A DNA stretch of 64,000 bases from Nitrospirota bacterium. Lineage in GTDB: Bacteria; Nitrospirota; Nitrospiria; Nitrospirales; UBA8639. Positions 1-64,000 of the stretch are shown piece by piece. A program made the translations under genes and the position numbers. The notes beneath the pieces are model-generated. The model did no database searches. It saw nothing but the letters and a program-made list of their open reading frames with translations, and was not told the DNA's origin. Numbering within the stretch: position 1 is the stretch's first letter; the number at the start of each line of letters is the position of its first letter. The DNA lies in contig JAOTTP010000002.1 in the NCBI GenBank assembly GCA_029864405.1, positions 31,678 to 95,677 on the forward strand. Reading direction: 5' to 3'.

Positions 1-1208
1 GGACCGAGAAATTGCTGAATGTCAGACTTGGCGAGAAGAGCCGAGCCCGGCGGCACCAAGAGACGAATGCTCAATTGTACTGGATCGGTCGCGTCGATGA
101 GATCGTGGGTCTCCATCATGTCCAACATATGAAGGTAATCGTCCAAGCTGGTCCATGGCGTGAAGGCCACGAGCGATGGGCGAAGCGTGATGCCGCCCTT
201 GCGCAGGATGCCGAGCGCCGTGATGATATCAGCTCCTGTATGCCCCTTGTCTAACAGTTCCAGGACATCGTCGCTGAACGACTCCACTGCGGAGATGATG
301 AACAGGCACCCCTGCGCTTCAAGATCTGGCATCAGAGCACGGCGCTTCAAGAGGTGCTCGATCTTCGCGGTGAAATCAAAGGTCAGATGCGGAAACTCCT
401 TATGCATTGTGCGAACGATGCTCAGGGAATGCCCGGGCCCGTTCAAAAAATCCGGATCGCCGAAGGTGATGTGCGTGGCGCCTGTGTTTACCTGGCGCCG
501 AATGTCCTCGAGGACGACGTCCTCCGGAACGAGGAAGAAGCGCCCCTCATAGACCGGCACGATCGGGCAATGGAGACAGTGATGGAGGCATCCGCGACTG
601 GCCTCGACAGACCCGACCAATCGCTTTGTGCCGTTCTGTTCGAGCCGGGCATATTGGTCCAACATCGGGAGTCCGGCGCGACTTGGGATTGGTTGAGAAA
701 TAGTTGAAGTCGTTGAGTAGGGACGCTTCAAATAGGGATCGACAACCCGGTTTCGAGAACTTACCCCTTCGAGATGGTTGATCGTCTGATCCTGATCAAG
801 CGCCTCAATCAGTGACCGCAGGGGGATCTCGTACTCTCCGCCTACCACAGAATCGGCCAGCCTCTGAAGCAAATATTCCGCATTGATCGAGGCGTACAGC
901 CCATAGAAACAGATGTGGCAGGCTGGGTTTATTGCGCGAATCAGCTCGGCCACCCGCACCCCAAGCCGGAGCGCTGTGTGCATGGGTACCGAGATCCCGA
1001 CAAATCGCACAAGCCGGAGGGTCGATTCATCAATAGCTTCAACCGCGATATCGAGGCCGACCGGCGCAAACCCGGCTTGCTCGAGAAATCCCATCGGCTG
1101 GGCGATGCCAAGAGGTTGATGCCCCAATTCATAACATGAGACGAACATGATCGCGCCCGGGTGCCTGAGCAACGATCGTTCTTCTGTAGGTTCAGTAACT
1201 TGTTCCAT
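1..1208 (-). CDS. B12-binding domain radical SAM protein, C-terminus beyond window start (resembles the CUAEP/CCAEP-tail radical SAM family)
   Basis: Not in ORF track because it runs off the edge. Reverse-strand translation from ATG at 1208: MEQVTEPTEERSLLRHPGAIMFVSCYELGHQPLGIAQPMGFLEQAGFAPVGLDIAVEA...; radical SAM motif CLHHCLHC (CxxxCxxC); open to base 1 with ...LLVPPGSALLAKSDIQQFLG. Confidence 0.85.
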   Translation of the reverse strand, partial: MEQVTEPTEERSLLRHPGAIMFVSCYELGHQPLGIAQPMGFLEQAGFAPVGLDIAVEAIDESTLRLVRFVGISVPMHTALRLGVRVAELIRAINPACHICFYGLYASINAEYLLQRLADSVVGGEYEIPLRSLIEALDQDQTINHLEGVSSRNRVVDPYLKRPYSTTSTISQPIPSRAGLPMLDQYARLEQNGTKRLVGSVEASRGCLHHCLHCPIVPVYEGRFFLVPEDVVLEDIRRQVNTGATHITFGDPDFLNGPGHSLSIVRTMHKEFPHLTFDFTAKIEHLLKRRALMPDLEAQGCLFIISAVESFSDDVLELLDKGHTGADIITALGILRKGGITLRPSLVAFTPWTSLDDYLHMLDMMETHDLIDATDPVQLSIRLLVPPGSALLAKSDIQQFLG

Positions 1209-1877
1209 GATTCATTTCTGCGTTCAATGTGGTGAGATGTCACTGGTAGCACACCCCTGAGAGTGGGCGCAATGAAGTCTACATGGGCGCATGAGACAAG
1301 GTTTCTTGGCAGCCGTGCTCTGGCTCGGTCACGTCGTGAGGCCGTACTTCTTGAGTGTTGTGATCGAACAACAGGAGTGGGGAGTCTTTTTTGACAGTCC
1401 GGGAAAACAGAGTGGCTGCCCTCTCTATTGTTCTCGAGCTTCCTCGCAAGGGGTTGCCAGCTATATATAACCAGGGAGGAGTTGTGAATTGGCTTTATAA
1501 CCTTCTGCTTGATTCCTACCGGAAATAATCCATATTTCCGCAATTTTTTATGATTGTCTGATGTCTGCTGAACTTTTTCTGAAGTCCGTCGATTAGTTCC
1601 AGCCCTCAGGTTGTATGATTTACCCTAGTGTCTTTGTATCTTTTCATACACCAAACCTTCCGGGAATTTTATCGACAAGAATGCCAACTTTTATATATAT
1701 ATTATGAAATGTAAGGGATTTTTCATTTAGGCCTCTCCCCAGTGTTTTTGGCTTGCATTTTGCTTATTTGGTTCTTTTGTTGGTAATCCGATCCTTGATG
1801 TATCCGTTTAGGGAACAACCTCCCCCCTTCATCTGATGGTTTCATGTTTGAAACCGGTTTGAAAGAGAGGCCCTCTC

Positions 1878-2942
1878 ATGAACCACTTGCTTTCATCTCC
1901 TCCATTAGCAAAAGACTTAATGGACCCCAAAGCCTTACCACTTAGCCGTGGGAAATTCGAGAACGATCTGGCGCTGCAATTCCTCTCCGGTCAATATTGT
2001 GGATGGCCGGTGGTTGATTCCACCCGCAAAATTCTTGGGATCGTGTCGGATCTCCGGCTGTTCGAGGCCGTTTCACGCTTGGATTCGCTGGATGAACTCA
2101 GTGTCGAAGACACCATGACTCCGCCCGTTTATGTGCATGAGAGTGAACCTCTTGATATGGTGTTGAATTTGATGACTCAAAGACAAATCCAGAGAATGCC
2201 TGTGGTGGGTGATCAGAATCTTGTCGGAGTCATCTCCAAGGCCAATGTGTTACGGCATTGTCTCCCATCTGCGCCTTCCTCCCGATTCGTCTCTTCGTGC
2301 GCGTGGTGTGAATGCGTGCAGGATCCCTCTGCCGGACCGGCCGGGACGAAAGGAGGGCCGGATTTGGCGTCCTTCCTTTCGATGGATCATCTCAACTTCT
2401 CTGAGATCGACTTTGCGCATACCGGTTGCCCTTCTTGTTTGCAAACCCTTCAGACACTCAACACAACATCCGTGAGTCTGTCGCCTGATGAGACGGAGAC
2501 CCAGGAAGTCCGTCCAAGTTTGTTGGTGGTCGATGATGATCCATCAGTGCCCGGGCTGTTAAAGCAGGCGCTTCAGGAATGGGGATACGAAGTGCTTATT
2601 GCGAGAAATGGATGGGAAGGCCTGGACGTGGTGAGCCGCCATAAGGTAGATGGCATTTTACTGGATATACAGATGCCCATTATGGATGGGAGGACCATGC
2701 TTGATGAATTGCGATGGTTGGGTCATCAGATGCCGGTGCTGATGATGTCAGGGGTGTCTGACGAACGAGCCCTCCGGCAACTGTTGCTGGAAGGAGCCCA
2801 AGGGTTTTTCATGAAACCGTTTGATCTCACCTCTCTCAAACAAGCCTGTCGCCAGGTCTTTCAAAAGGACGAGGTTGAGGCACAGTCCTCCTCTCATTTC
2901 CAGGTGGCTAGATCGAATTGTGGAAAACAGGATGAAAGATGA
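1878..2942 (+). CDS. CBS domain pair fused to CheY-like receiver (REC) domain
   Basis: N-terminal CBS-like repeats (DTMTPPVYVHESEPLDMVLNLM...RMPVVGDQNLVGVISKANVLRH) and C-terminal REC (LLVVDDDPSVPGLLKQAL...GILLDIQMPIMDG...MMSGVSD...KPF). Confidence 0.85.
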   Translation: MNHLLSSPPLAKDLMDPKALPLSRGKFENDLALQFLSGQYCGWPVVDSTRKILGIVSDLRLFEAVSRLDSLDELSVEDTMTPPVYVHESEPLDMVLNLMTQRQIQRMPVVGDQNLVGVISKANVLRHCLPSAPSSRFVSSCAWCECVQDPSAGPAGTKGGPDLASFLSMDHLNFSEIDFAHTGCPSCLQTLQTLNTTSVSLSPDETETQEVRPSLLVVDDDPSVPGLLKQALQEWGYEVLIARNGWEGLDVVSRHKVDGILLDIQMPIMDGRTMLDELRWLGHQMPVLMMSGVSDERALRQLLLEGAQGFFMKPFDLTSLKQACRQVFQKDEVEAQSSSHFQVARSNCGKQDER

Positions 2943-3319
2943 GGGATTCCTCAGGAGGTGAATGGTGCCTACTCCTATGGAGAGGAACGTATCAATCCAC
3001 ATAAGGCCGGTTGTGTTTATGGAATCTGAAAAACCGGGCAGTCTACGCTCCTTATGTTATAAAATTTCCTTTTCCCGGGTCTGTAGAAAAGGTGGAAGCC
3101 TATAATATTTTTGATGACTCACCAAGTTGACCGGGACAAAAAAATTAGCCGCCCCCTTCTGTGCTGCCCCGCCCGTTCCTGGTTTGGAATGTAAAAGCCT
3201 ATGCCTGAAGAATGCCGAAACTGCTTCGCGGACGAGTCTAGTTGGGTTTCGATTGCGCTCAGTTGACCTTACCTTCTGCCGCATTCGTATGCACCATTTT
3301 CAGCACGACGGGACAGCCC

Positions 3320-4444
3320 TCATAAGACAATGCCTTCGCGACCAAGCAAGCTCCTTAAGCTTTGGATGACCGGAAAAACCTCCTGGTTCCAGTCGGCGCC
3401 TTGACGATCAAAGGCTTTCTGCTCTTCCTCAACAATCCACCGGTCTTCGGCAAAGATTCCATTGGTAAACCACACGATAAACGGCCACAAGAGGTGGATG
3501 AGTCCGGGAATCGAAGGTTTCCGAACCATCATCAACCCAAAGGTGTGATTCATTCGTTGCGCCCGATCAACGGGAACATACACATTCCACAGATTTAAGG
3601 CAGGGTTGGTGCTCCCGGCTGTCCAGAACTGGAGGGTTTGATAGGGATATTCTGTACAGATGGTCATGAGATCATGCTTCGGGCCATCAGCCGATTGTTT
3701 GGCGCTCCCTAGAATGAGTTTCTCTCCGAGGGGTTGTGCGCCTTTGATCCTGGAGAAGGTATAGTCCACTTCCACGGCATGCGTCCGTTCTCGAAGTTCC
3801 AGAAAGACCGTTCGGACCCCGCCCATCAGTCGACGATGCAAAAACTGATGGTTCATGTCCATGAGGTTCTCATGCATGAATGAATAATGACAGCTCACCT
3901 GACGGTCAAGGTATCGCGTTTTATAATGCGGATCGCCTGCTAAGGACACCTTCGGGAACTCAACCTCTTCCACTCTGCTCGCCGTCCCCGGAAACACAAA
4001 CACCAGCCCATAGGCTTCCCGACAGGGATAACTTCTGACTCCTGCCGGCCGTGGTTGGTCTTTTTCCAAATACGGAACACCCATACATCGCCCGGTTTGG
4101 TCAAACGTCCAGGAATGATACCCGCACTGGAGATGCTCTCCGTGCACCACCCCATGATGGAGCGGAACCTGTCGATGGGCACACCGGTCTTCAAGAGCAT
4201 AGATTCGTCCGCTTACGGTTCTGACCAAGACGATGGGATCGCCGGCAAAGGACACTCCAAGCATCTTTCCATTTTTCAGGTCTCTGGAGCGTGCGAGCGG
4301 ATACCAATAGTCCGGGTGAAGACCCGTTTTTCTCAAATCGGATGTGGGAGTCGTCTGCCCCGCCCGGGATGTAGGGCTTTCCAGGATAATGGGAGCGCCG
4401 CTATCCTTCTGTCTGTCTACGTGTATGTGAGATTGCTCAATCAT
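3320..4444 (-). CDS. Rieske [2Fe-2S] aromatic ring-hydroxylating oxygenase-like protein
   Basis: Rieske motif CAHRQVPLHHGVVHGEHLQCGYHSW (CxH...CxxH) and a putative mononuclear-iron region (DMNHQFLHRR). Confidence 0.85.
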   Translation of the reverse strand: MIEQSHIHVDRQKDSGAPIILESPTSRAGQTTPTSDLRKTGLHPDYWYPLARSRDLKNGKMLGVSFAGDPIVLVRTVSGRIYALEDRCAHRQVPLHHGVVHGEHLQCGYHSWTFDQTGRCMGVPYLEKDQPRPAGVRSYPCREAYGLVFVFPGTASRVEEVEFPKVSLAGDPHYKTRYLDRQVSCHYSFMHENLMDMNHQFLHRRLMGGVRTVFLELRERTHAVEVDYTFSRIKGAQPLGEKLILGSAKQSADGPKHDLMTICTEYPYQTLQFWTAGSTNPALNLWNVYVPVDRAQRMNHTFGLMMVRKPSIPGLIHLLWPFIVWFTNGIFAEDRWIVEEEQKAFDRQGADWNQEVFPVIQSLRSLLGREGIVL

Positions 4445-5245
4445 GAAGTTTTCCCAAATAAGAAGACAAACGTGAAGGGAAACGCCTGAGAATATTCAGG
4501 GATATAAAGAAAGAACTGAAATCGTGTGAGGTGTTGGACAGCCATCAAGCGAAATGAGGAATTAAGAGGGTAGGGACACGAATAATTCGTTTCTAGGGCA
4601 CAGTATAAATCGTGGGATCTAAAATATCGAGTCGGAGCGAATCTTTTTCAAAAGCCTACGAGCTTGCTTACAAGAGCAGGAGAGCAATGGGACATGCCGG
4701 CATGAACAAGGGGAAAGGGACAACAAATGGGGTGGGAGTCTTCTTCTGACAGTCCGGCCTGGCGGGCCGCCCACCGCGTCCGAGTTTATCTTTCGCTGTT
4801 TGTGCTCTGCCAAGCTGCTCTGCTTCATTTCGTTGACCTGGTTTGTCCCGTTCAACTAGAGACGCCAAATAAACGAGAGAAACTACCTACCTGTCTCGTT
4901 TCACGAGGTACACTTTCCGTTGGTTCCATCTCCTACCTTTCCGGGCCTAGCCACAGTATTCTTGGCAGCGATCACGCTAAGAGGGAGGAAGCCCTGTTTT
5001 CCAATCGAGGCCACTGGCTCAAAAGATTTTACCCTGAATGGCTTTATTGAGGTGGTTGCACTTCAAGTTTATGAAGACGATCGTCTTTCTGAAAAGAACT
5101 GGGGGTCTGCTCAGATACCCCCAATCCACGGATTTTAAAAATACCGATTGGTTTAAGGTATGATAAAGAAAATGAGAAAAATCCTTTGAAATAATTTAAC
5201 GATATTGATCGAGCGACCAGGGTCGCCATCAGAGGGTGGAAGGTC

Positions 5246-7222
5246 GTGAAGTTCCCAAAACGTGTGTGGTTAGAAACTTCATCAATCGGAGGAGCCTTAT
5301 TGGCCCTCACCACGTTGTTTATTCTAACGTTGTTCGGCATCCTGCTCTATACGATTACCACTATTCAGAATCAAAAACTCGACAGCGTGACGGTGGACTT
5401 GGCCGGACGACAGCGGATGCTGAATCAACGACTCATGAATGAAATTTTATTGACTTTACAAGGGATTCCTGCCGATTACCGGTTCACTCAAAAGACGTTG
5501 AACCAAACCCTGGACGCTTTACTGGCTGGTGGACAAGCCGTGATTAATTCGGAAAGTGGAGAGACGGTGGCCCTCCCTCCCGCTCCGACCAAGGAAATTC
5601 TGCAGGCATTAGGTGAGCAAAAAACACTCATGACCGAATTTACGGCAAAAGCGGAAAGGTTCTTTACGATCGGGCCTGATCAACCAGAATTTAATTTGGA
5701 ATTAGACGGCCTCCTGGCTTTGAATGTCCGGTTGAATAAAGTGGCCAACAACGCCGTGAAATTATTCAGCCGATATTCACAAGAGAAGATCTCGAAAATG
5801 ATTCTATGGGAATCTCTGATCGGGGGCTTGGCGGGAATTTTCGGAGTCCTTTTGACGAGACAGGTCAGGATGGCCAACCGGGAACTTGAACATGAAATCC
5901 AGGAACGCTTACGAGTAGAAATGGCTCTGCGCTATCGCATGGAAATTGAAAATCTGGTGGCGAATCTTTCAACCCAATTCATTAATCTCAAAAAGGAAGA
6001 TTTTGATACGGAAATTAACCGGGCTCTGGAATCCATCGGAACGTTCGGAGATGTTGATAGAAGCTACGTGTTTGTATTTGAGGATGACGGAGAGACCGTG
6101 AATAATACCCATGAATGGTGTGGGCCGGGTATTGAGTCTCACCAATCAAGACTTCAGGGGGTTCACATGCACGCCTTCCCCTGGCTTGCCGAACGTCTGA
6201 CCTCTTGTCCGTTTATTCAAATTCCAAGCGTGAGCAACCTTCCACCTGAGGCAAGTGCCGAGAAACGGGAATTTGAAAGGCAGCAAATCCAATCTCTGGT
6301 GATTGTGCCCATGGTCTGGCGCGAAAAGTTGTTCGGGTTCCTTGGATTCGATTCGGTGAAACAGGAAAAGATGTGGTCGGAAGAGGACACCAGGCTTCTG
6401 CACATGGCTGGAGAAATTTTCGTCAACGGGTTTGAACGAAAAATGATCGAAGAGAATTTGCGAAAAAGTGAAGCCGACAAAATTGAAGCGTTTCGTCAAA
6501 GCGATGCCCTCAAAACCGCTCTGTTGTCGTTGGTTTCCCACGAATTACGGACCCCGCTTACCGCAATCAAAGCCTCCGTGGCCGGGTTGATCGGTCTTTC
6601 CAGCCAGGAAACGTCCAAGGTGCAGAAGGAATTCCTCCAGAGCATCAATCAGGAAATCGATTTCTTGAATGGATTGGTGGATAATCTTCTGGATATGTCC
6701 AGAGTTGAGTCGGGGACGCTGGCCCCCCATCGTGAATGGCATTTATTGGAAGATTTGGTCGAAGGCGCGATCAGACGGGTGGAATTGTCGTTGGAAGGTC
6801 GATCACTACAAGTGGATCTCGGGGAGAATATTTCTCCTATTTATGTGGACGGGATAGAAATTCAGCAAGTGCTCATTAATCTGTTGGATAACGCCATCAA
6901 ATATTCTCTCACAGGGTCCCGGATCAGCATTTTAGGTCGTATGAAACCGGGACAGGTGGAAGCCAGAGTCTCCAACGAAGGAGATGGAATCCCGCAGGAG
7001 GATTTATCAAAGATCTTCGAGCGGTTTTACCGCCTGAAAGGTCCCCGGGCACGAATGATTAGAGGTACCGGTCTCGGATTGGCAATCTGTAAAGGGATGG
7101 TCGAGGCTCATGGCGGTCGAATTTGGGCCGAATCCCCCAAAGGGCGAGGGGTCACGATTGGCTTCATGTTGCCGATCCCTGATGCCCCCCCTACGATCAA
7201 CCTTGAACGGCCTGAGGAATAA
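5246..7222 (+). CDS. Sensor histidine kinase with PilJ/NarX-like N-terminal sensor, GAF, HisKA and HATPase domains
   Basis: AGRQRMLNQRLMNE near N-terminal TM helix; SHELRTPLTAIKAS (H-box); NLLDNAIKYS (N-box); GTGLGLAICKGMVEAHGG (G-box). GTG start. Confidence 0.9.
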   Translation: MKFPKRVWLETSSIGGALLALTTLFILTLFGILLYTITTIQNQKLDSVTVDLAGRQRMLNQRLMNEILLTLQGIPADYRFTQKTLNQTLDALLAGGQAVINSESGETVALPPAPTKEILQALGEQKTLMTEFTAKAERFFTIGPDQPEFNLELDGLLALNVRLNKVANNAVKLFSRYSQEKISKMILWESLIGGLAGIFGVLLTRQVRMANRELEHEIQERLRVEMALRYRMEIENLVANLSTQFINLKKEDFDTEINRALESIGTFGDVDRSYVFVFEDDGETVNNTHEWCGPGIESHQSRLQGVHMHAFPWLAERLTSCPFIQIPSVSNLPPEASAEKREFERQQIQSLVIVPMVWREKLFGFLGFDSVKQEKMWSEEDTRLLHMAGEIFVNGFERKMIEENLRKSEADKIEAFRQSDALKTALLSLVSHELRTPLTAIKASVAGLIGLSSQETSKVQKEFLQSINQEIDFLNGLVDNLLDMSRVESGTLAPHREWHLLEDLVEGAIRRVELSLEGRSLQVDLGENISPIYVDGIEIQQVLINLLDNAIKYSLTGSRISILGRMKPGQVEARVSNEGDGIPQEDLSKIFERFYRLKGPRARMIRGTGLGLAICKGMVEAHGGRIWAESPKGRGVTIGFMLPIPDAPPTINLERPEE

Positions 7223-7233
7223 TCCGTCTACCA

Positions 7234-7938
7234 ATGTCTCATGGATCTCGCATATTAGCCGTCGACGATGAGCGACAAATTCGACGTTCATTGCAGGTCA
7301 ACCTTGAGGCCAAAGGGTATGAGGTGATGACGGCTGAAACGGGAGAAGAGGCGCTGCAAATTATCAGCCACCGCCCACCTGACCTTGCGCTTGTGGATTT
7401 AATGCTTCCCGGAATGGATGGAATCGAACTGACCCGTCAGTTGCGTGAAATCTACCATATACCGATCATTATTCTTTCCGCGATAGGGGAGGAAGCTCAA
7501 AAGATTGAAGCGCTGGAAGTAGGGGCCGATGACTATGTCATCAAACCGTTCAGCATGGAAGAACTGGTAGCGAGAATCCGCTCCGTTCTACGTCGTACAG
7601 CCTCCATGTATAGTGCCGATCCCGTTTTCAGATTTGGAGATTTACTCGTCGATTTCGACCGCCGTGAAATCCGGATGCGGAATAACCCCGTGAAGTTAAC
7701 CCCGACGGAATATGATCTGTTGAAGTTTCTGATTCACAATGCCGGAAAAGTTCTGACGCACGGAACAATTCTCCGGGCCGTGTGGGGACCGGGATATAGC
7801 GATCAGGCACAGTATTTACGAGTATTTATCGGGAACTTAAGAAAGAAATTGGAAAAAAACACGGCACGTCCTCAATATATTCTCACAGATCCTGGAGTCG
7901 GGTATCGTTTTGCCACTGATTTCGTGGAAGATAAATGA
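7234..7938 (+). CDS. OmpR/KdpE-family response regulator
   Basis: REC (DLALVDLMLPGMDG...KPFSMEELVARI) plus winged-helix output (LTPTEYDLLKFLIHNAGKVLTHGTIL...YLRVFIGNLRKKLE...GVGYRF); 11 nt downstream of the kinase. Confidence 0.93.
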   Translation: MSHGSRILAVDDERQIRRSLQVNLEAKGYEVMTAETGEEALQIISHRPPDLALVDLMLPGMDGIELTRQLREIYHIPIIILSAIGEEAQKIEALEVGADDYVIKPFSMEELVARIRSVLRRTASMYSADPVFRFGDLLVDFDRREIRMRNNPVKLTPTEYDLLKFLIHNAGKVLTHGTILRAVWGPGYSDQAQYLRVFIGNLRKKLEKNTARPQYILTDPGVGYRFATDFVEDK

Positions 7939-8371
7939 ACAACCTGACTGCGGGTTTTCATGTGAGGTGCTCCCTGCAAGTCATCGTCTCCTCCCCTTCC
8001 CGCTCAGGTGACATCCTTTTTTCATTTGCCTTTCTCCTTTAATTCATCCAGCTGTCTTCAACGGATTTTTTCGGAATGACTTCCTTTCCAAGGGAATGAA
8101 TTTCCGGGCCCCGAAAGGCTGCCGCTGATTGAAATCATGGCCCTTACTTCACTCGTTTGAGTGTTTGGCAATATCCTTTTCTGCCCCATCGCCTGGAGGG
8201 TTTATGTCGGCGTTTGGAAGGGAAGCAATAATAAGGAAGCTTTATGAAATCTTTATTCGAAAAGGGTGACAATCAAATGGAATCTTTATAGTTTTTAGAA
8301 ATATCATTTAAACGTAACCAAATGCACACCCACAACCGGCCCGAGGAAGTGAAAAAACGGGAGGTGGACAT

Positions 8372-8791
8372 ATGAAATCCTTGACCTGGACAACATCCTC
8401 TAAGACTCTGAATGTGATAGAAATTCCCCTTCTCTTGCTGTCGACTTTGAGCGATGGATGGGCCTCCACTCAGTCTTCAGATGTGAAAGTCACGATGGAT
8501 TACTGGGCACCGTATTATAGACCGGCTCGGGCCCTTGTTCCTCATAACGTATCAATTCGCATTGTGAATTCTACCTCTTCACCGCATACCTTGACGCATG
8601 ATGGTTGTCGGATGTCTGGTCCTTGCGCATTTGATAGAGGTGCTGTTCAACCCGGGGAGAATTTCATCATTCCTTCACTCCCGCCCGGACGGTATTCCTA
8701 TTATTGCGTGCTTCATCCCATCATGAAGGGCGAAATTATCGTCAGTCCCCATAACCCGATGCTTAGTCAGGCTGAGACTCAAGATCATTAG
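8372..8791 (+). CDS. Secreted cupredoxin/plastocyanin-like copper-binding protein
   Basis: SSPHTLTHDGC...LPPGRYSYYCVLHPIMKGEIIV, a His/Cys/His/Met type-1 copper pattern. Confidence 0.75.
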   Translation: MKSLTWTTSSKTLNVIEIPLLLLSTLSDGWASTQSSDVKVTMDYWAPYYRPARALVPHNVSIRIVNSTSSPHTLTHDGCRMSGPCAFDRGAVQPGENFIIPSLPPGRYSYYCVLHPIMKGEIIVSPHNPMLSQAETQDH

Positions 8792-8914
8792 GCCGAATAC
8801 TTACGCTAAGAAAGATCGGTAAAGACATGAATTTTGAAATTACTCCCTGATCAGCTGTTCATTCAGGCTATAGAAAACCATAGATTGGAGAATCTCTCCA
8901 TCTGCAACGTACCA

Positions 8915-9280
8915 ATGAAAAGCCGAAAGTGTATTCTCATTGTCGACGATGATGCGGACATCCTCTTATTTCTAAGGGATCGTCTGAATGCTTTGGGCTA
9001 CGACGTTCTCACAGCGACCAATGGAAAGGAAGGGCTTGACTTCCTGCAATATCAATCCGTCGCTGGCGTGTTACTGGATTTATATATGCCTGTCATGGGA
9101 GGCATCTTCATGCTGGAACAATTAGCGCAGTCTTCTACAATTCCACCGGTGATCGTCATGTCGGACACTGAACATCGATCGGAACTGCAGCTAGCTATTG
9201 TTAAGGGGGCAATGGACTTTCTCATCAAACCGATAGCTCAGGACCAATTGACCAGTAAATGTGCGCGACTCTTTCACTAG
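8915..9280 (+). CDS. Single-domain response regulator
   Basis: ILIVDDDADILLFLRDRLNALGYDV...GVLLDLYMPVMGG...MDFLIKPI; ORF extends upstream to 8834, start uncertain. Confidence 0.8.
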   Translation: MKSRKCILIVDDDADILLFLRDRLNALGYDVLTATNGKEGLDFLQYQSVAGVLLDLYMPVMGGIFMLEQLAQSSTIPPVIVMSDTEHRSELQLAIVKGAMDFLIKPIAQDQLTSKCARLFH

Positions 9281-9323
9281 ACCTGTGAAGCCAAGAGGGA
9301 ATCTTATCCTCAGAAAGGAAACG

Positions 9324-10223
9324 ATGAAGAATGGCAAATTGAACATTTCTCCGGGACTTCCCCTTCCTGATATATCCCGGATCCAAGAAAGTTTTGGGAT
9401 GGTAGCCCCTCACGGAGAGCGGATGGTTTCTCGATTTTATGATGTGTTGTTTGATAAATTCCCAGAATTTCAGACCTTTTTCCCTCAGAGCCATTTATCC
9501 CAACAATATGCGGCGTTTCTAAACGGATTGCGCACCCTCATCTTACACATGGAAAACCCTCAAGAATTACGATCTACCCTTGTTCAATTAGGCAAACGGC
9601 ACCAAAGGTATGGTATTAAAAACAAACATTACCCTCCTGTCGTATATGCCCTATTGCACGTGCTGACCGAATTAGGGGAGGGACGCATAGATGGAAAAAC
9701 ATATGACGCTTGGGAAAATTTCCTTCACCTGATGAGAGCCATTATGCTTGAGAGCCACTCCCTGGAAGTGTTGCCTGATAAAGATCGGAATGGGAAGTCC
9801 CTCATTGCTGTGGCTGGAAGCAATACAAAAAGAATCCTGCTCATTGATGATGACCACCAACTTCTGGACCTCTATCAATCATACTTGGAGCTCGAAGGGT
9901 ATCTCTGCAGTCAAGTTTCGGATGTGGCCTGGGCATTTACCCATATTCAAATGAGTCACTATGACCTCGTCCTGACGGATTTCCAAATGCCCGTGATGAA
10001 TGGTATTCAGTTACGGAGAAATCTTGAATATGTGGGTAATGGCTGTTGTCCGCCATTTGTCTTGGTGACAGGGAGTCTCAATCAGGAGATTCGAAGACAA
10101 GCGTTAGAGTCCGGATTCGAGGCAGTGCTGAAAAAGCCGCATGACCTTACTGAGCTGGGTTCTCTCATAGGAAAAGTCTTAAAGAAATCTATGGGTTTTC
10201 AAGGAAATGTACAGAATATGTGA
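9324..10223 (+). CDS. Bacterial globin fused to C-terminal receiver (REC) domain
   Basis: Globin N-terminus (IQESFGMVAPHGERMVSRFYDVLFDKFPEFQTFFP...LGKRHQRYGIKNKHYPPVVYALLHVL, proximal His in HYP) then REC (ILLIDDDHQLLDLYQSYLELEGY...LVLTDFQMPVMNG...VLKKPHDL). ATG 9324 after AAAGGAAAC; ORF opens at 9261. Confidence 0.85.
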   Translation: MKNGKLNISPGLPLPDISRIQESFGMVAPHGERMVSRFYDVLFDKFPEFQTFFPQSHLSQQYAAFLNGLRTLILHMENPQELRSTLVQLGKRHQRYGIKNKHYPPVVYALLHVLTELGEGRIDGKTYDAWENFLHLMRAIMLESHSLEVLPDKDRNGKSLIAVAGSNTKRILLIDDDHQLLDLYQSYLELEGYLCSQVSDVAWAFTHIQMSHYDLVLTDFQMPVMNGIQLRRNLEYVGNGCCPPFVLVTGSLNQEIRRQALESGFEAVLKKPHDLTELGSLIGKVLKKSMGFQGNVQNM

Positions 10224-10328
10224 AACGGGATGGAGGAAGATGCGAAGCGGTGTTTCCCCTAAATTACGTGCGTGTGTTTGCTAGGGATCTAAGCTGCAGG
10301 GGCTGCGAGAATTTTTTATGGGTCTAGT

Positions 10329-12193
10329 CCTCAAATAAGTGTGATTTTATTTTGTGCTCAACACGAAAAGGCCGGAAACGCCTTCCAGGATTGGCTATAA
10401 TGCGTTTGAAAGAACAGATCATAGCACCCACCCAGGAGGCATTTCCGGTGAAGAAGCTTAGCACGAAACAGAGCCGTCGGAACATCACACAACGCAAGAC
10501 GAAGGTTGCGGCACGGCATGCCCAGGCGGGACACTGGTCCGCGCAGGCCCAGCCGATGTTTGGATCGGGCAAGGTCCACTATGAGGTGGGCGGCAACATG
10601 GAGGCGATGAATTATGGGGGGATTGCCCCCGTGCATCGACTGGTGACCAAGTTGGGATTGCGTGCGCAGATCGATGCAGACTTGAGCCTGTTGAAGGTGC
10701 ACTTGCCGTATCATGAGTCCGATCATGTGCTGAATATTGCCTACAATGTCCTGTGCGGTGGGACCCGGCTGGAGGACATTGAGCGGCTTCGCCATGACGT
10801 GGCCTACATGAATGCCTTGGGCGCGGACTTGATTCCGGATCCGACCACGGCCGGCGACTTCACGCGACGCTTGACAGAGGCCGATGTGCTCACGCTGATG
10901 GAATCAATCAATGCGATCCGCCCAAAACTCTGGGCCGGGCGAGGCGCCGAACGGCTGTGGCCGATCGCCTACATGGATATCGATGGCACGATTGCCCCAA
11001 CCTCTGGGGCATGTAAAGCCGGGATGGACATCTCCTATAAGGGCATCTGGGGCTATGCCCCGCTGATCATCTCCCTCGCCAATACCAAAGAAGTCTTGTA
11101 TCTCGTCAATCGCCCGGGCAATGCGCCGAGCCATCAAGGGGCCGCGGCCTGGATCGACAAAGCCCTGACGCATCTGGTCCCCTATGCCCCACGCGTCTGC
11201 ATGCGGGGGGATACGGACTTTTCACTGACCAAGCATTTCGACCAGTGGGCTGAGACCGTGGACTTTATCTTCGGCATGGACAGCACCGCGACGTTACGAA
11301 CCTGTGCCGAGGCCCTCAGCGAAGACCAGTGGAGCCGACTGAAGCGCCAGCCCCCAGACGACACGCTGCCCGGAACCACGCGTGAACGATTCCAAGAAAA
11401 CGAGAAGGCGCGGATTGTCAAAGAGCGCGGCTACCTCAATCTGCACCTCAACGACGAGGATGTGGCCGAGTTTGAGTACCAGCCCGGCAAGTGCACCCGT
11501 CCGTATCGCGTCGTGGCCCTGCGCAAGAACATCAGCAAGATGAAAGGGGAGAACGTGCTGTTCGATGAGATTCGGTACTTCTTCTACATCACCACGCGGC
11601 CGGACCTGAGCGCGGCTGAGGTCGTGGCGTGTGCCAATGAGCGGTGTGATCAGGAAAATGTCATCGAGCAACTCAAGAACGGGGTCAATGCGCTGCGCCT
11701 GCCGGTCTACGATCTCGTCAGCAACTGGGCCTACATGGTCATAGCCGCTCTGGCCTGGAACATCAAATCATGGTTTGCCATGATGCTGCACCTGAAGAAG
11801 GATCGAGACACCTACATTCGGATGGAGTTTCGACGGTTCATGAACAGCTTCATGTTGATCCCCTGTCGCGTGGTGCGGCAGGCTCGAAGTATTGTGGTTC
11901 GGATCCTGGGCTATCAGCCGACGTTGGATCGGCTCTTCAGTGCGTGGAACGCCATCGAACGAACTGGCTTTGGCTAGCGCCATCGAGGCTAGACGTTCGA
12001 TGGGCCGATCGCCGAGCGTGCGAGTCAGGAGGGGTGTGGCGTGAAGAGGAAAAACGGCCAAATTTTGAATGCGGGCTCGTTCTGGTTCGGTGGCAACGAG
12101 CTCGCTGACGGTCGGTCGTGGCATCGCCCCAACCCCGAAGGCGCCATCAACGTCCAAAATGGGCAAGCAATCCAATACACGCTTATTTGAGGG
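10329..12193 (+). mobile_element. IS1380-family-like insertion sequence
   Basis: Inverted ends CCTCAAATAAGtGTG (10329) and CaCGCTTATTTGAGG (to about 12193); flanked by CTAG(T) on both sides; single transposase inside. Confidence 0.85.
10448..11977 (+). CDS. IS1380-family transposase
   Basis: RNITQRKTKVAARHAQAGHWSAQAQPMFGSGKVHYEVGGNMEAMNYGGI...GDTDFSLTKHFD...; GTG at 10448 behind AGGAGG; ORF track opens at 10352. Confidence 0.87.
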   Translation: MKKLSTKQSRRNITQRKTKVAARHAQAGHWSAQAQPMFGSGKVHYEVGGNMEAMNYGGIAPVHRLVTKLGLRAQIDADLSLLKVHLPYHESDHVLNIAYNVLCGGTRLEDIERLRHDVAYMNALGADLIPDPTTAGDFTRRLTEADVLTLMESINAIRPKLWAGRGAERLWPIAYMDIDGTIAPTSGACKAGMDISYKGIWGYAPLIISLANTKEVLYLVNRPGNAPSHQGAAAWIDKALTHLVPYAPRVCMRGDTDFSLTKHFDQWAETVDFIFGMDSTATLRTCAEALSEDQWSRLKRQPPDDTLPGTTRERFQENEKARIVKERGYLNLHLNDEDVAEFEYQPGKCTRPYRVVALRKNISKMKGENVLFDEIRYFFYITTRPDLSAAEVVACANERCDQENVIEQLKNGVNALRLPVYDLVSNWAYMVIAALAWNIKSWFAMMLHLKKDRDTYIRMEFRRFMNSFMLIPCRVVRQARSIVVRILGYQPTLDRLFSAWNAIERTGFG

Positions 12194-12432
12194 CTAGTTT
12201 GTGCAAAACATTGCGATGCGTGAATACCCAATCTGCGTGGAAACAATGGGTGTTCTCCTGATTGGGAGGGAGTCATCTGGTTTTCACACTTAAGGGAAAG
12301 AATGCGCATAGGGGTTTAGAGCGACCTCATCATGCAGCCAGGCGGGAGGAAGTGGGCAATAACCTGTTTGGGGGACTGCGTGAGGAGTGAGCCGAAAGCT
12401 TTTGTCTAGGACCCCTTGAGGGAATCTGAGGA

Positions 12433-12468
12433 AGAAAAAGCGATGACCCACGGAGATTCCGTGGGTCA
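12433..12468 (-). terminator. Putative intrinsic terminator for the 12495-12911 minus-strand ORF
   Basis: Perfect 11-bp stem TGACCCACGGA/TCCGTGGGTCA followed on the minus strand by TCGCTTTTTC. Confidence 0.65.
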
Positions 12469-12494
12469 GGAGATTAACATGGAACGGGGAAAAA

Positions 12495-12911
12495 CTATCC
12501 GACGAGTTCTGCGACTGGTTTCTGAAAAGATCGGTGGCTGTGCTTTCGGAATTTTGTCCATTTTCGTGTAGAAGAAGCTGGCTCTAGAGTTGGTTGCGGA
12601 GTGGGATTGAGTGTGGGCTGGCCTTCCTCTGTAAAGGTATGTTCCACCCGTTGGAGTTCCTTGAGACGAGCCTGGTGTTGCTCCAATTCCCAGGCCACCG
12701 CTTTTGAGATTCGCGCCACCTGTCTGCGTAATTGGTTCATGGCGTGCTCATGTTGTAATAATTCGCTTTTGCGAGCCAGGCTTATGTACCGGCTATCTAC
12801 ATACATCATTTGTCGATCCCTCCTTGTGTTGAAGACCTTCTCATTCACTGTATTGATGAATCCAATTGCCCGTTGGCCTATAGGAAAAAGCAAACGTGTT
12901 GCCACATTCAA
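12495..12911 (-). CDS. Hypothetical protein with coiled-coil-like centre
   Basis: 139-codon ORF with a terminator-like hairpin just downstream; no recognised domain. Confidence 0.5.
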   Translation of the reverse strand: MNVATRLLFPIGQRAIGFINTVNEKVFNTRRDRQMMYVDSRYISLARKSELLQHEHAMNQLRRQVARISKAVAWELEQHQARLKELQRVEHTFTEEGQPTLNPTPQPTLEPASSTRKWTKFRKHSHRSFQKPVAELVG

Positions 12912-13629
12912 TTCTTCTGAGGATCTGATACGTAAGGCCTTGATGCCTCATCATATTTTCATAACTAGATCTTCAAGTGGTGTATACCCTGAATCCTGAG
13001 ATGGGTGAAAACGGTCAATGTTTTTTACCATTAGCACAAAACGATTCATGTATTGTTAAGCATCAAGAAAGGTTTGACCATATCTGATGTAAAACGCCAA
13101 TAACATGAGAAAAGTTTTCGACAGATGAAGATATTCCACGATGTTTTCTATCCTGATGCAGATTGGGATATTTTGTGGGATGCCTCACCTTGCAGTCCCC
13201 TGGCTGCTTTTTTCCGGTCTTGTTGCTTTTTATGCTATTTCAATTATGGTAGGTCGCTGAATCCACTTTTTTCTCAAAGAAAAATGATGTAGGCAATAAC
13301 ATTGAGTATGATAGGGTTTTAGATGTTATTACCTGTTGGTTTTTGTAATTATAGAGACAGAAGTGCTTTTTGGGCGACGCTGTTATTTATCCCGGAAAGG
13401 TGCACACTTGACTCATCCTGATATTCCGAACGAATCAAAAAAATCTCGGCTAGAACTCCATACGAGCCAGATATAGTCCTCCGTCGGTTGAACTTGTGGT
13501 TATCAACTCCCCAAAAATCAATTAGACTTTAGGAAATCGATGGAAATCCGAATGGTTGTAGAATCTGTTGAATTCGGCCTGAGCATTGATTGAATGTCAA
13601 ACCCCCGAATCATTTACAAGAAGGACTGT

Positions 13630-14397
13630 ATGTCCATAAAAAAACTATCCCCGACACAATTCCAGAAGAAGTTGCTTGATGTCATGGCCCAGAAGCATCA
13701 TTGGGCCTGGTCGTATTTTTCCGGTCCGACTCTGACAAAAGCGCAACTGAAGATTCATTTCCAGCAGGAATATGCTGTGTATGTTCGTGACTTTCCGGTA
13801 TTCCTGGCGCGTATACATGGAAAGAACCCGCCGCTGGAAGTCCGGCGAATGCTGGCTGAAAATATTTATGAAGAAGATACCGGGAAGCTGTCATTGGGGA
13901 CTTCACATCCGGAACTCTTTATGAAAATGATGAAGGGCTTAGGATTTCGCCCAGGCGATTTTGAGAAAATTCGGTCGTTGCCTGCGACCCGGCGCTACCG
14001 GGCATGGTTGGATCGAATCTCCAATAGTTCTGATTGGGTTTTGGGAGCAGCCGTCATGACGATATTTGTCGAAGGCAGCGTCAATGATCGTCAGGAACTC
14101 CTCCATCCCGCCAAATCAAAAACCCGCCGGCATATTCAGGAAAAGATCACACATCATCCACTGGTGCAGTATCAGGGAGTTTCTCCCAAGGCGATGGATC
14201 TCATTCGAGCGCATCAAATGGTGGAGGCCGGTCATCGCCATGATGCCTATGCGATGGTCGTGAATTATGCTCAAGAGATCTCGCAGCAGGAAGCAGTTCT
14301 CACGTTTATGGAGAAGAGCCTGCAGCATTGGCTTCGCTATCGTGATGGGGTCGCCCGTGCCTGTGGTTTAAGGAAAAGCGAGGGGGAAATCCGCTGA
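13630..14397 (+). CDS. PqqC/TenA-like iron-containing redox enzyme family protein (CADD-like)
   Basis: HWAWSYFSGPTLTKAQLKIHFQQEYAVYVRDFPVFLARIHGKNPPLEVRRMLAENIYEEDTG...EGSVNDRQEL...; ATG 13630, ORF opens at 13594. Confidence 0.7.
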   Translation: MSIKKLSPTQFQKKLLDVMAQKHHWAWSYFSGPTLTKAQLKIHFQQEYAVYVRDFPVFLARIHGKNPPLEVRRMLAENIYEEDTGKLSLGTSHPELFMKMMKGLGFRPGDFEKIRSLPATRRYRAWLDRISNSSDWVLGAAVMTIFVEGSVNDRQELLHPAKSKTRRHIQEKITHHPLVQYQGVSPKAMDLIRAHQMVEAGHRHDAYAMVVNYAQEISQQEAVLTFMEKSLQHWLRYRDGVARACGLRKSEGEIR

Positions 14398-14532
14398 GGC
14401 GATGAGAGATTAGCCTTGGTACCGTCCCTTACCGTGAAGACTGATGAAAAACGGGAACGTTCTTAATCTGGATCTTTTCTGACATTTCCTCCACAATAGA
14501 CTTTTCCAATTTTGCAGTAGGAGGGAAATGAC

Positions 14533-14946
14533 ATGGCCACGATTGGGCAATTCATGACACGGAATCTGAGTTTTGTGACTGAAGATGCCAGCATTCAGGA
14601 AGCGGCTACACACATGTATACCAAGCGGATTGGTTCCTTGTTGGTCAAGCAGGAGTCTGAATTTTCTGGAATTGTAACCGAAACGGATGTAGTGCGCGCG
14701 GTGGCTGAACAACCTGCCCAGGTTGAACGCTTGAAGGTGAAGGAACTGATGTCCAGCCCGATTATAACCGTAGATCGGAATATGTCTGTCCATTATGCCC
14801 GGGATCTCATGGCCGATCGGAAAATACGCCACTTGGCCGTCACCGGGGAAAATGGAGAAATCGTTGGAATTATATCGGTGCGAGACCTTTTGGCCTACTT
14901 TAAAACAGTAGCGAAGGAGCTCAAAACACCTGAAGAGGATAGGTAA
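14533..14946 (+). CDS. CBS domain-containing protein
   Basis: Two CBS repeats: MTRNLSFVTEDASIQEAATHMYTKRIGSLLV... and MSSPIITVDRNMSVHYARDLMADRKIRHLAV. Confidence 0.9.
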   Translation: MATIGQFMTRNLSFVTEDASIQEAATHMYTKRIGSLLVKQESEFSGIVTETDVVRAVAEQPAQVERLKVKELMSSPIITVDRNMSVHYARDLMADRKIRHLAVTGENGEIVGIISVRDLLAYFKTVAKELKTPEEDR

Positions 14947-15020
14947 ACCTGACCATAGATGATCAGGGAAAGTATTGAATCTCTGAAATGATTACTGGTG
15001 ATGAGGCATTTCTGGTGAGC

Positions 15021-16097
15021 TTACTCAATTTTTGCTTCTTCGGCTTGTTGAATCAGGAGGGACAGACGCTCTTCTTCTTGTCGAATGCGCGTAATCCGTT
15101 GTTCAATCCAGGGGCCGATGTGTTCTTTTTTTGATTTGGCTTGACCCTCCAAGACAGCAATTTCCTCTCGAATCGCTTCACGCTGCTCTTTTAACGCCTC
15201 TATCTGTGCCATCGCGTCGGCTTTGTCAAAGATGAGTGATTCAGGATTACTATCCACAGCATTTTCTTCTACATGCGGCAATTCTGAGGATTGGAGCGGC
15301 AAGACTCGAATGCCATCCTCTAGCCGGCGTTGATTCATGACGACGGGAGAGACAATTTCGATTCCGGCATCATGCAGGGTAGTGAGCATTTTCGCGCGAA
15401 GCTTTGACCGTGCACTGAGCAATTGTTTGACTTCACTTAAAAATCCAGATACTCGATAGGTTACGGAATAATCCCCGAGCTCCATGATGTGGACAAACGG
15501 GTCTTTGAGTTTGGCGGCGAGAGCGGCTTCCGCTAAGAGTTTTTCAATGGTCTGGTGGGAGATGTCATATCCTAAGGATACCGTGGCGGAAACAATCGTG
15601 CCGGATGAACGAAGCACGGTTATCGGGTGAGAAACCAAAAATAAGTTGGGAAGGGTCGTCAGATCGCGTTCTTCTGTTTGTATTTCCGTGTGAAACAAGC
15701 CCCGTTCTGTGACCCGCCCGAATTGATTTTCCACGCGAAGAAAATCCCCCAACCGAAAACTTTGCATGCCTCGTAACATAAAGCCCGCCAAGGCATTCGA
15801 GACGAAGGTCGTGGAAGAAAGGGTAATGACGGCTGTGATCAACAGCGCCAAGAGTTGAAAAAGTTCTTTGTGAGTTTCTTTGTCGAGAGGAAGGGCCAGG
15901 AGAATGAGAACAACCCCAATGCCCACCAGCAGCAACATCCCCACACGGGCTGAAAATCGGTCTTCCTCCTTCAGCCCCCCATTTCGGCGAAAGAAGAACC
16001 AATGGGCCACCCACAATCCTGAACTAACCAGCGCCAGGACCAATAAAATTGGGAGAAAGATCGGGAGGGTAGCAAAAAAGTGGTCCATAAACGTCAT
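15021..16097 (-). CDS. MscS-family mechanosensitive ion channel
   Basis: Pore-helix/beta-domain pattern STTFVSNALAGFMLRGMQSFRLGDFLRVENQFGRVTERGLFHTEIQTEERDLTTLPN; C-terminal coiled coil. Confidence 0.85.
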   Translation of the reverse strand: MTFMDHFFATLPIFLPILLVLALVSSGLWVAHWFFFRRNGGLKEEDRFSARVGMLLLVGIGVVLILLALPLDKETHKELFQLLALLITAVITLSSTTFVSNALAGFMLRGMQSFRLGDFLRVENQFGRVTERGLFHTEIQTEERDLTTLPNLFLVSHPITVLRSSGTIVSATVSLGYDISHQTIEKLLAEAALAAKLKDPFVHIMELGDYSVTYRVSGFLSEVKQLLSARSKLRAKMLTTLHDAGIEIVSPVVMNQRRLEDGIRVLPLQSSELPHVEENAVDSNPESLIFDKADAMAQIEALKEQREAIREEIAVLEGQAKSKKEHIGPWIEQRITRIRQEEERLSLLIQQAEEAKIE

Positions 16098-16281
16098 AAT
16101 GTTAGGAACAGAGAATACCGCATTATGCCCGAATTCGCGGGGAGGATAAAGCTAAAAGGGCAAAAGAATAAGCAAGAGAAAGCTATGCCACAAAGACCCC
16201 CTCCTCGGATTCCTGTCTCCGTCCCGATGAGCACGTGAAAGTCTTTTCCTTGAGACTCCCCAAACTAAAGGTAGAACAACC

Positions 16282-16809
16282 TCAAGCAAACCAGTCGAGA
16301 TGTCGCGATCCTACGGCATCGGCCACAGCGGCGGTTAATCTTTTCCGATCGACCGGTTTGACCAAATAATCGGTTATTCCTTGTTTCATGAGTTGCGTGG
16401 CCGGATCAATATCTGGAAACCCGGTTAGAACGATCAACGGCACGCTAGGGTATTCTCGTTGAAAATATGTGATGGCTTCGATGCCATTGATATTGGGCAT
16501 CCGAATATCCGTGATAATCACATCAATGACCATGGGATGCTCTCCTTCGTTGAGGATGCGGATGGCTTGCGCACCGTCTTCCGCGTTCACGACGTAGTAG
16601 CCGTCCTTTTCCAAGGCTATTCGAACAACTTTGCAAATGTCTGCCTCATCATCAACGACCAGTACTCCTCCCCGATAGCTCTGGCCGGAAAACATACCGG
16701 CTGATCGCTCAGGTGCGTGGGAGGAGCCTTCTTTGGGCATGCCTTTTTTTTCTCCTAGATGCTCGGGTGAAGGGGAATGTGTTTTATGAAGGCGAGTGTC
16801 GGTAATCAT
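16282..16809 (-). CDS. Response regulator (REC domain)
   Basis: VLVVDDEADICKVVRIALEKDGYYVV...DVIITDIRMPNINGIEAI...YLVKPVDRKRL; ATG at 16809 after AGGAGG. Confidence 0.88.
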   Translation of the reverse strand: MITDTRLHKTHSPSPEHLGEKKGMPKEGSSHAPERSAGMFSGQSYRGGVLVVDDEADICKVVRIALEKDGYYVVNAEDGAQAIRILNEGEHPMVIDVIITDIRMPNINGIEAITYFQREYPSVPLIVLTGFPDIDPATQLMKQGITDYLVKPVDRKRLTAAVADAVGSRHLDWFA

Positions 16810-17300
16810 GAGATGAATCCTCCTGGGATGATGATGAATAAAGACAACATAAGAAATGAGAGATAGTTTGTGACCCATGTCCCATTGTGGATGTTTCTCA
16901 AATGAGGGGTTAGGTCCACATGAATTCCAACCATGTAAGAAGAAAAATACTGATAAACATCATGTACGCATTGGTATGAATGAGGACTGGTTGAATCGTG
17001 ATGACGGATGAATCTGATGAGACCCTTATAGAATGCAACCGTTGTGCCGAATTCGCTTAAGGAAGAATGTTCTGCTACCTGGTTGCTATGCCTTTGAAAT
17101 ACATAGAATTTATGGAGAGAGTAGATAAGTATTCGTTTCTCCAACGAAGAAGATGAACGAGGTGTGTATCTAGACAAGGGCTGAATGTATCTAAAGAGAT
17201 ACGAAAAGGTTCAGGAAGAACCAGGGTGGGTTTGACCGGCATCTCTAGGGCTTTCTTTTGATCTGATTCTTTCTGACGCGGAAAAATTCAAGATAGAAGG

Positions 17301-18083
17301 TCAGAGGGGAGGCTTACGAACAATCACGGAGGTGGTGGAGTGGTACAAGGCCCAATGGGTGGAGTCCTGTGAGAGTCTGACATACAGTTGAATGTCTTCA
17401 GGTGAGCATAAGCCGGTCTTGCAATATTCCTGTTCGAGTACCAGAGCAGATTCCCCCATCACCTTAGCCATTGGCGAATTTCCAGGACACAGATGCATGA
17501 GGGATTGAGCGCTTACGATATGAAATCCTGATTCTTGCAGTTTGTGCGGAAGTCGGAGAGCATAGGCGGGATCTAATCCGACATTAATGAACATCTGGCA
17601 AATGGCTCGGTTCACTCTTCCTTGCGGAGTCTCTTGTCCCTGGTCTGGCAATGTCGCCGAGGTGAAGTCCGGTTCTTCGAAGATCGCCCAGCCTCCTGGC
17701 TTGAGGAGAGAGCACAATTTTCTCAGAATTGCCCTCTCCTCTTGATTATGGATGAAGACATACCGGCTATGAAGGAGATCAAAGGATTGTTCTAAGGGAA
17801 CATCAAGAAAGGAGCCTTGGTAAATCTGAACAGGCGGAGAATCATCATTGTGGAGATACGTGGTTTTCTTGTCGATACCCACAGCAAGTCCCGTCGGTCC
17901 CACCCGATTTCCCAGCCAACGCAACATGGACCCTGCCCCTGCGCCTAACTCCAGACAATGCCACCCCGGTTGAATTCCTGTTTCCTCCAACAGCCTGATA
18001 GTGGGATCGTTCGCGGCTTCAACCAATTGTAATCGTTGAAATTCCCGCTCTTCAGATTTGTTATCGAAAATATACTGATTCAT
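17301..18083 (-). CDS. Class I SAM-dependent methyltransferase
   Basis: CLELGAGAGSMLRWLGNRVGPTGLAVGIDKK...LLKPGGWAIFEEPDF; start MNQYIFDNKSEE at 18083. Confidence 0.85.
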   Translation of the reverse strand: MNQYIFDNKSEEREFQRLQLVEAANDPTIRLLEETGIQPGWHCLELGAGAGSMLRWLGNRVGPTGLAVGIDKKTTYLHNDDSPPVQIYQGSFLDVPLEQSFDLLHSRYVFIHNQEERAILRKLCSLLKPGGWAIFEEPDFTSATLPDQGQETPQGRVNRAICQMFINVGLDPAYALRLPHKLQESGFHIVSAQSLMHLCPGNSPMAKVMGESALVLEQEYCKTGLCSPEDIQLYVRLSQDSTHWALYHSTTSVIVRKPPL

Positions 18084-19354
18084 CACCGTTCCTCTGCTGC
18101 TGGTTGTTTCATGATATTCAAGGCCGAATGGCATCCGGCCAGATACCCTGTCGTCCAGGCCCATTGAAAGTTGAACCCACCGATCCGCCCGTCGCAATCC
18201 AACATTTCTCCAATCACATAGAGCCCAGGCACGTGCCGAGAGACCATCGAATGAGCGGATATTTCTTCCAGGGGGACACCCCCTGCCGTGACTTCGGCAA
18301 AGTTCCATCCGCGCGATCCGATGACGGGAAGGACAAGGTTGGTGAGTGTCTGGACCAGATTTCGGCGAGCCTCTTTGGACAGGAGGTTAACGGGAGTGTC
18401 AGAAAGATCAGGTTCTTGAACCCTGGCCAGGGTGGTGGCCACACGCGTGGGTAATTGCTCGGCCAACAGCGTGGGGACGAGTTTTCGTCCGGGGAGGGAG
18501 GCTGCCTGCATGAGCCATTTCTCAATATCTTGGTTGGTGATTTGGGGGAGGCAATGGAGATGAAGGCGGACATCTTCACCCTGTGCGGCCGCGCGAACCC
18601 AAACCCGGCTGGCATCCAAGACCACGGGTCCACTGATCCCGAAATGTGTCCACAACAAGCTGCCGGTGCATCGATGGAATGTTTTTCCCGCAATGGTGGT
18701 TGTGAGCGTCACGTCATGAGAAATGCCGGAAAGGGTGGCATGGAAAAACGAAGGCTCAAGGAGCAAAGGCACTAAGGCAGGATAGGTGGCGGTGACGGTA
18801 TGCCCCAATTGTTGAGCCAACGCCCAACCGGATCCATCGGATCCGGTTTTGGGGAGAGACCGGCCACCAGTGGCGAGAATGACTCGTTTGGCACGAAGCG
18901 TCCCCTGGGAATGTTGGATCGAAAACTTCTCGCCTTCCCTTGTCATGTCCCGAACAAAATGTTGAGTCAAAAGAGAAACGCCCAGGGCCTCGCACCGACT
19001 GAGGAGCCCATCGAGGACTGTTCGTGCTTTGTTGCTCACGGGAAACAGTTTGCCCGTGGCTTCGGTATGTAACGGAACCCCCAAAGAGGCAAACCATCGA
19101 ACGGTGGCCTGTTCGTCGAAGCGTCGAAGGATCCGGTCAATCAGCTTTCTGTTCCCATGGAAGTCGGAAGCGGTGACACGTTGATTGGTGACATTGCAGC
19201 GTCCACCCCCAGACACAAGGATCTTGGCCCCGATGGTTTTAGCACTGTCCAGAAGAGCGATAGAAAGATTCGGGTTTGTCTCCGCGGCGAAAATACCGGC
19301 TGCCAGCCCTGCTGCTCCTGCGCCGATGATGGCGATGTCGATGTCGGAAGGCAT
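18083..19354 (-). CDS. HI0933/BaiN-family FAD-dependent oxidoreductase
   Basis: DIAIIGAGAAGLAAGIFAAE...AKILVSGGGRCNVTN...VILATGGRSLPKTGSDGSGWALAQQLGH...GGFNFQWAWTTGYLAG. Confidence 0.92.
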   Translation of the reverse strand: MPSDIDIAIIGAGAAGLAAGIFAAETNPNLSIALLDSAKTIGAKILVSGGGRCNVTNQRVTASDFHGNRKLIDRILRRFDEQATVRWFASLGVPLHTEATGKLFPVSNKARTVLDGLLSRCEALGVSLLTQHFVRDMTREGEKFSIQHSQGTLRAKRVILATGGRSLPKTGSDGSGWALAQQLGHTVTATYPALVPLLLEPSFFHATLSGISHDVTLTTTIAGKTFHRCTGSLLWTHFGISGPVVLDASRVWVRAAAQGEDVRLHLHCLPQITNQDIEKWLMQAASLPGRKLVPTLLAEQLPTRVATTLARVQEPDLSDTPVNLLSKEARRNLVQTLTNLVLPVIGSRGWNFAEVTAGGVPLEEISAHSMVSRHVPGLYVIGEMLDCDGRIGGFNFQWAWTTGYLAGCHSALNIMKQPAAEER

Positions 19355-19380
19355 AGGGAAAGTGTGGAGCGAGCGAGAAT

Positions 19381-20052
19381 CTATCTGGGTTGGGAGTCAG
19401 ACGGTTTACGAAACAAAACGACGTTGTTTTGCAAATAGATGATTGCCGCTCCCCATCGTGAGCTCAGCCATGTCCAGGTCTCGTGTGAAAAAAAGCAGAC
19501 ATGCGTGGGATCTTTGATGTAATACCAATCGAGAAACGGTCGATCGGGTGGCGTCAGTTGAGTCATGATTCCCAGTATGCCATCAGCTTTCAGTCGGGCC
19601 CATAAATGGTCCAATTCTAGCCCGGGATGGCGCAGATGCTCGGCCACTTCCGTGGCTGTGATGAAATCATAGGTCTGTTCCAGGAGAGCAGGATTGTACG
19701 CATAAAAGGGGTCGTAAATCGACAGGGTATGTCCGGATTCTTGAAGCATGAGAGAGAGGGTCGGACCGGGACCAGCCCCAAAATCCAATCCGGAACTATT
19801 GGGTCTCAGGTGTTTGTGGAGTGGTTCGGCCAACTGGTTTAAAAACTTTCGATAGCCCGGATCTTCAGAATTGTTCTCGTGCTGGTCGTAGTGATCTTTT
19901 TCCTGGTTGTGTGACACATGGTAGGCGGGGGGCACGAAAATGAGCCGACAGTGCCCGCAGGAGAAGTACGGCCGATACCGGTCGTTCCCCACTAACGTGG
20001 GTTCCGGTTTGAAACACAGTGGGCATGAATGGGAAATGGCCAGGTGTCTCAT
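19381..20052 (-). CDS. Class I SAM-dependent methyltransferase with N-terminal Cys-rich element
   Basis: CPLCFKPEP...FSCGHC N-terminus; GLDFGAGPGPTLSLMLQESGHTLSIYDPFY; EVAEHLRHP. Confidence 0.82.
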   Translation of the reverse strand: MRHLAISHSCPLCFKPEPTLVGNDRYRPYFSCGHCRLIFVPPAYHVSHNQEKDHYDQHENNSEDPGYRKFLNQLAEPLHKHLRPNSSGLDFGAGPGPTLSLMLQESGHTLSIYDPFYAYNPALLEQTYDFITATEVAEHLRHPGLELDHLWARLKADGILGIMTQLTPPDRPFLDWYYIKDPTHVCFFSHETWTWLSSRWGAAIIYLQNNVVLFRKPSDSQPR

Positions 20053-20062
20053 GCGTGAGGAT

Positions 20063-20398
20063 TCAGGATGAACATGGAGTGGGATTATACGAAATGTCCG
20101 GCCAGGCTTGGACAATCTCCTCAGCTTGGTGCTGGGCGGTAAAACATTCCCAGGCGATTCCGTTACAGTCCACCTCAACGGACAGTCGGTCGGTTTCTTC
20201 CAATTCCCAGCCTAGGTGCCGAAGGGGCTGTGACTGAGCATTCGAAGATATTCGAATGGAAAGGTTGGGGGTGGCGGTGCGCCATAACGCATAGTGGTCA
20301 GGGATGATCAGATCAGGAGTCTGACCCAGGCGTTGGGAATACTCTTGAACCGAGATTGTAATGTCCGACACAGCAAGGGCAACGTGAAATCTCTTCAT
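20063..20398 (-). CDS. VOC (glyoxalase/dioxygenase) fold protein
   Basis: RFHVALAVSDITISVQEYSQRLGQTPDLIIPDHYALWRTATPNLSIRIS. Confidence 0.65.
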   Translation of the reverse strand: MKRFHVALAVSDITISVQEYSQRLGQTPDLIIPDHYALWRTATPNLSIRISSNAQSQPLRHLGWELEETDRLSVEVDCNGIAWECFTAQHQAEEIVQAWPDISYNPTPCSS

Positions 20399-20464
20399 GG
20401 CATGTTTCCGCGTTCACTCGGTGATTCTGGTGGGGGATGGGAGGGTGAACAAGGTATGTGACAC

Positions 20465-20827
20465 CTACCGTTGCCTCCCATCGGCACACGCGATACAGAG
20501 GGGAGCGGTCGGTTCCACGTCTAATCGTTTTCTGGCAATCTCGTCCCCGCACTTCATACACCAGCCGAATTCACCGCTTTCGAGACGTTGGAGGGCTGAT
20601 TTGATGCGCTGCAATTGAATGTGTCGCCGTTGTTGGGCGGCTTGAGCCATCGCTTGTTGTTGCAAGGCATCCATGCGTGAGACGCGCCCGATCGTGGTTT
20701 GGTCCAGTTCCACTCGTTGGGCCGCTTCCTGGCCGGTGGAGGATACGGCCAGCAATTCGTCTTTGAGGGTCAGGAGCGTTGATCGAAAATGGTCCAGGTC
20801 TGGAGTTGGCTGTGGCATGGGAGGCAA
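20465..20827 (-). CDS. TraR/DksA-type C4 zinc-finger protein
   Basis: C-terminal CMKCGDEIARKRLDVEPTAPLCIAC preceded by a helical hairpin. Confidence 0.88.
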   Translation of the reverse strand: MPPMPQPTPDLDHFRSTLLTLKDELLAVSSTGQEAAQRVELDQTTIGRVSRMDALQQQAMAQAAQQRRHIQLQRIKSALQRLESGEFGWCMKCGDEIARKRLDVEPTAPLCIACADGRQR

Positions 20828-20995
20828 GAATCAAAGAGGACTATGTGTCTCTTGTCGTATAAAATGGTTACGTGAGAACGGGCATAGGACACTATTGGGT
20901 TTGGTCGATGGTGAAAGCAATGTACCCCAGCCAGACCGTGAAAGGCCAACAGTCGACAAAAGGAAAGAGGGACAATCTTTCAGCAGGGAGAGCAT

Positions 20996-21619
20996 ATGGA
21001 AAAAGTATTGAAAGGGTTGATCAAATTTCAGGAAGAGGTGTTTTTAAAAAAGAAAGAGTTGTTCATTGGGTTGTCCGGTCAACAAAAACCAAGAGCCGTA
21101 TTTGTAACCTGCTCAGACTCACGAATTGATCCCTCATTACTCACCCAGACTGAACCGGGGGAGTTGTTTATTATTCGAAATGCGGGGAACTTAATTCCGA
21201 CCTACGGAGCGGCCATCGGGGGAAGTACCGCCTCGATTGAATATGGGATCTCTGTCCTTCAAGTAAAAGATATTATCGTTTGCGGACATACGGATTGCGG
21301 TGCCATGGAGGCCTTGTTGCATCAGGAAAAACTTCAGGAGCTTCCTGCCGTCAAAGCGTGGCTGCAACATGCCGAGACCACGGTGCGAATTATGAAAGAT
21401 CTGTACGCGCATTTGCAGGGAGATGAGTTATTTGCGGCCACCATACGGGAAAATGTGTTGGTCCAGCTGGATCATTTGAAAACCCATCCGGCTGTCGCCA
21501 CCCGATTGCGCCGGGGAGATTTGCGTCTGCATGGATGGGTCTATTCCATCGGGACGGGTGAAGTGTGGGTGTATGACTGGGAGAAAAAAGATTTTGTTAA
21601 TCCCAGAGAAAGAATGTAA
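20996..21619 (+). CDS. Beta-class carbonic anhydrase
   Basis: TCSDSRIDPSLLT...RNAGNLIPTYG...VCGHTDCGAM (Zn ligands Cys/Asp/His/Cys). Confidence 0.95.
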   Translation: MEKVLKGLIKFQEEVFLKKKELFIGLSGQQKPRAVFVTCSDSRIDPSLLTQTEPGELFIIRNAGNLIPTYGAAIGGSTASIEYGISVLQVKDIIVCGHTDCGAMEALLHQEKLQELPAVKAWLQHAETTVRIMKDLYAHLQGDELFAATIRENVLVQLDHLKTHPAVATRLRRGDLRLHGWVYSIGTGEVWVYDWEKKDFVNPRERM

Positions 21620-21753
21620 CCAGCTATAGTGTGATTACGTTCAACGAAGACATTTCAAAACTTCCCCGCCATTCTAGGGGGAGGGCAAAGGTAAAGACTC
21701 ATCTGATGGTTCATGCGCTATAGACAGAGGCATTCCGTCTTGCCGACATGGAG

Positions 21754-22338
21754 CTAGACGCGTGTCATGGTGTTTTGATCCGTGTGGTGGAATACCTCCG
21801 GGCGGTCCGCGATCTGTAATTGCGTATCTTCCTTATAGCTAAACTTCCAGGGTTCGTGAATGGTGACCGTTAATTCATACCGAACAGTTTTGGCGGCCTG
21901 TTCCAGATACGGATTTGAGAGGATGCCGTAGACGAGGGACCCGGCGTCAGCAGCCATGAAAAATTCTTTGGCGTCAGGCTCTGAAATCCCACCTGCATTC
22001 ACGACGACGCCTCGCGGGACAATAAAGCACCGCATCACCTGTTTCCTGGCCGCATCCCATAACCAATACCCCACTTCTTCGTGAAACGGCTGTTCCTGAA
22101 TCAGCGGCCAGGCAATGGTGGTATAGCGTAAGCCGTAGAGTACCTGCGGACCGTTGACAACAGGACCGAGGGGTTCGAACGTGATTCGTTCCCGAAAATG
22201 TGTTTCATGGCTCCCCTCTTTGGCTGGTGCGATATCGGCACCCTTATCGCCTTCCCAGATTCCGGCAAGAGAAGCGAGTGGACCCAAGTGACTAATGATC
22301 TCGGCATGAGCGGCATCGGAATTGTGGGCTCCGGTCAT
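21754..22338 (-). CDS. Nitrobindin-like haem-binding beta-barrel protein
   Basis: LASLAGIWEGDKGADIAP...RERITFEPLG...HEEVGYWLWDAARKQVMRCFIVPRGVVVNAGG. Confidence 0.7.
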   Translation of the reverse strand: MTGAHNSDAAHAEIISHLGPLASLAGIWEGDKGADIAPAKEGSHETHFRERITFEPLGPVVNGPQVLYGLRYTTIAWPLIQEQPFHEEVGYWLWDAARKQVMRCFIVPRGVVVNAGGISEPDAKEFFMAADAGSLVYGILSNPYLEQAAKTVRYELTVTIHEPWKFSYKEDTQLQIADRPEVFHHTDQNTMTRV

Positions 22339-22450
22339 GAGGATAGACTCCTTTCAGGAAAGTGTGAACAAAGAAGGGCATGAGGGGAAATTATTTGGAA
22401 TCTGCGGCAAAAGACTCTACCAAATCATGCAAATGGTTCAAACCATTTTT

Positions 22451-23143
22451 TTATGACCACCATATTCGAATTGACTGCATCCAACGGATACCGTGAATAA
22501 CGAGCCCTGCCAATTTGGGGACGCTGAATTGCATGGGTTTTGTTTTCAAACATCGTATGACATGCTCCGCCGCTTGGTCGGTAGTCATCATCATAGGCTT
22601 CCAAGACGCCTTTGGCAGCTTAGTATCCACAAATCCAAAACGAATATTCGTCACGTACACTCCATGCGATCTGAGCTTCAATGCCATAGATCCTAAATAG
22701 TTGCTGAACCCGGCTTTCGATGCCGTATAGGAAGGGGCGTCGGCGTTGTAAAAATCATCGGCAAGACTTGATAGGCCGATGAAATGTCCATGGCCCCGCT
22801 CAAGCCAGCCGGGGGCGAGGGCGGCCAGGGTTCGCACCATCGAGGTGAAATTCACGTCAATGACGCGGGCTTCTTGGGAGAGGTCAGGCAGTGTCAACCT
22901 CGAGCCGATGGCCGCACAAAATATGCAGGCGTGAAAAGGCTCTTTTTCGGCAAGAAGCATTTGCAGGGCCTGCGGATACTCGGGAGCGGCGATGTCTTGC
23001 ACAATATGTCGAGGCCCATCCGGACCAAGTGGACTTGGACTCCGGGAAATACCCACGACTCGATCCCCTTGTGCCAACAGCGCCCGGGTGACCGCGGCGC
23101 CGATGCCATCGGAATTGCCAATGAGTAATACTTTTTTGGGCAT
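22451..23143 (-). CDS. SDR-family oxidoreductase
   Basis: VLLIGNSDGIGAAVTRALLAQGDRVVGISR; YTASKAGFSNYLGSMALKLRSHGVYVTNIRFGFVDT. Confidence 0.9.
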   Translation of the reverse strand: MPKKVLLIGNSDGIGAAVTRALLAQGDRVVGISRSPSPLGPDGPRHIVQDIAAPEYPQALQMLLAEKEPFHACIFCAAIGSRLTLPDLSQEARVIDVNFTSMVRTLAALAPGWLERGHGHFIGLSSLADDFYNADAPSYTASKAGFSNYLGSMALKLRSHGVYVTNIRFGFVDTKLPKASWKPMMMTTDQAAEHVIRCLKTKPMQFSVPKLAGLVIHGIRWMQSIRIWWS

Positions 23144-23448
23144 CGAAACTTTTCTTGACCACGGCAGATTATATGAGATGATCCATTTTAGGGTGGCATG
23201 CCATTGAAATTAGGGCAATAATAAATATTGAAGCACTCAGTGCCTTTTTAGGAAATATAAAATAGGAGATGGGCTAGTTGTGCGATAGGCAATTTTTGCC
23301 TTGTTTGCAAAGGGAGATTGTACATATTTAACTAGAAAGTTCCGAAAAGATCAAAAAGGCTATCATGTTTCCTCCTCATTTATATTCCCTCAAATTCCAT
23401 TCTTCATATGATACTTCCTGCGCTCTTTCATCCACCGGTTGAATACCA

Positions 23449-24366
23449 ATGCTATTAGTTTTCTTTTTGTTGTATCTTTCGGTACCCACTGCTTTTGGGT
23501 TTTTGGCAGGACTTCCAAAATTTCTCATACTGTATTTTAAAAAACCCAAAGGAGTTGTCATTGATAAGAATATGTTCCTCTGTATCCTTGCCGCAGAGGT
23601 TTTAACTTTTAGTGTAATTTTCTTTTATCCTAAGGCCCCATTGTATCAACAGCAAGCTCCGATTGTTTCTCTTATTGATTCTCTGGCGCAAAATTCCCTT
23701 TTTGCTGCTTTGCTCTGTTTGAAAATTTTCCTGGTTCATCGTAATCTTTTCGCATTTTTCCTGGTAATAATTATCTTCTGTTTACCTCTGTATGGGGTTA
23801 TGGCAGTTTTCATGCACTATCCCTTTCGAACATTTTTCAAAACAAAAATTGGATATTTTCTGTTCAGTCTGAGTGTTCCTCTTTTGTTGGGCTTTTGGAT
23901 CCTGGTCGCTCCTTTTATATGGGGAAAATGGTATCCACCCGATAATGGGCGATTTAATACAGATAGTGAGATGAATATTATGCTCTACCATGCTGCAGAG
24001 GTAGGATTACCCAGTGTGGTCAAGGGATTACTTGAAGAGGGAGCTAATGTAAATTTTGAATATTGGAAGGGATCAAAGGGGCAAACTCCCTTATATTCAT
24101 CATTTTCGTTAGGTAGATGGTCAGAAGGAAACCGTTTTGAAACTGCAAAGGTTCTTATTCAATATGGCGCCAATGTTAATGCAAAGATAGGCGGTAATTC
24201 TGGTATTAGTGGTAGTCCTTATCTCGTGGAATTAGCCCGGCGAAATGACCATGAATTAATTAATTTACTCCTTGAATCTGGAGCTGATGCTGAGGCCAAA
24301 GACCAATTTGGAAAAAGCTATTTAGATTACATTCAGGAAGGAAAATTGAATTTATTCTCCTTATAG
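23449..24366 (+). CDS. Membrane protein with C-terminal ankyrin-like repeats
   Basis: Several N-terminal TM segments; C-terminus MLYHAAEVGLPSVVKGLLEEGANVNFEYW...TAKVLIQYGANVNAK...ARRNDHELINLLLESGADAEAKDQFG. Confidence 0.75.
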   Translation: MLLVFFLLYLSVPTAFGFLAGLPKFLILYFKKPKGVVIDKNMFLCILAAEVLTFSVIFFYPKAPLYQQQAPIVSLIDSLAQNSLFAALLCLKIFLVHRNLFAFFLVIIIFCLPLYGVMAVFMHYPFRTFFKTKIGYFLFSLSVPLLLGFWILVAPFIWGKWYPPDNGRFNTDSEMNIMLYHAAEVGLPSVVKGLLEEGANVNFEYWKGSKGQTPLYSSFSLGRWSEGNRFETAKVLIQYGANVNAKIGGNSGISGSPYLVELARRNDHELINLLLESGADAEAKDQFGKSYLDYIQEGKLNLFSL

Positions 24367-24398
24367 AGACTGAAAGTTTATTATTTTTCAACATCCCT

Positions 24399-24878
24399 AT
24401 GGCCATTGTTGTTGATTCAAGAGGCAAGTCTCAACGGTATGCCTTGACTCTATTAGTTTTGACAGTCCTCTTTACTTTCAGAGTAGTCGCACAATTGCTA
24501 CAGGTCTTTTATCCGGTTGCGGTTCTTCCGTCATTCGAGGTCTGGCAGAGCGGAGCCTTACCGTATCCGATTTTGCTGATGTTCCAAGTTGCGATTCTGT
24601 GGGTGTGTCTGCAGATTGTGTGGCGGATGTTTAAGGGGGTGGTGGTGGCCGTCCCGAAAAAATGCCGAATCCTTCTTTGTCTGGGCGGACTCTATCTGGT
24701 GGTGATGGGTATTCGCTTGATGATTGGTCTGACAGTCGCTCCTGATCATTTTTGGTTTGGGGCGGTTCTTCCTACTCTATTTCATTTTGTGCTCGCCACC
24801 TTTATGTTGGTCTATGGCTGGTATCACGTCTCGGGCGCCTACTCATCGAAATATATTCCCCATGAGGCGAAAGTGTGA
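24399..24878 (+). CDS. Multi-pass membrane protein, first gene of GH3 operon
   Basis: 160-codon ORF with about four hydrophobic segments; overlaps the next start by 4 bp (GTGA). Confidence 0.65.
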   Translation: MAIVVDSRGKSQRYALTLLVLTVLFTFRVVAQLLQVFYPVAVLPSFEVWQSGALPYPILLMFQVAILWVCLQIVWRMFKGVVVAVPKKCRILLCLGGLYLVVMGIRLMIGLTVAPDHFWFGAVLPTLFHFVLATFMLVYGWYHVSGAYSSKYIPHEAKV

Positions 24879-25756
24879 GGACGCTGGTCCGTTACGGAGT
24901 TTATCCGGTTGTTCTGGCCCTAGGAATTCTGTTGCATGTGGTCTTGCAGCAGATGGGAATGCATCTTCAACTCGCAACATATCTGCCGGTGGTGCTGGGG
25001 GCTCTCATAATTACCGTCCTGGAATGGCAAGCCCCGTGCCGTCAAACCTGGTGGGCGGACAAGCGCGAAATTGGACAGGACGCCATCTTTATGGCCCTCA
25101 TTCAAGGCGTGCTCCCGCTTGTCTTGGCCTTTGCCGTGTCTCTGACTCTGCTGGATTGGCTGCGTGTGCATGAGTGGTCGGTGGGGGTCGGGTGGCCTCA
25201 TCATTGGACCGTGGCGAGTCAGATGGTGTTGATGATGGGGGTGGCCGATGGGATGCGATATTGGCTGCATCGATGGGCGCATGAGTGGGAACCACTTTGG
25301 CGATTTCATGCCGTCCATCATTCACCCCACAAATTATATTGGCTGAACGTGGGGCGGTTTCATCCTATCGATAAGGGCTTGCAATTCCTCCTCGATACCC
25401 TGCCTTTTTTGATCATTGGTGTGGGGGAAGAAGTGCTGGCCTTGTATGTAGTGTGTTACGCCATTAACGGCTTCTTCCAACATTGCAATATCGATCTCAG
25501 GCTCGGCTGGCTCAATTACCTGATAAGCGGACCGGAACTGCATCGATGGCACCATTCTCAATGGAAAGAAGAATCGAACCATAATTATGGGAACAACTTG
25601 ATTGTTTGGGATCGGATATTTGGAACCTGGTATTTGCCTGATGAGCATCAGGTCGAGAATCTCGGACTGTTAAATCGGAGCTATCCGATGTCCTTCTGGA
25701 AACAAATGGCGACCCCGTTTGTTCCGGGGGCCGATAAACAAACTATTTCCTCATGA
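24875..25756 (+). CDS. Fatty acid hydroxylase/sterol desaturase family protein
   Basis: His boxes HRWAH, HAVHH, HRWHH between TM segments. Confidence 0.87.
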   Translation: MRTLVRYGVYPVVLALGILLHVVLQQMGMHLQLATYLPVVLGALIITVLEWQAPCRQTWWADKREIGQDAIFMALIQGVLPLVLAFAVSLTLLDWLRVHEWSVGVGWPHHWTVASQMVLMMGVADGMRYWLHRWAHEWEPLWRFHAVHHSPHKLYWLNVGRFHPIDKGLQFLLDTLPFLIIGVGEEVLALYVVCYAINGFFQHCNIDLRLGWLNYLISGPELHRWHHSQWKEESNHNYGNNLIVWDRIFGTWYLPDEHQVENLGLLNRSYPMSFWKQMATPFVPGADKQTISS

Positions 25757-27399
25757 AGCTCCCCAATCCATTGCAGAACTCGGAACTTCACGCGCAGATG
25801 GTGATGTGCGGTCGACGGTGGTGGGATCCGTTTATGGATCAGTTGCACCGGCCACAGGCAGTCCAGGATTTGGTGTTGAAAAGCATCTTGCAGGCCCAGG
25901 CGTTTACCGTCTTTGGGCAAACCCATCGATTCCCTTTACTGAAAGGTTCCCGGGAATTTCGTCGGGAAGTGCCGATTCACACCTATGAGGACCTCCGTCT
26001 GCCTATCGAGGATCAAGAAGCCCGCAAAGAAGCCATGCTGAATGGGGAGCAGCCTTTGACCTATGCCCTGACGAGCGGAACCACCGGGAAACCAAAATTG
26101 ATTCCTGTGCTTCACCAAACCCAGGAGGCCTTGCGTCACTATCAGTGGCTCAGTACCTATGCGCAGTACCAGGCCCTTCCTTCGATATTCGAGGGCAAGA
26201 TGCTGGTCATTGCAGGACCTGAAGTGGAAGGTTATTTGGACACTGGCACCAGTTATGGTTCGATGTCCGGGTTATTGACCGCTGCCCTGCCGGCAGTGCT
26301 CCAGCAGAAATTGTTTCTCCCGAAAGCTCTGCATGAGGTCAAAGATTACCAGGAAAAATATATGTATTTGGTCGCCTATGCCTTGTCGGAGCCCAATCTG
26401 TCGGTGGTGGCCACGGCGAATCCCTCGACTTTTTTGAAGTTATGGGAGATGGGTTGTCTTTATTTCCCGCAGCTAGTGGAGATGTTGGCTTCCAACAGTT
26501 CAGAGCCTCAACAAGGCCATCTCCCCCTTCCCCATATTTCCCGGCGGAGATTGAGACAATTGCAGGATTTCATTGGGCATGAAGACCAATTGACCGTGGA
26601 AGAACTGTGGCCCAATCTCAAGTCCGTCGTAACCTGGATGGGGGGCAGTTGCGGAGTTTTGATACCTAAACTTAAAGCGAGCTTGGCTCCCCAGACGGCC
26701 ATCATTGAGATGGGATATCTGTCGAGTGAATGTATGGGCAGCGTGAATGTCGATCCAACTACGAATCGATGTGTCCCTACGATACAAGAAAACTTTTATG
26801 AGTTTGTGTCTCAGTCGGATTGGGAAGCCGATCATCCGCACACTGTGACTGTTGAGCAGTTGGAAGAGGGCAAAAAATACTATGTGGTAGTCACCGCGGC
26901 CAATGGTCTCTATCGCTATTTCATGAATGATCTCATCGAGGTGACGGGACATTTTCATTGCACCCCGACGATCGCATTTATCCAAAAGGGAAAAGGGGTC
27001 ACCAACATCACCGGCGAGAAACTCTATGAATATCATGTGATAGAGGCGATGGAGGCAGTGCAGAACAGGTACCGGACAACGGTGGCCTTTTATGTCATGC
27101 TGGCCGATCCTCTGGCCCGGCAATATATCCTCTATATGGAGCATCCCCCCTTGGATACGTGTGTGGGGAGGCAATTAGAAAAGGCCCTCGCCAAGTCCAA
27201 TGTGGAGTTTCAAAACAAGCGGGACAGTGGGAGGCTGGAGCCGATCCGGGTCGTCCATCTTGAGCCGGGGACGGGTGAAGCCTATAAGACCCACTGCCTC
27301 CAACAAGGTCAACGAGATGCCCAATTCAAAGTGGTGAGATTGCAATATGCCAAAGACTGTTCATTTGATTTCATGAAGTATGGGAGGAATCCATTCTGA
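25753..27399 (+). CDS. GH3-family acyl-adenylating (acyl-acid amido synthetase-like) protein
   Basis: TYALTSGTTGKPKLIPV phosphate-binding loop; SSECMGSVNVDP...FYEFV; YYVVVTAANGLYRYFMNDLIEVTGHFHCTPTIAFIQKGKGVTNITGEKLYEYHV. Confidence 0.87.
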   Translation: MKLPNPLQNSELHAQMVMCGRRWWDPFMDQLHRPQAVQDLVLKSILQAQAFTVFGQTHRFPLLKGSREFRREVPIHTYEDLRLPIEDQEARKEAMLNGEQPLTYALTSGTTGKPKLIPVLHQTQEALRHYQWLSTYAQYQALPSIFEGKMLVIAGPEVEGYLDTGTSYGSMSGLLTAALPAVLQQKLFLPKALHEVKDYQEKYMYLVAYALSEPNLSVVATANPSTFLKLWEMGCLYFPQLVEMLASNSSEPQQGHLPLPHISRRRLRQLQDFIGHEDQLTVEELWPNLKSVVTWMGGSCGVLIPKLKASLAPQTAIIEMGYLSSECMGSVNVDPTTNRCVPTIQENFYEFVSQSDWEADHPHTVTVEQLEEGKKYYVVVTAANGLYRYFMNDLIEVTGHFHCTPTIAFIQKGKGVTNITGEKLYEYHVIEAMEAVQNRYRTTVAFYVMLADPLARQYILYMEHPPLDTCVGRQLEKALAKSNVEFQNKRDSGRLEPIRVVHLEPGTGEAYKTHCLQQGQRDAQFKVVRLQYAKDCSFDFMKYGRNPF

Positions 27400-28499
27400 T
27401 GTCTCTCATGACCTTGTCCCAAACAATGTTGGAGATTCCTTTTAAGCAGGCCTTCACGCATGCGATCGCGACTCGTGCTTGCACTGAAAGTGTGTTGGTG
27501 AAGGCCACAAATTCCCATGGACTGATAGGTTTAGGGGAGGGGTGCCCCAGGTCGTACGTAACATTAGAGACGTTGGAATCGGCCAAGGCGTTTTTTGAGA
27601 CGCATCGTCAGTCATGGGAACATTTGCGGGGGCTGGAAGATCTGCGCACCTGGATGACTGATAACCGGAAACTTGTTGATGCGAACCCGGCGGCCTGGTG
27701 TGCGGTGGAGCTGGCCTTGTTGGATGTGTGGGGAAAAGAATCAGGCCAGTCTCTCGAAGCCCTCTTGCGCCTACCTGAAGTCACGGGATCCTTTCAATAT
27801 TCCGCGGTCCTGGGGACCGACAGTCTGGCCACCTTTCAGAAACAGGCGACACAATTTTCGGCGTTGGGTTTTGTGGACTTCAAAATAAAGGTCTCCGGTT
27901 GCCTGGAAGACGATCAACATAAAATCGATCTTCTTAAAGGGCTGGGCATAGAGAATCTGCGTATCCGGCTTGATGCCAACAACCTTTGGGGCCACCCGGA
28001 AGAAGTCGTGGCCTATCTTGAGGCTCTTCACCATCCCTTTCTGGCGATTGAAGAGCCCCTTCAAGTCGGCGACTTTGAGGGATGTCGAAGGATTAACCGA
28101 CAATTGGGGCTTCCAGTCATTTTGGATGAGAGCTTTTTGCGCAAGGACCAATTCCAGAATGTGCAAGCCGATCCTCAAACTTGGATCATCAATGTCCGTA
28201 TATCCAAGATGGGGGGCGTCCAGCGATCTCTGGCCGTTGCGGAGCAAGCTAGGGAAGCGGGCATTCAAATAATAATTGGCGCGCAAGTCGGGGAGACGAG
28301 CATCCTCACACGGGCGGCGCTCACCGTCGCCAATCAATACCGCGGCAATCTTCTGGCCCAGGAAGGGGCCTTCGGAACCTATCTTCTAGAACACGACATC
28401 ACAGATACACCTCTCATGTTCGGCAAAGGAGGTAGGCTCGATTCTCAACCCCTCAGCGACCTGCCCGGTCTCGGGCTGACTCTCGCGCAATCCGCATAA
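27399..28499 (+). CDS. Enolase-superfamily protein (dipeptide epimerase / N-acylamino-acid racemase-like)
   Basis: FKIKVSG (KxK), RLDANNLW, AIEEPL, VILDESF, RISKMGG motifs; start overlaps the GH3 stop. Confidence 0.85.
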   Translation: MSLMTLSQTMLEIPFKQAFTHAIATRACTESVLVKATNSHGLIGLGEGCPRSYVTLETLESAKAFFETHRQSWEHLRGLEDLRTWMTDNRKLVDANPAAWCAVELALLDVWGKESGQSLEALLRLPEVTGSFQYSAVLGTDSLATFQKQATQFSALGFVDFKIKVSGCLEDDQHKIDLLKGLGIENLRIRLDANNLWGHPEEVVAYLEALHHPFLAIEEPLQVGDFEGCRRINRQLGLPVILDESFLRKDQFQNVQADPQTWIINVRISKMGGVQRSLAVAEQAREAGIQIIIGAQVGETSILTRAALTVANQYRGNLLAQEGAFGTYLLEHDITDTPLMFGKGGRLDSQPLSDLPGLGLTLAQSA

Positions 28500-28703
28500 G
28501 CTTTTTTATGACGTGAAATTCCAGTAACGAATTGAAGGCTTACTCATGCCTTTCTCCTATGGAATGCCTGACAAGAGCCCATGTTTCACAGCTCAAACTG
28601 ATCATGAGCGACATCTGAATTCCTTCTAATAACTTGAATGGCCATATTTGCCAAATATAGACATTTGCGGTATTTTGAAGGTAACAAGAGAGGAGGAGCA
28701 AGA

Positions 28704-28940
28704 ATGAATGTGAGTTTCACGGAAAAACAGGAACGCTACATTGCAGCGCAACTCGAGTCTGGAGACTACCAAAATGCCAGTGAAGTGGTACGCGATGCTT
28801 TGCGGCTACATGAAGTCTATCGTCATCGGGTGATTGAGGAACTTCGGGCTGAGATTGCTAGGGGGTGGGATGGCAAAGCGAGTCCCCGAAAGGTGCAGGA
28901 TATTATCCAGTCCAGGTTGCGAGCAAGAAAATCTTCCTAG
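28704..28940 (+). CDS. ParD-like type II antitoxin
   Basis: MNVSFTEKQERYIAAQLESGDYQNASEVVRDALRLHE; RBS AGGAGGAG; directly abuts the toxin gene. Confidence 0.87.
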   Translation: MNVSFTEKQERYIAAQLESGDYQNASEVVRDALRLHEVYRHRVIEELRAEIARGWDGKASPRKVQDIIQSRLRARKSS

Positions 28941-29246
28941 ATGGCCAAACCAGAGGTGTTGTATGAACTCTCTCATGAGGCCGATAGGGATCTCGAAGAT
29001 ATCTTCGATTATACGGAGCGAGAATTTGGCTTTGATCAGGCTATCGATTATCTCTCCGGCTTTGAAAGCCTTTTTGCCAAACTTGTCAACAATCCAGAGC
29101 TAGGGAAAGAGCGAGAAGAAATTCGTGAAGGACTCAGGAGTTTGCTGAAAGAGAAGCATGTCGTCTTTTACAGAAGACTAGGTAACCAAATTCGCATTGT
29201 AAGAATTCTTCATGGCAGTCGTGATCTGCGAACATTTCTTACCTAA
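28941..29246 (+). CDS. ParE/RelE-superfamily toxin
   Basis: YELSHEADRDLEDIFDYTEREFGFDQAIDYLSGFES...LGKEREEIREGLRSLLKEKHVVFYRRLGNQIRIVRILHGSRDL. Confidence 0.9.
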   Translation: MAKPEVLYELSHEADRDLEDIFDYTEREFGFDQAIDYLSGFESLFAKLVNNPELGKEREEIREGLRSLLKEKHVVFYRRLGNQIRIVRILHGSRDLRTFLT

Positions 29247-29307
29247 GCGTTCTCTCCAGTTTGGCTCGGTCTCAACGCGTGCCCAATTCTAGGAAAAGGT
29301 CAGAGCC

Positions 29308-29351
29308 AAAGGTCTTGAGGGTACGATCATTAATGCCCCTTCAAGACCTTT
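29308..29351 (+). terminator. Long hairpin downstream of parDE-like genes, possible terminator
   Basis: AAAGGTCTTGAGGG ... CCCCTTCAAGACCTTT inverted repeat; no long T tract. Confidence 0.5.
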
Positions 29352-29593
29352 CTCGCGTCTCGTATTTTTCATGAATCGTGCACGATCTCAATGTAATTTT
29401 TCCCTTCCTGCCGAATCCATCGAAGAACGTCTTTTGTTAATTCCTTGCTGCCGCGTCCTGACTTTGGTGCGACAGACCTTTTGAGATTATTCTGATGTGT
29501 CGAAGCTATGAGGGGTAAGCCAATAATTCTGTACATTTTTGGAGTAGTTGGCTAGGATGGTGGGCCAATCTGGACATTTTTAAATATTCAGTT

Positions 29594-30082
29594 ATGAAAA
29601 AGAAGATCACGGTGTTTGTGTCCTATGCCCGCGCCAATCGGGATCTGGCGACACGGTTTTTGAAAAAGTTCAAAGAGCAGGCCGCTCCCTCTAAACAGTA
29701 TCATTACACTTTTTGGCGGGATAACGACATTCTGGTTGGCGAAAAATGGCATGAAGAAATTCAAATTGCCTTGGGAGAGTGCGACGTGGGACTGGTCCTG
29801 GTCAGCCCTGCGTTTCTCGGATCGCAATACATCCAGGATCAGGAACTTCCCAAATTTGTGAAGGGTGGAGATAAACCGGTTATCCCGGTCTTGTTGCAGC
29901 CCATTGATCTGGAGCGCCATGATCTGAAAGGCTTGCAACAGACACAAATCTTTCGGCTGGATCGTCCGCGCTTCGCCTCGCTCAAGGCCTATGGCGAATG
30001 TTCGGGGTCCCAGCGCGATCAATTTGCTCTGGAATTGTTTCGGCAGGTCGAAGCCCGATTGGATAAAGTGCTGAAAAAATAA
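29594..30082 (+). CDS. Stand-alone TIR domain protein
   Basis: ITVFVSYARANRDLATRFLKKF...FWRDNDILVGEKWHEEIQIALGECDVGLVLVSPAFLGSQYIQDQELPKF. Confidence 0.87.
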   Translation: MKKKITVFVSYARANRDLATRFLKKFKEQAAPSKQYHYTFWRDNDILVGEKWHEEIQIALGECDVGLVLVSPAFLGSQYIQDQELPKFVKGGDKPVIPVLLQPIDLERHDLKGLQQTQIFRLDRPRFASLKAYGECSGSQRDQFALELFRQVEARLDKVLKK

Positions 30083-30158
30083 TGGGGACGTGTAGGAGAA
30101 AGCCCGGGTTCGTGTTGTCCATAGGGTTATGAGCGGGTCTCCAATGCGTCTCCTTTCC

Positions 30159-30243
30159 GTCATCTCCGCAAGGTGGTAAGGGGGCTCCATCTGCGAAGAG
30201 GTAACATCAAGATAGATTCCCGATAACAAATGACGGGAATGAC
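30159..30243. repeat. Intergenic palindromic repeat, family A (degenerate)
   Basis: GTCATCTCCGCAAGGTGG...GATAGATTCCCGATAACAAATGACGGGAATGAC. Confidence 0.6.
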
Positions 30244-30254
30244 TGCACTTTTCT

Positions 30255-30333
30255 GTCATCCCCCAAGTGGTAGGCGGGGATCCATCAGGAAAAGGTTCAG
30301 GATGGATGCCCGATAACGACTGTCGGGCATGAC
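30255..30333. repeat. Intergenic palindromic repeat, family A (inverted orientation)
   Basis: GTCATCCCCCAAGTGGTAGGCGGGGATCCATCAGGAAAAGGTTCAGGATGGATGCCCGATAACGACTGTCGGGCATGAC. Confidence 0.8.
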
Positions 30334-30445
30334 GAGCGCGGATTGATTCCCGAAAAAATGTCGGGAAGGACGCCCGTGGGAATGTCCTGATGAAAGAGTC
30401 CTCCTCAGTTGCTCACAAAGTTCTTATAACCAACAGAACGACACC

Positions 30446-31732
30446 ATGACTGAACCAACGATTACCTGTCCACAGTGCAAAGCGGAAATTAAGCTGACTG
30501 AGTCGCTCGCGGCCCCTCTTCTCGAAGCCACGAAGCGAGACTTTGAGCAACGACTTGCTCAAAAAGAGGCTGAAGCTGTCAAGCGGGATGCTGCCCTGCG
30601 TGAGCGCGAAGCTGTTCTTGCCAAAGCAACAGAGACTCTGGAGGAGCAAGTTGCCGAAAAACTGAAACTCGAACGCAGCAAAATCATGGCGGAAGAAGCC
30701 AGAAAAGCCAGACTGGCCCTCTCCAACGACCTCGAGCAGAAATCTAAAGAAATACTTGAGATTCAGGATATTCTGAAGCAGAAGGATATAAAGCTCGCGG
30801 AAGCGCAGCAGGCCCAAGCCGATCTACTCCGCAAGCAGCGTGAGCTGGATGACGCCAAACGCGAATTGGATCTCACCGTGGAAAAGCGGGTACAGGAAGG
30901 ACTCACGGCCACGCGGGATCAGGCCAAGAAAGAAGCCGAAGAAGCACTGAAATTCAAAGTCATGGAGAAAGAACAGACCATTACCTCCATGCAAAAACAA
31001 ATTGAAGAACTCAAGCGTCGGGCTGAGCAGGGTTCTCAACAACTTCAGGGCGAAGTGCAGGAACTCGAACTCGAAGCGCTCCTCACCTCGAAGTTTCCGC
31101 AGGACCAGATTCAACCGGTGGCCAAAGGCGAGCATGGCGGTGATGTGCTGCATCGCGTCGCCGGCTCATTTGGCCAACCTTGCGGAACGATTTTGTGGGA
31201 ATCGAAACGCACCAAAAACTGGAGCGATGGCTGGCTCACCAAGCTTCGCGAGGATCAGCGGCAGGCCAAAGCCGAAATCGCGATCATTGTGAGCCAGGTT
31301 TTACCCAAAGAGGTAGAGACATTCGAATTCATCGACGGCGTCTGGGTTGCCCATCCCAAAGTCGCCTTGCCCGTAGCCATTGCCATGCGTAACACACTCA
31401 TGGAGGTGGCTTCCGCGCGTCAGGCCGCGGAAGGGCAGCAGACCAAAATGGAAATGGTCTATCAGTATTTGATGGGTCCGCGCTTCCGTCAACGGGTGCA
31501 GGCGATCGTGGAGGGCTTTTCTTCGATGCAGGAGGATCTCGACAAAGAGCGGAAAGTCATCATGAAGCAATGGGCCAAGCGTGAGGAGCAGATCGATCGT
31601 GTGATGCAGGCCACCGTGGGCATGTACGGTGACCTTCAAGGCATTGCGGGGAAAACCTTGCAGGAAATTGAAGGATTGGAACTCCAAGCGCTTGATGCGC
31701 CAAAGGATGAAACCGACGGAAAATTGTTGTGA
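30446..31732 (+). CDS. DUF2130 domain-containing coiled-coil protein
   Basis: CPQCKAEIKLTESLAAPLLEATKRDFEQRLAQKEAEA..., long coiled coil, then ILWESKRTKNWSDGWLTKLREDQRQAKAEIAIIVSQVLP. Confidence 0.87.
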   Translation: MTEPTITCPQCKAEIKLTESLAAPLLEATKRDFEQRLAQKEAEAVKRDAALREREAVLAKATETLEEQVAEKLKLERSKIMAEEARKARLALSNDLEQKSKEILEIQDILKQKDIKLAEAQQAQADLLRKQRELDDAKRELDLTVEKRVQEGLTATRDQAKKEAEEALKFKVMEKEQTITSMQKQIEELKRRAEQGSQQLQGEVQELELEALLTSKFPQDQIQPVAKGEHGGDVLHRVAGSFGQPCGTILWESKRTKNWSDGWLTKLREDQRQAKAEIAIIVSQVLPKEVETFEFIDGVWVAHPKVALPVAIAMRNTLMEVASARQAAEGQQTKMEMVYQYLMGPRFRQRVQAIVEGFSSMQEDLDKERKVIMKQWAKREEQIDRVMQATVGMYGDLQGIAGKTLQEIEGLELQALDAPKDETDGKLL

Positions 31733-32311
31733 ACGCTTCTTCCTCTCTCCCACCTTGAGAAATTTTTTGCCTGACAATTGCCCCCTGTAGAGAACGATCT
31801 TCTCGCTATCCTGAACATACCGCCTGGACAGACCCGTTCGGAAAGCCTTATCCAAGGAATTGCCCACTTTTCTCACCTGTACGTCAACACATGGTTCCTA
31901 GCCTTCCGTAAGGTATGGCATAGGGTGATAAGGGACCAGGCTGTCCGACAACGGTCTAGGCGGAAGCGCCAAATCGTTTCCTCCTCAAAAAAATCTAGAA
32001 GATTGCCAAAAGGACTGGAGAGATTCCGGTCCAGTGCGCTATTGATTGCGGCCTCACAAAACACGACTCAGGTGTGTGGAAATTTGGGCATATGCGTTGT
32101 CTAAGGAGTGATGCAAATTGCCCCATTTCCATATTAAAAAAACAAAACGCTGTGAAAATTCCCATTTTCACACTGGCACGAAATTTGGAGTGGAAGTAAG
32201 TGTTATCGAAGCAAAGACAAGTGACCTTTCCGAAGTACAATCAAAGAAGTTCCGAGTGATTGCACACAGGTAAGAGCCAGGTCCCTATTATCAACAAAGG
32301 AGAAAGTCCTG

Positions 32312-32776
32312 ATGGAAGTATTGAGGCAAAAGATTCAATCGGGAGCCTGGATCATCCTCGCAACGGTAACATTGGTCTATGCTTCAGCTTGGGCGGGAAG
32401 CGCCGGGGATCTTCAGTCACGGGTCCCAGCCGATCGCATGGAGCAGGCCCTATCCTTTATCAATCCGTTTACCCCCACAGAAGAATTTATTGCGAACGGA
32501 AAAAAATTATACGAAGGCAAGGGCTGGTGCGCCTTTTGCCATGGCTGGGAAGGGACAGGGGCACCGAGTGCCGGTCGAACCTTTCCTCCCGATATCATGA
32601 TGCCAACCAATTTTGCGGATGCCGCCTGGCAGGCGGCCAGAAGTGACGGGGAACTTTTCTGGGTTCTGATTCATGGTAGTCATGGGACCGATATGGTGCC
32701 CTACATGCCGCAGTATATTACGGACAAAGAGGCATGGGAGATCATTGCCTATCTTCGAACGTTTCGAGGAATGTAA
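32312..32776 (+). CDS. Mono-haem c-type cytochrome, exported
   Basis: Signal peptide; CAFCH haem motif in YEGKGWCAFCHGWEGTG; C-terminal YITDKEAWEIIAYLRTFRG. Confidence 0.87.
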   Translation: MEVLRQKIQSGAWIILATVTLVYASAWAGSAGDLQSRVPADRMEQALSFINPFTPTEEFIANGKKLYEGKGWCAFCHGWEGTGAPSAGRTFPPDIMMPTNFADAAWQAARSDGELFWVLIHGSHGTDMVPYMPQYITDKEAWEIIAYLRTFRGM

Positions 32777-32849
32777 GAGGCGTTTATTTTCATAGGAACA
32801 GGCAGCGGGTGCAAAAATTTCATCTGTTATGACTCATTGAGGAGGTCTC

Positions 32850-33449
32850 ATGATGCAGAAGCAACACTTGAGGAAATGTCATTTGGTAGGGGCGGCGGTT
32901 CTGATGCTGGCTGTGCTGTCAGGTTGTAGTCATTACGGTAAACACGAAGTGTCAAAAACGGCCAACGCAACTATTCAAGGGTGTACGGACCCCACGATTA
33001 CCGGAACTGCCACCCTGAAAGAATTTGAATCGCCCGAAGGCATTAAAAAAGTGTATGTCCAGATGGAGGTCAACGGATTAAAGGATGGCAAGCATGCGGT
33101 CCATATTCATGAGGTCGCAAGCTGCCAACCCTGTGGGGCTGCCAAAGGGCATCATGATCCCGGGCCATTTGGCAAATCCACACCTGACGCGCCGGATTTC
33201 AATCATCCCTATCACATGGGTGACCTGGTGAATATCACGGTGGTGAACGGAGTCGGGAAGCTGCATGCGGTGACCACCCGGGTCGCCTTATCGGATGGCC
33301 GGTTGAGTGTGTTTGATGAAGATGGAAGTTCATTCATCATCCACACCAATGAAGATCTCTATTGCGATCAGGATAGCGAACTCAACCCGGGATGTGCCGG
33401 AGGATCCCGTGATGCCTGTGGAATTATTGAACCGATGCCATCGATGTAA
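32850..33449 (+). CDS. Cu/Zn superoxide dismutase family lipoprotein
   Basis: Lipobox-like LSGCS; HAVHIHEVASC...HHDPGPFGKSTPDAPDFNHPYHMGDL; Cys-rich C-terminus. Confidence 0.82.
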   Translation: MMQKQHLRKCHLVGAAVLMLAVLSGCSHYGKHEVSKTANATIQGCTDPTITGTATLKEFESPEGIKKVYVQMEVNGLKDGKHAVHIHEVASCQPCGAAKGHHDPGPFGKSTPDAPDFNHPYHMGDLVNITVVNGVGKLHAVTTRVALSDGRLSVFDEDGSSFIIHTNEDLYCDQDSELNPGCAGGSRDACGIIEPMPSM

Positions 33450-33547
33450 GGAGGATGCCCTTCATGTGGCCACCGATTGAAGAAAGAGGTGGAGCATTTG
33501 TCCTGGTCGCGTTGCAAGAATTTACAGAAGGGATCATCCAAGGAGGA

Positions 33548-34516
33548 ATGATGAAGCATACATCGCAATGGGCGAGCGGGCTCATCGTCGTGCTGGCGGT
33601 GAGTGGATCGCCGGTGTTAGCACAACAGCATGGGCAACAACAGATGATGATGCCACGTGTTCCCGCGGAAAAGCTGGCAGAAGCCAGAGCTCTGATGAAT
33701 CCATTGCCGCCCTCGCCGGACATTGTCGAAAAAGGCAAAACGATCTATGAGGGCAAGGGCGGCTGTGTCAATTGTCATGGTGCAAGTGGACGCGGCGATG
33801 GCCCGGGTGCCGCGACTCTCAAACCGCCGCCTCGTGTGTTCCGGTCACATGGGTTTTGGAGGCATCGGTCTGAAGGAGAAATTTTTTGGGTGATTAAGTA
33901 CGGATCGCCGGGGACCGCGATGATTCCCTTTGGGGGAATGCTCTCGGATGAAGAGATCTGGACCGTGATGCAGTATGAGCGAAGTTTTTCCGGAGGATCA
34001 CTTGGCGGAGGGGGCGGTCCTCAGGGAGGCGGACGACACCAGGGTCGCGGGATGATGCAACATCAGAGCAGTCAGGAGGGGTATCCCACGGAACCCGGAG
34101 CCATGGCCGACCAAGAGGCGGGACCCGGTAAGGACGTCATGGACAAGGCTGAGAAAGCCAAAGCCGCTTCGATGGGGATTGCCCAGGCCATTGCCGCCGC
34201 CAACAACCATGTGCCAGGAACGGTTCTGGAAGCCGAGTTTGAAGTCGAAGAGGATCAGGCCTTATGGGAAGTAATAATCGTCACCGAGGATGGCACATTC
34301 ATGGAAGTCCACGTGGATAGCCAAACGGGATCGATTCTCTCGTCCGAAGAAAAAAAGTCGGCAGACGACCAGAAATCCATGCGAAAGGGAAAGGGCGACA
34401 AGCATCAGGGGTCCAAGGGTGAACATGAGTGTTGTGAAGGTGAAGGGATGGGCAGTAGACATATGGGTGGTAAACATATGGGTGGAGGCGGGATGAAAGG
34501 GCACATGCAGGAATAG
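33548..34516 (+). CDS. c-type cytochrome fused to PepSY-like domain with His/Met/Gly-rich tail
   Basis: CVNCH haem motif; PepSY-like GIAQAIAAANNHVPGTVLEAEFEVEEDQALWEVIIVTEDGTFMEVHVDSQTGSIL; tail HMGGKHMGGGGMKGHMQE. ATG 33548 after AGGAGGA. Confidence 0.82.
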   Translation: MMKHTSQWASGLIVVLAVSGSPVLAQQHGQQQMMMPRVPAEKLAEARALMNPLPPSPDIVEKGKTIYEGKGGCVNCHGASGRGDGPGAATLKPPPRVFRSHGFWRHRSEGEIFWVIKYGSPGTAMIPFGGMLSDEEIWTVMQYERSFSGGSLGGGGGPQGGGRHQGRGMMQHQSSQEGYPTEPGAMADQEAGPGKDVMDKAEKAKAASMGIAQAIAAANNHVPGTVLEAEFEVEEDQALWEVIIVTEDGTFMEVHVDSQTGSILSSEEKKSADDQKSMRKGKGDKHQGSKGEHECCEGEGMGSRHMGGKHMGGGGMKGHMQE

Positions 34517-34599
34517 ATGTGTCCGGATTGAGAGCGCAGGCGGATGGATGCAGAAGAGTGACAGGTAACGGGGATTAACTGCTGACTCCTCATCGAGTT

Positions 34600-34706
34600 G
34601 TCATCCTGAGGCAGCGAAGAAGGATCTGTGCCCAGGTGAAAAATCTATGACTGAGCAAGATCCTTCGTAGAACGTGTCCAGAACTCGCCGAGGGGTCAGG
34701 ATGAAC
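34600..34706. repeat. Intergenic repeat, family B
   Basis: GTCATCCTGAGGCAGCGAAGAAGGATCTGTGCCCAGGT...AGATCCTTCGTAG...GGTCAGGATGAAC. Confidence 0.75.
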
Positions 34707-34732
34707 ATGTATCGGGAACCCTCCCCATCGTG

Positions 34733-34811
34733 ATCATGCTCGACAGTCGTTATCGGGCATCTATTACGGATTTTTTTCTGATGGATACCCGCTAACCACC
34801 GGCGGGGATGA
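34733..34811. repeat. Intergenic palindromic repeat, family A
   Basis: TCATGCTCGACAGTCGTTATCGGGCATCTATTACGG...CTGATGGATACCCGCTAACCACCGGCGGGGATGAC. Confidence 0.75.
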
Positions 34812-34863
34812 CAGCAACGTGATGTCCCGCCCGACCGTTGGCATTGGATATTTATTCACTTTC

Positions 34864-34942
34864 GTCATGCCCGACGTTTTTTATCGGGTATCCATCTGGG
34901 AATGTTTCGAATGAATCCCCGCTAGCCACCGTCGGGGGATGC
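34864..34942. repeat. Intergenic palindromic repeat, family A
   Basis: GTCATGCCCGACGTTTTTTATCGGGTATCCATCTGGG...GAATCCCCGCTAGCCACCGTCGGGGGATG. Confidence 0.75.
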
Positions 34943-34994
34943 CGAAAGTGCGCGAACGTGAAAAATACAGAATTCCTCAGGTATTGTCTGACCA

Positions 34995-35672
34995 ATGAAG
35001 TTCAGAATTTTTCACATTAACGTGGCCGTTCTCATGGCCTGCATACTGGCAGGACTGTGTTACCCGCAAGAGGGGCTGACCTCACGAATGAGGGAGAAGG
35101 CATCGTAAAATCTGCCTGTATTGGTTGCCATCGAGTTCAGGGCGCGCCGATGCCGCGCTCCACAAAGCAATCACCAGATCTGATCTGGGCGGGTAATAAA
35201 TATCAACGAGACTGGTTAGTGGCCTGGCTCGAAAATCGAAAGGAAAGACTGTATCCGGTCGGCTATGATTTTAAGATCACACGTAAGGGGCGGCACCTGT
35301 CGCTCTCATCTGGTGAAGCGGAAAAAAATGGCCGATTTTTTACGCACACTGAAAGATGCAAGAATCACCGAAGGCGTGATGAAGTCGGGAACTCCGGAAG
35401 AGCTCGCCCGTGGCGAGCAACTCTACCGTGAGCATGCCTGTCAAAACTGCCATTGGACCCCAGCCGAGAACCGGCGGGGCTATACCGGCGGGACGTCCAG
35501 CACGTCCTTTGTCAATATGGGGAATCGTCTCCAGGCCGATTGGGTGTATCGCTTCAATCTGAACCCGAATGATTTTGTGCCTGAAAGCGGAGCGTATATA
35601 CCCAATCCCTCGCTTCCGGATGAGGATATCTATGCGATCACGGCTTACATGATGACGTTCACACAACCATGA
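34995..35672 (+). pseudogene. Di-haem c-type cytochrome gene disrupted by two homopolymer frameshifts (or sequencing errors)
   Basis: Signal-peptide frame from ATG 34995 (MKFRIFHINVAVLMACILAGLCYPQE), CIGCH frame in ORF 35057-35431, CQNCH frame in ORF 35265-35672. Adding one G near 35080 (GGGG) and removing one A near 35327 (AAAAAAA) restores a single ORF. Confidence 0.8.
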
Positions 35673-35698
35673 CACACATTCTACAGGAGGGGTGACAG

Positions 35699-36082
35699 AT
35701 GATCAGGCGCTTCAGTCGGATGAAATATGCAATCAAGAAGAAAGCTGGTACGACACTGTTCGTGGGGCTCGCGTTAGGAATGCTCATGGCTGGCCTCGCG
35801 GTTGCTGGAGGCGGGGATATCGAAAAAGGCAAGACGTTGTATCGACAAAGTTGCGGGCATTGTCACGGATTAGACGGGAAGGGTGATGGGGAAATGGGCG
35901 GGTACTTAAACCCTCCCCCCGCCAATCTGGCCAGTGAAAAAACCCAGTCCAAGTCAGACGCTGAGCTTAAGGATGTCATCATGAAGGGGCGGTCAGGCAC
36001 CGCCATGGAAGGATTTGAAGGAGCACTGGAGGAAGAGCAATTTAACGATCTCTTTGCCTATCTCCGTTCCCTGAAACCGTAA
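35699..36082 (+). CDS. Mono-haem c-type cytochrome
   Basis: Signal peptide; GKTLYRQSCGHCHGLDGKGDGEMGGYLNPPPANL...FNDLFAYLRSLKP. Confidence 0.88.
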   Translation: MIRRFSRMKYAIKKKAGTTLFVGLALGMLMAGLAVAGGGDIEKGKTLYRQSCGHCHGLDGKGDGEMGGYLNPPPANLASEKTQSKSDAELKDVIMKGRSGTAMEGFEGALEEEQFNDLFAYLRSLKP

Positions 36083-36147
36083 AAAATCCTATGATGAAAA
36101 TTCCTTCCCTCCTTAATCTTAAGGATCGCATGTAGAGGAGGCCAGAT

Positions 36148-36762
36148 ATGATCACAAAAGATGTCTCCATTTCGTTCAGAGTATTGCTCGGTGTGGTGGT
36201 CACAGGTTTTGTGCTGTTCATTGGGCCAGTCACGGCCGATACTGGCGAAAGGGAACAAGCTGCTGCGAAAGTGACAGGGGCGTTTCTCCAAGAGTTGGGT
36301 GAGGCGATGACCAGGGAAATGACGAAAGGTGGTCCGGTTGAGGCCATCAAGGTCTGTACGGAACTGGCTCCGGAGATCGCGAACCGTTTGTCGCGGGAAA
36401 ACGGGTGGCGGGTGACTCGCGTGGGAACCCGTGTGCGAAATCCCTTGCTCGGCATGCCGGATGCGTGGGAACAGACTGTACTCGAAGGGTTTGCCGCGCG
36501 GGCCACAAAAGGGGAAGCAATGGCTGGCATGAGTCATGGAGAGGTGGTATCAGAACCGGGCGGGCAATATTATCGGTTCATGAAACCAATAGCTGTTCAG
36601 CCCAAGTGTCTGCTCTGTCATGGACCGACTGAGACCATTCCGGAATCGATCAAGGCTCTGTTGAAGAAACACTATCCCTTCGATGCCGCCACGGGCTATC
36701 AAGCCGGAGACCTGCGTGGAGCAGTCAGCATCAAGCAGCCACTCGGCAAACAAAGCCACTGA
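36148..36762 (+). CDS. DUF3365/Tll0287-like haem-binding protein
   Basis: Signal peptide; GPVEAIKVCTELAPEIANRLSRENGWRVTRVGTRVRNPLLGMPDAWE...CLLCHGPTETIPESIKALL. Confidence 0.82.
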   Translation: MITKDVSISFRVLLGVVVTGFVLFIGPVTADTGEREQAAAKVTGAFLQELGEAMTREMTKGGPVEAIKVCTELAPEIANRLSRENGWRVTRVGTRVRNPLLGMPDAWEQTVLEGFAARATKGEAMAGMSHGEVVSEPGGQYYRFMKPIAVQPKCLLCHGPTETIPESIKALLKKHYPFDAATGYQAGDLRGAVSIKQPLGKQSH

Positions 36763-36812
36763 ATCGAATGGTCTCGACCCACTGGAGGCCGCATCATGAA
36801 AAAGGAGAGACC

Positions 36813-37307
36813 ATGAAACTGGCGAAAGTCGGCGCTCGAATGGCCATTTTTAACTTAATGCTATGGTTGAGTTTTGGTTTTGCGAGCGCAGAGACCAATC
36901 ATCATGCCACGCACAAGCCTGAACACGATATGCCGAAGATGTCGTTGATGAAGCGCATGGCGTTGGATCTCCCCCCGGCTGCGCAAGAAGGTCTCAAGCT
37001 GACCATGCGAGAGCATCTTGAAGCCATCGACGCTATTGTCGCGGCTCTGGCGCGAGAAGATTTTGCCAAGGCAGCCACCCTCGCAAATGAAGAACTCGGT
37101 TTCCCGAAGCATCATGTGGCGATGCAACGTGAGCCGGGAGCCAAATTCCCGCGCGCCTACCATGATCTGGCGATGGCGCATCATCAGGCCGCGGAAGCCC
37201 TGGGCGCGGCGATCCCGACCAAAGACCTCAAGCAGATCCTCCCTCACCTCGAGCAGACGATCCACGCCTGCGTAAAATGCCATCAAGCCTTTCGCTTGCC
37301 GGATTGA
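36813..37307 (+). CDS. Class II-like c-type cytochrome
   Basis: Signal peptide; C-terminal CVKCHQAFRLPD; ATG 36813 after AAAGGAGAG. Confidence 0.82.
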   Translation: MKLAKVGARMAIFNLMLWLSFGFASAETNHHATHKPEHDMPKMSLMKRMALDLPPAAQEGLKLTMREHLEAIDAIVAALAREDFAKAATLANEELGFPKHHVAMQREPGAKFPRAYHDLAMAHHQAAEALGAAIPTKDLKQILPHLEQTIHACVKCHQAFRLPD

Positions 37308-37379
37308 AGTGTGACAACTTTTGATGTCACTACCAAAAAACTAGACGAACCAGGTGTGCCTGCAGTTGCCTCCAACCGG

Positions 37380-37468
37380 TTGTCATTCTGAGCCCATGGC
37401 GAAGAATCTGTGCCCAGTTCGAGAAGCCCCAGGGCTCAGGGAGATCCTTCGTTTCAGGGAGGATGGCA
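37380..37468. repeat. Intergenic repeat, family B
   Basis: GTCATTCTGAGCCCATGGCGAAGAATCTGTGCCCAG...GAGATCCTTCGTTTCAGGGAGGATG. Confidence 0.7.
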
Positions 37469-37660
37469 TTGCCTTCCAGGATTTGTTGTGTTCCTGAAAA
37501 GCATAGCATTCATCCGAAATTGTCTCACACATGTTGCTCAAAATTTTGCAATTGAAACAAGAGCCTGTGATCATCATTGTTTCTCTTGCGAGTTGCGATT
37601 AGAATTCTTTCCTCATTGTGTCATGCCGGACAAACTTTCTCGTGAATCCACCCGAGCGTC

Positions 37661-37740
37661 GTCATGCCCGGCATTGTTTATCGGGCATCCATCCTGAACT
37701 TTTTCCTGATGGATCCCCGCTAACGACTTGCGGGGATGAC
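37661..37740. repeat. Intergenic palindromic repeat, family A (near-consensus copy)
   Basis: GTCATGCCCGGCATTGTTTATCGGGCATCCATCCTGAACTTTTTCCTGATGGATCCCCGCTAACGACTTGCGGGGATGAC. Confidence 0.85.
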
Positions 37741-37865
37741 AGAAGGGTGTCGTCATGCCCGAGTTGAAGGTTCCTCTTTGAAACGGGGGTAGGGGGATTC
37801 GAGGAGACAGTTTTCCTCTACATGTTCCGAAAATTTTGTTGCAAGGAGAATGTTGAGGCCTGCCC

Positions 37866-38594
37866 ATGACGAATACACATTACGGATATGCCATCCTGGC
37901 GAGTCTCCTCGCGGCCGGGGTCACGACCACAGGTCTCTTCGTCATTCGCCGGTTTGGAACGTGGGGGCAATACAATGCCACCTACTTTTCCTGTTTCGCC
38001 GCAGGGGTGCTGATCACGGTGTCCTTTCTTCATATCATTCCTCATGCCTTCCACATGAACGAGCAGGCCCCGGTGTATTTGCTTGGAGGTTACCTGGCCT
38101 TTCACCTGATCAACCGGTTCATTCATGCCTATGTCTGCGATAGTACTCCCGACACAGCCATCGGGCTGATTCCTCTGCTCGGAATCGGCCTCCATTCGAC
38201 GTTGGATGGCGTGGTGTATGCCATCACGTTTAGTGTCAGTGTCTTAACCGGAATGTTAGCGGCTATCGGTATGGTTCTGCATGAGTTTCCGGAGGGAATT
38301 GTCACCTATGTGCTGTTGTTGCGTAGCGGGTTCACTCCCCCAAAAGCCTGGCTGTTAGCTTTTCTAGCTGCGGCCCTGACCACACCGATTGGAACATTGG
38401 TGGCCATCCCCATGATCCATCAACTCAATCAGACCGTGCTGGGCGCGCTGCTGGCGGTTTCAGCCGGAGCGTTTGTGTATGTGGGAGCCACGCACCTTCT
38501 GCCCTTGGCCGAGCGGGAAGACCGTCCCTACAGTCTGGCGGCCATGGGAGGCGGTGTTGTGGTGGCCCTCGGCATCATCCTCACTCACGCCTAA
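37866..38594 (+). CDS. ZIP-family divalent metal transporter
   Basis: Multi-TM; GIGLHSTLDGVVYAITF and GMVLHEFPEGIVTYVLL metal-binding TM motifs. Confidence 0.88.
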   Translation: MTNTHYGYAILASLLAAGVTTTGLFVIRRFGTWGQYNATYFSCFAAGVLITVSFLHIIPHAFHMNEQAPVYLLGGYLAFHLINRFIHAYVCDSTPDTAIGLIPLLGIGLHSTLDGVVYAITFSVSVLTGMLAAIGMVLHEFPEGIVTYVLLLRSGFTPPKAWLLAFLAAALTTPIGTLVAIPMIHQLNQTVLGALLAVSAGAFVYVGATHLLPLAEREDRPYSLAAMGGGVVVALGIILTHA

Positions 38595-38851
38595 TTCAAG
38601 AAAAACCATCTATTGGGAACAGGAGCTAACCAAGGGTGTGACACATTGGTGCTGTGACGAGGTAACAGGAGGATCGCAAATGTGGAAATAATTCAGAGCC
38701 TGATATTCGAATGAAAAACTTCAATTGGGTGTGAGAAAGGGAGAAATTCTATGGACCCACAAAGCCCTTGCCCAACGGCTATCCATAGCCAAGCCTATGG
38801 GTTGATTCTCAATCTTACCCACGAGACAACAGTGTTCAGGAAAACGCCGGA

Positions 38852-39271
38852 TCAGGTCTCACTGGGGCTAGCAGACTCAATCACCACCAGGGTTCCTCGC
38901 ATGATGGGATGAAACGAACAGTGGTAGGGATAATAGCCTGGAGGTAAATGATTGACCGTGAAGGTACGATTGGGGCCAATAGGTCCGGAATCAAAGTCAC
39001 ATTGTTCATCGCTTATACACCCGTCGTGGGTAATGGAATGAATGTTGGCCGTTGGATTTTCCCATGAAATTGGGGTGCCGGCGGCAATTTGTACAAATTT
39101 CGGGGAATAATACGGGGAGAAAGTGTTAAGGGTAATCCGAAATGTAGAAGCCGCAGCTGAAGCAAAAGACATCATGAGGAGGACTAGCCCTCCAATTTTT
39201 AACGGCTTATAGACAAAAGGCCGTTTCCCAAAAATCATTTTTCTGTTGATCCCATACTTTGTCACCGCCAT
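38852..39271 (-). CDS. Secreted cupredoxin-like copper protein, paralogue of 8372-8791
   Basis: ANIHSITHDGCISDEQCDFDSGPIGPNRTFTVNHLPPGYYPYHCSFHPIMRGTLVV. Confidence 0.78.
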   Translation of the reverse strand: MAVTKYGINRKMIFGKRPFVYKPLKIGGLVLLMMSFASAAASTFRITLNTFSPYYSPKFVQIAAGTPISWENPTANIHSITHDGCISDEQCDFDSGPIGPNRTFTVNHLPPGYYPYHCSFHPIMRGTLVVIESASPSET

Positions 39272-39438
39272 GGTCGTTCGCCCTCTCGTTGTTCCCGTCC
39301 TTGCTTAGAATGAACCTTCCCAAAGGACATCCCTTAGGCCTCACGATTAATTATACACCCTGAGAGCACAATGATGGGAGAAGGACGCAGAGGCTCTTTT
39401 TCCTGCCTGCCTTCCATGAGACAGAGCTTCACTATATT

Positions 39439-39714
39439 TTAGATTAGCACATCCACAAAAACACCCGTTGAGCCCAGTTTGGCATTTAGGTCCTTGGCCG
39501 TTTGGGTCGCTACCGCAAAAAGGTTTTCGACGAGTCCCTTATCATTTTTATCTTTTTGAAATTGAAAAATAGTGTTGATGGAATTGGCAACCTTTTGAAG
39601 GGTGTCGGCTATTTCTTTGGCCTGGAGTGGGGAGAGACCTTGTCGGGATTTGGTTAGTGTGTTGCTCCGACAGTCGGGTCGTACATATAAAATAGATGAT
39701 TTTCCAGAATTCAA
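39439..39714 (-). CDS. Small hypothetical protein, start uncertain
   Basis: 92-codon ORF; SPLQAKEIADTLQKVANSINTIFQFQKDKNDKGLVENLFAVATQTAKDLNAKLGSTGVFVDVLI. Predicted start is TTG. Confidence 0.35.
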   Translation of the reverse strand: MNSGKSSILYVRPDCRSNTLTKSRQGLSPLQAKEIADTLQKVANSINTIFQFQKDKNDKGLVENLFAVATQTAKDLNAKLGSTGVFVDVLI

Positions 39715-40159
39715 TATTTAGAAACAGTTAGGGAATCTTCAGGCCGAATTCATCGCATCTCACCTCCTTTCGTGCTTTTCCTCTCGCCATTCTCTTCAGC
39801 TCGACAAATAACCAGTGATTGGCATAGTGACTATTCACAAGTGCTCAGCACGGGAATGGGGTTGTGCGTGTGATCGTGTGATGTCGTTTGTTGAAAGCTG
39901 AGGCGAAGGGTAGAAAACAATTTTCACCAGAAGCTGGCCATGTCATTTCGAAACGATAAGGATGGTCAAAATAAGAGAGTTGAGATGAGGGATAGGAAAA
40001 TACAGGATCGGACTCAAGCCCTTTCTTCCCAGGTACTTAAGAAAGGTGGCATGGTAAGCTGGATGTTGACGGCGCCATTTTCCAAAGGGAGAATTTCAAT
40101 GGTCATCCCTGAGCAAGTTATGGGGAATAGTACGTCCAACCTAAAAAAATGATCCGCGT

Positions 40160-40852
40160 ATGACCAAGGAAACTGATCACACTCGAATTCATCTTCGGAT
40201 CGGACATCGTGGCGCGGCGGGGCATGCGCCGGAGAATACGCTGGCAGCTCTAGAGCTGGCTATCAAATTGGGTGTCGACATGATCGAGTTTGATGCCCAG
40301 CGATCGGCAGATGGGGCATTGGTGCTCTTTCATGATAGGACTGTCAACCGGACGACAAACGGGGAGGGGAATGTTGAGTCCTTACCTCTCACGGTTCTGC
40401 GCGGATTGGATGCGGGCGGGGGCGAACGGATTCCACTACTTGAAGAATCCCTCGCGTGCCTCAATGGACGGGCAGGGGCGATGATAGAGCTGAAGGTGAG
40501 GGGAATCGCCGCTGAGGTCTGTTCAATCGTGAAGGCGGCTGATTTTCAGGGAGAAGTAATTTATGCCTCGTTTTTTCATGAAGAATTGCTGACGGTGAGA
40601 AAATTGATGCCCGATGCTCAGACGCTCGCGTTGATCGATGGCGCGCCCATACATCCCACGGCCTTTGCCATTGACGCCAACGCGACGCATGCGGGATTGG
40701 CGTTGGATTGTGTGACCCCTGCTCTTGTGCAGGCGCTTCAGGCGCAAGGCATTCAGGTGTTCGTCTATACGGTTGATGATCCTGAAGATATTGCACGGAT
40801 GAAGCGGCTGGGAGTCGACGGTATTATTTCCAACTTTCCTGATCGGGTCTAA
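40160..40852 (+). CDS. Glycerophosphodiester phosphodiesterase
   Basis: RIGHRGAAGHAPENTLAALELAIKLGVDMIEFDAQRSADGALVLFHDRTVNRTTNGEG. Confidence 0.94.
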   Translation: MTKETDHTRIHLRIGHRGAAGHAPENTLAALELAIKLGVDMIEFDAQRSADGALVLFHDRTVNRTTNGEGNVESLPLTVLRGLDAGGGERIPLLEESLACLNGRAGAMIELKVRGIAAEVCSIVKAADFQGEVIYASFFHEELLTVRKLMPDAQTLALIDGAPIHPTAFAIDANATHAGLALDCVTPALVQALQAQGIQVFVYTVDDPEDIARMKRLGVDGIISNFPDRV

Positions 40853-40930
40853 TTAGCCCATCAACAATGAGAGTTGCTCATTCATTGAGTGGATGAACTC
40901 TTCGGGATTCAGTGAATTTGCAATCGGTAG

Positions 40931-41014
40931 GTCATCCTGAGCCCGCGGCGAAGGATCTGTGTCCAGGTCAACGATACCACGGTTCAGCAGATCCTTCGAT
41001 CCCCTCAGGATGAC
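40931..41014. repeat. Intergenic repeat, family B (near-consensus copy)
   Basis: GTCATCCTGAGCCCGCGGCGAAGGATCTGTGTCCAGGTCAACGATACCACGGTTCAGCAGATCCTTCGATCCCCTCAGGATGAC. Confidence 0.83.
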
Positions 41015-41040
41015 ATGAATGAGAAAGCCAGCCACACTGT

Positions 41041-41160
41041 GTTATGCCCGACATTTGTTATTGGGCATTGATCTATTCCCCTCATGCCTCACAGTAATTG
41101 TCGGGCATCTATCTTTTAAAATTTTCGGATGGATTCCCGCTTAATAATGGCGGGAATGAC
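41041..41160. repeat. Compound family A repeat (about 1.5 units)
   Basis: TTATGCCCGACATTTGTTATTGGGCATTGATC...TGTCGGGCATCTATC...GGATGGATTCCCGCTTAATAATGGCGGGAATGAC. Confidence 0.75.
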
Positions 41161-41334
41161 GATGAAGTGAATGGAGCGCCCCTGACGTCTTGCGGGAGGA
41201 CGAAAAAAAGAGGGCGGCGATAGCTCAGAATTCTTCATGCATGCCCTGACTGATGGAGTGCAAAATTTTAAAATTCTTCAATCAGAGCCCCCCGCAATAG
41301 GCATTAGCCGGATGAGCTGATACTCTGATTGTGT

Positions 41335-41970
41335 ATGAGGGAAAAGCAACAGGTAATCGATCTGATTCGGAAAGCATTCAGGGGAACTGTGCATCCTGGT
41401 GAGGCTTTTCTAGTGGGAAGCCGTGAGGGCTGCGAGGCGTCTGAGGTAATTGTGCCCTTTATGGGGGTGGCTGATTGGTCCCAGGTTGCGGCAGAAATTC
41501 TTGATGCGAATTCCGAGGCTCTCAGCTTTTTTTCGGAGGGCGGCTTTCGGTTTTTTCTTCCTGCCTATTTGATTGCAGATCTTAAAGGTCAGTTGCAAAC
41601 TGCGGATCCCCTTTTCCACCTGACGGGAGGGTTTTCCGATGCGGTGGTGCAGGTGCCGACTAAGGTGCGAGTGTATGAAAAGACCATTGGGAAGTCGGCC
41701 TTGTTGAATCCCAGGCGCTATGGAGCTATGACGTTTTATGATTATGCTCGATACCGTTTGTCGATTTTCGCTCGTGAGGAAGCCGAGGCCATTGTGGTTT
41801 ATTTAGAATATCGCCAGGATTTGGACTCTGATGGAATTGAGACGTCCAGCATTACGGCGGCACTGGATGGTTTTTGGCGGGAACGGACAGCCACGGCTCC
41901 ACACGCCTCTGCGTTACGAAAACATGTTGACGATGAAGCCGCCTACATCCGCGATCTGCAAGAACGATAA
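41335..41970 (+). CDS. Hypothetical protein (DUF6714-like)
   Basis: QVIDLIRKAFRGTVHPGEAFLVGSREGCEASEVIVPFMGVADWSQVAAEILDANSEALSFFSEGGFRFFLPAYLIADLKG; family assignment tentative. Confidence 0.6.
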   Translation: MREKQQVIDLIRKAFRGTVHPGEAFLVGSREGCEASEVIVPFMGVADWSQVAAEILDANSEALSFFSEGGFRFFLPAYLIADLKGQLQTADPLFHLTGGFSDAVVQVPTKVRVYEKTIGKSALLNPRRYGAMTFYDYARYRLSIFAREEAEAIVVYLEYRQDLDSDGIETSSITAALDGFWRERTATAPHASALRKHVDDEAAYIRDLQER

Positions 41971-42009
41971 CATGGCATTGGAAACAGGAAGCCCAATCCC
42001 ATCCTGGCC

Positions 42010-42819
42010 CTATCCTGGAATCACAAAGTCGTAGTGACCGACTAAGCCATCCGACATCTCTCCCGATGTGTCGGGCGCATAGTCGACAATCACCCGTTCT
42101 TGTTCTTTCGGGGTGAGTCCGGCATCGAGAATCACCACATCCTTGGGTAATAACTCCTGATTGAGTGCATTGTTGGGAATTTGGTCGCCCCGGAAATACA
42201 GCTGCGTGACCAGTTTCGGTTGCGCTGGAGGCAAAAGTTGAAAGTGTAGGTGGGAAGGGCGATACAGTCCGGATTCTAAGTCGATGGGGTAAAAGCCGGG
42301 CACGATGGTTTTGAACCAATAGTCTCCATGCTCATTGGTGACCGCTCGTCCCCAGTATTGAAAATACCCATCGTAGGTTCGGTGAATGATTTCTCCAGTC
42401 GTGGGATGGGGGAAACTCAACATGCCGTCATCCTCTTTGTGGTTATATCGGCCGGAGGCCGATGCACTCCACATGATGATCACGGTGCGAGGAATCGCTT
42501 GGCCGGTTTTTGCGCTCAGGACTTTTCCCCTCAGATAAATGACCTGCCCTTTGGCTTTTCCCTGGCGGCCTTTTACAAAAGTGAGATCCTGATCGTTAGC
42601 CTGACTAATGGGAATGCCGGGGGCGGGGTTTTCGCGAATGGCATCTATTGGGTCTCCCTCGTCGGGGAAAAATGGGCCAAGCGATTGGCGCGGAGTTGGC
42701 CCGTTGAGCATTTCCGCAAGGCTGGATGAGCTGATGTGCCCTCCGGATAACAAGCCGACGTAGCCCAGCCCCCACTTTAATAGGGTTCTTCTGGACAATC
42801 GATTGGTGTCTGCTTTCAT
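42010..42819 (-). CDS. Intradiol ring-cleavage dioxygenase family protein with Tat-like signal
   Basis: SRRTLLKWGLGYVG leader; LGPFFPDEGDPID; VIYLRGKVLSAKTGQAIPRTVIIMWSASASGRYNH; GFYPIDLESGLYRPSHLHFQL. Confidence 0.83.
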   Translation of the reverse strand: MKADTNRLSRRTLLKWGLGYVGLLSGGHISSSSLAEMLNGPTPRQSLGPFFPDEGDPIDAIRENPAPGIPISQANDQDLTFVKGRQGKAKGQVIYLRGKVLSAKTGQAIPRTVIIMWSASASGRYNHKEDDGMLSFPHPTTGEIIHRTYDGYFQYWGRAVTNEHGDYWFKTIVPGFYPIDLESGLYRPSHLHFQLLPPAQPKLVTQLYFRGDQIPNNALNQELLPKDVVILDAGLTPKEQERVIVDYAPDTSGEMSDGLVGHYDFVIPG

Positions 42820-43140
42820 GAGGTCTCCTTGTCGAGATATGGAGATGGCTTGAGCATGTTCACTGATGGACTGAATCGTTGATTTCCGCCATCAAAAATG
42901 CCGAAACTGTTCTCGGGTACGGTTATCCTTTCACATATCTTCTCCGCTTTCAAATGACCTCGGCAAGAGGAATGAGGTTGGGTGGACATAGGATCGTAAC
43001 TTTAAACGTGAAGACGATGTGGGGTATAGTGTGCCGTGAAGACTCACCAGTCCATTTTGCGGCATTCCTTCTTTCATGTTCCCCATTGTCTCTTCTCTCT
43101 CCCATGATGAATCCTTTATCGTGAGGACAGGTCTTTTGCT

Positions 43141-43581
43141 GTGATCGAGCACTCTTGCAAAATATGTGTTGGCGCATGGCCGCTCAAGGATCATTTTCTT
43201 GGTGATTGTGGCCTGACCAAGGCGTATGTGTTTGAGGACCAGTTTTTTGCCGGCTGGACTGTGCTGGTATTGAAGGAGCACGTCTCCGAGTTGTTTAAGT
43301 TATCCAGAGTCGCACGCGGCATGTTGATGGAAGAAGTTAACCACGTGGCGGAGACGCTGGCACAGGTGTTTGACGCGAAGAAGATGAACTACGAACTGCT
43401 CGGCAATCAGGTTCCCCACATTCACTGGCATCTGATTCCCAGGCTGAAAACCGATCCCGACCCGTTGAAGCCGGTGTGGTGTGTGTCGCATGAGCCGGTG
43501 CGGCTCCCTGCTGATCAACTGGCCGAACGGGTTACCCGTCTTCGAGCGGCCTTGCGCATCCATGCCAACGAACCCGTCTGA
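43141..43581 (+). CDS. HIT family protein
   Basis: CKICVG; LLGNQVPHIHWHLIPRLKTDPDP (HxHxH). GTG start. Confidence 0.83.
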   Translation: MIEHSCKICVGAWPLKDHFLGDCGLTKAYVFEDQFFAGWTVLVLKEHVSELFKLSRVARGMLMEEVNHVAETLAQVFDAKKMNYELLGNQVPHIHWHLIPRLKTDPDPLKPVWCVSHEPVRLPADQLAERVTRLRAALRIHANEPV

Positions 43582-43692
43582 TCTTCTCAGTCTACCCGGC
43601 AAATAGTTCAGTCCCGCTCCAAGAGGTTTCCCTGTTGTTAGTCTGTTGTCCTTCTGCCATCAGTCGCTTCGAAATCTTGGTTTGGAAGTATG

Positions 43693-44010
43693 TTAGGAAG
43701 CTGCGGATTCCGTCTCTTGGAAATCGATGAGGAATTGCGGGCGCGCCGGTGGACTCGTTTCGAGCTGTTTATATTGGCAGGGAGGAATGTCTTCTTTCAG
43801 CCGCCTCAGGAGAGTGGGCACTTTCATTTTGGGCGGGATGTCGCACACCCAGACGTGCATGCCGGTTTCCAATTCTTCAAAGTGGCGTTTCAGATTAAAT
43901 CCTGGCTTTTCCATGAAATACGCCGAAAGAAATCCGGTGATGCCCTGTACCACCCAGGAATGTTCTTTTACGTATCGATAGCTGACCCGAATCTCTACCA
44001 CTTCCATCAT
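43693..44010 (-). CDS. Hypothetical protein
   Basis: 106-codon ORF, no recognised domain. Confidence 0.5.
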   Translation of the reverse strand: MMEVVEIRVSYRYVKEHSWVVQGITGFLSAYFMEKPGFNLKRHFEELETGMHVWVCDIPPKMKVPTLLRRLKEDIPPCQYKQLETSPPARPQFLIDFQETESAAS

Positions 44011-44160
44011 GTCGTAATCTCCCTGTGCAGTCGATCATATCTTGCTTGGAAGGTCTCACCCTAACAATTCCTTCGCCTTTTTGGAAATTGAGAAACACCA
44101 TCGGGAATTCTTCCGCTTTTGTCGTGTCAGACATGCTTTGCCTTGTACCTCTCCGTTCCC

Positions 44161-44245
44161 GTCATGCCCGACATTTTTTATCGGGCATCCATCTTGTCTT
44201 GCACATTTCGAGGATGGATCCCCGCTTCCTACTTGCGGGGATGAC
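44161..44245. repeat. Intergenic palindromic repeat, family A (near-consensus copy)
   Basis: GTCATGCCCGACATTTTTTATCGGGCATCCATCTTG...GGATGGATCCCCGCTTCCTACTTGCGGGGATGAC. Confidence 0.85.
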
Positions 44246-44256
44246 GCGGAAAGGCT

Positions 44257-44371
44257 GTCATGCCCGACGGTTGTTATCGGGCATCTATCTTGATTTCTGT
44301 CTCTCTATTTGAGTCCCTAACAGCTAACGTTATCTACTAATGGATCCCCCCTTACTAATGGCGGGGATGAC
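44257..44371. repeat. Intergenic palindromic repeat, family A with extended centre
   Basis: GTCATGCCCGACGGTTGTTATCGGGCATCTATCTTG...AATGGATCCCCCCTTACTAATGGCGGGGATGAC. Confidence 0.8.
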
Positions 44372-44546
44372 AGAAGGGTATGCTTTATAAGCATCGGTGA
44401 GGTCGATGGAAGATGAGACAGATTGAGGCATGATGTAACTTTTGTGGGAGCAGGATAGAAACCAGGAATATGCCGAAGGTTAGGGAACGAGGGGCGGATA
44501 TGCACCTGATGGTGCATCGATCCGACCCCCTTCTCTTGTTTAAGCC

Positions 44547-44990
44547 TTACTCGTGTTTCTCGCCCTTGCCATGCATCCCTTTTTTCTCGCCTTTGCCATG
44601 TTTCTCTTTATATTCCTTCATCTTTTCCTGCCGTTCTTCCTGCATTTCCTTCCATTTCGCTTGTTGCTCGGGCGTCAGTTCGGCCTCAATCTTTCCCATG
44701 GCCTTTTGGCGCATCGCTTTCATTTGTTGGTGAAGCGCCTCCATCTGCTGGTGTTTTTCCTCAATGATGGGGAGGATCTTGTCCTGTTGCTCCTGTGTGA
44801 GCGACAGCTTCTTTGTGAGTTTCTCCAGATGGGATTTTGGATCGTGACCATATCCATGATCGTCGCCGTCTGCCCAGGCAGAAGCGCCAAACAGACTCAA
44901 TGCGACGGTCAGCATGAAAAGCCCCATCATGCGCGAAACCGTCTTGAGTGTTCTCTCATGGATCATGTGGCGTTGACTTGTCTGAGTCAT
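44547..44990 (-). CDS. Spy/CpxP-like periplasmic protein with Lys/His-rich tail
   Basis: Signal peptide; LEKLTKKLSLTQEQQDKILPIIEEKHQQMEALHQQM...AELTPEQQAKWKEMQEERQEKMKEYKEKHGKGEKKGMHGKGEKHE. Confidence 0.75.
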   Translation of the reverse strand: MTQTSQRHMIHERTLKTVSRMMGLFMLTVALSLFGASAWADGDDHGYGHDPKSHLEKLTKKLSLTQEQQDKILPIIEEKHQQMEALHQQMKAMRQKAMGKIEAELTPEQQAKWKEMQEERQEKMKEYKEKHGKGEKKGMHGKGEKHE

Positions 44991-45188
44991 TCCTACCTCC
45001 TTTGTGAAAAACAGTGATTGAAAGGGTTAGCCTTTTAGTATATCAAATGACAGAGTGCTTCTGCTTTTGGCTTGAACAAGGATATCAAAGATAAGATAAA
45101 GCCTTGAAAACGTGCTTTTCTGATTGTTGGGAGGAAAGTCTTCATTTGACCGTTTAGGATTCTCCAAAATGGAAACATGCCGCTATCA

Positions 45189-45626
45189 TTAAATGAAACG
45201 CCGGCAGTTTTGGGTTTGACAGGTACAAGCCAGTTCCCCGTTGTGATGAGAGTCGCCATAGTCGAGCGTGAGTTCGGTTCCGGCCTTGATGGGGTGCAAG
45301 GCATAAAACTCTGCCCGTTCTCCAATGATTCTCATGAAGGTATTTGGTGTGCAGGAATGGTTGATAAACCGGAATCCTGTCGTCTCTTCGGCCCCATCAA
45401 TCGACTTCCCATTATTCACTTCGACAATGGCAATCCACTTTTGGGTTTTAGCCCGCTTTCGCCCTTCTCGTTGGGTAATCAGTTCTCCAGTATACTCCCC
45501 GATTTTTTGCCGTTGTCGCAAATGGACTTTGGTGAATAAGCCACGGCCCTCAATGGCACTGGGTTTCACATCCATGGGAACTGGCCATTGTGTCTTGGGG
45601 GAGATGGTTTTGGTAGATAAGGGCAT
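45189..45626 (-). CDS. SET domain protein (putative protein-lysine methyltransferase)
   Basis: AIEGRGLFTKVHLRQRQKIGEYTGEL...FRFINHSCTPNTFM...IKAGTELTLDYG...CTCQTQNCRRFI. Confidence 0.9.
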   Translation of the reverse strand: MPLSTKTISPKTQWPVPMDVKPSAIEGRGLFTKVHLRQRQKIGEYTGELITQREGRKRAKTQKWIAIVEVNNGKSIDGAEETTGFRFINHSCTPNTFMRIIGERAEFYALHPIKAGTELTLDYGDSHHNGELACTCQTQNCRRFI

Positions 45627-45782
45627 GCCGGAGTTGTCACATTACTGTGGTGATGATCGTCTGAAGTGAGTTGAGTGAAATGTACAAAATGGGAGGAGGA
45701 TAAGGCCAGAGGGGTTTGTCACGAAATGCAAAAAAAAGAGAAGATACTTTCAAAGGGTTTGGGGTGGCCCTTAGATAAATTG

Positions 45783-45814
45783 AAAGGGCTGCCTCTGGAT
45801 TGAGGCAGCCCTTT
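45783..45814. terminator. Strong intrinsic-terminator-like hairpin downstream of the 45853-46698 minus-strand gene
   Basis: Perfect 13-bp stem AAAGGGCTGCCTC-TGGATT-GAGGCAGCCCTTT. Confidence 0.8.
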
Positions 45815-45852
45815 CGTTCTCCTTTGTGAGCTTGGGGGAGATGGATGCTTTG

Positions 45853-46698
45853 TTACTTGGTAGGTTCGGCTCTCACCCATTTGCCGTTGTGAAATAATTC
45901 GTCATAATCCCACAGGAAAAACCAGTTCTTTTTTCCTGACTCGCTCCCAGTCAGCTGTTGTTGTGGGACCGATCGCGACTGGGCATGAATTTCAGTGATT
46001 GCCGGTTTGGCTTTGACCAATTCCGGTGCGTTCGTTTCACACAGTACCTCCCGCCACACCATCCGGCCCTCCGATTCTTTGATCGTTTTTGTCACGGTTT
46101 GATATTCGGCCGGAATAGGAATCCGGGTTTGCTGGGCTGGGGCGATCAATTTATTGACCCGCACCGTCTTATACTCCGCCGGGACCTGCACGAGTCTTGT
46201 GGTAGCCGGGGTTTTGAGTACTTGCTTGGTCACGGTCGTGTATTCAGCCGGAACTTCTTCCAAGCACATGATTTCACCGGTAAAGTTGTCAACTTTTTCG
46301 ACCAACCCTCGACCTTTTTTCCATCTGGTAGTGGCTGGTTTGACGAGGAGTTGTTCGGTGACCGTTTCAAATTGAGCAGGGATAATTTCTTCTCTCTCAT
46401 AGGCGGCTCTGAGCAGGACTTGTTCTTCAACCATTTCATACTTGGCTGGGATGATCTCAATACGTTCCGATGCCTCTCTTTGGAGAACTTGTTCGTTCTC
46501 GGTCCGATATTTGGGATCCTCAAACACTCGAGCGTAGCATTTTCCAGCCTGAGCATTGGCTGGAAGGGCCATCTCCCCGGCGGGAATCTCGACAGGCGGA
46601 GGAACATTTGATAACGGCGTAGCTGCCAAGACGGTTTGGCCCACGCCCATGGTGAGAACTGAAACACCCAAGAGCATGAATTTGTTGGTGGTCTTCAT
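45853..46698 (-). CDS. Exported protein built of degenerate PAxYxTVTxxVLxxPATTR-like repeats
   Basis: Signal peptide; repeats IIPAKYEMVEEQVLLRAAYEREE, IIPAQFETVTEQLLVKPATTRW, EVPAEYTTVTKQVLKTPATTRL, QVPAEYKTVRVNKLIAPAQQTRI, PIPAEYQTVTKTIKESEGRM. Confidence 0.8.
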   Translation of the reverse strand: MKTTNKFMLLGVSVLTMGVGQTVLAATPLSNVPPPVEIPAGEMALPANAQAGKCYARVFEDPKYRTENEQVLQREASERIEIIPAKYEMVEEQVLLRAAYEREEIIPAQFETVTEQLLVKPATTRWKKGRGLVEKVDNFTGEIMCLEEVPAEYTTVTKQVLKTPATTRLVQVPAEYKTVRVNKLIAPAQQTRIPIPAEYQTVTKTIKESEGRMVWREVLCETNAPELVKAKPAITEIHAQSRSVPQQQLTGSESGKKNWFFLWDYDELFHNGKWVRAEPTK

Positions 46699-46827
46699 GA
46701 GAGGGTACCTCCTTAAGGTAGATTGTAAAGTGTGAGCATCTGCTAGGCAGGTACTAGCGCAAGTTGGATACCATGGAGGGAACGTATAATTTAATGAATG
46801 ATTTCAACAGACTGAAGGAATTGCTGG

Positions 46828-46860
46828 ATAGGAATGTTCCAGCGAATGGAACATTCCTAT
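46828..46860. promoter_or_regulatory. 14-bp perfect inverted repeat, candidate operator upstream of the repeat-protein gene
   Basis: ATAGGAATGTTCCA-GCGAA-TGGAACATTCCTAT followed by further TGTTCCA/TGTCCCA half-sites. Confidence 0.5.
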
Positions 46861-47119
46861 GTTCCAGACTGTCCCACGTCTCAGCGGACGGGAACGGCAA
46901 ACTATGAGGAATGTGACGTCAGCATTCTATTGAACTGTTCAAAGGTGGGATAACGGTTCCCGGGCCCAAAGTTGGTGAAGCAAGGATGTAGGAGAACTTA
47001 AGCGAAAGGAGAGACTGCACATGTTTTCCGGCGAAGGTGATTCACCTGATCAGAAGAACCGGCAATGGGTCTGATCATTCTCGGAGACACCGGCGAGTTT
47101 ACCAGAGGATGTATCAAGG

Positions 47120-47614
47120 TCAATCACCGCCCAGGAAGGCATCCTCATCATGTTCCGGCATGAGATCCTCTTCTTCCTCGATGCCTAACCCGCCTTGAAA
47201 CGATTCTCGGATGGCGACCACGTGTTGATGCGATGGAGTGCCTTCAATCTGTTTCCCAAATCGATCGAGGAACCGATCGCAGAGGTCCAGCCCAAGTTGA
47301 AAATATCGGGGCAGGGGGCCTTCCGTGACTTGCTGCCAGGTGATGTAAATGAGGAACTCCTGCAGGTGTTGAGCCTGTGGAAGCTGTGCTCCCAATTCCT
47401 GAAGGGTATCAAACGCGCGCTTGGCTTGTGGTCCTTGATCGGTGGAAAATATCGCCTCCGCCTCTAAAATGTCCGATTCAAGATCCCCAAGTTCTCCTTG
47501 TTTCTCAGCTTGTTGAAGAGCGTGCAGAGCAGCGATGGCTGGATCAAAATTCATAACTTCCTTTCGGTGAAGAGCCTGGATGATGGTTCGCGTTTTTTGA
47601 AGCAGAAATGCCAT
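47120..47614 (-). CDS. Hypothetical protein, immediately downstream of YkgJ-like gene
   Basis: MAFLLQKTRTIIQALHRKEVMNFDPAIAALHALQQAEKQ...; start CAT at 47612-47614, one base before the upstream ORF end. Confidence 0.65.
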   Translation of the reverse strand: MAFLLQKTRTIIQALHRKEVMNFDPAIAALHALQQAEKQGELGDLESDILEAEAIFSTDQGPQAKRAFDTLQELGAQLPQAQHLQEFLIYITWQQVTEGPLPRYFQLGLDLCDRFLDRFGKQIEGTPSHQHVVAIRESFQGGLGIEEEEDLMPEHDEDAFLGGD

Positions 47615-47615
47615 G

Positions 47616-48419
47616 TTACCGCGAAGGTTTTTTCCGGGGAAGGGAGGTGAAGGTTTGATGTAAAAATTTTCCCAGCCCCTCCAACGCAGCCTGAAAGAGC
47701 TCCATTCCCTTCCAGGTTTTCTTGTTGAGGGCTTGGTGTTTCTCCGCCCACTCAAAGGCGATCGGGAGGGGCATGAGCCGGATGGGCCCGCCTGTCAGTT
47801 CTGCCCACAGGACACTCAAGACGGTGCCTGCCCGGAGAGGAATATGCAGTACCTGAACAGGATTCTTTTCAGTGTCCTGGCATAGCTCAGCCGGACTGGT
47901 GACCAAATATTCCCGGCAAGCGGCAGGACGATGTTCATAAATGGAACATGCATCGTTTTCCAGAAAAATACAGGGTAGACGTAAGGCATAATACGCCCGG
48001 TTGATGGGGTCAAGGTCCGAATCGGTTTTCTGGTTGGGCGATTCTGCCAATTCCTGCAGCAAGGGAAGCAGTCCGGCTGCTTGTAACCGTTCTCTGGTTT
48101 CTGCCAACCGACGTTTAATTCGCGCCCGATGGTCCTGTGGCAAGCCTTCTAACGTCTTGGCAAGGGCAAAGGCTTCGGGCGGGGAGACCGGGACCATGAT
48201 GCGCTGACAACAGGCGTCACATCCCTTTTGGCAGGAAATCTTCTTGCCGGCTTGGAGGGTAGCGGAAATTTCCAGGGCTTGGGCCTGTTCCCCAAGGGAT
48301 CGCATCACCGGCACAATGTCGGTAATCGGGATGATACTGGTGGGAACATCCACTTGGGCCTGTAATTCCCCCGAAGTGGTATGAATAGAGAGATTGAGAC
48401 GTTCGAGAGGGGGCACCAT
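47616..48419 (-). CDS. YkgJ-type cysteine cluster protein
   Basis: ISCQKGCDACCQRIMVPVSPPEA...LPCIFLENDACSIYEHRPAACREYLV. Confidence 0.85.
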   Translation of the reverse strand: MVPPLERLNLSIHTTSGELQAQVDVPTSIIPITDIVPVMRSLGEQAQALEISATLQAGKKISCQKGCDACCQRIMVPVSPPEAFALAKTLEGLPQDHRARIKRRLAETRERLQAAGLLPLLQELAESPNQKTDSDLDPINRAYYALRLPCIFLENDACSIYEHRPAACREYLVTSPAELCQDTEKNPVQVLHIPLRAGTVLSVLWAELTGGPIRLMPLPIAFEWAEKHQALNKKTWKGMELFQAALEGLGKFLHQTFTSLPRKKPSR

Positions 48420-48662
48420 GAAAATGCGTCCAAGGTCTCAGCGAAGGAGGTGGTTGGATATTGAAAATGGTAATTTTGAGATCATCCCCATGGGGGCTTT
48501 GTTTAGTTTCCAGCCTAGTGTCCATTATTGGGGTTGTCAATTCCGGGATGGGGCCGATTAGGAATTTTGGTTGAATCCCGGAGGGGCTCCGGTGAAGTAA
48601 TAAAGTGGAGTGTTGCTTTCCTTCCCCAATTTTTCGCGGTAGCAAAAATTTGGGGCCGTGAT

Positions 48663-49448
48663 TCAGATTTTTTGTTGGGGGCGGTGGACATCCCGGTACG
48701 CCAACATCGGCAGCAGCTGCTGCTCACGAAAATCTTCAAATCCACAAGCATCATCCCAGGTGGGAGGGTTCTCATAGGTCCCAAACAGCATGTCCCACCA
48801 CACGAGGTCACCATAATTATTACGGTGATACCCATGCTGATGATGAATGCGATGCATCTCTGGGCGTTGGAATATATAGCCTATCCACTGCGGCGTCCGA
48901 ATATTAGTATGATAAAAGAATTCGCCGATGGCGGTGCAGGCGGTGTAGATGATACCGGCTTCTAAGGACAAACCGAGGATCGTATACACCAGGACACTTC
49001 CCAAGAGAGAATTAACGATCATTTCACCGGGGTGCTTATAAAACGAGGTGCTGACTTCCAATCGTTGGGGACTGTGGTGGATTTGGTGAAAGGCTATCCA
49101 CAGAATATGCACTTCATGTCGCCATCGATGCCACCAATAAAAGACAAAGGTCGCCAAAAAATAGGCTAGGAAGCCTCCTGCGACGGGTGAAAAAGAATCC
49201 CCAAGTTGAAAAATTGACCAGGAGGACAGCCAAACCTCCCAGGCCATACCCGCTAGCCAGACAATCCCGATTTGAACAAGATTCATGAGGAAAACTCGAA
49301 TGGGCCAGGTTTTGACGGTAGGCAGGTTCCAGCCTGGCCTCAGACGTTCAATTCCAAGGCAAATCAAAAATACAAGGAAAAGATAGGGAAGCATATTCTG
49401 AAGTCGGTACAGTCTATATCTTGTTTCGGAAAGATGTTGGTGTAACAA
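48663..49448 (-). CDS. Fatty acid hydroxylase/sterol desaturase family protein
   Basis: HRWRHEVHILWIAFHQIHHSPQRL...PEMHRIHHQHGYHRNNYGDLVWWDMLFGTYE. Confidence 0.9.
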   Translation of the reverse strand: MLHQHLSETRYRLYRLQNMLPYLFLVFLICLGIERLRPGWNLPTVKTWPIRVFLMNLVQIGIVWLAGMAWEVWLSSWSIFQLGDSFSPVAGGFLAYFLATFVFYWWHRWRHEVHILWIAFHQIHHSPQRLEVSTSFYKHPGEMIVNSLLGSVLVYTILGLSLEAGIIYTACTAIGEFFYHTNIRTPQWIGYIFQRPEMHRIHHQHGYHRNNYGDLVWWDMLFGTYENPPTWDDACGFEDFREQQLLPMLAYRDVHRPQQKI

Positions 49449-49469
49449 AAGGGAGAGGAGTGAAAGTTA

Positions 49470-50450
49470 TTGAGCATAAAGGAAAATAACTGTTCTCGTG
49501 TGGAGTCTGAGCGTTGGGAGAATTTCTGCGCGGCGTGCCCAGGTTATTTGAAGGCGCTCGCCGAGAACGTGGAACAGAGTTTTCTCCGGCGGGATACGAC
49601 CCATCCGGTCTTCTGCGGGTGCATCGATTGGCACTCCAGTGTTCATGGCGCCTACGCGTTGTTAACCGCCGCCAGGCTGACCGGACAAACCCGGTGGGCC
49701 AGGGTTGTGGATGCTGCGCTGGAGCCCGATTGCCTGGAGGCTGAACTGGCCTCCCTTAGGCGGGGGGACCTGAATCATGAGCTGCCCTATGGCTTTGCCT
49801 GGTTTCTCAAGCTTGCGCAGGAGCGTGAACAAGGCTGGAGCAAACACGATTTACTACCCTTGGCCACGGAAATCTCCTCGCGTTTGGGACACTGGCTCTT
49901 TTCCTTGTCGGATGAAGACCTTGTGCATCATGCGCAACGTCGGGAATACGGGAATCTCTCCTGGCCGCTGCTGAATCTCTGGCATTGGGGTAAATGGAAA
50001 CAGGATTCTCGTCTGCTTGAACAACTGTCGAATTTTACGCGGGTTCGCTTGTTGCCGCTTGATCAGGAATGCCCTGCTTCTCTTGACCAGGACACGAATG
50101 AATTTTTTCCGGCAGCGCTCCAGCGATGCCGGGCACTGCTCACGATTCTGTCACCTGAAGACTCATCGACATGGCTGGCCTCCCATCAGCATGGCAGCGG
50201 GGAATTTTCTCCTTTAACTATGTTCCCCACCACCCACTCAGCCGGCCTGAATTTTAGTCGGAGCTGGGGACTGTGGACTGCGTATCAGTATACGAAGGAT
50301 CCGGCATTCCGTGATCTGTACGTCAATCATATTGTTACGCATATGGATAGGCCGCAGTACTGGCGGGATGACTATCGAAAACACGGGCATTGGGTGCCCC
50401 AATTCGGCGTCTACGCGATTGCGTTAAGCCTCGACGACGTCACGATCTAA
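49470..50450 (+). CDS. DUF2891 family protein
   Basis: DTTHPVFCGCIDWHSSVHGAYALLTAARLTGQTRWARVVDAAL...LPYGFAWFLKLAQE. TTG start in ORF track. Confidence 0.82.
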   Translation: MSIKENNCSRVESERWENFCAACPGYLKALAENVEQSFLRRDTTHPVFCGCIDWHSSVHGAYALLTAARLTGQTRWARVVDAALEPDCLEAELASLRRGDLNHELPYGFAWFLKLAQEREQGWSKHDLLPLATEISSRLGHWLFSLSDEDLVHHAQRREYGNLSWPLLNLWHWGKWKQDSRLLEQLSNFTRVRLLPLDQECPASLDQDTNEFFPAALQRCRALLTILSPEDSSTWLASHQHGSGEFSPLTMFPTTHSAGLNFSRSWGLWTAYQYTKDPAFRDLYVNHIVTHMDRPQYWRDDYRKHGHWVPQFGVYAIALSLDDVTI

Positions 50451-50488
50451 ATTGTCGGCGGGTTTTTGTTTGAAATGTAAAAATGAGA

Positions 50489-51373
50489 TTACAGACCAAC
50501 GCCAATTTTTACGAGGGCCGACTCGGGAGAAATGAGGTTGCGGTTCAAGCCAAGGCGTTTGGCATCTAATCCCATCGCCAACCCAAGCAGTTGGGGAAGA
50601 TGAAGAATGGGTAGGTCGATCATCGTCTGTTCCTGACTGGCAGCTTTGGTCTGCATGCCGTCGAGGTTGAGATGGCAGAGCGGGCAGGGGGTGACCATGA
50701 TATCCGCTCCGTGCGATTTGGCATCCCGGGTATGGGTGGCGACCATCGTGAGGGAATTTTTTTCATTGATCGTCAGAATGGGAAATCCGCAGCAGCGCGT
50801 CTTCCCGGGAAAGTCGACAATTTCTGCTCCAAGAATTTCAATGATCCGTTCCAACGACTTGCCCCTATCGGGATGATCATCGATTCCCAAGGCTTCGGTC
50901 GGGCGCTGAATGTAGCATCCGTAAAATGGCGCGGCACGAAGACCCGTTAACGGCGTGGTGATGCTGTGACGAAGCGCGTCTTCTCCCACGTCCTCCAATA
51001 AAATCCACAGAAAGTGTTTGATGTTCGTGGTGCCCCGGTACTCCAGTCCTTCATCTTTCAGGAGGCCGTTAATCTCCTGAAGATAATCCGCCCTGGTGGT
51101 GAGACGATGATTGGCTTGGCTCATCACGCCCTGGCATGTACTACAAATAGTCATGATGGGGAGGCCTTGTTGTTCGGCCAGCGCAAAGGTGCGGGCATTC
51201 AGCACGTCTCCCAGTCGCAGGTCTTTTTCCTGCAACACGCCGGCACCAGTGCAGGTGGCGGTGGTCATTTCTGCGAGTTCGATTCCGAGTCTGGGATAGA
51301 CCTGCATGACGGATTGGTACAGTTCGGGGCAGGCCCCTTTGGAGACGCAACCCGGGAAGAAGGCGTATTTCAT
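50489..51373 (-). CDS. CCG-domain (HdrB/SdhE-like) subunit of non-classical succinate dehydrogenase/fumarate reductase
   Basis: AFFPGCVSKGACPELYQS...ATCTGAGVLQEKD...CSTCQG...FYGCYIQRP...TRCCGFPILT...CPLCHLNLD; 4-bp overlap with upstream sdhB-like gene. Confidence 0.87.
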   Translation of the reverse strand: MKYAFFPGCVSKGACPELYQSVMQVYPRLGIELAEMTTATCTGAGVLQEKDLRLGDVLNARTFALAEQQGLPIMTICSTCQGVMSQANHRLTTRADYLQEINGLLKDEGLEYRGTTNIKHFLWILLEDVGEDALRHSITTPLTGLRAAPFYGCYIQRPTEALGIDDHPDRGKSLERIIEILGAEIVDFPGKTRCCGFPILTINEKNSLTMVATHTRDAKSHGADIMVTPCPLCHLNLDGMQTKAASQEQTMIDLPILHLPQLLGLAMGLDAKRLGLNRNLISPESALVKIGVGL

Positions 51374-52329
51374 GATTGGCTTCTCACGCGTGTAAACAGC
51401 CGTTGAATGTGTTGGATGCCTGGGATCGGTCGATGTAGTGGGCCGGACATGGGCACTTTGCCTTTGAAAACTGACTGAATAATCATGGGAATCATCCCGA
51501 CTAATCTTCCAGCATGTTTGAGGCCGAAGGTTCTGATCGCCAGCATGGGTTCGTCCAGCATTCCTTTGTGTTTGATAATGTCCGTAAACACTTCGGCATG
51601 GCGAGAGCCACAGGTGGAGGGAACTTTTGCCTTCATCCCTTTAGCGCGTAGAGACATAATCCTGTCCATCGGTCCTACCCCTTTGGGACAGACTTGAATA
51701 CATTCCATGCATCGGGTGCAATCCCACATGCCGCCCGGCTGATTGAGCTGTTCGAGTCGATGGGTGGTTGCCCCATCGCGAGGGTCGGCGACGAACCGAT
51801 AGGCTTTGGCCAGGGCAGCAGGCCCGACGAAGCTCTTATCCACTTCCAGGACCGTGCAGTCCGACACACAGACGCCACACATGATACAGCTCATGACCCC
51901 GGAGAGGTGGCTCATGGACTCCGGTGAGGCTATGTATTCGGCGGTTGGAGCCCGCCCTTGCGGTTGGAGCCACGGCTGAATCTGTCGGATCTTTGACCAG
52001 AATGGTGCCATGTCGGTGACCAGATCTTTAATGACCGGCATGTTATTCATGGGTTCAACCTGAATCGTCTCACCTTCCGATGCCACCGAAATCATTTTGG
52101 TTTTGCAGGCCAGCACGGCATGCCCGTTAATTCGCATACCGCATGACCCGCAAATCGCTCCGCGACAGGAACAACGGAGCGTTAAGGAATCATCAACAGT
52201 TTCTCGAATTTTGATGAGTCCATCGAGCACACTGTCGGATGGATCGATCTCCAGATCGTATTCCTGATAGTACGAGGAAGGACGATCCTGTTCGGGATTA
52301 AAGCGGCGTATGCGAAGCGTGGTGTGCAT
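51370..52329 (-). CDS. sdhB: Succinate dehydrogenase/fumarate reductase iron-sulfur subunit
   Basis: LRCSCRGAICGSCGMRINGHAVLAC; CIMCGVCVSDC; CTRCMECIQVCPKG. Confidence 0.92.
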   Translation of the reverse strand: MHTTLRIRRFNPEQDRPSSYYQEYDLEIDPSDSVLDGLIKIRETVDDSLTLRCSCRGAICGSCGMRINGHAVLACKTKMISVASEGETIQVEPMNNMPVIKDLVTDMAPFWSKIRQIQPWLQPQGRAPTAEYIASPESMSHLSGVMSCIMCGVCVSDCTVLEVDKSFVGPAALAKAYRFVADPRDGATTHRLEQLNQPGGMWDCTRCMECIQVCPKGVGPMDRIMSLRAKGMKAKVPSTCGSRHAEVFTDIIKHKGMLDEPMLAIRTFGLKHAGRLVGMIPMIIQSVFKGKVPMSGPLHRPIPGIQHIQRLFTRVRSQS

Positions 52330-52446
52330 CAGTGGGGTGATTCCTCGGCTTCTACCTATAGTATATCGCCTTCAAGCCGTTGTCGGGGGGCTCGTACGTA
52401 GCGCATGCCCAGTTCTGAAGGAGCCACGATGTGTTCTCTGACTCCA

Positions 52447-54162
<1,716 letters not shown>

Positions 54163-54293
54163 TCTCGAAGGTCAACGATATTAATACGGAAACAGGCTTC
54201 TACCTTGTAGGGGTGCATAAACGTGTGAATAGTAAAGCGTAAGGAGAATTGATGGATGCTCATGTCTTTTTCTCTCCACTCCTTACTCCTAAC

Positions 54294-55445
54294 TTACTCC
54301 TCACGCCTCACTTCGTTTCTCTCCTTTACCGGTTGATAGGGACGATGGCGTGGGCCTTCATAAATCTGGTCGGGCCGGAACAAGTGATTATCTTGATATT
54401 GTTCAAAACAGTGCGCTAACCACCCGGCCACCCGGGCCATCGCAAAGACAGGAGTGAATAAATCGGTCTCAATTCCCATCCGATGGTAAATGATGCCGGA
54501 GTAAAAATCCACGTTTGGCCGAATTCCTTTGGGTCCCACACGTTGTTCCATTTCGTGCTCAACCGCCCTGGCAAGAGAAAATAAGGAATTGCCATCCGGA
54601 CGGGTATCCAATTGCTGAGCGAACGCTTGTAACACGGTGGCGCGGGGGTCCTTCACTTTATAAATCCGGTGCCCGAACCCCATAATTTTTTGCTTCATCG
54701 AAAATTTGTGATCAAGGTACGCAGGAATGGCCTCAATGGATCCGATGTCCTCTAACATGTGAATGACGGCCTCATTCGCGCCGCCATGTAATGGGCCTTC
54801 CAAGGTTCCAATGGCTGAGGCGATCACGGTAAAGGGATCGGCCAGGGTGGAGGCTGTCACCAGGCCGCTAAACGTCGAGGCGTTCATCGTGTGCTCGGCA
54901 TGGAGAATCAAGCAGATGTCAAACATCCTGGCGATGTCGGGGGCAGGGACGTTTTCGGAGAGCATGTACAAAAAATTTTCGGCGAATGAAAGGTCGTCAC
55001 GTGGTTGGATTTGTTCATCACCATGGCGCAGGCGAGCAAACCCCGCGACGATGGTGGGGAGTTTGGCGATGAGGCGGACGGCGGTCCAATATCGGGTGGA
55101 GTCATCCCGGACATCCGGAACCGGATAAAACATGCCCAAGGCGGCCACCGCCGCTTGCAGGGCATCCATCGGGTGTCCATGCTCGGGGAGGCATTTCAGG
55201 AGATCGGTGATGCGATATTTAATCCGGCGATGGTGAGTGAGATCCTCGTGAAACCGGGCTAGTTCTGTTTGGGTGGGAAGCCGGTTGAACAATAATAAAA
55301 ACGCCGTTTCGGTAAAGGTACTTCGTGTCGCGAGTTCCTCAATAGGGATCCCGCGATATTCCAGAACACCCTGGAGCCCATCTACATAACTGATTGTTGA
55401 TTTCGCCGCAGGAACGCCTGCTAGGCCTGGCAAATAATCTTGCAT
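54294..55445 (-). CDS. gltA: Citrate synthase
   Basis: GLQGVLEYRGIPIEELA; LILHAEHTMNASTFSGLV; LEGPLHGGANEAV; MGFGHRIYKVKDPRA; VDFYSGIIYHRMGI. Confidence 0.95.
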   Translation of the reverse strand: MQDYLPGLAGVPAAKSTISYVDGLQGVLEYRGIPIEELATRSTFTETAFLLLFNRLPTQTELARFHEDLTHHRRIKYRITDLLKCLPEHGHPMDALQAAVAALGMFYPVPDVRDDSTRYWTAVRLIAKLPTIVAGFARLRHGDEQIQPRDDLSFAENFLYMLSENVPAPDIARMFDICLILHAEHTMNASTFSGLVTASTLADPFTVIASAIGTLEGPLHGGANEAVIHMLEDIGSIEAIPAYLDHKFSMKQKIMGFGHRIYKVKDPRATVLQAFAQQLDTRPDGNSLFSLARAVEHEMEQRVGPKGIRPNVDFYSGIIYHRMGIETDLFTPVFAMARVAGWLAHCFEQYQDNHLFRPDQIYEGPRHRPYQPVKERNEVRREE

Positions 55446-55652
55446 GTCACCTTCTCTCTCTTGGATGTCACATTCGTATTTTTGCGCATAACGATATTAT
55501 ACCTTGACCGTGATCTGCATCCCAACTTTACCCGTAAACTTGCTATACTACGTTGTTGGAATCAGGATGAGTCGAGGTTTTGACTGTGTGAAAGAAATAT
55601 ATCATTGTTCTCGTATGGTCCAATTTTCAATTTCAAGAAAGGGGAATTCAGT

Positions 55653-56252
55653 ATGCATGGTTTCAAGAACGTCATGATGGTCGCGGGGTTTGTGGCTCTC
55701 GTCACGGGGGGGACAGGATTGTTGGCAGGGGCTGACCCCGGGAGCGATCACGATCCACATGGGAAGCAGCCTCATGCGGGAATGGGCTATGGAGAAGGCG
55801 ATCATGAAGGTATAGGGCATCATGGTGGTCTGTCGCCTTTGGCCATGAAAGAGCAATTGGGTCTTTCTGATGAACAGGTGACCAGGTTACGTCCACTCGA
55901 AATGGACTATCGAAAGACCATGATTCAGAATGGGGCGGATTTACGGGTGGCGATGGTAGATATGGGGACACTCATGGATGCCAAGCAACCCGACATGGCA
56001 GCGATTACCAGTAAGGTTGATGAAATTAGCCTGTTGCAAAAGAATATGATGATGTATCGCGTCGAGGTCCTTCTTAAAGTCAAAGAGGTGTTGTCTCCCG
56101 CGCAATATGAGCAATTCCGGTCCAGACTTCGTGAGCAAATGGAAGGGATGGCCCATCGTGGAGGTGAAATGCCGGAAGGGATGGAACACCATGGTGAGTA
56201 TCCTGGAAAACCACATGGCTATGGCGGTGAGATGCAGAAACAACATCCCTGA
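55653..56252 (+). CDS. Spy/CpxP-like periplasmic protein, His/Met-rich
   Basis: Signal peptide; HDPHGKQPHAGMGYGEGDHEGIGHHGG; KEQLGLSDEQVTRLRPLEMDYRKTMIQNGADLRVAMVDMGTLM...VKEVLSPAQYEQFRS; ATG 55653 after AAAGGGG. Confidence 0.75.
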   Translation: MHGFKNVMMVAGFVALVTGGTGLLAGADPGSDHDPHGKQPHAGMGYGEGDHEGIGHHGGLSPLAMKEQLGLSDEQVTRLRPLEMDYRKTMIQNGADLRVAMVDMGTLMDAKQPDMAAITSKVDEISLLQKNMMMYRVEVLLKVKEVLSPAQYEQFRSRLREQMEGMAHRGGEMPEGMEHHGEYPGKPHGYGGEMQKQHP

Positions 56253-56355
56253 ACATTGGGAGTTCTTCTTTGGAGGTTCTTGGGTCCCTTTTTATATGAG
56301 GGGCGGCATTGAGGGTTGAACTGATCGAACATCCAGAATAAGCCATCTTTCACAA

Positions 56356-56396
56356 GGGCCCCTTCTTCATCAACAGAAGAAGGGGCCCGTTTTTTT
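56356..56396 (+). terminator. Intrinsic terminator
   Basis: GGGCCCCTTCTTC-loop-GAAGAAGGGGCCCG followed by TTTTTTT. Confidence 0.9.
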
Positions 56397-56637
56397 ATGT
56401 ATCTGCCAATCTGTCTTGATCTCCCTACAGGGTTATTGATGAAGTTGTAGGCGATTGCCTGCACATCTTCAGGTGATACTTGGTGCGTATCGCGATAGGC
56501 GAACATCTAACCACTTGAAGTTGTTCATGAAAAAAATCATGGGATGGGAGGGAATGAGCCTTGCAATATCTCGCAAGTAATCACTGAAATACGACAGGGT
56601 ACCCAGTCGCATGTATTTGTCGTGGAGGGAGGTTGTC

Positions 56638-56979
56638 ATGAAATCATTTACTCAAATTGGTGTCTTGATGTTGGTGATAGGTTGTGGGGGAGTTGGCCCG
56701 TGTCTGGCCATGGAGGGGGAAGCTCTGGCTCAAGCACCTGAGGTTCGACAGGAACTTCATACGACTTCGCCGACTGCCACCTCACGGTATATGAATGTGG
56801 AAGGTACGCTTCAGGCCATCCAGGGAGACATGTTTATCATCGAAGGGGCATCAGCCGAACAACAGATTCAGATCCAGGTTGGCAAGGATACGGCGTTCCC
56901 GAATGGGCAAAAAGAACCCGGGCAACCCGTTCATGCCCTGGTGTCCGCCCAAGATGGACATGCGTTGATCATTCGATAA
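56638..56979 (+). CDS. Small exported hypothetical protein
   Basis: MKSFTQIGVLMLVIGCGGVGPCLAMEG...MNVEGTLQAIQGDMFIIEGASAEQQIQIQVGKDTAFPNGQ; RBS GGAGGGAGG. Confidence 0.65.
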   Translation: MKSFTQIGVLMLVIGCGGVGPCLAMEGEALAQAPEVRQELHTTSPTATSRYMNVEGTLQAIQGDMFIIEGASAEQQIQIQVGKDTAFPNGQKEPGQPVHALVSAQDGHALIIR

Positions 56980-57253
56980 AAGGCGACTCGGGGACTTGCT
57001 GCCTTGGTCTGAAGATCTTGAGGAATGATTTCATGAGAAAAGGGCATCGGGCTGGGAAAAAAGAAGTATTCATCACGATGCCATGAATGCGGGAGGGGCG
57101 AACATTTCAGAATTATTCACTTTGTCACTTGGGGGAGATACGGTGCGTGGTTCGAAGTGTTCGTCCTTCCGCTACTTTTAAGTTGAGAGGTGCGGTTCGT
57201 AGGTGCTAGTTTAGTAATAGGTGCATGTTAACAAATTATTGGAGAGAAGGCCA

Positions 57254-57421
57254 ATGATGAGATGTAAAACGTGTTGCCAGGAATATACGGCTTTTGATTT
57301 TGTCACCCTGCGGAATCTCTGTGAACATGTGTATTTGGATTCTCTAGCCCAGAAACAGAATCCCTGGTTATCCAATTCGGATAAGCATGTTTCCCGGTTG
57401 AATACACCCCAGCCGGTCTGA
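57254..57421 (+). CDS. Very small CxxC-containing hypothetical protein
   Basis: MMRCKTCCQEYTAFDFVTLRNLCEHVYLDSLAQKQNPWLSNSDKHVSRLNTPQPV; RBS GGAGAGAAGG. Confidence 0.45.
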   Translation: MMRCKTCCQEYTAFDFVTLRNLCEHVYLDSLAQKQNPWLSNSDKHVSRLNTPQPV

Positions 57422-57482
57422 CTTTGAGCGCCTCCATCTCCCTTGCCGATCGTTGGATGTGGGACATGTGAGAGAATGGGTT

Positions 57483-58397
57483 TTAGGGGCAAGACCGCCC
57501 GTGTGTCTGTTCTTCTGCGTGGTAAGAACTCCGAACCAGCGGGCCGGATTCCACATGCTGAAATCCTAAGGCCATTCCCTCTTCTTTGAATCGCTCAAAT
57601 TCATCCGGAGTATAGTATCGGGAAACCGCCGCATGCTGAAGAGTCGGCTGAAGGTATTGGCCGATGGTCAGAATGTCACATTCTACCTCGCGAAGATCAC
57701 GCATCACCTGCCGAATTTCCTCGTCTGATTCTCCTAAGCCTGCCATAAGCCCGGATTTCGTTCGCCCTCCCATCGCTTTAGCCCATTGAAGAACCTGTAG
57801 CGATCGCTGGTATTTCCCCTGCGGACGAATTGAGGGAAAGAGGCGAGGGACGGTTTCGATATTGTGATTTAAAATGTCCGGTTTGGCCTGCATCACCATT
57901 TCCAGATCAGTCTGCTGACCCTGAAAGTCCGGGATCAGCACTTCCACCGTGCACGTCGGGTTCTCGTGGCGGATTCGCTGAATCGTGTCTGCGAACAGTG
58001 CCGCGCCTCCATCGGGAAGATCATCCCGGTTTACCGAGGTCACGACTGCATGTCGGAGTTTGAGGAGTTTGACGGCATTGGCCACCCGCTGAGGTTCTTC
58101 CCGGTCCACGGCGGACGGGCGTCCCGTGGTCACTGAGCAGTAATGGCAACGCCTGGTGCAGATATCTCCAAGGATGAGGAATGTGGCTGTCCGATTATTC
58201 CAACATTCCCATATATTCGGACATCGAGCCTCTTCACAAATGGTATGCAGGCGATGCGTATCCATCAGTTGACGGATTTCCTGGTAATGGGGGCCTGGTC
58301 GGAAACGGACCTTAAACCAGGAAGGGAGATTTTTTCTGCGGGAGGCATTTGTAAAAGAAGAAGCGGGAGTAATTTCTGAAGTGGGAATGAATGTCAT
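57483..58397 (-). CDS. lipA: Lipoyl synthase
   Basis: CEEARCPNIWECW (auxiliary cluster), CTRRCHYC (radical SAM), GPLVRSSYHAEE (RSS motif). Start may be 58463. Confidence 0.95.
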   Translation of the reverse strand: MTFIPTSEITPASSFTNASRRKNLPSWFKVRFRPGPHYQEIRQLMDTHRLHTICEEARCPNIWECWNNRTATFLILGDICTRRCHYCSVTTGRPSAVDREEPQRVANAVKLLKLRHAVVTSVNRDDLPDGGAALFADTIQRIRHENPTCTVEVLIPDFQGQQTDLEMVMQAKPDILNHNIETVPRLFPSIRPQGKYQRSLQVLQWAKAMGGRTKSGLMAGLGESDEEIRQVMRDLREVECDILTIGQYLQPTLQHAAVSRYYTPDEFERFKEEGMALGFQHVESGPLVRSSYHAEEQTHGRSCP

Positions 58398-58614
58398 AAG
58401 CGTCTTGGAAGGTATGGTAATCTGTGAGTGTTGCCTGAAGTGGCGTTGAGTAGGAAATGGCACCCAACAGACGTCACCTATTGTAACACGAGAGTGTAGT
58501 CATGCCTATACTCTCGAGGAGATCTACCATGGGCTGCAGGAGTGAGGGAAATCCGGAAAGGCATGAACGCTGCAGTCAACGATCGGTTGGCAGATGCGTA
58601 GTCTTGTCAGAATG

Positions 58615-59847
58615 TCATGCGGGCTCATCCATCATTGAAGAAAAGTGGTTGGCCCAATCAATGGCTTCCACATAGAAATCCCGAATGGTGACAGGAGGAA
58701 GTTGGAGGTGCTTGAGTTCCAACCATTCGCCTTGTTCATAAGCCTTCACACAGTTCAATACGGTTCCCATCGGTCCGGTTCCCGAGATCAAGGCATCAAG
58801 AATGTCGTCCGGTAGGGGAAGGTTTTTGACAATGTCTTCCATGGAGGCCTCATACAAGGCGTCTAGGACCGACAGGAGGCCCATGGTGAAATATTTTTCG
58901 GGAGAATGGGCGCTCAGGCCGTGCCCCAATTTCTCGCACATTTTGGCTCGTACCAAGGCGATCACCAGCAGTTCCATCGGCTGGTCTTTTTCGGTGGCCA
59001 TAATAATGAGGGTGGCCCAGGTGCGAATCCGGTCGATGCCCACCATGCACGCGGCTTGCTCAATGCATTCCATACGTCTGGGGAGTCCAAGGGAGGCCGA
59101 ATTCACGTATCGAAGAATTTTGTAACTCAATGAGAGATCATTGCGAATAAATTCAACCAGGTGTTTCAACGAGATGCCAGGGTCCTGAAGATTCCCCAAT
59201 AATTCCAGGAGGGCGGCACGATTCCCGGGGATTTGACGGCCTCGAACGATATCAGGGCGATAAAAGAAGAACCCTTGAAAATAGAAAAATCCTAGCTGTT
59301 TGCAGGTTTCATAGACTTCCCGTGTCTCGACCTTTTCGGCGAGAAGACGCACGCGGTAATCCCGAAGCTGCCCGGCCTCTTGTTGTAACTGCTCTCCGCT
59401 TTTTCCTGCAACATCGATTTTGACGATGTCGGCCAATTCCAGAAACGGTCGAAAGCGATCATGAAACACGAAATCATCCAAGGCAATGGTATAGCCCTGC
59501 TGAGAGAGGGAGGCAATGGCTTCAAGCACGTGTGAGCTGGGTTCGACATTCTCTAAAATTTCCAAGACGACTCGATTTTTCGGAAGAGCCTCACAATGGT
59601 TCTCTAATAAAAATTGTTTGGGAATATTTAAAAAGGCCAGGTGCGATCCCACCACATGTTCCAGGCCGATATCGAGGTAGGTGTTCAAGAGGACCTGCGC
59701 CGTGGCGATCCCATCATCGGAGAAGTTGGCTGAATCGACTTCACAGTTTCGATACAGCAACTCATAGCCAATTGTTTTCAGATTCGGACCTAAAATCGGC
59801 TGGCGACCGACGAAGATATCTCGATCATGGATGAGGGTGGAATTCAT
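58615..59847 (-). CDS. EAL-HDOD signalling protein
   Basis: DIFVGRQPILGPNLKTIGYELLYR...TIALDDFVFHDRFRPFLELADIVKIDV...HLVEFIRNDLSLSYKILRYVNSA. Confidence 0.92.
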   Translation of the reverse strand: MNSTLIHDRDIFVGRQPILGPNLKTIGYELLYRNCEVDSANFSDDGIATAQVLLNTYLDIGLEHVVGSHLAFLNIPKQFLLENHCEALPKNRVVLEILENVEPSSHVLEAIASLSQQGYTIALDDFVFHDRFRPFLELADIVKIDVAGKSGEQLQQEAGQLRDYRVRLLAEKVETREVYETCKQLGFFYFQGFFFYRPDIVRGRQIPGNRAALLELLGNLQDPGISLKHLVEFIRNDLSLSYKILRYVNSASLGLPRRMECIEQAACMVGIDRIRTWATLIIMATEKDQPMELLVIALVRAKMCEKLGHGLSAHSPEKYFTMGLLSVLDALYEASMEDIVKNLPLPDDILDALISGTGPMGTVLNCVKAYEQGEWLELKHLQLPPVTIRDFYVEAIDWANHFSSMMDEPA

Positions 59848-60289
59848 GTGGATTCTAGGTCCCTATTGGTTGCCTGGATCAATTTGCGAATCTCCTGGTC
59901 TGTTGGAAGGTCGTTGCCAGGCAACGAGTCTGAAGCCGTCTCGGTCTTTATATTTTCTTTATCTCTTCCTTTTTGTCGGTTGTACAGCTTAAATAATGAA
60001 TATTTCCAAAAAGTTAATAGAAGAAGAAAGAGGGCACATGTCCGAGCCGGGAAGCAAGAGGGTCGGGTTTCCTTCGACAACGCAGGTGCCTTGTGCCTCG
60101 TCGAAATGAGGCGCAGGAGCCATAACGATCATGAAATCACAAGAAGGTCAGGGAAATGAACCGGTTGCTCAGGTAGTGAGCATATCTGGCATTCCTGGCA
60201 GTTTTCGTCATGTGCTCGCCGGTGAACAGGCGACGATTCGAACTAAAAGGGCGCTCACTATTCTTTCTACGCAATCAGGGATCTCCCGG

Positions 60290-60320
60290 CCCGCCATTCC
60301 CGACATTTTCTATCGGGAAT
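60290..60320. repeat. Half copy of family A repeat
   Basis: CCCGCCATTCCCGACATTTTCTATCGGGAATCTC. Confidence 0.5.
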
Positions 60321-60627
60321 CTCTCTTGTGGTTTGGAAAATCCAGGTGCCTGCTCCAGCAACCATTTGAAGGGGAAGGTTCAAGAACTTGGAGAAATGAC
60401 GATCGGGGGGCAATCGATGTCGACCGCACTCTCGATTCATCTGACACTGTCCGTCAAGTGATATCCAAGTTTATACGGATGTAGGGATATCGCGTGCCAC
60501 GGTCATACTGAATTGGTGGGTGTGATGAATCACCAGAAAGATGGCATAAGGTGGCGGCAGGAGGAGGTCAGAGGAGTAAGAATGTTGATTGCCAGCCGAT
60601 GATTGCATGATTGACCGCAATCGGGTC

Positions 60628-62460
60628 TTACACCTTCTCGCCGGCGCAAAGGGAAGCAAGCATCGGAGCCAGGTTTTCCACGGTTACCGGTCGACTGAAG
60701 AAATATCCCTGGTATTGGTCGCAATTCAGAGTGGTGAGAAAATCAAGTTGCTCCTGATGCTCCACCCCTTCGGCGACGACGGTTAAGGAGAACTCATGCG
60801 CCAGATAAATCATGGCCGAGACCAAGGCCCGGTCTTCCGGGTTGTGGGTAATATCGGTCAGAAAGGAGCGGTCGATCTTCAACTCATGAATGGGGAAACG
60901 TTTCAAATAACTGAGAGAGGAGTAGCCCGTCCCGAAGTCATCCATGGAGATCTTTGGTCCCAAGGCCATCAGGTGGTTCAAGGTCTCCACGGCCTGCTCC
61001 GCGTTTTTCATCAACAGGCTTTCCGTCAGCTCAAGTGTCAAATAATTCGCTTTGGCCCCCGTGCTCTGTAAGGTCTCCCTCACCAAATGCACCAGATAGC
61101 CGTCATTGAATTGTTTCGCCGAGACATTCACCGCGATCTGAATCCATATTCCCTGGGCCTGCCAGCGTGCCAATTGCGCACAGGCTTCTTTGAGCACCCA
61201 TTCACCCAAAGGAATGATCAGGCCGGTCTCTTCGGCTAGGGGAATGAATTGATCCGGAAAGATAATCGTGCCGTCTGGTTTCTGCCATCGCACCAGCGCT
61301 TCGACCCCGATGATGTGGCCGCTCTTCACCTCAACCTTCGGCTGATAATACAACAGCAATTGGTCTCTCTCGATGGCATGGCGCAAGTCTGACTCCATTC
61401 GCAGACGCTCCAGGCTCTGAGAATTCAGTTCGCTCGAATAAAAATTGAAGCCTCCCTTTCCATGCACGTTGGCCTGGGCGCACGCGCCAACGGCGCATTG
61501 GATCAAGGTCGTCAAATCTGTGGCATCCGCAGGAAAACTGGCAATACCGATATTTGGGGAAATGTAGACCTCGGTCCCATTGGCATTGAACGGAAATTCC
61601 ATGACCTTCAGAATACGGGAGGCTAACTTCATCGCATATTCGGCATGAGCCATCGTCGGACACAATAACGAGAATTCATCCCCATCGACGCGAAAGAGGC
61701 TATCCAACTCACTCGAATCAGGAATTCCGCGCCCAAACACATCAGATCGGCGCATGCATGAACTCATCCGTTCCGCGATCTGCGTGATAAGCTGATCTGC
61801 GATTTCCGGCCCGAAGGTATTGGCCAGGCGCTTAAACTGGTTCAGCGTAATATGCAACAGCACCAGGTTCTCGTGATGGCGTTCCGCTCGCTGGATAAAC
61901 CAAGCCAATCGATCAAGAAACAAACTCCGGTTCGGCAATTTCGTCAAGGCATCATAATAAGCAAGTTGATTCTGATAGGCTCGGGCGGCGAGCGTGTTGC
62001 GAACCCGAAGTTTCAATTCACTGGGATCGACCGGTTTGGCCAGAAAATCTGTGGCACCCCGGTCGAGGGCCTGGAGTTTGGTCTCTGGGTCGGAGGAAGA
62101 GGTCAGGATAATGACAGGAAGATGTTGCAGCTTGGGATGGTCCCTCACCTGCTGCAGGATTTCGAATCCTGAGACGTTCGGCATCATCAGATCAAGCAAC
62201 AGAATGTCCGGTCGATGCTCTTCAATATGTTCCATGGCCCGAGAGGAATCCTCGACGAGCACAAAGTGCTGATAATCAGCATCCTCCAGATAGGCCCGCA
62301 TGATCTCCATGGTCGTCGACTCGTCGTCGACCATCAGAATCGTAGCCTGAGTCAGCGAGGTTTCATCGCATCCCAATTCATTTAGGACAGGTTTAGCCAA
62401 AAGCAGCCCGTCGTTATTTTGTGATTGGAATGCTCTCTGATCTGTCTGTTCTGTTTCCAT
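60628..62460 (-). CDS. REC-GGDEF-EAL response regulator
   Basis: ILMVDDESTTMEIMRAYL...LLLDLMMPNVSG...KPVDPSELK; degenerate VDGDEF; EALVRW...NVSAKQF...LELTES...DDFGTGYSSLSYLKRFPIHELKIDRSF. Confidence 0.93.
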   Translation of the reverse strand: METEQTDQRAFQSQNNDGLLLAKPVLNELGCDETSLTQATILMVDDESTTMEIMRAYLEDADYQHFVLVEDSSRAMEHIEEHRPDILLLDLMMPNVSGFEILQQVRDHPKLQHLPVIILTSSSDPETKLQALDRGATDFLAKPVDPSELKLRVRNTLAARAYQNQLAYYDALTKLPNRSLFLDRLAWFIQRAERHHENLVLLHITLNQFKRLANTFGPEIADQLITQIAERMSSCMRRSDVFGRGIPDSSELDSLFRVDGDEFSLLCPTMAHAEYAMKLASRILKVMEFPFNANGTEVYISPNIGIASFPADATDLTTLIQCAVGACAQANVHGKGGFNFYSSELNSQSLERLRMESDLRHAIERDQLLLYYQPKVEVKSGHIIGVEALVRWQKPDGTIIFPDQFIPLAEETGLIIPLGEWVLKEACAQLARWQAQGIWIQIAVNVSAKQFNDGYLVHLVRETLQSTGAKANYLTLELTESLLMKNAEQAVETLNHLMALGPKISMDDFGTGYSSLSYLKRFPIHELKIDRSFLTDITHNPEDRALVSAMIYLAHEFSLTVVAEGVEHQEQLDFLTTLNCDQYQGYFFSRPVTVENLAPMLASLCAGEKV

Positions 62461-62673
62461 GTCGCGATGACTTCCAAGCTTGAAGGGCCGGCATCCCGGC
62501 CTTCAGACCAAGGTTGTTCTTAAGCTGCTTTACCGATTTTTCGGTCGTTCAAAGGTGAAAATTAAGAAAAAACGGTGGCCGACTGTGAATGGACGCCTTG
62601 AGGCCACCTGACATCCGTTGAGCCGAAAGGTCGGGAGGGCCGGTTCCATGCCATGGAAAGGTCTGCCGTGGCC

Positions 62674-64000
62674 TTATCCGACAGGTCTGCAAGCAGAGGG
62701 CGCGTCCACTTCTCTCTCTGGCTCCGGGGTGGCCCGATCCCCATGAGCTATTCGTCCCGCCAGCTGGTGAAGGTGGTGAAGGTGCCGTTCGATGGCTGCC
62801 AGGTCGGCAGTCTTGGTCGCGGCTTCCAGTTCGGCAGCCGGCTCGTTTAACACATCGAAACCCACCGTGCCACCCGCACCCTTCAGCCAATGAGCCAGCT
62901 TGGCCAAGGCCTCCATATCCCGATTCGAGTAGGCGGCATCCATCGCGTGCAGTTGTTCGCCCAAGCGGCCCACAAAACGTGAAATCACGTTGGCGAATCT
63001 CGGGTTGCTCCCCCCAAGCTTTGACACAATGGGTGAGGTATCCTCCGCCTGTGAGGCTTGATCTTGCCGGGACTCCGGCATGAGGGTTTTCCTAGACGAT
63101 TCATTGACTGGTTGAGCGTGGAGCAACTGGGCCAATTTAGAGAGGAAACGATCGATGTCGATCGGTTTGGTCAGATAGTCGGAATACCCGGCATCAAGTA
63201 ACTCCTGCTCAAAGCCTTTCATCGCGTTGGCGGTGAGCGCGAGGATAGGTGTCTGCAGGCCTCTGTCCCGTAACGTGCGAGTGGCGGTGAACCCGTCCAT
63301 CTCAGGCATCTGCACATCCATGAGAATGAGGTCATAATTTGTGGTCGTGGCCATTTCAACTCCCACCCGACCATTACCGGCTTCGTCGATGGTCAGGCCA
63401 TAATCCTCCAGAACCACCTTGACCAGTTCCCGGTTTTCCGGGCCGTCGTCTACGACCAGGATCCTTGCCGATGGAAAGGCCCAGTTCGTGTGTTCCTGTA
63501 TCATGACGGAATCGACGACCGCTAAGGCCTGCTGGGGTGTCACCCATGCCACCTCCGCCGCACTGCCGGCATCCAGGGTGATTCTGAACACGCTGCCCAC
63601 TCCCGGCTCACTTTCCACCGTAATATCTCCACCCAACGCGCGTGCGAATTTGCGGCTGATGGATAATCCCAGACCGGTTCCACCAAATTTCCGGGTCACC
63701 GATGCATCGGCCTGAACAAAATCTTGAAAAATCCGGCTGGTGGCTTCCCGACTCATGCCAATACCGGTGTCTGCGACATCGATATGAAACTGGAGCATGT
63801 TCCCGTCCATTTGCTCGGCATACGTGGTCAGGGTGACGGCGCCACGCTCGGTAAATTTCACCGCGTTACCCACGAGGTTGGTGACAATCTGACGGATCCG
63901 GTTCGGGTCGCCGATGATGGTCTCCGGGACGTCATCCGGGACCTTGAGTTCAAGGTGGATGCCTTTCTCGTGAGCCCTGACACCCAGGACCCTGACGACA
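62674..64000 (-). CDS. Hybrid sensor histidine kinase (HATPase-REC-Hpt), N-terminus beyond window end
   Basis: NRIRQIVTNLVGNAVKFTERGAVT...FGGTGLGLSISRKFARALGG; REC ILVVDDGPENRELVKVVL...LILMDVQMPEMDG; Hpt LAKLAHWLKGAGGTVGFDVL. Frame stays open through base 64000. Confidence 0.9.
   Translation of the reverse strand, partial: VVRVLGVRAHEKGIHLELKVPDDVPETIIGDPNRIRQIVTNLVGNAVKFTERGAVTLTTYAEQMDGNMLQFHIDVADTGIGMSREATSRIFQDFVQADASVTRKFGGTGLGLSISRKFARALGGDITVESEPGVGSVFRITLDAGSAAEVAWVTPQQALAVVDSVMIQEHTNWAFPSARILVVDDGPENRELVKVVLEDYGLTIDEAGNGRVGVEMATTTNYDLILMDVQMPEMDGFTATRTLRDRGLQTPILALTANAMKGFEQELLDAGYSDYLTKPIDIDRFLSKLAQLLHAQPVNESSRKTLMPESRQDQASQAEDTSPIVSKLGGSNPRFANVISRFVGRLGEQLHAMDAAYSNRDMEALAKLAHWLKGAGGTVGFDVLNEPAAELEAATKTADLAAIERHLHHLHQLAGRIAHGDRATPEPEREVDAPSACRPVG

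What the first reader, a model, noticed from the sequence alone, without database searches (positions are those of the whole stretch)
24399..28499. Translationally coupled GH3 / enolase-superfamily / lipid-hydroxylase operon: candidate undescribed acyl-amino-acid or aminolipid pathway
Four genes overlap stop-to-start: GTGA at 24875-24878, ATGA at 25753-25756 and TGATG at 27397-27401. They encode a small membrane protein, a di-iron hydroxylase/sterol desaturase, a GH3-family adenylating enzyme with TSGTTGKPK, and an enolase-superfamily enzyme with KxK, DAN, EEP, DES and SKMGG motifs. Established knowledge: plant GH3 proteins join carboxylic acids to amino acids through acyl-adenylates, and the dipeptide epimerase/N-acylamino-acid racemase branch of the enolase superfamily acts on N-acylated amino acids. 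Inference: GH3 makes an N-acyl amino acid, the enolase homologue epimerises or dehydrates it, and the membrane enzyme hydroxylates the acyl chain.
Basis: partly seen in the sequence, partly recalled or inferred. Interest (0 to 1): 0.78.

Follow-up and report, generated by a model that had tools for sequence, protein, structure and literature searches.

The report
GH3 ligase–enolase lipid operon
A compact four-gene bacterial operon pairs an enzyme that probably joins a fatty (or other carboxylic) acid to an amino acid with an enzyme that probably flips the amino acid's handedness and a membrane hydroxylase; the pair recurs in two phyla, so it may be an undescribed route to unusual amino-acid lipids.

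Summary
Four genes at 24399-28499 overlap stop-to-start and encode a 4-helix membrane protein (MEM), an FA_hydroxylase (HYD), a full-length GH3 enzyme and an enolase-superfamily enzyme (ENO). The order MEM-HYD-GH3-ENO is kept in 17 Nitrospirota loci and one planctomycete, where HYD and GH3 are fused. The four genes come and go as one block: the empty site was seen. Planctomycetes also carry ENO-GH3 in the opposite order, flanked by alpha/beta-hydrolases. GH3 and ENO distances correlate at 0.97. No paper found describes this pair.

That a bacterial GH3 can make N-acyl amino acids was shown in 2025 (OlsH; PMC12493201), but this GH3 lies outside the OlsH-like clade. ENO is nearest to dipeptide epimerases and the N-succinyl-Arg/Lys racemase, keeps both catalytic lysines, lacks the dipeptide DxD motif and has its own signature (H21, R26, P50-R51-x-Y53). 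A menaquinone role is excluded: MenB and MqnE are missing.

Best reading: an N-acyl-amino-acid (aminolipid) pathway with C-alpha epimerisation and hydroxylation. The architecture is well supported; substrates and stereochemistry are inferred. It is a new variant of a known kind.

The parts
24399..24878 (+). MEM: 159-aa membrane protein, 4 predicted long helices, unknown family; always with HYD
   Evidence: no Pfam; 11-row alignment; invariant columns incl. R28, Q32, R106, H117, H129, H143; AlphaFold, pLDDT 82; no PDB fold match
24875..25756 (+). HYD: fatty-acid-hydroxylase superfamily (PF04116) membrane di-iron enzyme, OlsE-like
   Evidence: OlsE profile 194 bits, full length, cut-off 475; HxxxH 132/136, HxxHH 145/148/149, HxxHH 223/226/227 invariant
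25753..27399 (+). GH3: GH3-family acyl-adenylate/amide ligase, all three Pfam domains; motif TSGTTGKPK with invariant S108
   Evidence: OlsH profile 94 bits, cut-off 620; plant GH3 structures, best 8e-22; tree
27399..28499 (+). ENO: enolase superfamily, muconate-lactonizing/dipeptide-epimerase subgroup; bases K162 and K270, metal ligands D192, E218, D243
24875..24878 (+). GTGA overlap MEM/HYD
   Evidence: conserved -4 overlap in 15 of 16 cassettes
25753..25756 (+). ATGA overlap HYD/GH3
   Evidence: in planctomycete L088 the two genes are one 849-codon ORF
27397..27401 (+). TGATG overlap GH3/ENO
   Evidence: spacing -23 to +13 in relatives

Best explanation
The locus is a self-contained operon for an N-acyl-amino-acid (aminolipid or lipoamino acid) pathway. 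GH3 activates a free carboxylic acid, most likely a fatty acid, as acyl-AMP and joins it to an amino acid. ENO, a Mg2+-dependent two-base enzyme (K162/K270), removes and returns the alpha-proton of the N-acyl amino acid and so epimerises it, most likely L to D. HYD, a di-iron membrane enzyme, hydroxylates the product on head group or chain, with MEM as its constant membrane partner. Shown here: the gene content, the family assignments, the conserved catalytic residues, the linkage of GH3 with ENO in two gene orders and two phyla, and the gain or loss of the four genes as one block. Inferred: the acid and amino acid used, epimerisation as the reaction, the order of steps, and what MEM does. Rough weights: GH3 forms an amide with an amino acid 0.75; ENO does a 1,1-proton transfer on the GH3 product 0.5; the whole scheme 0.4.
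For: Operon: overlaps kept in relatives. Block behaviour: in 4 genus relatives without it, SDR and TIR genes are about 155 bp apart (a fifth carries other DNA there), and in a sister genus SDR and DUF2130 are adjacent, where carriers hold these four genes. Linkage: of 296 Nitrospirota genomes, all 11 with a strong GH3 have the ENO, and 11 of 13 with a strong ENO have the GH3. Of the two exceptions one is a deletion remnant of the cassette and one an orphan ENO. Planctomycetota: HYD-GH3 fusion with MEM and ENO (L088), and ENO-GH3 together in nine more, most in reversed order. GH3 and ENO distances correlate, r = 0.97 (27 loci; 0 of 2000 permutations) and 0.95 in 11 scattered loci. The trees agree on the main groups. 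Chemistry: GH3 domains complete, with S108 aligned to the serine essential in OlsH (S115, PMC12493201). ENO is nearest to dipeptide epimerases 3jva/1jpm and to the N-succinyl-Arg/Lys racemase 2p88 in sequence and fold, with K162 and K270 matching the two bases of YkfB (PMC5808125). HYD matches OlsE over full length at 194 bits.
Against: No substrate is known. GH3 scores 94 bits against the OlsH equivalog cut-off of 620 and lies outside the OlsH-like clade. HYD is far below the OlsE cut-off. ENO is below every family cut-off, and one broad muconate-family model scores as well as any. Some planctomycete ENOs sit beside an alpha/beta-hydrolase with no GH3 nearby (L090, L104), so ENO is not tied to GH3 everywhere. 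No O-acyltransferase of the OlsI kind lies in the cassette. ENO structure confidence is low after residue 324.
Confidence: 0.4

Rival explanations
1. ENO works before GH3: it makes the carboxylic acid (by cycloisomerisation, dehydration or syn-elimination, as OSBS or muconate cycloisomerase do) that GH3 then couples to an amino acid. This would resemble the MenH-MenC-MenE trio, given the alpha/beta-hydrolases in planctomycetes.
For: ENO's best NCBIfam scores are to the broad muconate model (98 bits; 163 for the planctomycete form) and OSBS (88). The ABH-ENO-adenylating enzyme order recalls men genes.
Against: All these scores are far below their cut-offs. Carriers have no MenB over the cut-off and no MqnE, so true OSBS has no pathway. 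Sequence and fold are nearer to epimerases and racemases than to OSBS or MLE.
Confidence: 0.2
2. It is an ornithine-lipid-type pathway in which GH3 makes the lyso-lipid and HYD hydroxylates it, as OlsH and OlsE do; ENO is a side activity, for example removal of wrong diastereomers or recycling.
For: OlsH precedent in planctomycetes (PMC12493201); OlsE-like HYD, OlsE hydroxylates the ornithine moiety (PMC3972451); HYD-GH3 fusion in L088.
Against: The GH3 is outside the OlsH-like clade (100/100 split). OlsH-like loci lack ENO (0 of 20). GH3 keeps ENO in planctomycetes even where HYD is absent, so ENO is not a side player.
Confidence: 0.2
3. The core is a stereo-inversion cycle: GH3 acylates an amino acid, ENO racemises the N-acyl form, and a hydrolase (the flanking alpha/beta-hydrolases of planctomycetes) releases it, giving free D-amino acids. 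The window cassette is a derived form.
For: ABH-ENO-GH3-ABH arrangement in planctomycetes and ABH-ENO-GH3 in one Nitrospirota genome, L027. ENO is nearest to N-acylamino-acid and dipeptide epimerases.
Against: No such hydrolase in the cassette or elsewhere in the carriers searched beyond weak hits; HYD and MEM would have no part; these hydrolases look lipase-like (PF12146) rather than amidase-like.
Confidence: 0.12
4. Four neighbouring genes without a shared pathway, kept together by descent.
For: All Nitrospirota carriers in family f1 share one chromosomal site.
Against: Different flanks in family f3; two gene orders of ENO and GH3; HYD-GH3 fusion; block gain or loss; decay of the block in G169 and a broken GH3 with a stop codon in ENO in G174.
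Confidence: 0.03

Closest known systems
OlsH/OlsI ornithine-lipid pathway of Singulisphaera acidiphila (PMC12493201)
   Same: A bacterial GH3-family enzyme in an operon with lipid-modifying genes; essential motif-1 serine present; planctomycete relatives of the ENO-GH3 pair also sit beside alpha/beta-hydrolases.
   Different: GH3 is in another clade and far below the OlsH cut-off; an enolase-superfamily gene is fixed here and absent around 20 OlsH-like loci; no alpha/beta-hydrolase (OlsI-type) in the cassette.
OlsE ornithine-lipid hydroxylase
   Same: HYD is PF04116 and aligns over the full OlsE profile (3-288 of 293).
   Different: 194 bits against a cut-off of 475; always paired with MEM here; the partner lipid-forming enzyme is GH3, not OlsBA.
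[quoted passage not shown] N-succinyl-Arg/Lys racemase (PDB 2p88)
   Same: Nearest solved structures by profile and by fold; KxK and second lysine, three metal ligands.
   Different: No DxDxP motif in 34 of 34 sequences; the 33 rows counted all carry H21, R26, P50-R51-x-Y53-x-T55-x-E57 and R267; H21 and R51 are absent from the five solved relatives whose alignments were printed (2p88 has D51 in place of R51).
Plant GH3 acyl-acid amido synthetases (JAR1, GH3.12, GH3.15)
   Same: Same fold family, three GH3 Pfam domains, nucleotide motifs.
   Different: Low identity; third motif is YRYxMND/IND rather than YRYRxGD; bacterial operon context.

Membership tests
GH3 family (Pfam PF03321/PF23571/PF23572) | Score above curated cut-offs for all three domains | tested here: met
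   145.7, 69.8 and 47.1 bits, each cut-off 23.6
OlsH (NF052613) | Equivalog cut-off 620 bits | tested here: not met
   94.2 bits
OlsH (NF052613) | Falls in the OlsH-like clade | tested here: not met
   20 OlsH-like planctomycete rows form one side of a 100/100 branch without it; none of those 20 reached the cut-off either
OlsH (NF052613) | Makes N-acyl-ornithine | not testable with these tools
   needs assay
OlsH/OlsI operon | Adjacent alpha/beta-hydrolase O-acyltransferase | tested here: not met
   none in the window cassette; a planctomycete ABH query finds only weak hits in carriers of the four-gene cassette
Fatty acid hydroxylase superfamily PF04116 | Score and His-box motifs | tested here: met
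   109 bits, cut-off 31; invariant HxxxH, HxxHH, HxxHH
OlsE (NF052566) | Equivalog cut-off 475 bits | tested here: not met
   194.2 bits, full length
Enolase superfamily, MLE/dipeptide-epimerase subgroup | KxK plus second Lys base, Asp/Glu/Asp metal ligands | tested here: met
   K162, K164, K270, D192, E218, D243 in 33 of 33 rows
Dipeptide epimerase | DxD motif near the eighth strand (motif recalled from the literature) | tested here: not met
   D.D.P absent from 34 of 34 ENO sequences; present as DFDTP in 3q45
Dipeptide epimerase / DgcA (NCBIfam) | Curated cut-offs | tested here: not met
   DgcA 81.7 of 400; Ala-Glu epimerases 71.4 of 500 and 41.6 of 343
o-Succinylbenzoate synthase | Curated cut-off and a menaquinone pathway to serve | tested here: not met
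   88.1 of 200.65; no MenB over the cut-off in 13 genomes
Muconate/chloromuconate cycloisomerase (TIGR02534) | Curated cut-off 335 bits | tested here: not met
   98 bits; planctomycete form 163 bits
N-acylamino-acid racemase (function) | Racemises N-acyl amino acids | not testable with these tools
   nearest solved relative by profile is the N-succinyl-Arg/Lys racemase 2p88, suggestive only

The most novel reading that the evidence does not exclude
A GH3 ligase and a new enolase-superfamily racemase form an undescribed, two-phylum module that makes stereo-inverted (D-amino-acid) lipoamino acids: hydroxylated membrane lipids in Nitrospira-type bacteria and acyloxyacyl or other forms in planctomycetes. 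It would be a GH3-based lipid class separate from ornithine lipids.
Probability: 0.3. Interest if true: 0.78.

Novelty: new variant of a known kind. Interest (0 to 1): 0.6.

Why it matters
The first function of a bacterial GH3 lipid enzyme found here dates from 2025, and that paper expects homologues outside the planctomycetes to use other amino acids. Here one clade comes with a fixed partner, an orphan subfamily of the enolase superfamily whose signature was not found in the solved relatives examined. Each member of the pair narrows the other's function: ENO should act on what GH3 makes, or the reverse. No epimerase of lipoamino acids turned up in the literature searched, and no lipid study tied to these genes in Nitrospira was found. 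Four small genes make this directly testable in E. coli.

Tried and rejected
(1) Menaquinone hypothesis (ENO as OSBS): rejected, since no carrier has MenB over the cut-off or a real MqnE hit. (2) Membership in the OlsH clade: rejected by score and tree. (3) OlsBA route in carriers: PF13444 is absent from 12 of 13 genomes and only a 23-bit partial hit in one. (4) Flanking alpha/beta-hydrolase elsewhere in carriers: only weak hits. (5) Identity of MEM through fold search: model fair (pLDDT 82), but no PDB match below E = 1.5. (6) Plasmid-borne copies: plasmid GH3s are at most 27% identical and of other clades. (7) Promoter and terminator scan: nothing above shuffled expectation. (8) Literature on GH3 with enolase or epimerase: nothing relevant. 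(9) First genome-contig scan with GH3 found one close relative, a Nitrospirales MAG, and two distant planctomycetes. (10) The motif regex for GH3 motif 1 was badly written and was not used.
Full report
WHAT IS THERE. Four + strand genes, 24399-24878 (MEM), 24875-25756 (HYD), 25753-27399 (GH3) and 27399-28499 (ENO), overlap by 4, 4 and 1 bases. Pfam names HYD (FA_hydroxylase), GH3 (all three GH3 domains) and ENO (MR_MLE N and C domains); MEM matches nothing. The window lies in a 2.9-Mb, 66% complete assembly. A locus 76% identical in GH3, from the same family, is a Nitrospirales MAG.

CONSERVATION. Ten of the eleven relatives with a GH3 match carry MEM-HYD-GH3-ENO in this order; the eleventh, L027, has only ENO and GH3. 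A phylum search of 296 genomes gave 11 genomes with a strong GH3, six of them new loci, and every one has the four genes. The -4 overlap MEM/HYD is kept in 15 of 16 cassettes measured (the script stopped on the last loci). The reciprocal ENO search over the same 296 genomes found 13 strong hits, the next best being 116 bits. Eleven are the same genomes. Of the other two, G169 is a remnant with pieces of MEM, HYD and ENO and no GH3, and G299 is an orphan ENO near a contig end. G174 has a stop codon in ENO and a GH3 split between frames.

ONE BLOCK. In family f1 the cassette sits between an SDR gene and a TIR-domain gene (SDR and DUF2130 in one genus). In relatives without it, SDR and TIR are about 155 bp apart (L171, L172, L174, L175), or SDR and DUF2130 are adjacent (L176, L177). 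L173 has about 1.3 kb of other DNA there. In family f3 the flanks are different. The unit gained or lost is therefore these four genes and no more.

OTHER PHYLUM. Planctomycete searches with the ENO profile gave L088, where MEM and ENO accompany one 849-aa ORF that holds both FA_hydroxylase and GH3 domains. Nine others have ENO and GH3 together. In L089, L091-L094 and L096 the order is ABH-ENO-GH3-ABH with closely packed genes, ABH being a PF12146 alpha/beta-hydrolase. One Nitrospirota genome, L027, has ABH-ENO-GH3 at 31-35% identity. So the stable core is ENO+GH3, seen in two orders, with either MEM+HYD or ABH as companions. The trees agree on the main groups, with planctomycete L088 sister to the Nitrospirota cassettes in both. 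Pairwise distances correlate at 0.97, and at 0.95 in 11 scattered loci.

WHAT THE ENZYMES ARE. Bacterial GH3 has a demonstrated precedent: OlsH of Singulisphaera acidiphila joins fatty acids to ornithine with ATP and Mg2+, and S115 of motif 1 is essential (PMC12493201). The window GH3 keeps that serine (S108) but scores 94 of 620 bits against the OlsH model. Twenty OlsH-like planctomycete proteins form a separate 100/100 group and have no ENO nearby. The OlsH authors expected homologues outside the planctomycetes to use other amino acids. HYD scores 194 bits over the full OlsE profile (cut-off 475); OlsE hydroxylates the ornithine head group (PMC3972451). ENO's nearest solved relatives by profile are the N-succinyl-Arg/Lys racemase 2p88 (167 bits) and dipeptide epimerase 3jva (166), and by fold the dipeptide epimerases 1jpm and 3jva. 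K162 and K270 correspond to the two bases of YkfB, K162 and K268 (PMC5808125). The dipeptide-specific DxD (motif recalled, seen in 3q45) is missing in all 34 sequences. H21, R26, P50, R51, Y53, T55, E57 and R267 are invariant in the 33 rows counted. H21 and R51 are absent from the five printed solved relatives (2p88, 3jva, 1jpm, 3r0k, 3q45). This defines a subfamily. Extra invariant basic residues could mean a second acidic group on the substrate, but that is a guess.

WHAT IT IS NOT. Carriers have no MenB over the cut-off and no MqnE beyond one 20-bit scrap, so ENO is not an OSBS serving menaquinone. OlsB-type acyltransferase is essentially absent. ENO is not the only enolase-superfamily gene of this subgroup either: several carriers and non-carriers have a second, distant one (about 80-110 bits), a better candidate for housekeeping dipeptide epimerase.

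READING. Best fit: GH3 makes an N-acyl amino acid, ENO epimerises its alpha-carbon, and HYD with MEM hydroxylates the lipid. The linkage and families are shown; substrates, stereochemistry and order are inferred.

LIMITS. The genome sets reached were Nitrospirota and Planctomycetota only; Bacteroidota, the richest phylum for GH3 (PMC12493201), could not be surveyed. ORF starts are mechanical. Several planctomycete contigs are fragments, so absence of GH3 beside some ENOs is uncertain. Carriers are related, so counts are not independent.

Noticed in passing
23449-24366 (+): An ankyrin-repeat membrane protein gene stands between the SDR gene and the cassette only in the window; no homologue in the same place in 10 relatives.
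   Followed up: partly
28638-29246 (+): A ParD/ParE-type toxin-antitoxin pair lies between ENO and the TIR gene only in the window.
   Followed up: partly
29594-30082 (+): A 162-aa TIR-domain protein, 84-90% identical across the genus and followed by a DUF2130-type gene, more conserved than the cassette it borders.
   Followed up: no
L171, L172, L174, L175 (SDR-TIR junction): Clean empty sites of the four-gene cassette; L173 carries about 1.3 kb of other DNA there.
   Followed up: yes
L088:7095-9641 (-): Natural HYD-GH3 fusion protein of 849 aa in a planctomycete.
   Followed up: partly
L089, L094 around ENO-GH3: Two alpha/beta-hydrolases, a patatin-like phospholipase and a ParA/MinD-like ATPase recur around planctomycete ENO-GH3 pairs.
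   Followed up: no
L090, L104: Alpha/beta-hydrolase next to ENO with no GH3 nearby, so ENO has a second partner.
   Followed up: no
L052:7962-9548 (+): A divergent GH3 in G255 followed by what looks like a Rieske oxygenase, a GNAT-like protein and a fatty acid desaturase: perhaps another GH3 lipid or metabolite cluster (names from sequence only).
   Followed up: no
L053:7920-9590 (+): Streptomyces plasmid GH3 inside a polyketide-synthase cluster with P450, aminotransferase and F420-dependent oxidoreductase.
   Followed up: no
G000, G024, G050, G054, G288 and others: Neither MenB over the cut-off nor MqnE was found in 13 Nitrospirota genomes; their quinone pathway is not the classical or futalosine one by these models.
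   Followed up: no
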